From a bacterium (GTDB lineage: Bacteria > Patescibacteriota > Minisyncoccia > Minisyncoccales > UBA1441): 34,342 bases of DNA. Under the pieces are notes generated by a model. It was not told the origin of the DNA, did no database searches, and was given only the letters and a program-made list of their open reading frames with translations. Numbering within the stretch: position 1 is the stretch's first letter; every line of letters starts with the position of its first letter. Shown here in pieces: positions 1 through 34,342 of the stretch. A program made the translations under genes and the position numbers. Location of the stretch: the NCBI GenBank assembly GCA_029559515.1, contig JAKQBO010000014.1:1-34342 (forward strand), given 5' to 3'.

Positions 1-95
1 AAGGAAAAGTTAATGTATTTCTGACCAATAGAAAATTCATATTCTACTGTTTCATTGGGACTTAAAACTTTATTCCATATTTTCTCGTATTTCAT
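1..95 (-). CDS. Partial CDS (5' end only), hypothetical protein beginning MKYEKIWNKVLSPNETVEYEFSIGQKYINFS
   Basis: Open frame from ATG (complement of 93-95) running off the window edge; lies downstream of an intergenic region with a terminator. Confidence 0.55.
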   Translation of the reverse strand, partial: MKYEKIWNKVLSPNETVEYEFSIGQKYINFS

Positions 96-188
96 GATTC
101 TATTCTATCTGATCTTTTCATAGTATATATTTTATCACAAAAATTATTAATTTTATTCAGACAGTGACTAAGATAAAACCGCTAAATA

Positions 189-221
189 TAAAAAAACCCG
201 AGAAAAATTCTCGAGTTTTTA
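189..221 (-). terminator. Rho-independent terminator downstream of the tRNA cluster (possibly bidirectional)
   Basis: aaaaaacccgagaaaaattctcgagttttt: hairpin CGAGAA/TTCTCG flanked by A-run and T-run. Confidence 0.7.
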
Positions 222-253
222 GGCATCTAGATCTGTCCAATAAAAAGTATTCC

Positions 254-330
254 TGGCGGGGACGATGGGACTCGAACCCACAACCTCATGCTCGACAAGC
301 ATGCGCTCTAACCAGTTGAGCTACGCCCCC
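254..330 (-). tRNA. tRNA-Asp (GTC), CCA encoded
   Basis: Reverse complement GGGGGCGTAGCTCAACTGGTTAGAGCGCATGCTTGTCGAGCATG...GTGGGTTCGAGTCCCATCGTCCCCGCCA; anticodon loop TTGTCGA. Confidence 0.95.
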
Positions 331-343
331 ACAATCCATAACG

Positions 344-416
344 TAGCGGTGGCAGGATTCGAACCTGCGACACGTGGCTTATGATGCCACTGCTCTAACC
401 CCTGAGCTACACCGCC
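344..416 (-). tRNA. tRNA with CAT anticodon (elongator Met, or Ile2 if lysidine-modified); no CCA encoded
   Basis: Reverse complement GGCGGTGTAGCTCAGGGGTTAGAGCAGTGGCATCATAAGCCAC...GCAGGTTCGAATCCTGCCACCGCTA; anticodon loop ATCATAA. Confidence 0.9.
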
Positions 417-427
417 CCTTAATCATG

Positions 428-498
428 TTGCGGGGGCCCGAATTGCACGGGCGTCTTCAGCTTATGGGACTGACGAGGTACTACTCCTCCACCCCGCT
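428..498 (-). tRNA. Initiator tRNA-fMet-like (CAT), divergent
   Basis: Reverse complement AGCGGGGTGGAGGAGTAGTACCTCGTCAGTCCCATAAGCTGAAGACGCCCGTGCAATTCGGGCCCCCGCAA; same acceptor/D-arm pattern as bacterial tRNA-fMet with an unpaired 1-72 (A1/A72); anticodon CAT. Confidence 0.85.
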
Positions 499-515
499 CG
501 TTATAGCACGGGAGT

Positions 516-544
516 ATTATAACGAGCTAAATAGATTAAGTCAA
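516..544 (-). promoter_or_regulatory. Sigma70-type promoter for the tRNA-fMet/Met/Asp cluster
   Basis: Minus strand TTGACT (-35, 539-544), 17-nt spacer, TATAAT (-10, 516-521), upstream of the tRNA 5' end at 498. Confidence 0.8.
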
Positions 545-549
545 GAAAA

Positions 550-1071
550 TTAGAAGTATTTTAGCTGCTCGAGGGCTCGATGATAAACTGCTAAGGCTTC
601 TTGAGCCTGAAGCTGAGTGAGCGGATGCTGCGGATTATCAACCAGGCTTTGCCAGAGGTGATGAGTGCCAATAAGCTGATCAAATTCAAATTCAGGCTCT
701 AGAATAATTCGACGAACCCTTGTTTCAAAATCACCTGTTCCGCTACCAGCCGCCTTTAACACCTTCTCAAAAAGCTGACCCGCCTCAATTACTGCCCTTT
801 TTTGGTCAGCCGATATTTCGCTTTTTAACAGTTTTTCTATCTCCGCCCACTCTTTTTCGTGGCGCTGGCTGGCAGAAAATTCTTCGCTGTATTCCCGCCA
901 AAAAATCATCTGGCGGCGGCGATTTTTAAAATAATTACCCCGCCGGCCAAAATAGAATATGCCAAAGATAAAATAGACAGTTAAAAAATAAAAAATAATT
1001 CTTAGCCAAAGCAGGTGGCTGTGCAGCTCCGGTGAAACCAGTGCGATAAAAAATTCACTAATGCCTTCCAT
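550..1071 (-). CDS. Hypothetical protein with N-terminal transmembrane segment and charged cytosolic domain
   Basis: 173-aa ORF with hydrophobic segment LLWLRIIFYFLTVYFIFGIFYFG; starts directly upstream of gatA end. Confidence 0.75.
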   Translation of the reverse strand: MEGISEFFIALVSPELHSHLLWLRIIFYFLTVYFIFGIFYFGRRGNYFKNRRRQMIFWREYSEEFSASQRHEKEWAEIEKLLKSEISADQKRAVIEAGQLFEKVLKAAGSGTGDFETRVRRIILEPEFEFDQLIGTHHLWQSLVDNPQHPLTQLQAQEALAVYHRALEQLKYF

Positions 1072-1072
1072 A

Positions 1073-2512
1073 TTAAGACAACCACTCTAAATGACTGCCG
1101 ACCCGAAGCAGAAATTCCTCTGAAAAGTCCGGACCGATTAACTGCATTCCGACTGGAAGCTTACCCTCTCGCCCAACCGGAATTGAAACTGACGGCAGGC
1201 CGGTTAAGTTTGCAGAAACAGTCAGTAAATCCGATAAATACATCTCAACAGGATTATCAACCCGGTCACCAATCTTAAAAGGCAGCCCGGGTGTGGTCGG
1301 GGTAAGAATCAAGTCAACCTTCTGAAGAGCCTTGCCGAATTCAAGCTGAATAAGTTTCTTGGCTTTGTGAGCTTTCTGATAATAAGCATCATAATGGCCA
1401 GCCGATAAAATGTAGGCCCCCAGCATAATCCTCCGTTTCACTTCAAGCCCAAAACCCCGGCTCCGGGTCTGGGCATATGTTTCCTTCAAAGACTCGGCTA
1501 ATTCAGCCTGACCGTATCTTAACCCGTCATAGCGGGCTAAATTAGCACTGGCTTCAGCCGGAGCAATAACATAATAGATCGGCAAGGAATACTCCAGCCC
1601 CGAAAGATCAATCGAAACGGTTTTTGCGCCCAGATCTTTGAGATGGTCAATTGTCCGCTTCATCCACTTAATCATCTCAGAAGAAATGCCTTCGCCAAAA
1701 CACTGCTGAGGAATACCTACTCTTAATTTTGACATCTCGCGTCCCTGGCTAAAGCGGCCTTCGCGCGAAGTGGTATCCATCGGATCCCGGCCACGAATGG
1801 CCCGGAAGATAAGGCAGCTGTCTTCACTTGTTTTAGTCAAAGAACCAATCTGGTCCAAGGAAGAAGCAAAAGCCATCAGACCATATCGAGAAACAGCCCC
1901 GTAAGTCGGCTTGAGGCCAACCAGACCACAAAAAGCGGCCGGTTGGCGAATGGAGCCCCCGGTATCGCTACCTAACGCCGCCAAAGATTCGCCGGCGGCT
2001 ACCGCAGCCGCTGAGCCGCCGGAGGAGCCTCCGGGCACCCGTTCGGGATCGTGAGGATTCCGAGTCACCTGAAAAGCTGAGTTTTCAGTTGAGGAGCCCA
2101 TCGCAAACTCATCGAGATTAGTTTTGCCGATAAAAACCGACCCCTGATCCCGTAACTTTTTTATCACTGTCGCATCATAAGCTGCAGAATAGCTCTTCAG
2201 AATATTGGCCGCCGATGAACAACGATGGCCGTGGATAAGAATATTGTCCTTAACAGCCAAAGGAATACCAGCCAGAGCTGGAAGCTCTTTGCGATTGGCT
2301 AAAGCCTGATCAACTAGATCAGCCTGTGATAAGGCGCTGTCTTGGAAAACGCTTAAAAAAGCACCTATTTCTTTGTCTTTTTGCCTAATATTATTTAAAC
2401 AAGACTGGGTTAATTCACGAGAAGAAAAATCTCCGGCCCGCAAGCCCCGGGCCGCTTCAACTATTGTTAACTCGCTTAAATCTCTGTTAGCCATTTTGTT
2501 CTTCAAAGACAA
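1073..2512 (-). CDS. gatA: Aspartyl/glutamyl-tRNA amidotransferase subunit A
   Basis: Amidase signature GGSSGGSAAAVAAGESLAALGSDTGGSIRQPAAFCGLVGLKPTYG. Confidence 0.97.
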   Translation of the reverse strand: MSLKNKMANRDLSELTIVEAARGLRAGDFSSRELTQSCLNNIRQKDKEIGAFLSVFQDSALSQADLVDQALANRKELPALAGIPLAVKDNILIHGHRCSSAANILKSYSAAYDATVIKKLRDQGSVFIGKTNLDEFAMGSSTENSAFQVTRNPHDPERVPGGSSGGSAAAVAAGESLAALGSDTGGSIRQPAAFCGLVGLKPTYGAVSRYGLMAFASSLDQIGSLTKTSEDSCLIFRAIRGRDPMDTTSREGRFSQGREMSKLRVGIPQQCFGEGISSEMIKWMKRTIDHLKDLGAKTVSIDLSGLEYSLPIYYVIAPAEASANLARYDGLRYGQAELAESLKETYAQTRSRGFGLEVKRRIMLGAYILSAGHYDAYYQKAHKAKKLIQLEFGKALQKVDLILTPTTPGLPFKIGDRVDNPVEMYLSDLLTVSANLTGLPSVSIPVGREGKLPVGMQLIGPDFSEEFLLRVGSHLEWLS

Positions 2513-2777
2513 AGGGAACTTTCAAAAAACGCCCCTCTTTCCGGGGAAAAGCCGCGATCAGTTCTCCAACCCGGTCAAACCGAACTGGCCGGTCTTCTCT
2601 TAGTTTGACCCGGGGCCGATCGTCTTCGATTGAAATATTATCTACGCTCAGCTCTTTTAAGCGATCAACATAATCCAAAATCTGAGCTCCGTCTTTGCTT
2701 AAACGCTCCACCTCTGACGGAGTTAGACGCAGATGAACCAGCGGAGCTAGTTGTTTAATTTCTGAAAATTCAATCAT
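2487..2777 (-). CDS. gatC: Aspartyl/glutamyl-tRNA amidotransferase subunit C
   Basis: GatC-like 96-aa protein, overlapping the gatA start. Confidence 0.9.
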   Translation of the reverse strand: MIEFSEIKQLAPLVHLRLTPSEVERLSKDGAQILDYVDRLKELSVDNISIEDDRPRVKLREDRPVRFDRVGELIAAFPRKEGRFLKVPFVFEEQNG

Positions 2778-4228
2778 CGGCCTTCCGCTTGCTGAACGCT
2801 AATAATACGCTGTTCCCATTTGGCGGCGCGATCAAGAACGCTGCGGGCATACGCCGAACCGATATCAACGCCATAATAACGGCTAGCGGCATTAAGATGC
2901 CCCCGCGTCGTACCGTCCGCTCCCTCATCTTTTAAATAGAGCGCGGCGGCTAAAAAGGCGTGCTGTGGCTGCCAGGGATCAGCTGTGGCAATACCCAATA
3001 TCTGCTCCACCCGGTAGCGATAGATAAGCCAAGTCGAAGGAATAAATTGGGCCGGACCGATTGCCCCGCCCCAGCCCCAAGGGACCCCGTTGCGATAAGC
3101 AGGAATCCAGCAAGAGACCGGCGTCTGGCGCCAATCACGGCCCAGCTGTTCAGTGATAGCCACAAAATCAACGGTGTTGGCATTCCGTTCCCAAGAACGG
3201 GCTTTTGGATTCATTACTCGCTGAGCCGGTTTTCCGCTTTGGATAAACACACCTGAGCCGTCATTAATATTTCGCAAATAACAACCGCCGACATTCCGGC
3301 CTAAAGCTGATTCTTGCTCGATAATGGCCAGCAAGAAAGACGGACTGATGCCGGTAAGATCGGCCACGACTAGAGCCAGCTTAACCGCCTCGTATTCCGT
3401 AATCTCCTGGGCTGAATCAATCATCCGAAATAGGCGTCCCTTCAATTCGCTGACCACTGCCTGGGCTTGTTTTTTAATCTCAGCTAGCTGCTGCTGATAA
3501 AGTTCCTCTTCTCCTTTGGTCCGAGTCAGTAGAACATCCTTCTGTTGCCGAGCAGACTGAAGATTTTCTTTTTGAATTGACTGAACATAAATTTCTGTTT
3601 CGATTGATTCTTTTTCCTGGGCCATCTTTTCACGCTGGGCAACTAAATAAATCTCTAAATCTATGGCCTCCTGAAGCAGCGCCTCGGCCCGAGCATTCAG
3701 GTTATCCATTACCGATAAATCACCGAAAATATCTGACAGAGGCTGGCCGCTTAAAATAATCTCAACTGGCGAACGCCGGCTCTGCTCATAAGCCAGCTGT
3801 AAAATTTCAGCCAAAGCCTCTCGGTAGTCAGCAATCTGCCTTTGGGCCGCCTCGATCGAATCCTGGGTGCGCTGTAGCTGAATCTGAAGATCCTTAACCG
3901 CCAAATTACTGCGGCGAATATCTGTTTCCAACCGACCAATTCTATTCTGCAAAGAGGCCAGCTCGCTTTGAAGCGTCTGCCTTCTATCCTGGGTCTCCTT
4001 AAGAATTTCTACCCCCTCGGCCTCCTTCTGGCGATAATACTCTTCATAATAAGCCAAACAGCGCCGAACTAGATCTTCGTAGTCCGACTGACTCAGTCTC
4101 TTCTCTTCAGCATCAAGGTTAGTCTCCTGACAAATCTCGGCCAGGTTCTGACCATAAATCGGCCGGATAAAACCAACTGTTAAGCCAATCAGCAGGAAGC
4201 CAACTAAGAATTTGGAGCCAGCTGACAT
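2774..4228 (-). CDS. Secreted coiled-coil protein with C-terminal lytic-transglycosylase-like domain
   Basis: N-terminal signal-like segment, long EnvC/PcsB-like coiled coil, then SPSFLLAIIEQESALGRNVGG...WGWGGAIGPAQFIPSTW...AASRYYG typical of lysozyme-like transglycosylases. Confidence 0.85.
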   Translation of the reverse strand: MSAGSKFLVGFLLIGLTVGFIRPIYGQNLAEICQETNLDAEEKRLSQSDYEDLVRRCLAYYEEYYRQKEAEGVEILKETQDRRQTLQSELASLQNRIGRLETDIRRSNLAVKDLQIQLQRTQDSIEAAQRQIADYREALAEILQLAYEQSRRSPVEIILSGQPLSDIFGDLSVMDNLNARAEALLQEAIDLEIYLVAQREKMAQEKESIETEIYVQSIQKENLQSARQQKDVLLTRTKGEEELYQQQLAEIKKQAQAVVSELKGRLFRMIDSAQEITEYEAVKLALVVADLTGISPSFLLAIIEQESALGRNVGGCYLRNINDGSGVFIQSGKPAQRVMNPKARSWERNANTVDFVAITEQLGRDWRQTPVSCWIPAYRNGVPWGWGGAIGPAQFIPSTWLIYRYRVEQILGIATADPWQPQHAFLAAALYLKDEGADGTTRGHLNAASRYYGVDIGSAYARSVLDRAAKWEQRIISVQQAEGR

Positions 4229-4233
4229 AACAA

Positions 4234-4893
4234 TTATTTTTCTTTTGCCTCTTCTGCCGCTTCCTCCTTCTCGCCCTCTTCTTTCTCGACCGGCGTCACT
4301 TCTTCGTCAACTGATTTCTCTAACTCTTCTTCGACCGCCTCAGCCGGCAGGGCCATAGCAACAATACTCTCCGGATCAGCCAGTAGTTCGATTTGAGCAT
4401 TAACTGAAAGATCTTTAACTAAAATTCTATCGTGAGGCTCTTTCAAGGCGCCTAGATCGACTTTAATCTCATGGGGCAGGTGGATGGCCAAACCCTTAAC
4501 TTCAATCTCATTCATTTCCTTAATGACTGTTCCGCCAAAGTCGTGAACTGCCGGAGACTCGCCTTCAAAAACAATAGGTATCGACGCTTCAATCTTCTTC
4601 TTTTCTGAAGGATGGTAGAAATCAGCGTGAATAATCTGGCCGCTAACTGGATGGCGCTGAACTTCCTGAATCAAAACAGGAAAACCTTTCTCTTGATCGC
4701 CTTCTTTAACCACAACTGAAACGAGCGTGCTTTCTCCCGCTTCTTGATAAATTTTTTGAAAATCTTTAAGGTTAACCTTAATCGGCTGATTTTCCGTTTG
4801 AAAACCATAAACCACCGCTGGCACCCAGCCAGACTGACGCAGTTCTGCTGACGACTCGGTCAACTCTCTTTTTTCAGCTTCTATTTTTAACAT
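4234..4893 (-). CDS. rplY: 50S ribosomal protein L25 (CTC family)
   Basis: LRQSGWVPAVVYGF...NLKDFQKIYQEAGESTLVSV...PVLIQEVQRHPVSGQIIHADFYHP; acidic C-terminal tail. Confidence 0.93.
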   Translation of the reverse strand: MLKIEAEKRELTESSAELRQSGWVPAVVYGFQTENQPIKVNLKDFQKIYQEAGESTLVSVVVKEGDQEKGFPVLIQEVQRHPVSGQIIHADFYHPSEKKKIEASIPIVFEGESPAVHDFGGTVIKEMNEIEVKGLAIHLPHEIKVDLGALKEPHDRILVKDLSVNAQIELLADPESIVAMALPAEAVEEELEKSVDEEVTPVEKEEGEKEEAAEEAKEK

Positions 4894-4901
4894 ACCCTGT
4901 T

Positions 4902-4930
4902 ATTCTAACCGAAACACTCCTATTCTTCAA
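4902..4930 (-). promoter_or_regulatory. Putative sigma70-type promoter for rplY
   Basis: TTGAAG (4925-4930), 17-nt spacer, TAGAAT (4902-4907); only 8 nt between -10 and ATG. Confidence 0.5.
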
Positions 4931-5135
4931 GCTTGATCGCGCCGGCCGGACAGTTTTCGACCGCAATCGCTAGGCCGACTTGGTCGGGATAGCTCCCGGC
5001 TTCCCAATCGTCTTCAATCTGAGCCGGATTATTCAGTCGGGCCTGGCCGTCTTGGCCCCAGCTCCAAACAGCCGGACACGCCGAAACACACAAGCCGCAG
5101 CCGATACATTTTTTAAAACTATAGACAATCTTCAT
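4920..5135 (-). CDS. Small ferredoxin, single [4Fe-4S]-type
   Basis: CIGCGLCVSACP...ENCPAGAI; 71 aa. Confidence 0.93.
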   Translation of the reverse strand: MKIVYSFKKCIGCGLCVSACPAVWSWGQDGQARLNNPAQIEDDWEAGSYPDQVGLAIAVENCPAGAIKLEE

Positions 5136-7540
5136 AAATAATTATGTTGAGTAAATCCATTTTCAGCCAAGAGTAAAATAGTCGGAATCACCGCGCCCGG
5201 AGCAACCGATAAGACATCAACATGATTTTCAGCTAAAAACAGCGCAACTTCTGGAAAATGAGCTGGCGCTTCGCCGCAAACGCTAACTGTTTTTCGGGTG
5301 GCTCGAGCCCAGTCAATCGCCTCCCTAATAATTTGCTTAACGGCCAAATGGCGCTCATCGCCGATGTTTTGGACCAGCTCGTTATCCCGGTCAAGGCCTA
5401 AAACCAACTGGGTTAAGTCGTTCGAGCCGATACTAAAACCATCAAAGATATCCAAAAAGTGGTCGGCTAAAATAATATTGGCAGGCAGTTCAGCCATAAC
5501 ATAAACGGCTAGCTGATTGGCGCCTTTCTTCAAGCCAAATTCGGCCATTAAAGACAAAACTCTCTGCCCCTCTTCGGGCGTCCGACAGAAAGGCACCATG
5601 ACCGCCAAATTAGTCAGGCCCCATTCTTCTCTAACCCGCTTAATGGCCTGGCACTCCAGCTCGAAAACCGGACGGAAAAGAGGATGGTAATAACGAGAGG
5701 CTCCCCGCCAACCCAGCATTGGGTTGCTTTCTTCCGGCTCAAATAAGTGGCCGCCAATCAGCTGGCGATATTCGTTAGTCTTCAGGTCGGAAAAGCGCAC
5801 CGTCACCTGGCGCGGCCAAAAAGCAGCCGCAATGACGCCTAAATGCTGGCTCATTTTATCAACAAAATATTCTCTTTTGTCGTGGTAGCCGGAAGTCAGT
5901 CTCTCGATTTCATTCTTGAGCGGACCCGGCTCGAGCTGTGAAAATAAATACAGGGCCTTGGGATGAACCTTGATCTCGTTAAGAATAATAAACTCCTCCC
6001 GGACTAGACCAACTCCGCTGATTGGCAGAGCTGACAAACGAAAGGCCTCATCGGACCGGCTTAAATTAACAGCCACTCTCGGCTCGACCGCCGGAAGTTT
6101 GTTAATCTCGTGCTCCTCAACTTTAAAAGGCAACCGACCCCGATAAACGCGCCCCTCTAAACCCTGGCTATTGTCAACCGTCACCCACTCTCCCGACCGA
6201 AGCTTCTGTGTTGCCGCTCCAGCGCCAATTACGGCCGGCACTCCGTACTCCCGACTAATAATAGCAGCGTGGCTAGTCCGCGATCCCTGGTCGGTAATTA
6301 CTGCTCCGGCCCGACTAATAACGCTAACCCACTTAAAGTCAGTCATTGGCGTAACCAAGATATCGCCTTGCTGTACTTTTGCTAAGTCAAGATCCTGCTT
6401 AATAAAGCGAATCGGCCCGGTTACTATCCCTTGTCCGATAGCAGTCGCTTTCAGCAAAGGATCCTGATCAGTTTCTAAATGGTAGCTTCGATAAACCTTC
6501 GGCTTGCGCCCCCGGTGAACGCTCTCCGGAGTAGTCTGGACAATAAAAAGCTGGCCGCTGCGACCGTCTTTAGCCCACTCGATCTCTTGAGGTGAATAAC
6601 GACCGTTAATTTCAGAATAATAGTCTTCAATAGCCGAGCTCCACTGGGCCAACAAAATAACATCTCTGTCGCTTAAAGAAAACTTAGCTTGCTCGGCCGG
6701 CGGGACTTCAACTATTTTAACTCCCCGGCGCCCGTAAACCCCTTTGCTTTTCTTAGCGCCGAGTCTTTTTTTAATAATCGCTTGGTATCCGCGAGCCAGC
6801 GAGGTTTTAAAAACATAAAATTCATCCGGATCAGTCCGGCCGTCGACTACAATCTCCCCTAGCCCGTAAGCCGAACTGATAACAATTATCTTATCGTGCC
6901 CGCTCTCGGGCTCGACCGTCAGAGCCACTCCCGAAGAAGCTAAATCGGAACGAACCATTTTCTGAACTCCGACCGAGAGAGCAACATCAAAAAGAGATAA
7001 ATTGCGCTCCATTCGATAAACAATGGCGTGGTCATTGAACAACGAAGCAAAACATTTTTTAATCGACTGAAGCAGCTTCACCTCCTGGTTGATCCCCAAG
7101 AAAGTTTCTTGTTGGCCGGGGAAAGAGCTGGCTATAGTTTGAGCGGCCGCCACTGAAGAACGGACAGCGACATCGGTATTAGTCTGGTTAGATTCTCGAG
7201 ATAGACGACGGTAAGCCTGGATTACTTCTTCTCTCAAATCCCGGGGCCACTTGGTTCTTAATACCATTCGCCGGGCCCGGGCCGCTGCTTGCCGCCGCTG
7301 CTTTAAATCATTTAGGTCGACGCGGGCAAAAATCTTTTCTAATGAATCTTTGATTCGGGCTTTTTCCAAGAATCGATAATAGGCGGTGGCTGTTAAGACA
7401 AAAGCATTGGGGACTCGTATCCCCTGCTTTTCCAGCGCACTATAAATCTCTCCCAAAGCAGCATTCTTGCCTCCGACCAGTTTGATGTCGCTTTGATCAA
7501 TTTCTTCCAGCCAGAGAATGTTTTTATCGCTTTTGGGCAT
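5132..7540 (-). CDS. ppsA: Phosphoenolpyruvate synthase (pyruvate, water dikinase)
   Basis: N-terminal LVGGKNAALGEI; phosphohistidine region GSRTSHAAIISREYGVPAVIGAG; C-terminal GSNDLTQLVLGLDRDN and VCGEAP. Confidence 0.96.
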   Translation of the reverse strand: MPKSDKNILWLEEIDQSDIKLVGGKNAALGEIYSALEKQGIRVPNAFVLTATAYYRFLEKARIKDSLEKIFARVDLNDLKQRRQAAARARRMVLRTKWPRDLREEVIQAYRRLSRESNQTNTDVAVRSSVAAAQTIASSFPGQQETFLGINQEVKLLQSIKKCFASLFNDHAIVYRMERNLSLFDVALSVGVQKMVRSDLASSGVALTVEPESGHDKIIVISSAYGLGEIVVDGRTDPDEFYVFKTSLARGYQAIIKKRLGAKKSKGVYGRRGVKIVEVPPAEQAKFSLSDRDVILLAQWSSAIEDYYSEINGRYSPQEIEWAKDGRSGQLFIVQTTPESVHRGRKPKVYRSYHLETDQDPLLKATAIGQGIVTGPIRFIKQDLDLAKVQQGDILVTPMTDFKWVSVISRAGAVITDQGSRTSHAAIISREYGVPAVIGAGAATQKLRSGEWVTVDNSQGLEGRVYRGRLPFKVEEHEINKLPAVEPRVAVNLSRSDEAFRLSALPISGVGLVREEFIILNEIKVHPKALYLFSQLEPGPLKNEIERLTSGYHDKREYFVDKMSQHLGVIAAAFWPRQVTVRFSDLKTNEYRQLIGGHLFEPEESNPMLGWRGASRYYHPLFRPVFELECQAIKRVREEWGLTNLAVMVPFCRTPEEGQRVLSLMAEFGLKKGANQLAVYVMAELPANIILADHFLDIFDGFSIGSNDLTQLVLGLDRDNELVQNIGDERHLAVKQIIREAIDWARATRKTVSVCGEAPAHFPEVALFLAENHVDVLSVAPGAVIPTILLLAENGFTQHNYL

Positions 7541-7542
7541 AA

Positions 7543-8895
7543 TTAATAAATTAATCTTCGAGCGGCCTTAAGTGCCCGAGCCGGATCAGAATAATTCGGA
7601 ATATGGTGAGACTCCAGCCAATTAATCGCTGGCTGGCTTAAGCGTCCCGGCAAGCAAACGGAAATTAATGCTTTGGCTGGGTGTTTTTTGGCCATGTCAA
7701 CGATCGCTTCCATGTTAGCCTGAATGTCAGTCATAGTCTGCTTAGTTTGGATAACCACTAAAGTATTAATATCTTTTTGGTTTAATAATATTTCCATCGC
7801 TGAGCGATAACGCTCGGTATCGGCGTCACCAATAATGTCAAGCGGATTATTAAAGACCATCTCCCGAGGGAAGCAGTCGCTCTCTTTCAGGCGAGCGGCT
7901 GTTGCTTCGGTCAAGTTAGACAAAGTTAAACCCTGATCAGAAGCCTCATCGGTCGCCAAGACTCCAATGCCGCCACCATTGGTTAAAATTGCCACCCCGT
8001 CCTTCACCCGAGGCAGCCAACAAAGAGCCTTGGCCCAGTCAAACAACTCCTCGAGCGTCCCGGCTGATAATACGCCGCTCTGTTTAAAAGCCGCCCGATA
8101 AACTTGGTCGGCTCCAGCCAGGCTGGCTGTATGGGAGGCGGCCGCTCGCTGACCAAGTTCAGTCCGGCCAGCTTTAAGAATAATTATCGGTTTATGTGGC
8201 GTAATCTCTCGAGCCACCTCCATAAATTCACGGCCGTGATCCAGCCCTTCTAAATAAACAGCGATAACCTTGCTCTGCTGATCCCGATCGGCTAACCACA
8301 GAAGATCTACTAAGGATATATCGGCGCCATTGCCGTAGGAAATTAAAGAGCTAAAACCGTAATTTTCCAAACCCGACCGATCAATGACAGAGTTCATTAA
8401 TGCCCCAGATTGAGAGATAAAGGCGATCCCGCCAGCCGGCGGAGTAAAAGGAGCAAAAGAAGCATTCAGCTCTATCTGGGGCCGCAACAAACCCAGGCAG
8501 TTGGGGCCCAGCAATGGAATTTCCGCCCGGCGAGCTAAGCCGACGATCTCATCCTGCCTTGGTTGCCCCGCCGCCCCAATTTCAGCAAAACCGGCTGAAA
8601 CAACTATCATGGCCCCAACTTTTTTCTGGCAGCACTCATTAACCACGACCGGAACTACTTCCGCCGGAACAGCAATCACAGCTAAGTCTACTGATTGGGG
8701 AACTTTCAAAATCGAAGGATAACTGGTCGCTCCTTTAATTTGATCAATATTAGGATTAACCCAAAAGAGGCGCCTTTTTTCCCGGCCCGACCAAAGATTT
8801 TCAACCAGCCCAGCTCCAACTGAACCCGGCCGCTCTGTCGCGCCGATTAAGGCTACTGTTTTAGGATTAGTTAAGGCGGCGAATTTATTCTTCAT
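7543..8895 (-). CDS. acdA: Acetyl-CoA synthetase (ADP-forming), alpha subunit
   Basis: CoA-binding domain (VALIGATERPGSVG), GPNCLG, phospho-His segment AASHTASLAGAD; 450 aa. Confidence 0.92.
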   Translation of the reverse strand: MKNKFAALTNPKTVALIGATERPGSVGAGLVENLWSGREKRRLFWVNPNIDQIKGATSYPSILKVPQSVDLAVIAVPAEVVPVVVNECCQKKVGAMIVVSAGFAEIGAAGQPRQDEIVGLARRAEIPLLGPNCLGLLRPQIELNASFAPFTPPAGGIAFISQSGALMNSVIDRSGLENYGFSSLISYGNGADISLVDLLWLADRDQQSKVIAVYLEGLDHGREFMEVAREITPHKPIIILKAGRTELGQRAAASHTASLAGADQVYRAAFKQSGVLSAGTLEELFDWAKALCWLPRVKDGVAILTNGGGIGVLATDEASDQGLTLSNLTEATAARLKESDCFPREMVFNNPLDIIGDADTERYRSAMEILLNQKDINTLVVIQTKQTMTDIQANMEAIVDMAKKHPAKALISVCLPGRLSQPAINWLESHHIPNYSDPARALKAARRLIY

Positions 8896-9532
8896 AGTCT
8901 AAAACCCAAATTTTAGCATCAACAGCTTCAATTCTCTGGCCATTAGCCATTACCGGATTCAGATCAATTTCCTCAATTTCAGAGTTTTCAGCCGCTAAAT
9001 AACCTAAATTAACCAGAATTTCGGCCAACTTATCTTGATCAACGGCTGGCCGGCCGCGAAATCCGGTCAATAGACGATACCCTTTGATCTCGCTGATCAT
9101 TCGCCGGGCCTCCGCCAAATCAATCGGCGCAACTCGGAAGCTGACGTCTTGCATTAACTCAATCAAGATACCCCCGAGGCCGAACATAACCACCGGTCCA
9201 AATTGAGCATCACGCTTAGCTCCCAAAGCCAGCTCGATTCCTGATCTCATTTCCTGGACGATCACCCCTCGATGCTCAGAAATACTGCTCAGTCTCTGCC
9301 AGGCTTGTTCAAACTCCTGCTTTCGGCTAACATTTAGAAAAACCCCTTCGGCTTCGGTTCGATGCCAAACCTCGGCGGCATCAATCTTCATCGCTACTGG
9401 TTGCTTCAGCTTGGAAATAAAATTCCAGGCCTCTTTTTGATCGACAAAGACCGAAGAGGGCACCATCGGAATGTCATGCCTTTCCAGTAGTTGCATTGTT
9501 TGAACAAAGGGAATTTGTTTCATAATAATCAC
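8885..9532 (-). CDS. acdB: Acetyl-CoA synthetase (ADP-forming), beta subunit (ATP-grasp)
   Basis: 215-aa ATP-grasp-like protein, MKIDAAEVWHRTEAEGVFLNV, GPVVMFGLGGILIELMQDVSFRVAPI, EIDLNPVM; overlaps the alpha subunit start. Confidence 0.9.
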   Translation of the reverse strand: MIIMKQIPFVQTMQLLERHDIPMVPSSVFVDQKEAWNFISKLKQPVAMKIDAAEVWHRTEAEGVFLNVSRKQEFEQAWQRLSSISEHRGVIVQEMRSGIELALGAKRDAQFGPVVMFGLGGILIELMQDVSFRVAPIDLAEARRMISEIKGYRLLTGFRGRPAVDQDKLAEILVNLGYLAAENSEIEEIDLNPVMANGQRIEAVDAKIWVLDYEE

Positions 9533-9535
9533 CTA

Positions 9536-10039
9536 CTAAAGGTCGTGCACGCAGCGAACATGCCAGTACTGATCAAGTTCGCTCGGCTCGACATAGCCGG
9601 CGCCGAAGCTAACTGTTTCGGCCCGACCCTGATAATCTTGATTAACCGTCCAAAAATGATCAGCTGGATTATTAATAAAGAAATCAGAAATAATACTCGG
9701 GTCATGCCGGCCATTGCCAACTAAGCTCTCCAGTTCAGCCTGGCTGGGTAGCCGCCAAGAAGAATAACCCGACAAAATTAAATTGTCACAGTAGTCCTTG
9801 GCCCGGGGCCATTGATACTGAACAGCGGCTCCGCGGCAATCAGGAGGCAGTTGGCCAGCGGAGCACTTTTGCCAAACCAGGTCTAACTGATAATCAATGA
9901 TAACCTCGCTACCATCAGCAAATCTTTCGCTGTCCGTTCCCATTAAACTATTTAAAAAGTAAATCAGCAGGGCGATTACCAAAATTAAGACAATCCAATT
10001 TAACAAAACTCTTGGTTTTCTTCGGCTTTTTTTAGGCAT
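9536..10039 (-). CDS. Membrane-anchored DUF1566/Lcl-domain protein
   Basis: N-terminal TM segment; IIDYQLDLVWQK...YSSWRLPSQAELESLV...FWTVNQ...VRCVHDL pattern. Confidence 0.8.
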   Translation of the reverse strand: MPKKSRRKPRVLLNWIVLILVIALLIYFLNSLMGTDSERFADGSEVIIDYQLDLVWQKCSAGQLPPDCRGAAVQYQWPRAKDYCDNLILSGYSSWRLPSQAELESLVGNGRHDPSIISDFFINNPADHFWTVNQDYQGRAETVSFGAGYVEPSELDQYWHVRCVHDL

Positions 10040-11240
10040 GCTCCTTGGTTATCCGAGCGGCTTTTTCTAAAACTTGAACCTGGGGCCAAACCCCCAATCG
10101 ACCCTGGGCACAAAAGGATTCACCAAACCTGGAAACTCTATCTTTCGGCACCCCTTCCCCCCAAATCAGCATAGGAATCAGATCAGAGCTGTGCTCCCCT
10201 CCTTCGCAAGGAGTTGCATGGTCGCCGGTTAAGACCAGCGTTACTTTTCTTTGACCAAATAAAGGCCTCAGAGCCTGATCAACCCTAGCCAGAAAATCAA
10301 CCTTGCCTTGGCAGTTGCGCATATGGCTTAAAGTATCAGCCGCCTTCATATGACAAAAAACAAAATCGTGATCTTTTAAGGCTTCGATGGAGGCCTCGAT
10401 CTTGCCCGACAAATTAGTATCCAGGCCGGCATTAGCCCCGGGCACATCAATAATTTTTAAGCCAAAAAATTTTGAAATTCCGCGGTAGAGATGGCCGGCG
10501 GCCACACAGGCTCCCGACCAGCCCCAGCGATCCTTAAAAGAAGGAACTTCTTTCATCCGACCGGCTCCGCGCAAAAGAATATAGTTGGCCGGCGGCAAAT
10601 TCTGCCTAATTCTCTCCCGATTAACCGAATTATTCTTAAGCAAGGAATGTATTTGGTTTAAATAGCGATTAACTAGGTGGGCCGTAAAGCTAGCCTCTTC
10701 GCTGCGATCCAAAGGAGTAATTAACGCTGGCGGTACCCCAACCTGGCGACGGTAGCCGTCACTTAATTGATCGGATAAATTTTCCCCCTCCATAACCACG
10801 ACCAGACGATGTTCTTGCCCGAGATATATTTTAAACTTGACTCCTTCAATCGTTAATTCTTTGATCTCGGCAATTAAAGCTTCATTAGCTGGCAGCCGGC
10901 CGGCCCGGCGATCCAGAATGCGGCCGGCCCGATCAAGCGTCGCCCAATTTCCTCGCCAGGCAATTGAGCGATCAGTGAGCTTCACGTTTAAACCGAGCGC
11001 CTCAAAAACTCCCCGGCCAATTTGATAATGATTAACATCATAACCAAATAAAGAAAAGTGCGCATCTTCTGAGGTTGGAAATAATCCCCGCTGGAAAGGC
11101 TTAACCAGGCCACCGGAACCCTCCCGAATCATCCGGTCCATCAGAGGAGTTTCGGCCACTTCCAGAGGCGTCTGCCTCTTGCAGAAATCATTCGGCCGGT
11201 CGCCAAGTCCATCGATAATTAAAAGCAAAATTTTATTCAT
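10032..11240 (-). CDS. apgM: 2,3-bisphosphoglycerate-independent phosphoglycerate mutase, archaeal (ApgM) type
   Basis: LLIIDGLGDRP...PTSEDAHFSLFGYD...VLTGDHATPCEGGEHSSDLIPMLIWG. Confidence 0.92.
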   Translation of the reverse strand: MNKILLLIIDGLGDRPNDFCKRQTPLEVAETPLMDRMIREGSGGLVKPFQRGLFPTSEDAHFSLFGYDVNHYQIGRGVFEALGLNVKLTDRSIAWRGNWATLDRAGRILDRRAGRLPANEALIAEIKELTIEGVKFKIYLGQEHRLVVVMEGENLSDQLSDGYRRQVGVPPALITPLDRSEEASFTAHLVNRYLNQIHSLLKNNSVNRERIRQNLPPANYILLRGAGRMKEVPSFKDRWGWSGACVAAGHLYRGISKFFGLKIIDVPGANAGLDTNLSGKIEASIEALKDHDFVFCHMKAADTLSHMRNCQGKVDFLARVDQALRPLFGQRKVTLVLTGDHATPCEGGEHSSDLIPMLIWGEGVPKDRVSRFGESFCAQGRLGVWPQVQVLEKAARITKEHA

Positions 11241-12499
11241 TTTTTTAACTCAGTCTCAATTTCCAAGAGCCGATTATATTTAGCCAGCCGCTCGCCTCGA
11301 GCCGGAGCTCCGGACTTGAAATAGTCAGAACCTAAAGCAACCGCCAAATCAGCAATGAAATCATCATTAGTGTCTCCAGAGCGGTGAGATACCACCAGAC
11401 GCCAGCCATAAGAAGCGGCCAGGGCAGCGGCTTCCAATGTCTCAAAAACTGTTCCAATCTGGTTTGGTTTAACGACCATCCCGTCAACGGCATCAGTCTT
11501 TCTCGCCTCCTGAAGGCGGTCAATATTGGTGACTAAAATATCATCGCCGATCAACCCGGCTTGGCCATTTAACTCATTTTTAAGCTGGCTCCATCCCAGC
11601 CAGTCGCTCTCGGCCAATGGGTCCTCAATAAAATCAATCGGGTATTGGCGAACCAGCTCTTGATAATAATCAATCAAATTTTCTCTGGTTTTAACCGAGC
11701 CAGCTAAACGGTATTGGCCCTGGTCAAAGAAAGAGTTCGCAGCACAGTCCAGCCCGATCTTGACCTTGGTTTGATTGGGCGCCCGATCGACCGCCCTCAG
11801 AATTAAATCCAGAGCTGATTCAGGTAGAACAAGAGCTGGAACAAACCCGCCCTCATCACCAACGTTAATTGAAGCCGGACCAACTTCAGCCAGTAAGAGC
11901 CCTCTGAGCTGACTATAAACCTCCGCTCCTGTCTTAAGATTATCATAGAAGCTTCTCCCTTGAGGAATAACCATAAATTCTTGAAAATCAAGCCAGCCCC
12001 CGGCATGAACTCCCCCATTAATAACATTAAAACATGGTTTGGGCATCGCCGGATTTCCCGGCTGGCCAAGTTCTTTATAAAGCCCGGCTAAATATTGCCA
12101 AAGAAACTGATTTTGCGCGGCCGCCCCGGCTCGACAGACAGCCATCGAAACCGGCAAAACGGCGTTCGCCCCCAGCCGGGATTTATTTTTATGGCCGTCA
12201 AGCTCAACCAATGACTGATCAATTCTCTGTTGAGCTAAGACGCTTTTTCCTTTTAGAGCCGGAGCAATTATGTCGTTAACATGACTGACGGCCTGGCTAA
12301 CGCCTAGACCGCCAAAATCAACACCCCGGTCCCGAATCTCCCAAGCCTCGTGTTCGCCTCGGGAAGCTCCCGAGGGAGCCGAAGCTCGATAAACTCGGTC
12401 ATCTAAATTAGTTCTCAAATCAACTTCGACCGTCGGTTCGCCCCGGGAGTTGATAATCATCCGAGCTTGAATAGATTTAATGAGAACTCTTTTACTCAT
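11237..12499 (-). CDS. eno: Enolase
   Basis: SRGEPTVEVDL, NVGDEGGFVP, VKPNQIGTVFETLEA, VVSHRSGDTNDDFIADLAVAL. Confidence 0.97.
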   Translation of the reverse strand: MSKRVLIKSIQARMIINSRGEPTVEVDLRTNLDDRVYRASAPSGASRGEHEAWEIRDRGVDFGGLGVSQAVSHVNDIIAPALKGKSVLAQQRIDQSLVELDGHKNKSRLGANAVLPVSMAVCRAGAAAQNQFLWQYLAGLYKELGQPGNPAMPKPCFNVINGGVHAGGWLDFQEFMVIPQGRSFYDNLKTGAEVYSQLRGLLLAEVGPASINVGDEGGFVPALVLPESALDLILRAVDRAPNQTKVKIGLDCAANSFFDQGQYRLAGSVKTRENLIDYYQELVRQYPIDFIEDPLAESDWLGWSQLKNELNGQAGLIGDDILVTNIDRLQEARKTDAVDGMVVKPNQIGTVFETLEAAALAASYGWRLVVSHRSGDTNDDFIADLAVALGSDYFKSGAPARGERLAKYNRLLEIETELKK

Positions 12500-13274
12500 T
12501 ATCTTGATGCGCTAAGGATCTGCCGGCGGCCAGCCAGCCCGCACGATCGTTTAAATCAAAGCGAAGCCCTTTAAGCTGATAACCATAGACTGGCTTTCCC
12601 TCCGCCGCCATAGCTGATAGTACTTTATTAAAATCAAGATTATCTTCTTTAATTTCCCTTTTAAGATCAGAAAACATTTTCCAAAACTCTAAAGTGATTA
12701 TGGCTCGGCCGGACAAAAACAGCTCGTCTTGGTCCTGTTTTTCTTCTTTGACTTCTTTAACTCGATAAATGCGATCGGCTATTTTATCTAAAGACAGGCT
12801 TAAATCCATGCCTCGGGAATCATCAGCTAGCCCTAAAACCGTCTGATTCGAGGTGTGGAAAACCCGAGCTAGCTGCATAAAAGAACTTTCCGGAGCGACC
12901 CAAAAATCGTCAGCCCAAGATAGGGCGACCGGCTCATCTTTAATCTTGCTGATTAACTTTGATAGGGACGGGCCGAAGCTTCCATTCTCGTTGACAAAGT
13001 TAAATTTTTTCGATTGATAGCATTGAATAAATCGACTCAAGTCTCCCGAGGCGTCTTCAGGGCTATCAGCCCGATTAAAGTATTCACAGACTCCCTTCTT
13101 CCCGGGAGGGCCAACGAAAAAAATCTCCTCTGCTCCGGCTTCAATTACTTCGTCAACCAAGTGCTCAATTAAAGGCCGGTCATGAAGCAACCAAAATTCA
13201 GGAGTCACTACCCGCCCCAACGATAGCGGCTCCGCCCCGGGCTGTCTTAAAACAATAATTGCCTTTTTAATCAT
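12492..13274 (-). CDS. GalU/RmlA-like nucleotidyltransferase fold protein with degenerate catalytic motifs
   Basis: KKAIIVLRQPGAEPLSLGRVVTPEFWLLHDRPLIEHLVDEVIEAGAEEIFFV aligns with the GalU N-terminus; WADD, GRAII and RFDLNDR occupy the GDD, GRYIL and RYDVGDK positions. Confidence 0.7.
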   Translation of the reverse strand: MIKKAIIVLRQPGAEPLSLGRVVTPEFWLLHDRPLIEHLVDEVIEAGAEEIFFVGPPGKKGVCEYFNRADSPEDASGDLSRFIQCYQSKKFNFVNENGSFGPSLSKLISKIKDEPVALSWADDFWVAPESSFMQLARVFHTSNQTVLGLADDSRGMDLSLSLDKIADRIYRVKEVKEEKQDQDELFLSGRAIITLEFWKMFSDLKREIKEDNLDFNKVLSAMAAEGKPVYGYQLKGLRFDLNDRAGWLAAGRSLAHQDNE

Positions 13275-13277
13275 CTT

Positions 13278-14519
13278 TTAAGACTTCCTTCTTAAAAAAG
13301 CTGGAATTTCCCAGATCTTTTCCTGAGAAGTTTTTTGAAACTCGCTTTTTTGCTTAAGCTCTTTAACGTCCAAGGCATTCAACCTCTTTACCTTTTTAGC
13401 TTTCTTCTCCGAAGCAACGGTCTTTTTGTTTTTCTGGGGCGGCTTCTTTTGAACATCCGACTTAACCACCTTTTTGGACTTGGTTTTTTTTGAACGCTCC
13501 TTTTTATTTTCAGAATCTTTATCCTGCGGGCTGGATTTGGTTTGAGTTGGTTTTTCTTTTAGCCCGCTGATTGAAAGCAGCGTTACCTTGATTCGGTTTT
13601 TAAAGTTATTGCGGCGATCCACTCCAAAAATAATCTGGGCAGCCGGATTAGGTTTCTTAATTTCCTGGCTGATGGTGTTAACTTCAGCCATTTTCAAGTC
13701 GGCCCCGCCAGCAATATGAAGCAGAAGCTTATCCGGCGGCAACGGCTCAGAAGCATAGAAATCATAACAATGAATTCGATTCAAAATTTCATCCAGCCTC
13801 TGCTCGCCTTCAGCCATGGCGCTATTTAGAAAAGCCAGTTGATCATGCCCGTGCAAAATTGCTCGCAGATCAGAAAAGTCAATATTAATTAAGCTGGGCT
13901 GGCGAATAATCTCAAGCAAAGCATTAAGATTTTCAACCAAATTTTGATTGATTAAAGACAGAGCGGCGCTGAAGGAAGTCTGGTCGCCAGCTACCTGAAA
14001 AATTTTCTCATTCGATAGAACCATCCTCGCATCAAGATAAGGCGAAGAATCTCTTAAGGCTCGCTGAGCCAGGCGCTGTCTCTGCTGGCCCTCAAAAGCA
14101 AAGGGTAGGGTAAAAACGCCAATACTTAAGACGCCTTCTTCCTGAGCCGCCTGGGCAAAAATCGGCAGGACTCCGGAACCCACTCCCCCGCCAAGACAAG
14201 CAACCAGAATAAGTAAATCAACGTTATGGGATAAATTTCTGAATTCTTCCCAGGCTGATCGAGCTACTTTCTGTCCCAGGCCAGGATTCATTCCTGTGCC
14301 CAGCCCACAAGTAACCTCGCTGCCAAAAGAAAAAAGCGCCAGGTGATTATTTTTAATCCTCTGCAGATTAATTAGATCGGTGTCAGCCGCAACAAAGCTG
14401 ACGCCTGGCAGGCGCTGGCTCATTTCGGTGACAATCGAAGACCCGCCACCGCCTAAGCCAACAATCTTGATTTTCACTCCTCGCGCTTTTTGAATCTGAG
14501 ACGACTGTTTTTTGGCCAT
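13278..14519 (-). CDS. Divergent FtsZ/tubulin-family GTPase with Lys-rich linker and FtsZ-like C-terminal peptide
   Basis: KIVGLGGGGSSIV, GLGTGMNPGLG, LGGGVGSGVLPIFA, LPFAFEGQQR, INIDFSDLRAIL, C-terminal EIPAFLRRKS. Confidence 0.9.
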   Translation of the reverse strand: MAKKQSSQIQKARGVKIKIVGLGGGGSSIVTEMSQRLPGVSFVAADTDLINLQRIKNNHLALFSFGSEVTCGLGTGMNPGLGQKVARSAWEEFRNLSHNVDLLILVACLGGGVGSGVLPIFAQAAQEEGVLSIGVFTLPFAFEGQQRQRLAQRALRDSSPYLDARMVLSNEKIFQVAGDQTSFSAALSLINQNLVENLNALLEIIRQPSLINIDFSDLRAILHGHDQLAFLNSAMAEGEQRLDEILNRIHCYDFYASEPLPPDKLLLHIAGGADLKMAEVNTISQEIKKPNPAAQIIFGVDRRNNFKNRIKVTLLSISGLKEKPTQTKSSPQDKDSENKKERSKKTKSKKVVKSDVQKKPPQKNKKTVASEKKAKKVKRLNALDVKELKQKSEFQKTSQEKIWEIPAFLRRKS

Positions 14520-14540
14520 AAACTAGTTATTACTGAGTTT

Positions 14541-14568
14541 ATTTTAGCACAAGCCCAAACCTAATCAA
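14541..14568 (-). promoter_or_regulatory. Putative promoter for the ftsZ-like operon
   Basis: TTGATT (14563-14568), 16-nt spacer, extended -10 TGCTAAAAT (TAAAAT at 14541-14546); overlaps the prmC stop. Confidence 0.5.
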
Positions 14569-15337
14569 AATTAAAATGTCCGACAACAAAACGCCAAAGA
14601 CCGTACTGATCCTTCCCGAAATTAGCCTGGAAGTTGCTGCTAATCAAAGGCTGTATCGACTCTTTTTGAGCTGGATCAAATTCCAACCAAAACTGCCCCC
14701 ACGGATTTAAATAATCAGAGACCTGATCTAAAAACCTTCTGATTAAAGCCAGTCCTTCTTCGCCCACAATTAAGGCCTCTTTCGGCTCATAATCTCGGAC
14801 CGAACGAGGAAGGTGTTCGAATCGGCTAGAGCTAATGTAGGGCGGATTGGCCAAAATCAGATCATATTTGTCTTGAATACCTGTAAAAAGATCCGAATGG
14901 ATTAAACGGGCTCGGCGGGAATTAATTTTATTCAAAGCCAAGTTGTATTCAACCTGTTCTAAGCAAGATAAGTTGTTGTCGGCAAAGTCGACCCGAGCCC
15001 CAGGCCAGTGCCTCAATAGGGACAAGCCAATGCATCCGGAACCGGTAAAAAGATCGAGAGCCTTGATTGTTTTCTTTTTAAAGGCTGCCTGTTTTAAGAG
15101 TACTTGGACCCAATATTCTGTTTCGCTCCGGGGCACCAATGGGCGGAAGCGAAGGTCAATCCGACTACCTAGGAAAGGGATGAACCCGATGACGTAAGCC
15201 AGGGGCTCGCCCTGGCTGAGACGCTTTAGATCCTCGGCCGCTTCGGCCGGCCAAAGATGAGGCTGGTCAACCGCATCAATTAAATTATATTTCTCTTGAA
15301 GCAGCCAATTAAGTTCTTTTAAATCCATGAGCGACAA
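14561..15337 (-). CDS. prmC: Peptide chain release factor N5-glutamine methyltransferase (HemK)
   Basis: LVPRSETEYWV, DLFTGSGCIGLSLL, LANPPYISSS; start may be the internal ATG at 15328. Confidence 0.93.
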   Translation of the reverse strand: MSLMDLKELNWLLQEKYNLIDAVDQPHLWPAEAAEDLKRLSQGEPLAYVIGFIPFLGSRIDLRFRPLVPRSETEYWVQVLLKQAAFKKKTIKALDLFTGSGCIGLSLLRHWPGARVDFADNNLSCLEQVEYNLALNKINSRRARLIHSDLFTGIQDKYDLILANPPYISSSRFEHLPRSVRDYEPKEALIVGEEGLALIRRFLDQVSDYLNPWGQFWLEFDPAQKESIQPLISSNFQANFGKDQYGLWRFVVGHFNFD

Positions 15338-15908
15338 TATAAATTTCCCGACTATTCGGCCGGACAGCCTTTGGCCGGATCTGCTGCTGTTGCTTAAAAG
15401 TTCTCTTTATTTCTCGCCAAACTGATTCATGCTCCCCGCCTTCCAAGATCTTAATCACCAAAAACCCTCCTTTTTTTAGGGTGTCGCGAGTAATTTCTAT
15501 AACTCGGTTGGCTAGCTCAGCCGAACGGCCGGCGTCAACCCCTTTAATGCCCGAGGTGGCCGGAGCCATGTCCGAAACAACGCCATTAAATTGATCTATG
15601 CCTACTTGAGTCATCAAGGCCGATAATTCCTTTTGCGCTAGCTTAAAAATATCGCCCTGTAAAAAGAAAAAATTGTCGGCTTCGATTGTCGTTTCCTGAA
15701 GATCGACTCCGATTAGTCGGCCTCGAGGTTTAATCTTCTGGCTGATATATAGAGACCATGAACCCGGAGAGCAACCTAAGTCTAAAATAAACTGATTCGG
15801 CTGAAATAAATTATATTTTTTATCCAGCTCACTTAATTTATAAACAGAGCGAGCCGGATAGCCTTCTTTTTTGGCCTTTTGGAAAAAGAAGTCTCGAGGC
15901 TGATACAT
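15309..15908 (-). CDS. rlmE: 23S rRNA (uridine-2'-O-)methyltransferase, FtsJ/RrmJ family
   Basis: RSVYKLSELDKKYNLF, ILDLGCSPGSWS, VVSDMAPATSGIKGVDAGRSAEL. Confidence 0.93.
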   Translation of the reverse strand: MYQPRDFFFQKAKKEGYPARSVYKLSELDKKYNLFQPNQFILDLGCSPGSWSLYISQKIKPRGRLIGVDLQETTIEADNFFFLQGDIFKLAQKELSALMTQVGIDQFNGVVSDMAPATSGIKGVDAGRSAELANRVIEITRDTLKKGGFLVIKILEGGEHESVWREIKRTFKQQQQIRPKAVRPNSREIYIVAHGFKRT

Positions 15909-15926
15909 ATTTTGAAATCCCGAAGC

Positions 15927-16505
15927 TTAATAAATTAAGCGCTCAACTCTCTCCGACCAGGCGCCGTCTTGAACTATCCGGCCATTAAATAAATCTACTA
16001 TCGTTAAATCTTGCCCGGCATAAAGACAAACCCCTTTTAAGGTCGCTTCGGCGGGTTTCTTCAGCTTGATTTCATCCGGGCGAAAGGTGTCGCTCTGTCC
16101 GGAAATGTTCGCCGAGGTGGCTGTAACCGGGAAGCCAGCCCGTTGGATTAGCTCCTGAGCCGTAGTGTTCTGAAACTGAATGACTCCGATCAGGTTGCTT
16201 GGCCCGCTCAACAGTGGAGAAGTTGAAGCCCCTTTGGGGAGTAGAAACATCACTGGACCAGGCCAGATCTCTTGAAGAACTGCCCGGTAGTCAGAACCAA
16301 GATGGACGATATCTTCGACCTGAGACAGGTTGCTAACCGCTACAGGCAAAGGCTTTGATCCGGCTGAAAATCCCTTGGCGGCCGCAACCTGTCTGATCGC
16401 CTGGTCATCGTAAATACTGGCGCCTAAAGCATAGTAAGTATCGCCGGGATAGATAACTATCCCCCCTCGCTTGAGAATTTTAGCTGCTGAAATTATCTGA
16501 TCCAT
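15927..16505 (-). CDS. tsaC: Sua5/YciO/YrdC family protein (threonylcarbamoyl-AMP synthase-like)
   Basis: GGIVIYPGDTYYALGA, WPGPVMFLLPKG, PVTATSANISGQ. Confidence 0.88.
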   Translation of the reverse strand: MDQIISAAKILKRGGIVIYPGDTYYALGASIYDDQAIRQVAAAKGFSAGSKPLPVAVSNLSQVEDIVHLGSDYRAVLQEIWPGPVMFLLPKGASTSPLLSGPSNLIGVIQFQNTTAQELIQRAGFPVTATSANISGQSDTFRPDEIKLKKPAEATLKGVCLYAGQDLTIVDLFNGRIVQDGAWSERVERLIY

Positions 16506-16549
16506 ATCTCTTGATTATAGCTCATAAGAGGGGCTTACCCCAAGACGGT

Positions 16550-16849
16550 TTACTCTGGGTAAACCAAATCAATAATCAAATCTATCTTTTCCTGAGACAG
16601 GCCCTCGGAATAATAAAGCCGGAGGGCTTGAGACAGGCGAAGCCTTGCGCCGTCCATTTTAAAAACATGAGCAATATTTTCTTCTACTGAAAGCTTTGCC
16701 CGACGAGTAATCACTATGCCCTCTTTTAAATAGTCGCTCACATCTTCTACTAGTGTCAGATTATCATCTGAAATATTGTGAACAGCATCGATGATTTTAT
16801 CTTGATCTAAATCAGGGTAGCAAGGCATAAAGACCATCTCATTTTCCAT
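16550..16849 (-). CDS. Small hypothetical protein
   Basis: GAGGAG Shine-Dalgarno precedes ATG (MENEMVFMPCYPD...), so the track start at 16870 (TTG) is probably too early. Confidence 0.6.
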   Translation of the reverse strand: MENEMVFMPCYPDLDQDKIIDAVHNISDDNLTLVEDVSDYLKEGIVITRRAKLSVEENIAHVFKMDGARLRLSQALRLYYSEGLSQEKIDLIIDLVYPE

Positions 16850-16919
16850 AATTGTTATCTCCTCGGCCAAGATAAAATCTTAACCGGGGCCGATTACTGT
16901 CCATCTCTGCCGGAAATAA

Positions 16920-17165
16920 TTAAGTCAACTTGGCCGTTGTTTGACATCTCCATGCTCTCAGCCGTTGATCGGGTTTGATAGCACTAATTCCCGATTGCCC
17001 TCCAAGGCTTTCGAGTAAAGAGTAAAAAGTCTGACCGGCCGCTATTATTATATTATCCTGATCATCCAGATTGTCTAGACAAAAAATCATCAATCGCCCA
17101 AAGCCTCCCACTCTTTGCATAATGTTAAGTCCTAGCAGGACTCCAAAAGCAACCAATATGATCAT
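16920..17165 (-). CDS. Small membrane/secreted hypothetical protein
   Basis: SD-like AAGAGGGAAGTA before ATG ATC ATA (MIILVAFGVLLGLN...); track start at 17219 is TTG. Confidence 0.5.
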   Translation of the reverse strand: MIILVAFGVLLGLNIMQRVGGFGRLMIFCLDNLDDQDNIIIAAGQTFYSLLESLGGQSGISAIKPDQRLRAWRCQTTAKLT

Positions 17166-17306
17166 TACTTCCCTCTTTTTTATCAACTCTAAAAAACAAT
17201 AAATCGGACAATAAACCAAATATGGGTAATCTTTAAAAATTACTCAAAAAAGAGACCGGACCTCCCCAGATAGCTGCAGGGAAAGAGGGTTATTAATTTC
17301 TTAATG

Positions 17307-17377
17307 CTCGGGGGCAGGGATTCGAACCCCAATTGCCAGGGCCAGAACCTGGTGTCCTACCATTAGACGACCCCCGA
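17307..17377 (-). tRNA. tRNA-Gln (CTG), no CCA encoded
   Basis: Reverse complement TCGGGGGTCGTCTAATGGTAGGACACCAGGTTCTGGCCCTGGCAATTGGGGTTCGAATCCCTGCCCCCGA; anticodon loop TTCTGGC. Confidence 0.93.
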
Positions 17378-17403
17378 AAAGCAATCTATTCTAGCAACTC
17401 AGC

Positions 17404-18327
17404 CTATTTTTTCAAATAACGCTGAACCGCTAACAGAGTTGAAATAAAACCTAAGAACAGCGCTCCTATAATTTGGATGGCTAGCAGCCAAACAATATTT
17501 TCTGACAAATATTCCCAAAGATTAAATCCTGGGACCAGTGACTCCACCGAAGGAGTCAGGAAATAGCTGGCCGGCAAAATAATCAAAATGACCAAAAGAG
17601 CAGCAAATAGTCCGCTAACCATTCCCTGGACCACAAAAGGTGCCTTAATAAACCAAGACGAGGCTCCCACTAGTTTCATAGTCTCAATTTCGCTCCGAGC
17701 GGCATGGATCGAGACCCGAATGCTGCTAAAGGCAATTAACACAACTAAAACCGTTAAAAGCAAAGCAGCCACCACCCCAAACCACTGGATTCGACTGGTG
17801 GTGTTGAAGACCCGCTCAATCACATCTTCCCGGTGATGGTAATCAACCTTGCTCAGTATATCAGCATGATGCTGAGTTAAATAATCAGCCACCTCAGCAT
17901 AAAGATGAACTTCGCCCAAGGTTATATCGAGCGAAGCTAAAAAGGGATTCTCACCCACCTGCTCCAGGGCTCTTTGATACAAAGGGTCTCCGCGATAACG
18001 GTCTAAAAAATGACTCAAGGCTTCTTCTGGAGAGACAATTTTTATATCCTGAATTTGATCACCGAAATGATCCTTTAAGTCATCTCTGATCACGGCTATT
18101 TCGCTAACCGCTGTGCCTCGCTGGAAATAAGCAGCAATACTGACCCGCTCTTGCACCTGGTTAATAACGGCCTGAGAAAGACCGTTCAGTAAAAAAAGTG
18201 CGCTGACCAAAAAAATCACTACTGCAATTACCAGGACTGTAATCCAGCTTGATTCACGAGCCCGCTTAAAGTTGGTCCAGCCAAATAACAAAACGCGCTT
18301 AAGAGATGTCAATCTAGACATAATCAA
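17404..18327 (-). CDS. ftsX: Cell division protein FtsX
   Basis: Four-TM FtsX architecture; ESSWITVLVIAVVIFLVSALFLLNG, EIETMKLVGASSWFIKAPFVVQGMVSGL; overlaps ftsE by 4 nt. Confidence 0.95.
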   Translation of the reverse strand: MIMSRLTSLKRVLLFGWTNFKRARESSWITVLVIAVVIFLVSALFLLNGLSQAVINQVQERVSIAAYFQRGTAVSEIAVIRDDLKDHFGDQIQDIKIVSPEEALSHFLDRYRGDPLYQRALEQVGENPFLASLDITLGEVHLYAEVADYLTQHHADILSKVDYHHREDVIERVFNTTSRIQWFGVVAALLLTVLVVLIAFSSIRVSIHAARSEIETMKLVGASSWFIKAPFVVQGMVSGLFAALLVILIILPASYFLTPSVESLVPGFNLWEYLSENIVWLLAIQIIGALFLGFISTLLAVQRYLKK

Positions 18328-19007
18328 AAAACAAAGTTTCGGGTTTGATAATCATCACGAATAATTCTCCCCTGATTCAGAGCAATTACCCGGCCTTCGG
18401 TTTGAGCAATCACGTCCTTGTCGTGGGTCGCGACAACGACCGTTGTCCCCATCTGATGAATTTTATTCAACACTTCAATGATATCCCAAGTATTATAGGG
18501 ATCAAGATTGCCGCTTGGCTCATCGGCCATAATCACCTCCGGCTGGTGAATCAGCGCTCGGGCAATAGCGAGGCGCTGCTTCTCCCCGCCTGAAAGCTGA
18601 TGGGGAAAGTCGTCGGTCTTATCGGCCAGGCCGACAATTTCTAAAACTCGGGGCACGTCTCGCTCGATCTCCGAATCAGATGCTCCAATGACGCTTAAGA
18701 CGTAAGCGACATTGCCGTAAACCGTCTGCTGGGGCAACAGCTTATAATCCTGATAGACCACCCCTATCCGCTGCCTTAGCTGGCAGATCTGGCGACGATT
18801 CATCTCTAATACCGATTGCCCGTCAAAATAAACCTGACCCTCGGTTGGAAGCTCTTCGCGGATCAAGAGCTTAATTAAGGTCGTCTTGCCGGCTCCCGAT
18901 TTACCGACAATAGTCACAAACTCGCCCTGCTTAATCTCCAGGTTAATATTATCGAGCGCCAGGCAGGAGTTAGAATAAAGTTTGCTAACTTGGTCAAACT
19001 TAATCAT
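18324..19007 (-). CDS. ftsE: Cell division ATP-binding protein FtsE
   Basis: GKSGAGKTTLIKLL, LSGGEKQRLAIARAL, VIMADEPSGNLDP. Confidence 0.97.
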   Translation of the reverse strand: MIKFDQVSKLYSNSCLALDNINLEIKQGEFVTIVGKSGAGKTTLIKLLIREELPTEGQVYFDGQSVLEMNRRQICQLRQRIGVVYQDYKLLPQQTVYGNVAYVLSVIGASDSEIERDVPRVLEIVGLADKTDDFPHQLSGGEKQRLAIARALIHQPEVIMADEPSGNLDPYNTWDIIEVLNKIHQMGTTVVVATHDKDVIAQTEGRVIALNQGRIIRDDYQTRNFVF

Positions 19008-20110
19008 TGTTCAATTTAATTTCAGCTTTAATGAAATCGTCTAGCTGACCATCCAGCACAGCCTCGACATTTGACGTCTCTACCTCGGTTCGGTAATCTT
19101 TAACCAATTGATAGGGCTGGATAACATAAGAGCGAATCTGTTGGCCCCAAGCAGCGCTTTTGATGCCACTCTTCAGAGCCGAGATCTTCTGAGCCGCTTC
19201 TTCTGCCTGGCGCTTTTTCAATTTCGCCTTTAACAGATTCATAGCCATCTCGCGGTTGGCCCCCTGTGACCGTCCGGCTTGGCAAGCAACTTGAATTTTG
19301 GTTGGTAAATGGGTAATCCTCACCGCTGACTCGGTCTTGTTAACGTACTGGCCACCCGGTCCTGAAGCCCGATAAGTGTCGATCCTAAGATCGCCTAAAT
19401 TAATCTCCAGATCAGACTCGTTCTGGCCAAGAATGGGCAGCACCTCAACTAGAGCAAAAGAAGTGTGGCGTAGCTGCTGGTCAGAAAAAGGAGAAATTCT
19501 AACCAAGCGGTGAACTCCCTGCTCGTTCTTGAGATAGCCAAAGGCATTCTGGCCTTTGATCTCAATAACGACTGCTTTTAATCCAATCCGCCCATCCGGC
19601 CCGCCGGATTCACCAAAGGACTGGTCAAGAATAACCGAACTCCAGCCCTGTTGATCAGCATAGCGCCGATACATTCTAGCCAGCATCGCCACCCAGTCCT
19701 CGGCCTCCCGGCCACCGGCCCCAGCAGTAATTTCGATAATTGCGCCGCCGTGGTCGTACTGGCCGCTCAAGAAACGCTTGATCTCCTGCTGGTCAAGTCT
19801 CTCCTTAAGCTTGGCCAGCTGTCCCTCGACCATCGGCCGGAGACTGCTGTCATCGGCCGCCAGTTGACCCAACTCAGCTAAATCACTCACTTCTTTTTCT
19901 AAAAGAGCTAAACTCTCAACTTCCTCCTCTAATTCGGCTAACCGTTTACTGGTTTCTACGGCCTTCTCTCGATCTGCCCAGAAATCAGGCCGGCTCGTAG
20001 CCTCTTTCAGCTGCTCCGCTTTCTTTTTTTTATCCGCCCAGTTAAAGATAGCCCATCACTTGATGGACCTGCTCTTTCAATTGATTTATCTTGTCTTCTA
20101 GCGGTGTCAT
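19000..20110 (-). CDS. prfB: Peptide chain release factor 2, requires programmed +1 frameshift at CTT TAA C
   Basis: 0-frame MTPLEDKINQLKEQVHQVMGYL then TAA (20042-20044); +1 frame continues NWADKKKKAEQLKEATSRPDFWADREKA... into GGQ (ASGPGGQYVNKTESAVRITH) and SPF (RISPFSDQQLRHTSF) motifs. The ORF-track start (19890, GTG) is an internal codon. Confidence 0.95.
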
Positions 20111-20116
20111 ATCTTG

Positions 20117-20189
20117 AGCCGAGAGCGGGATTCGAACCCGCGACCTAGCGCTTACGAAGCGCTCGCTCTACCAACTGAGCTATCTCGGC
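20117..20189 (-). tRNA. tRNA-Thr (CGT), no CCA encoded
   Basis: Reverse complement GCCGAGATAGCTCAGTTGGTAGAGCGAGCGCTTCGTAAGCGCTAGGTCGCGGGTTCGAATCCCGCTCTCGGC; anticodon loop TTCGTAA. Confidence 0.95.
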
Positions 20190-20194
20190 CGAGC

Positions 20195-20269
20195 TGGAGC
20201 GGCAGACGGGAATTGAACCCGCGACCTTCTGCTTGGGAAGCAGACGTTCTGCCTCTGAACTACTGCCGC
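20195..20269 (-). tRNA. tRNA-Gly (CCC), CCA encoded
   Basis: Reverse complement GCGGCAGTAGTTCAGAGGCAGAACGTCTGCTTCCCAAGCAGAAGGTCGCGGGTTCAATTCCCGTCTGCCGCTCCA. Confidence 0.95.
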
Positions 20270-20661
20270 CTAAACCAGCCACCAACGGTAGCTTTTAGCT
20301 TCTCCCAAAAATCAAGCTCTGTTTCTTCTAAAGAAACTTCTGCTTCTTCTGGCTCTATCTCAAAAACAATCACTTCTTCGCCCGACCTTTTTAAATTCAA
20401 TCGCTCCAGAGCAACCCTCTCCAAAAAAGATTCTTCGCCGGTCGCCTCAGCCTGGGCCTCCAGCTGGCTTCTCTGCTCCTCTAGAGTCCGCATTTCGGCC
20501 TCCAGCCGCTCGGCTCTCTCCCGATACTCTCTTCCCTGTCGATAAAGACTGATGTTTCGTTGAGCAAAGAAAACCAGCAAAACTAATACTGAAACAAACG
20601 CCAGCCAAGACCAAAAACTATTTTTCTTTTTGCGCCGAGCCGGTCGCCATTGCTCTACCAT
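20260..20661 (-). CDS. FtsB/DivIC-like septum formation protein
   Basis: Single N-terminal TM followed by coiled coil and ESFLERVALERLNLKRSGEEVIVF. Confidence 0.8.
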   Translation of the reverse strand: MVEQWRPARRKKKNSFWSWLAFVSVLVLLVFFAQRNISLYRQGREYRERAERLEAEMRTLEEQRSQLEAQAEATGEESFLERVALERLNLKRSGEEVIVFEIEPEEAEVSLEETELDFWEKLKATVGGWFRRQ

Positions 20662-20686
20662 ACTCTATCTATTATAAACTAACTGC

Positions 20687-22468
20687 TCAACTCTTCAACA
20701 TTTTCAGGAACACCTCCGCCGTCAGGTTGACCCGGCCCGTCTGAGCCAGCTTCTTTTTACCCTGGCGCTGCTTAACCAACAGCTTTTTCTTTCGGCTCCA
20801 GTCCCCGCCATAAAGAGGGGCCGTAACATTTTTGCGCCGAGCCTTGATTGTTTGCCGGGCGATGATTCGCCCCTCAACCCGAGCTTGAAGACTGATCATA
20901 AATTGCTCCGCTGGCAAAACTTCCTTCAGTCGATCAACCAGTCTGCGTCCTTCGCGGTAGGCTTCTGATCGGGCAACTATTCGAGAAAGGCTATCTTTGA
21001 CTTCTCCGGCAATGAGAATTTCCAGCTTAACCAGATCAGCAGCGCGATAATCCAGCAGCTGATAGCTAGCCGAAGCATGGCCCTCGGTCGCTCCCTTTAG
21101 AGCATCATCCAGCCCGGCCATAATACAGCGCAGCGGGGTCTGATAAACCAAGACAAATCGCCCCGCCTGCAGATATTGCTGCTCCTGAAAGCTGCCCTCG
21201 CGCTGGCTCAGAACATCCATCGCCTGGCCTAACCACCGCTTAGGAACCACTATCTTTAGTTCAACCCAGGGCTCAGCCAGTTCTTCCATCTCTTCTGCTG
21301 GCGGCCAGTCAGCCGCTGAATTAACCATTTTCTTTGCCTGGCCCCGGCGTTTAATCTGGTAGCTGACCATGGGCGAGGTAATAATCAAATCCAAGCCAAA
21401 CTCTTCCTCGAGTCTGCGAGCCGTAATCTCTGCATGTAATAAGCCTAAAAATCCAACCCGAAAGCCTTTCCCTAGACCTTCTCTTTTTTCTACCTCAAAG
21501 GTCAGAGCCGGATCATTAAGCTTAAGTTTCTCCAGAGAAGACTTAAGCAAGGTAAAACCACTTTCATTACGAGCATAAAAACCATTAAAAACCATCGGCT
21601 GGGGCTCGCGATAGCCCGGCCAGGGCGTAACCGGACAATTCTCTTTCATGAATGTATCACCAACCCGAACGCTATCTGATTCTTTTAAACCAGTTGCCAA
21701 ATAACCTATCTCGCCGGAAGAGAGTTCGCTTTGAGGCTCAAGCTCCGGTCGGAAAAAACCAACCTGTTTAACCTCTCCCTTGACTCCGGTGGCATTTAAG
21801 ACAAATTGATCCCCGGCCCGGACTGAACCGCCAAATAACCTTAAATAAGCGACCACCCCCTGGAAAGAATCATAATGAGAATCAAAGATTAAGCCGCAAA
21901 AATCAGAGCCGCCTTTATCCGGAGCGGGAACTTCTCGAATAACTCTCGCTAATAGATCGCTTACCCCGATTCCTTTTTTAGCCGAAATCAAAGAAACATC
22001 ATTGATGTCAACTCCGACTATGTCAGCGAGCTCCCGCTGAGTCGCTTCAGTCTCAGCCTGGGGCAGATCAATTTTGTTCACCGCCGGAATAATAACCAGG
22101 CCCTGATCCTGAGCCAGCCTCAGATTAGCCAGCGTCTGGGCTTGAATGCCTTGAGATGCGTCTACTAGTAAAATCGCTCCCTCAACCGCAGCCAAGGCTC
22201 GCGAAACTTCATAACCGAAATCAACATGGCCGGGCGTATCAATTAAATTCAACAGCCATGACTGGCCATCGAGCTGATAGCGCATCCGCACCGGATGCAT
22301 CTTAATGGTAATCCCTTTCTCTTTTTCCAGATTCATCCGATCTAAGAACTGGTCTTGCATCTTAAAACCGGCCACTGTTCCCGTCAGCTCTAAGAATCGG
22401 TCGGCCAGGGTAGACTTGCCGTGGTCAACATGACTGATGATGACAAAGTTTCGAAAAGAGCCCAACAT
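20687..22468 (-). CDS. lepA: Elongation factor 4 (LepA)
   Basis: RNFVIISHVDHGKSTLADR, DTPGHVDFGYEVSRALAA, NKIDLPQAE, GFLGLLHAEI. Confidence 0.97.
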   Translation of the reverse strand: MLGSFRNFVIISHVDHGKSTLADRFLELTGTVAGFKMQDQFLDRMNLEKEKGITIKMHPVRMRYQLDGQSWLLNLIDTPGHVDFGYEVSRALAAVEGAILLVDASQGIQAQTLANLRLAQDQGLVIIPAVNKIDLPQAETEATQRELADIVGVDINDVSLISAKKGIGVSDLLARVIREVPAPDKGGSDFCGLIFDSHYDSFQGVVAYLRLFGGSVRAGDQFVLNATGVKGEVKQVGFFRPELEPQSELSSGEIGYLATGLKESDSVRVGDTFMKENCPVTPWPGYREPQPMVFNGFYARNESGFTLLKSSLEKLKLNDPALTFEVEKREGLGKGFRVGFLGLLHAEITARRLEEEFGLDLIITSPMVSYQIKRRGQAKKMVNSAADWPPAEEMEELAEPWVELKIVVPKRWLGQAMDVLSQREGSFQEQQYLQAGRFVLVYQTPLRCIMAGLDDALKGATEGHASASYQLLDYRAADLVKLEILIAGEVKDSLSRIVARSEAYREGRRLVDRLKEVLPAEQFMISLQARVEGRIIARQTIKARRKNVTAPLYGGDWSRKKKLLVKQRQGKKKLAQTGRVNLTAEVFLKMLKS

Positions 22469-24102
22469 TATCTTTTAAATTCTTGCTTGATGGCCTTGAA
22501 GAACTTAACTAGCTCCGGCCGATTAAGATAGTAGCTGGCTAGCAAATAGCTGACCAGGGCCACAGCTAGGGCTACCGCGACTTGGGTCACTAAGCCCACC
22601 ACGCGCTGCATGTCGACCCGGGGCGCCATGAAATAAAGAGAGGCATAAACCAAGAGCCCCATAATCAAAGAGGCTAGCGCAGTCTTCAAGAAAAAAACCA
22701 TCAGGTTTTTAATGAAAGGCATTGACCAGCGCTTTCTTAAAATCAAAGTCAATAAAACCAGTTGAAAAATATTAGACAAAGAAAAAGCCAGTGGCAGTCC
22801 AACAATCCGAATGTCGCTAATATCTTGAATCTTCATAACCGAACCGACTCCTTCTTGGAACCAGCCGGGCTGGCCAAGTAAGGAAATGAAAGCAAAAATT
22901 AACACAACGTTAAGGAGGACTGATCCGAGAGCCACCCAGGCCGGTGTTTTATTGTCCTGAATGGCGCTAAAAGTGCGAGAGACCAAAGTCACCAAGGCTT
23001 GAGCAAATATACCTAGGCAGAATAAGCCTAAGCAGGCGGCCGTCAAGCGAGTATCCGCCCAGGAAAACTTTCCCGTTCCCAAGACAATTCTCACCAACTG
23101 CGCCCGCAGCAAAAAGAACAAAACACTTCCGGGAATAATTAAGAAGAGAATTTGCCGAAAACTGGCTACGAAGTTTTTTAAAATCTCAGCCTTGTCGCGA
23201 CGAGCAAAAGCCAGGGCCATGGTCGGAAAGATAGCCGCCGAAAAAGACACGCCGACCAAGCGGGTCAACGCCTGACTGAAGTCACCGGCTAAATTGTAAA
23301 CGGAAATGCTGCCAACGGCCAACATTGAAGAGACAGCTGTCACCACTAGCAGGTTAACCTGACCAAAAATAACAGTCAGCGAGCGAGGCGTTGCTAGAGT
23401 TAGTAAGCGCTTTAGGCCAACGTGCCGCCAAGCAAAAGCTGGAGGCTGCCCGGCCCGCAACAAAAAGAAGGAAGGCAGTTGGATTGCTAAATGCATAATC
23501 GCCCCCAGCACCATCCCCCAAGCCAGGCCAATCAATCCTAGCCAAGGGACAAAGATAATTATGCCAATAATTATCCCCAGGTTATGGAAAATCGGCGCCA
23601 GCGAGCTAACTAAAAACCGGTCAAAGCACTGCAAGGTTCCGGAGATAATCGTACTGAGACCAAGAATCATCGGGGTTAATAACATAATCCTCATCAGCCA
23701 AACAATCTCAGCCTGAATCGCGGCCGCAAATCCGGGGGTAATAATAGCCACCACCTGAGGAGCAAAAATAATTAACAACGAAGAAACAACCGCTAAAAAC
23801 AGCGGCAGCTGATTCATCACCGCCGACAGAAAGAGCCAGCCTTCTTTTTCCGAACGCTGGCTATACTCGCGGAACAGAGGCACCACGGCGATCGAGATCG
23901 CCCCCATAATCAAAACCGTCGTGATAAAGCTCGGCACCCGAAGAGCGGAAAAATAGATATCTCTTTCAATCGGATCAAAACCCCCGGCGATTAAGCGGTT
24001 CCTGATTAGGCCCAGAAAAGCACTGAGTAAGCTGGCCCCAGCCAAAACCAAACCGGCCGAAGTACTGCTCTTGGTCCGATGATTCAAAACCTTGTTAATC
24101 AT
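22468..24102 (-). CDS. murJ: Lipid II flippase MurJ (MviN)
   Basis: Multi-TM, FRNxxI/GxxR MviN pattern (LSAFLGLIRNRLIAGGFDP), 544 aa. Confidence 0.93.
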   Translation of the reverse strand: MINKVLNHRTKSSTSAGLVLAGASLLSAFLGLIRNRLIAGGFDPIERDIYFSALRVPSFITTVLIMGAISIAVVPLFREYSQRSEKEGWLFLSAVMNQLPLFLAVVSSLLIIFAPQVVAIITPGFAAAIQAEIVWLMRIMLLTPMILGLSTIISGTLQCFDRFLVSSLAPIFHNLGIIIGIIIFVPWLGLIGLAWGMVLGAIMHLAIQLPSFFLLRAGQPPAFAWRHVGLKRLLTLATPRSLTVIFGQVNLLVVTAVSSMLAVGSISVYNLAGDFSQALTRLVGVSFSAAIFPTMALAFARRDKAEILKNFVASFRQILFLIIPGSVLFFLLRAQLVRIVLGTGKFSWADTRLTAACLGLFCLGIFAQALVTLVSRTFSAIQDNKTPAWVALGSVLLNVVLIFAFISLLGQPGWFQEGVGSVMKIQDISDIRIVGLPLAFSLSNIFQLVLLTLILRKRWSMPFIKNLMVFFLKTALASLIMGLLVYASLYFMAPRVDMQRVVGLVTQVAVALAVALVSYLLASYYLNRPELVKFFKAIKQEFKR

Positions 24103-24144
24103 AATTATACCAGCTCATTTTATCAGAATCCGCCAAACAAAAAA

Positions 24145-24470
24145 GCCCGACCTGCGATAAGCCGAATTCTGTTTAGACGATCATCTATCTGGGCCGCACG
24201 TTACCGTCCGGCTCAAGCGAGCCACCTGGAGAGCTAACTCTCCTCTTTGCTCTTGCACCCGGTAAGGATTTAGCCGTTTCACCTTCAGCTTTCACTGAAG
24301 CTCTCCCCGAAGGGAGCCAGCCTCTTTCAAGGCTAAACGTCTCTGTTCGCACCTCTATTTAGGATAAAACCCAAACGACGGCCGTTAGCCGCTACCTTTT
24401 TTCCCTAAATGGGAGGGTGTTCGGACTTTCCTCGCTATCCGAAGATAGCGCAATCGTCTCGCAGATCAGG
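24145..24470 (-). ncRNA. rnpB: RNase P RNA, bacterial type A
   Basis: Reverse complement contains GAGGAAAGTCCGAAC, GGTGCGAACAGAG, CCGGACGGTAACGTGCGG, AACAGAATTCGGCTTATCGCAGG with P1 pairing; followed by T-run. Confidence 0.95.
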
Positions 24471-24477
24471 CAATTAA

Positions 24478-24505
24478 AATATAGTAAAAATTTAATAAAT
24501 GTCAA
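24478..24505 (-). promoter_or_regulatory. Promoter of rnpB
   Basis: TTGACA (24500-24505), 16-nt spacer, TATATT (24478-24483), about 7 nt before the RNA 5' end. Confidence 0.7.
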
Positions 24506-24507
24506 GC

Positions 24508-24942
24508 CTAGCAAAGGCGCTGATTCTCTTGATCTAGCGCTTGGTTTACCAGGCGATCAGCTTCTTCGTTTTCCTCACGACTGACCTGATTAAAAACAAC
24601 CTCGCCGAACTCTGTCTTTAGGTTCCAAAGCTTAAGAAACAAAGGCACTAGTTTTGAATTAACTATTTTATATCGGCCGTTTATTTGCTCAACCAGGAGC
24701 TGAGAATCTGAATAAACCTCAATTGATATTTCTTTGATTTTCTGTTTTCCCCAGCGAGCCTTAATCTTCTCTAAGGCAAAGATAGCCGCTGAATATTCAG
24801 CTTCATTATTAGTCTTCACTCCTAGAGCTTGAGCGTATTCCCCCAGTACCTTCCCCTGGGCATCAGCAACAACTACCCCTAAAGCAGCTGGACCGGGGTT
24901 GCCTCGAGCGCCACCATCAATGTGTACAATCAGCTTATCCAT
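24508..24942 (-). CDS. rnhA: RNase HI-like protein
   Basis: LIVHIDGGARGNPGPAALGVV, NNEAEYSAAIFAL, YSDSQLLVEQINGRYK; MDKLIVHIDGG ATG at 24942 more likely than the track start at 24963. Confidence 0.88.
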   Translation of the reverse strand: MDKLIVHIDGGARGNPGPAALGVVVADAQGKVLGEYAQALGVKTNNEAEYSAAIFALEKIKARWGKQKIKEISIEVYSDSQLLVEQINGRYKIVNSKLVPLFLKLWNLKTEFGEVVFNQVSREENEEADRLVNQALDQENQRLC

Positions 24943-26104
24943 AAAGTTGGCGATAATTTTCAATCAAACAAAGTCGGAATTTCTGTAGATTCTCATTTTT
25001 AATTTCAAAACCGCCCGCTGGCGGATGACCGCCAAAATTAGTCAGATGTTCGGAGCAGGCACTCATTAAGGCGACACAATCTATCTTCTCTGGGGAGCGA
25101 ACCGACCCGCGGGTCATCTTGGCCATTTGAGAATAAACAAAGGCTGGCCGATTGTACTCATCGGCCAGGCGAGAAGCCACCGCGGCAATAACCCGACGGG
25201 GCCAATTCTCACCGCCAACAAAGATGACCTCTTCCAGACTCTCCTCATTTAACCGCTGTTGAGCCTCTAAAATAATCTCCTCTCGTAGGACTAAATATTC
25301 CCGCCATCGGCTTTCGAGAGTTTGAATTATCTTAACGGCTCGAGCCGGCTTGTCTTCGGTTAAAAGCAAAAACGACTCAGCCTGTCGCTGTTGATTAACT
25401 TGGCTAGCATTGAGCGTGGCAATGATCTGATGAATTGCTTCTTTCAGAGTTTTCTCTTTAGTCAAATAGCGATCAAGTAGGGCACGCAAAGCAACCTGGC
25501 TGGTGCTTGGCAAGAGATCCATCATTCGATTAACAATAACCATGTTATCGTGCTCCAAGGGCATCATATCGGCTATGGTCGCTAGACCAGCCAGCCTGAC
25601 CAGCTGTTCATCTAAGAGATCAAAGTCCGGATCGTCCTGCAGTAGCCAGCGGGCAAAGTGATAGCAAAGCCCGGCCGCGGCCAGTTGCTTAAAGTGGTAG
25701 CTGTCTGCCGGATGTTTAGGATTAATGATGAAGTTGGCCGGAGGCAGTTCGGGAGACAACGGCTCATGATGGTCAATCACCAAGACCTCAAAGCCCAGCT
25801 CTCGGGCTTTAGCAATTCCCTTATTATCGCTGATCCCCAGGTCAACTAAAATCAACAAGGCCGGAGCCTTGTCTTTAATAAAATCCAGAGCTTTTAAGCT
25901 GAATCCATGCCCCTCCGTTTCATGCAGACAAAAAAGAGTTTCAATTTGTTTAAAGCCCAGGCGCCCTAGAGCCTCTTTGACGATCATCACTGAACAAACC
26001 CCGTCGACATCTTCATCGCCGTAGATAACCACCCTATTGGAGCGAGGCTGCTGACTGACATAATCAGCCGCCGCCTGCATGTTCCTGATCGGGCTCAGTT
26101 CCAT
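24935..26104 (-). CDS. DHH/DHHA1 phosphoesterase, RecJ-like
   Basis: VVIYGDEDVDGVCSVMI, LVIDHHEP, C-terminal FGGHPPAGGFEI. Confidence 0.9.
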   Translation of the reverse strand: MELSPIRNMQAAADYVSQQPRSNRVVIYGDEDVDGVCSVMIVKEALGRLGFKQIETLFCLHETEGHGFSLKALDFIKDKAPALLILVDLGISDNKGIAKARELGFEVLVIDHHEPLSPELPPANFIINPKHPADSYHFKQLAAAGLCYHFARWLLQDDPDFDLLDEQLVRLAGLATIADMMPLEHDNMVIVNRMMDLLPSTSQVALRALLDRYLTKEKTLKEAIHQIIATLNASQVNQQRQAESFLLLTEDKPARAVKIIQTLESRWREYLVLREEIILEAQQRLNEESLEEVIFVGGENWPRRVIAAVASRLADEYNRPAFVYSQMAKMTRGSVRSPEKIDCVALMSACSEHLTNFGGHPPAGGFEIKNENLQKFRLCLIENYRQLYG

Positions 26105-26105
26105 C

Positions 26106-27230
26106 TCAGTTAATCAGTTTACTAGTTGATAATGCTTTAAGCCCGGGAAGATCACGACCGGCTGCTAATCTCATAATAGACTCACCGCCGGTAGAAACAT
26201 GGGAAAATTCATTAAGTAGGCCCATCTTTTTTAAGAAAGCAACGGTTTCCTGGCCGCCAACTACCGAGAAGATGTCGGGCTGGTTGGCGATAGCTTCGGC
26301 AATTTCTTTAGTCCCCCGGCTAAACTCCGGCCAAGTATAAAGACCTAAGGGGCCCCGCCAGACTAAGGCTGGCGATTGGGCAATAATTTCTGAAAATAGC
26401 CTGATTGTTTCCGGACCGATATCATAAACATCATCTTCTTTCCTTACTTCGCCGGGAGCAAAAACCCGGCGATAAGAATCATCTAACCCCTTGGGACCGG
26501 TGACTACATCCACCGGCAAGTGCAACTTGGTATCGGTAATGTCCAGACGGTTGATCAGTTTAACCGACTCTTCTTCCGGCCAGTCCTTGCCGGGCGAGAT
26601 TCCTTTCACTCTGAAGATCGCTTCCGCCATCTTACCGCTAATCAATACATGGTCGCCTTTTTCTAAAAAAGCTAAAACTAGCTCAAGCGATTCGAAAATC
26701 TTGTCGCCGCCAATAATGGCCGTCAGAGGGCGTTTACTCAAGTATATTCCGGCCTCATATTCTTTGATTAATCCAACTCCACCGGCGCTCTCTAGCAAAT
26801 TCGGCAAATGATTAATTGAGGCATAAGATAAATAAGTTAAGCCGAAAGCTTCATTAACATAAACCTGGCCGAGTCTGGATAGGGCCTGGGCCAGAACTGG
26901 TTCACCCTGGCGCTCCTCAGGATAAATAGCCAGATTTTCTAACAAGACGACTTGATTTTGAGAGAACGAACGTTCAACCTGATCAGGCAGAGACTTTTCA
27001 AAAATTGAATGGGCTAAAAAATCTACCGGCCGGCCGGTAATCTGCCCCAGCTCTTCCGCCCAAGGAGCTAAACTGACCTCTCCAGCCAGAGTGCCAATAA
27101 CTAAGATCCTAGCCTCTTCTTCAATCAGCTTCTTAATGGTTGCCCGATAAGAAGAAAAAGACTCTTCAAAGTCGAGTTGCAGAATAACCTTCTTTTGCTT
27201 GAGATTAATTTTGTCTAATGAATTAATCAT
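26106..27230 (-). CDS. Phosphoglycerate kinase homologue, strongly degenerate at active-site positions
   Basis: PGK-fold anchors SLAPWAEELGQITGRPVDF, VVLLENLAIYPEE, YVNEAFG, AIIGGDKIFESL, VWRGPLGLY, VVGGQETVAF, HVSTGG. Confidence 0.85.
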   Translation of the reverse strand: MINSLDKINLKQKKVILQLDFEESFSSYRATIKKLIEEEARILVIGTLAGEVSLAPWAEELGQITGRPVDFLAHSIFEKSLPDQVERSFSQNQVVLLENLAIYPEERQGEPVLAQALSRLGQVYVNEAFGLTYLSYASINHLPNLLESAGGVGLIKEYEAGIYLSKRPLTAIIGGDKIFESLELVLAFLEKGDHVLISGKMAEAIFRVKGISPGKDWPEEESVKLINRLDITDTKLHLPVDVVTGPKGLDDSYRRVFAPGEVRKEDDVYDIGPETIRLFSEIIAQSPALVWRGPLGLYTWPEFSRGTKEIAEAIANQPDIFSVVGGQETVAFLKKMGLLNEFSHVSTGGESIMRLAAGRDLPGLKALSTSKLIN

Positions 27231-28767
27231 CGAGATTAACTGTTTGATTGGGTTTTATTTCCTTGGGCCGATTATTGTTTCGAGTCTGGCCAATAATTCT
27301 TTTTAGCACCCCCCGATAGTCCTTTCCTGACGGCTCGTCTTTTCCCAGGCCATCTTCTTCGGCAATTTTTTTCAGACAAGTCTTACAATAATAAAGACGA
27401 CCCGGCACCGGCTTAAAGGTCAGTTTAAAGTCTTTGCCGCAGCGGTCACAGACGGCATCGTACAGCTTAGAGGCTTTGGCCCCATCAATCTCTACCTCGG
27501 CCATCCAACGAGCAATCTTATCCTCTACTTTTTTATGATGAGTGCCGTAGCGCTCTCGGGAAGCCATGATAATTTTATCACGATGACTGGTTCCCGTCAC
27601 TGACCGAGGCGGCAAGGTCTGAGCTGAAAAAGTGCGATTAGCTAAACCGTCAACCATTAGTTTGATATAAATGTTATATTTATCGAGATTAACCAAGTTT
27701 AAGGCCTGAAAATCAGGCGCAAACTCTCTTTCTAAATATTCAGCGTCTTCGGCTCCGACCCGGAAGCAAGCTAAGGTGCCAACGTTGCCAAAGACAGCGT
27801 CGCGTATCGATTCTTCCATCTGAGCCACATACTGATGAGTGATAATCAAACTGAGGCGGTATTTCCGGGCCTCAGAAAAAATATTAGTGAATGACTTGGT
27901 GGCAAAATTCTGAAACTCATCAACATAAAGATAAAAATCCCGGCGTTCATTTTCAGGGACATCAACTCGAGACATGGCGGCGATCTGAAGCTTGGTAACG
28001 ATTAAGGCCCCCAGCAGAGCCGAGGCATCCTCCCCGACCCTCCCCTTAGAAAGATTAACCAACAGAATCTTGCCATCGTCCATCGCCTGGCGAATATCGA
28101 TCGATGTTTTAACCTGCCCGACAATCCCCCGAATTAAAGGAGCTGAAATAAGCTGGCCAATTTTATTCTGGATGGCCGCTGTCGCTTCAATCTCATAACG
28201 CTCACTATAGCGAGAAAACTCTTTGGTCCAGAACGATTTAACAACCGGGTCGCTAATTCGCTGCACTACCTTATCTCGGTAGCGAGAATCAGCTAATAAT
28301 CGATTAATGCCCAATAAAGTGGATCCCGGATGCTCCAGCAACGCTAGAATGGCGTAATTTAGAATGTATTCCATCCGAGCACTCCAGACATCGGGCCACA
28401 TCTTTTTAAAGGCGCCCATTAGACCTCCGGCCACTAGGTGTCTCAAATCAGCCGGAACCTTCTCCATAACATTAAAAGCCACCGGATATTCAGTATCGGC
28501 CGGATTGAAGTAGATTACATCGTTAATCCGATGAGAAGGAATAAAGTCGAGCAAGCTATCAACTGCTTCGCCGTGAGGGTCAATAAAGCCCAAGCCATGG
28601 CCCTTTTCAATGTCCTGAATGGCCATGTTCTTTAGCAGCTCTGACTTGCCCATCCCCGTTTTTCCTACTACATAAAAATGCTGGCGGCGGTCGTTTTCTT
28701 TGATACCGAACCGTTGCTCTTGGCCGCGAAAGTTAGTTGTGCCTAAAAAAGTAATGTCTTCGGCCAT
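27223..28767 (-). CDS. VirD4/TraG-like (DUF87-type) ATPase with C-terminal zinc-ribbon
   Basis: Walker A VVGKTGMGKSELLKN, Walker B YLYVDEFQNFAT, C-terminal CDRCGKDFKLTFKPVPGRLYYCKTCLKK. Confidence 0.88.
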   Translation of the reverse strand: MAEDITFLGTTNFRGQEQRFGIKENDRRQHFYVVGKTGMGKSELLKNMAIQDIEKGHGLGFIDPHGEAVDSLLDFIPSHRINDVIYFNPADTEYPVAFNVMEKVPADLRHLVAGGLMGAFKKMWPDVWSARMEYILNYAILALLEHPGSTLLGINRLLADSRYRDKVVQRISDPVVKSFWTKEFSRYSERYEIEATAAIQNKIGQLISAPLIRGIVGQVKTSIDIRQAMDDGKILLVNLSKGRVGEDASALLGALIVTKLQIAAMSRVDVPENERRDFYLYVDEFQNFATKSFTNIFSEARKYRLSLIITHQYVAQMEESIRDAVFGNVGTLACFRVGAEDAEYLEREFAPDFQALNLVNLDKYNIYIKLMVDGLANRTFSAQTLPPRSVTGTSHRDKIIMASRERYGTHHKKVEDKIARWMAEVEIDGAKASKLYDAVCDRCGKDFKLTFKPVPGRLYYCKTCLKKIAEEDGLGKDEPSGKDYRGVLKRIIGQTRNNNRPKEIKPNQTVNLDD

Positions 28768-28776
28768 AATAAAGCA

Positions 28777-28782
28777 ATCTTA
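28777..28782 (-). promoter_or_regulatory. Putative extended -10 for the VirD4-like ATPase gene
   Basis: TGGTAAGAT with only 9 nt between hexamer and ATG; no convincing -35. Confidence 0.3.
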
Positions 28783-28806
28783 CCACGTTCAGCTTATCTT
28801 TAAAAC

Positions 28807-30105
28807 TTATCCGATGGGCAGGTTCGCCGGCGGTTCCCCTTTCTTGGCCCGGATTCTTTCTAGGCCGGAAGCCGGAGCCATGCTTCGGCTTGGCAGATGA
28901 AACAGGGTCGCCAGCTCTTCTGTATTTAAAGTATACGTTTCAGAAGTCTCCGGATAACCGGGAGCATAACGATTAATGTAGTGCCAAAATATGTCCCGCT
29001 GTTTGAGATAGAGCCGATGGTCTTTAAGGGGCGGGTATTTAATTGAAGCGCTTTTAGGCTTAAAGGCATTGAGATTCTCGGTGTTAAAACCCAGGAAAAA
29101 GTTAATGGGGATAGTCACTCGAGGCTTAAAGAAGACATCTCGCTTAGCCAAATAAAGAACCCGAATAAAACAGTCAAAGCTGGGCTTACTGGCTTTACGG
29201 TCAATGGCTTCAGCTATCTTCTTTTCTGTGTCCGGTATCTCCCATAAAGAAGGACCGCTCTTCTCCTTAACTTCCATCTCTTGATACTCTTTCCGAAAAA
29301 CCAAAATATCAATTACCTGCTGATAAATCGGTTTACTGACAATCTCTTTCTTTTTCTCCCGCTGTAAAACCTTGTCTCTTTCCTGCCGAGCTCGCGTCAA
29401 CCAGCCGGTCAGGTCTTCTCGGGTTGGCGTCGCCACAATCTGAACCCAAAACTGTTCTCCGGGCTTCAAAATGCTTAAGCCCTCCAATAAGCTCGACAAT
29501 GGTTCAATTTTGAACTGCTCTTTGTCTGAGGGATGTTCCTCAAAAAAAACAGGATATGTTTTAATCGGGTAACTATCCGGCTTTAACAGCTTAAGATCCG
29601 CTCCCCAGAGATTCCAGTCCCGGTTAGGCAATGGATTGGGGACATCAGAAACGTAGTCATCGAAGTTGCTGATCTCAACCTCTGGATATTGAGCATAAAT
29701 AATAGACTTGACCGTCTCAACGTTGGCCACTGGCACTCGAATTAAGAAATGAACTTTTCCTTCTCGGCCGAGAATTTCCAGAGAAAAATGGAGCAACTGT
29801 TTGCCCTCCAGCCACTTTTCCTTAGCATTAGGGTCGTCAAGAATAACCCAGAGGTTAGCAAATACCTGCTCCATCGCCTTAATAGGGCGCTCAATTTCCT
29901 CAGGCAGTTTAATTTCCAGCAACTGGTATTTTCCCTGCTCGTCGAGCCAGAGACCTTGGATATAATTTAAATAGATCTTCTTCCAAAAAGGATAAAGCAA
30001 AAAAGGCGGAAAAATCCACCACCAAGCAGCGACAAACCTGAAAAGAAATAGAAGTAGCCAGAGGATTGCTGTCCCTAAATTGGTTACTTCGGGCATAAAA
30101 CTCAT
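28807..30105 (-). CDS. Membrane-anchored protein of unknown function, adjacent to the VirD4-like ATPase
   Basis: N-terminal hydrophobic segments (AILWLLLFLFRFVAAWWWIFPPFLLYPFW) then ~370-aa soluble domain. Confidence 0.8.
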   Translation of the reverse strand: MSFMPEVTNLGTAILWLLLFLFRFVAAWWWIFPPFLLYPFWKKIYLNYIQGLWLDEQGKYQLLEIKLPEEIERPIKAMEQVFANLWVILDDPNAKEKWLEGKQLLHFSLEILGREGKVHFLIRVPVANVETVKSIIYAQYPEVEISNFDDYVSDVPNPLPNRDWNLWGADLKLLKPDSYPIKTYPVFFEEHPSDKEQFKIEPLSSLLEGLSILKPGEQFWVQIVATPTREDLTGWLTRARQERDKVLQREKKKEIVSKPIYQQVIDILVFRKEYQEMEVKEKSGPSLWEIPDTEKKIAEAIDRKASKPSFDCFIRVLYLAKRDVFFKPRVTIPINFFLGFNTENLNAFKPKSASIKYPPLKDHRLYLKQRDIFWHYINRYAPGYPETSETYTLNTEELATLFHLPSRSMAPASGLERIRAKKGEPPANLPIG

Positions 30106-30110
30106 CTTGT

Positions 30111-31139
30111 CTAGTTTTCAGCCAGCCAATAAGTTTTGTCATCCAACCGACGAAATTCATTTCGGGAACTGAGATTGAGCAGGATAGTGGTTTCTTTGAC
30201 AAAACGCTGCTCTAAAATCCGATCAACTATTTCTTCTCGGGTCAAAGGATGGCCGGCTTCTTTTAGCACTTTAATAATCAGCTCTCTGACCGTCCCGGGC
30301 TGGTAGCCCCATTCTTTCAAAGCATATAGGCCGCGACCAACCAAGACGAACCTGGGGTCGCGAATCAACTCATTGTGAACCGTCTGAGCCAAAGCCTGGC
30401 GCGGGCGCCGGCAGCCAATTCTTTCCCACTGAGAGTTAAATTCATTAATCAAATCAGCCACTTTAACAAAATGAAGCGGCTGGCCCGTCTCTTTTAAAAC
30501 TAGATAGGCTTTATCTTTAAGCCTCTGCGGACAAACTTCTGGCCAATTAGCCAAACCGTATCCGCCGTCAATCCCCTGCTCGATTTGGCGGGCCACCTCA
30601 AGGCAGGAACGAACAACTTTCTCTTCTAATGGACAAATTTTAATAATTTCCTCCTCTGACAGAGACTGATGTCGTTTTTCAATCTCTTTAACCAGCTGCT
30701 CAACTACTTGGTGCACCAAACCAATTTTTTCTTCTTCAGTGGTCCAAAAAGGATAAACTAATTCATCATTTTTGGTTGAGAAGAAATCGGGCTCTAAAAC
30801 TAAGAAAAAGAAAACATAAGGTCGATCATCCGCTTTCGAACCAAGGTCTGCCAGCATGTATTCTTCTCTTCTCAACCCACCGTGTTGATCTAAATAATTA
30901 CGGAATAATTTTCTCAACTCTTTAACCTGGGGCGTCTGGGCTGCTCTTAATTTAGCCAAGCTGGTTTCTTCTATCTGACGAACTCTCTCTCGAGTTACCG
31001 AGAGATTGCGACCAATAGCATCAAGCGTCTCTCGACGAGGATAGTCTAATTGAAAACGCCGCCTCAAAACATCCTGAGATCGAGGCGGAAGCATTTGGAA
31101 TAATTCAGCTTGAACCTGGCGATAATCAACATTAGCCAT
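30111..31139 (-). CDS. Sigma-70 region 4-like HTH fused to HARE-HTH-like winged-helix domains
   Basis: LPPRSQDVLRRRFQLDYPRRETLDAIGRNLSVTRERVRQIEETSLAKLR; then LKDKAYLVLKETGQPLHFVKVADLINE...ELIRDPRFVLVGRGLYALKEWGY. Confidence 0.85.
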   Translation of the reverse strand: MANVDYRQVQAELFQMLPPRSQDVLRRRFQLDYPRRETLDAIGRNLSVTRERVRQIEETSLAKLRAAQTPQVKELRKLFRNYLDQHGGLRREEYMLADLGSKADDRPYVFFFLVLEPDFFSTKNDELVYPFWTTEEEKIGLVHQVVEQLVKEIEKRHQSLSEEEIIKICPLEEKVVRSCLEVARQIEQGIDGGYGLANWPEVCPQRLKDKAYLVLKETGQPLHFVKVADLINEFNSQWERIGCRRPRQALAQTVHNELIRDPRFVLVGRGLYALKEWGYQPGTVRELIIKVLKEAGHPLTREEIVDRILEQRFVKETTILLNLSSRNEFRRLDDKTYWLAEN

Positions 31140-31147
31140 AGTTTCCT

Positions 31148-31176
31148 AGTTTAACCATATTTACCTGCCAAGTCAA
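31148..31176 (-). promoter_or_regulatory. Promoter of the sigma4-HARE gene
   Basis: TTGACT (31171-31176), 17-nt spacer, TAAACT (31148-31153), 8 nt to ATG. Confidence 0.65.
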
Positions 31177-31197
31177 GATTAGGCCTAGGCTTTAAAT

Positions 31198-31587
31198 TTA
31201 CTCTGTTCGTGAACCTAAAACGTGCTGAACCTTCTCCACCACTTCATCCGGATCAAAATTAGCCTTAGTAATATAACCAGAGACGCCCAGCCGCTTGGCC
31301 GACTCTTCAATAATTGCATTGCGATAATTAGAAAAGATAAGCACCGGCAGATCGGCTAAAGCCCGATCCGATCTAATTGTTTGCAGAAAATAAAGGCCAT
31401 TTTCTTCAGGTAAAAGAATATCAAGCAAAACTATATCCGGCTTGATTCTTTTGGCTAAAGCAACTCCCTGGCGGGCATTATTGGCTACTTCAACCACAAA
31501 GCCGGCCCGTTCAAACTTTTCCCGATAAAGTTTCGCCAGAACGAGTTCGTCTTCAACAATGAGGACGACCTTTTTTGAAGAGTTCAT
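31198..31587 (-). CDS. Single-domain response regulator receiver protein
   Basis: VVLIVEDELVLAKLY...DIVLLDILLPEENGLYFL...VLIFSNY...GYITKANF; no output domain. Confidence 0.95.
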   Translation of the reverse strand: MNSSKKVVLIVEDELVLAKLYREKFERAGFVVEVANNARQGVALAKRIKPDIVLLDILLPEENGLYFLQTIRSDRALADLPVLIFSNYRNAIIEESAKRLGVSGYITKANFDPDEVVEKVQHVLGSRTE

Positions 31588-31596
31588 ACACTCATT

Positions 31597-33219
31597 CTAA
31601 CCTTGTTTTATTGGCAATTCAATGAAAAAAGTTGAGCCTTGATTTCGGCCGGGGCTTTTCACCCAGAGGCGGCCTTTGTGCTGATCGACAAACTTGCGGG
31701 CTGCATAGAGGCCCAAACCGGCTCCGGAAGAATGAAGACTAGTTCCGGCTTTGCCTCGAGAAAAACTACGAAAGAGCTTGCCAATATCTTCTTTGGTCAT
31801 CCCCACCCCCGTATCCTGAACCTTGATTAAGACGTGATCCGAGCCGGAAAGACCAATTTTCACCGTCACTCCGCCTTTCTTGGTATATTTTATGGCGTTG
31901 TCAATAATATTTAATAAAACTTGCCTGATCTTTTCACTGTCTATCTCAATCTCTGGCAAATCTTCAGCAATAATCATTTTAAGATAGAGGCCTTTTTTAT
32001 CGGCCTCAATTTTAAGCTCATCAATAACCGATTTGGCTAATTTCTCTATTGAGGTCTTCTCGTAAACTAAAGTAATTTTGCCAGATTCGATCTGAGAAAC
32101 ATTCAAAAGATCGTTTGCAAGCTTCAATAGCCTTAAGGAGGCCTGATAAACCTCTTGTGATACCTCTTTAACTTTAGGTGATAGTGGTCCAAAGTCGCCC
32201 TGAATGAGCATCGAAAGATACCCCCGCATAGCTGTCAAAGGCGTTCTGAGTTGATGCGAAGCAATAGAAAGAAATTCAGATTTAGTGTGGTCTAGCTTCT
32301 TTAGCTCACGATTGGCTCGCTCCAAGTGTTCAGCCAAATGCATTAATTCATCTTTTTGTTTCGCCTCTTTGTTCATTGCTTGAAATAAAAAGAGGCTTAG
32401 CACTAAAAAGCCCGCCAATGTTATGCCTTTTAAGACCATCATTCCTACGCCTACTGTCAGTGTGAAAAATTCGACTGTTAATAAGATAGCAATCAAGACG
32501 ACAACGATGGAAGTTAAGGCCACTTTAATATCAAACAGTTCTTTCTTGACAATGGCGTAAGCAGTAAAACCAAGCAAACATATGGCAGAGTAATTCCCGA
32601 ATTGCCAGTACTGAATATTACCCCTAAGAAGAGGCAAACCGATGTTGAATATTAAATTCATTACGATGAAGATAAAAAATCCAACTAATAAGTATTGTAT
32701 TTTTTTCTTGACATTAACTGTCGAAGCAAAATAGTTTTTTATGAGATTATAAATAATCAACAAAGTAAAAAACAAAACTGTCCCGTAAAACACAAACTTT
32801 CCCCAGTTATTGAAGATAGGATTGATCCCCCACTCTTCAAATTGAACGCCTTTAATGATATACGGAGTGCTTAGTGTGATAAGCGACCAAAGAACTCCCC
32901 AGAAAATTAATAAATAATTAATAATAACGTGCCTTTTCTGTTCTTTTGGGAAAAATAGAGAAAATATATAAAAGAGAACAAAAAAAATAAAGACACTAGC
33001 TGGAGCTATCTTGGCCCAGAGTAGTGCCTGCTTCGAAGACGAAGAATAGGTTAAAAAATATCCAGCATTAACCCAAGATAACATTGACAAAGTTACGAGC
33101 GAAAAATATTTATTTATCTTTGGCCTATTTTCTCCCGAAAGATATACCCATACTGTCAAAGAAATGGCAGTAATGTTAATCAGCGCTAATAAAATTTTAT
33201 CCAAAAGGATTAGTTCCAT
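31597..33219 (-). CDS. Sensor histidine kinase with multi-TM N-terminal region
   Basis: About eight hydrophobic segments, HisKA FLSIASHQLRTPLTAMRGYLSML, HATPase N box NIIDNAIKYTKKGGVTV, G boxes. Confidence 0.95.
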   Translation of the reverse strand: MELILLDKILLALINITAISLTVWVYLSGENRPKINKYFSLVTLSMLSWVNAGYFLTYSSSSKQALLWAKIAPASVFIFFVLFYIFSLFFPKEQKRHVIINYLLIFWGVLWSLITLSTPYIIKGVQFEEWGINPIFNNWGKFVFYGTVLFFTLLIIYNLIKNYFASTVNVKKKIQYLLVGFFIFIVMNLIFNIGLPLLRGNIQYWQFGNYSAICLLGFTAYAIVKKELFDIKVALTSIVVVLIAILLTVEFFTLTVGVGMMVLKGITLAGFLVLSLFLFQAMNKEAKQKDELMHLAEHLERANRELKKLDHTKSEFLSIASHQLRTPLTAMRGYLSMLIQGDFGPLSPKVKEVSQEVYQASLRLLKLANDLLNVSQIESGKITLVYEKTSIEKLAKSVIDELKIEADKKGLYLKMIIAEDLPEIEIDSEKIRQVLLNIIDNAIKYTKKGGVTVKIGLSGSDHVLIKVQDTGVGMTKEDIGKLFRSFSRGKAGTSLHSSGAGLGLYAARKFVDQHKGRLWVKSPGRNQGSTFFIELPIKQG

Positions 33220-34277
33220 TATTTATAACCGCGGCTGGATAGATGATAAGCTAATAACTGTTTTAGTTTAATTAAAAAAGTGTCGATATCTAGCGAGGGA
33301 GATAAAATCTTCGCTTTCCTTGCAATCCAGTCATAGTTATGCTGCCACTCTTTTAAAGCTTCTTTCTCTACGTTCGAGTTCTTTATTTTTTCAATCATTA
33401 TCTTTTTGTCCATGCTAACAAGATCTTCTGATGTTAGAATTCTCTTTTCTAGCGCAGACGCAAAAACGATGCTAGTGTAGTCTCCCTCGTCAGCTTCGCG
33501 CTCCCAGGTACTTATCCAGTTTCCAATTCTAGCCATGTTTTGAGCTCCCCACGCAATCTCCCTAAATGTGCCCAGGTCATTAGAATTAAATCTATCCAGA
33601 GACATAAGATCAACATCAAGACTAATTATGGCCTGCATATTATGTGGAAGATAAGCTTTGTATTCCACAGAATTAATAAATTCCGGCTGATTATTAACAA
33701 GGAAAGAATATCTCATAGCATTCAACAGTTGGCGCACGTCATACTCAAGGATATTGGAAAAATAACTATATCGGGGCAGTTGAGAGACCCTCTCTTGAAT
33801 TTCATTCCAGGTATCTCCTACCAAGAGAGCGTGATTTTTGTTTTTATGAGATTGTTCGTTGAGGTTTAGTTCTTTTTCATGAAATGGAATTCCTAATAAA
33901 TCGTTTAGTAGTTTTTCATGACGAACTCCTTTTTTGTCGGAAACATCATCAAAAAGCGTAACAAAATAAATTATCATTATCTTTGTCTCCCAAACAAAAC
34001 TTTTCAATTCTTGAGGAACTTCAGGCAGGGTGATTGTTTGAACTACACGATATAACCATCTCCAAAAATACTCATTTCTGGATTCTTCTCCTATTACATT
34101 ATATCGATCAACCCAGTAACTAAATGACTTTGGAAGCGTAATATCCTTCAGCGCTATGTTTATTTGATCCATCTTGTCGGGAGTTAACTCCTTGAGAAAT
34201 TCAGAAATAACAGGATATTCTTTTTCGTCCTGCTGATTAAAGCCATAATATTCAAAAAGTGAATTCATTTTATTCAT
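33219..34277 (-). CDS. Putative class I terpene-synthase-fold protein
   Basis: DDVSD (DDxxD, residues 110-114) and NWISTWERE (NxxxTxxxE, residues 253-261) about 143 residues apart in an all-helical 352-aa protein; stop overlaps HK start (TAATG). Confidence 0.55.
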   Translation of the reverse strand: MNKMNSLFEYYGFNQQDEKEYPVISEFLKELTPDKMDQINIALKDITLPKSFSYWVDRYNVIGEESRNEYFWRWLYRVVQTITLPEVPQELKSFVWETKIMIIYFVTLFDDVSDKKGVRHEKLLNDLLGIPFHEKELNLNEQSHKNKNHALLVGDTWNEIQERVSQLPRYSYFSNILEYDVRQLLNAMRYSFLVNNQPEFINSVEYKAYLPHNMQAIISLDVDLMSLDRFNSNDLGTFREIAWGAQNMARIGNWISTWEREADEGDYTSIVFASALEKRILTSEDLVSMDKKIMIEKIKNSNVEKEALKEWQHNYDWIARKAKILSPSLDIDTFLIKLKQLLAYHLSSRGYK

Positions 34278-34281
34278 ATTT

Positions 34282-34341
34282 TTAAAAAAACTTTTCCAGT
34301 TCCATTAAAAACCAAGGGGTCCATTTACTTGAATCCTGGGC
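34282..34341 (-). CDS. Partial CDS (3' end only): ...AQDSSKWTPWFLMELEKFF
   Basis: Open minus-strand frame from the window edge to a TAA just upstream of the terpene-synthase-like gene. Confidence 0.35.
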   Translation of the reverse strand, partial: AQDSSKWTPWFLMELEKFF

Positions 34342-34342
34342 A

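Follow-up and report, generated by a model that had tools for sequence, protein, structure and literature searches.

A hairpin in the prfB mRNA appears to take over the role of the internal Shine-Dalgarno sequence (SD) at the release factor 2 (RF2) frameshift site in Minisyncoccales, a bacterial order that lacks the anti-Shine-Dalgarno sequence (anti-SD) in its 16S rRNA; this is the better supported, and unexpected, result of an analysis that set out from an unusual stop codon in one prfB gene. The prfB frameshift is a textbook case of mRNA-rRNA pairing during elongation: in Escherichia coli, an SD at positions -9 to -4 pairs with 16S rRNA, straining the P-site CUU. We consider it highly probable that the gene described here carries an autoregulatory +1 frameshift in which an order-wide hairpin stimulator replaces the SD duplex and in which, in one species only, the stop is UAA. 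For the order as a whole, it is likely that the RF2 frameshift has been kept in the absence of an anti-SD by means of an intramolecular hairpin located where the mRNA would otherwise pair with rRNA, with UAA as an addition in that one species.

In the proposed mechanism, a hairpin would form in the mRNA behind the P site, ending 2-4 nt before the CUU codon, and would stand in for the duplex that the internal SD of E. coli forms with the anti-SD of 16S rRNA. In the simplest reading, the hairpin would act as the stimulator and the autoregulatory logic would be unchanged; that the hairpin drives the shift is what we infer from sequence comparison.

The window, i.e., the whole stretch of 34,342 nucleotides analyzed here, is a contig of a 457-kb assembly that is 94% complete. 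On its minus strand, the prfB leader opens with ATG at 20110-20108, and its 22 codons (MTPLEDKINQLKEQVHQVMGYL), the commonest leader length in the order (64 of 121 sites), end in ...MGYL and are followed by TAA at 20044-20042 and C at 20041, giving CTT-TAA-C. The +1 frame is open from AAC (20043-20041) to TAA (19002-19000) and encodes 347 amino acids beginning with NWADKKKK. This protein matches the NCBIfam prfB model TIGR00020 over its full length, with 420 bits against a curated cut-off of 370, its PCRF and RF-1 domains are complete, and both the SPF and the GGQ motif can be read, which identifies it as RF2; a short zero-frame reading frame ending in CTT plus a stop, with the main frame in +1, is the architecture of the programmed prfB frameshift (Table 1). 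Coordinates, frames and the 420-bit RF2 thus agree with the preliminary description, which had recognized an RF2 +1 frameshift site with a 22-codon leader ending in MGYL and TAA. It had also argued that UGA remains a stop, for example of ftsE, and that UAA is not a matter of simple recoding; the next gene, ftsE (18324-19007), indeed ends in TGA, and UGA is in use as a stop within the window. The alignment of relatives' prfB sites that it had proposed as a check for an indel yielded the same architecture with TGA in 120 of the 121 +1 sites of the order, and UBA1441, of the same genus, has TGA at the corresponding place; these sites rule out a chance indel. The relatives, together with the use of UGA as a stop, led us to reject recoding or an indel as an artefactual source of the UAA. 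No Rfam family matched at the prfB frameshift site.

Table 1. Features of the prfB frameshift locus and its flank, in coordinates of the window.
Feature	Position	Strand	Basis
prfB zero-frame leader ORF, 22 codons, ending in CTT TAA	20042-20110	minus	22 codons is the commonest length in the order
Main RF2 frame entered by the +1 shift (347 aa and stop), with SPF and GGQ	19000-20043	minus	Profile match
Slippery P-site CTT (20047-20045) and stop TAA (20044-20042) in place of TGA	20042-20047	minus	
Putative stimulator hairpin, 5' arm GGTCCATC	20062-20069	minus	MFE -11.4 kcal/mol (z -2.9); arms covary over the 121 sites of the order
Hairpin loop AAGT	20058-20061	minus	Fold
Hairpin 3' arm GATGGGCT, where E. 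coli has its SD-like element	20050-20057	minus	Fold and covariation
tRNA-Thr(CGU), in the flank and outside the switch; 3' end 5 nt from the prfB ATG	20116-20189	minus	

Abutting the slip site, at 20069-20050 of the minus strand, GATGGGC pairs with an upstream GTCCATC in a hairpin of eight pairs, GGUCCAUC-AAGU-GAUGGGCU (-11.4 kcal/mol, z -2.9). Its 3' arm, which spans -10 to -5 in the order, reaches -3 in the window (counting the C of the P codon as 0). The hairpin is stable, adjoins the slip site and its pairing is under selection. As an internal SD, the same stretch is weak (dG -4.2, vs -9.9 in E. coli), and the organism's own 16S rRNA has no CCUCC. The earlier reading of GATGGGC as a degraded SD is therefore to be abandoned: it is the 3' arm of a conserved, covarying hairpin in a genome whose 16S rRNA carries no anti-SD.

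Throughout the order the hairpin has been conserved, and its arms covary strongly, at synonymous codon positions too. In an ungapped alignment of the 121 +1 sites of the order, the two arms vary together, as in CCATCATTTGATGG, CCTCTATTTAGAGG, CCGCCAGTTGGCGG and CCTGCATCTGCAGG, and the six core pairs are formed in 90.9% of cells, compared with 74.7% after shuffling and 30-54% in slid controls. Double changes occur at all six core pairs, the observed values were reached by none of 500 shuffles, and RNAalifold recovers the same helix unaided. The column pair with the most mutual information among all those tested is -17:-8 (1.11 bits), which is paired in 92% of sites, where 42% are expected. All six pairs are intact in 69% of sites, vs a mean of 18% after arms were exchanged between genomes. 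Along the RF2 tree of 53 order members, each pair has changed state a minimum of 19-25 times, so that the covariation goes beyond what relatedness alone would give. Compared with sites from other phyla, those of the order have a more stable hairpin (median -8.1 vs -2.7 kcal/mol, p 4e-15) and a weaker SD (-5.6 vs -7.3, p 3e-4). Members of the class found with a covariance model, and for that reason kept out of the covariation tests, show the same pattern; in six of them (L306, L323, L335, L338, L339 and L341) the model match is 72 nt long, not 51. Within the order, the GC-rich hairpin is absent from the site in the frameshift-less genomes G017, G129, G127 and G057, and G007 has kept the frameshift and does not have this hairpin.

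The 3' end of the organism's 16S rRNA, as read from DNA, is GGAACAATATTTCTTT, not GGATCACCTCCTTA; it ends in ...GTAGGGGAATCTGCGCGTGGAACAATATTTCTTT and contains no CCUCC. This motif is likewise absent from all 30 other 16S tails of the order (31 of 31 with its own), which are AT-rich and variable (L342:3950-4030, G000:C23; L345-L374). The organism's own 16S match spans 2,501 bases on a model of 1,533 positions, which suggests an insertion. Of the 28 long genes of the window, just three have an SD 4-mer before the mechanically predicted start. Loss of CCUCC is known from a few Candidate Phyla, namely Wolfebacteria, Campbellbacteria, Peribacter and SR1 (PMC10783764).

Hairpin and anti-SD loss are associated: at least five of the six pairs are formed in 23 of 25 genomes without CCUCC, compared with 4 of 22 with CCUCC (Fisher p 2e-7, with no correction for relatedness); a few class genomes in this comparison had been chosen through the covariance model. 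Outside the class, phylum relatives with CCUCC (GGATCACCTCCTTT) mostly have an AAGGAG-type SD in prfB, and in G684, which belongs to the class and has CCUCC, there is GGGGG and no hairpin of the order type. The link is not a strict one. The genomes G518, G301 and G266 have both CCUCC and a hairpin at the same position; G364 and G256, of one family (f73; L386 and L394), have CCUCC and a hairpin in another register (e.g., CGACTAG...CTAGTCG), with no SD-like sequence at their prfB sites; and the class members G563, G670 and G708 have CCUCC and neither a strong SD nor the hairpin of the order. Because some genomes with CCUCC carry the hairpin, it may predate the loss of the anti-SD.

An ordinary site of the E. 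coli type, in which the G-rich 3' arm is an internal SD that pairs with 16S rRNA while the hairpin plays an incidental part or merely masks it, is very unlikely. Many sites of the order do have AGAGGA or GGAGGA at SD spacing, and about a quarter of the 3' arms would also fit an SD (dG <= -6 in 33 of 121). However, none of the 31 16S tails offers the CCUCC partner, 36 of the 45 sites with a weak SD (dG > -4.5) keep at least five of the six pairs, and covariation with the partner arm is also seen for arms unlike an SD (GATGGA, GGCGGA and AGCCGA among them).

A hairpin as stimulator has a precedent in an engineered mRNA: with 70S ribosomes in vitro, a hairpin upstream of CUUUGA reached about 60% of the +1 shifting obtained with an SD, and this stimulation acted only without RF2 (PMC6321510). 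As proposed here, a hairpin just before the slip site replaced the SD duplex in that system, but the hairpin of the window is natural, order-wide and evolutionarily maintained. With prfB of E. coli (CTT TGA C, AGGGGG), the window shares the gene, the position, the slippery CUU, the in-frame stop, the +1 direction and the autoregulatory layout on one site; it differs in its UAA stop, in that no SD:anti-SD pairing is possible, and in the covarying mRNA hairpin at the position of the SD. An altered or occluded anti-SD is a lineage trait of Bacteroidia and Weeksellaceae as well, akin to that of the order; Weeksellaceae with an altered anti-SD, however, are uniformly without the prfB frameshift, whereas the order kept it and has the hairpin (PMC8710568). 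In the open literature, we found no published case of a natural prfB hairpin; for Patescibacteria or the Candidate Phyla Radiation, nothing turned up on frameshifting in prfB or RF2. Loss of bL9 (rplI), reported in connection with prfB frameshifting (PMC13245932), was also considered as a cause of the unusual stimulator and was set aside, as bL9 was found in 10 of 10 genomes tested.

The absence of the frameshift from Weeksellaceae had been taken to mean that mRNA-rRNA pairing is critical. An order without an anti-SD that retains the switch, with many natural compensatory changes, suggests that any duplex rightly placed may do. The question of whether the SD acts by its sequence or as a duplex behind the P site would thereby become directly testable, the sites of the order providing a natural series of hairpins for assays. 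Furthermore, frameshift predictors based on the SD may miss or misjudge hairpin sites.

The UAA itself is, as far as the compared sequences indicate, a lineage-specific G-to-A change known from one assembly. UBA1441, the only same-genus relative compared, with an RF2 79% identical to that of the window, reads CATCTTTGACTGGGCG (GGGTCCATCAAGTGATGGGCCATCTTTGACTGGGCG) with a TGA stop where the window reads TATCTTTAACTGGGCG (AGGTCCATCAAGTGATGGGCTATCTTTAACTGGGCG); a single G-to-A change thus makes the stop UAA and replaces Asp by Asn at the first +1 codon. Among the +1 sites of the order, TAA occurs in the window alone, and a further 86 motif-bearing sites from the class and phylum include none; apparent TAA and TAG stops met with at first in the class set turned out to be spurious frames that lack the motif. 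Among 46 sites from other phyla, 6 have TAA (Lachnospiraceae, Veillonella and other Clostridia-type genomes); upstream of these CTT-TAA sites (L038, L047, L048, L053, L060 and L081), the context is mostly of the AGTGAGGGATTCA type. Prince et al. (2025, PMC12421855), who surveyed over 12,000 genomes, reported CTTTAA, in several phyla, from 1.4% of 8,164 motif-bearing genomes and TAG at the prfB site from none, and argued that in most taxa it is mainly RF2 that reads UAA. The UAA of the window accords with the survey's pattern of a premature stop readable by RF2 (UGA or UAA, never UAG), and shares with its CTTTAA sites the position after CUU; the survey sites have a hyper-conserved SD-like element, and its text mentions neither a hairpin nor Patescibacteria. 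Given the 6 of 46 sites and the 1.4%, UAA at prfB is a rare, recurrent and already known variant, so that the UAA in place of the canonical UGA, as read in the preliminary description, stands but is not new.

That the true base is G (UGA), and the UAA an error of sequencing, assembly or strain, is very unlikely. The variant comes from one metagenome-assembled genome, the sole same-genus relative has TGA, and TAA is found in 0 of 206 other sites of order and class. Yet UAA recurs naturally in Lachnospiraceae and Veillonella, and the 1.4% base rate of real UAA (PMC12421855) is, by our estimate, far above that of a specific single-base consensus error, which makes a real variant the likelier explanation.

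Accepting UAA as real, RF1 could also end the leader frame in this one species. RF1 is present in the genome of the window, so UAA is readable by both factors, and loss of RF1 was accordingly discarded as the reason why UAA is tolerated, although the protein is short: it has 249 aa (G000:C23:8214-8924; L033:709-1455, minus strand), is encoded directly after rpmE and is without the N-terminal portion of its PCRF domain, the profile match starting at position 112 of 361. Many members of the order have a similarly short RF1, others one of full length. RF2 feedback should persist with UAA, but be less exclusive to RF2; owing to the presence of RF1, it is possible that the feedback senses total release capacity, as the preliminary description had suggested. 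A decaying prfB, in which RF1 also reads UAA, little full-length RF2 is made and the regulation is being lost, would fit the Asn in the first +1 codon, where members of the order as a rule have Asp or Glu. This is highly improbable, as the remaining RF2 is intact and well over the cut-off, UGA is still the stop of window genes, and the hairpin is retained with eight pairs.

The leader peptide follows the arms of the hairpin: the residue pairs His-Met, Leu-Glu and Arg-Ala track base pairing, and synonymous third bases track their partners, in the Leu codons TTA/TTG (TTR, p 9e-7) as in NNY codons (p 7e-16). That the palindrome reflects a constraint on a coiled-coil leader peptide, not on RNA, is scarcely credible, for although Leu and Asp are conserved in the leader's heptad-like pattern, the residue pairs obey codon complementarity, the covarying synonymous third bases already contradict it, and some frameshift-less genomes keep the peptide without the GC-rich arms. 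In the stretch 20108-20189 of the minus strand, prfB starts 5 nt past the 3' end of tRNA-Thr, the second of two tandem tRNAs, so that its mRNA would be nearly leaderless after tRNA processing.
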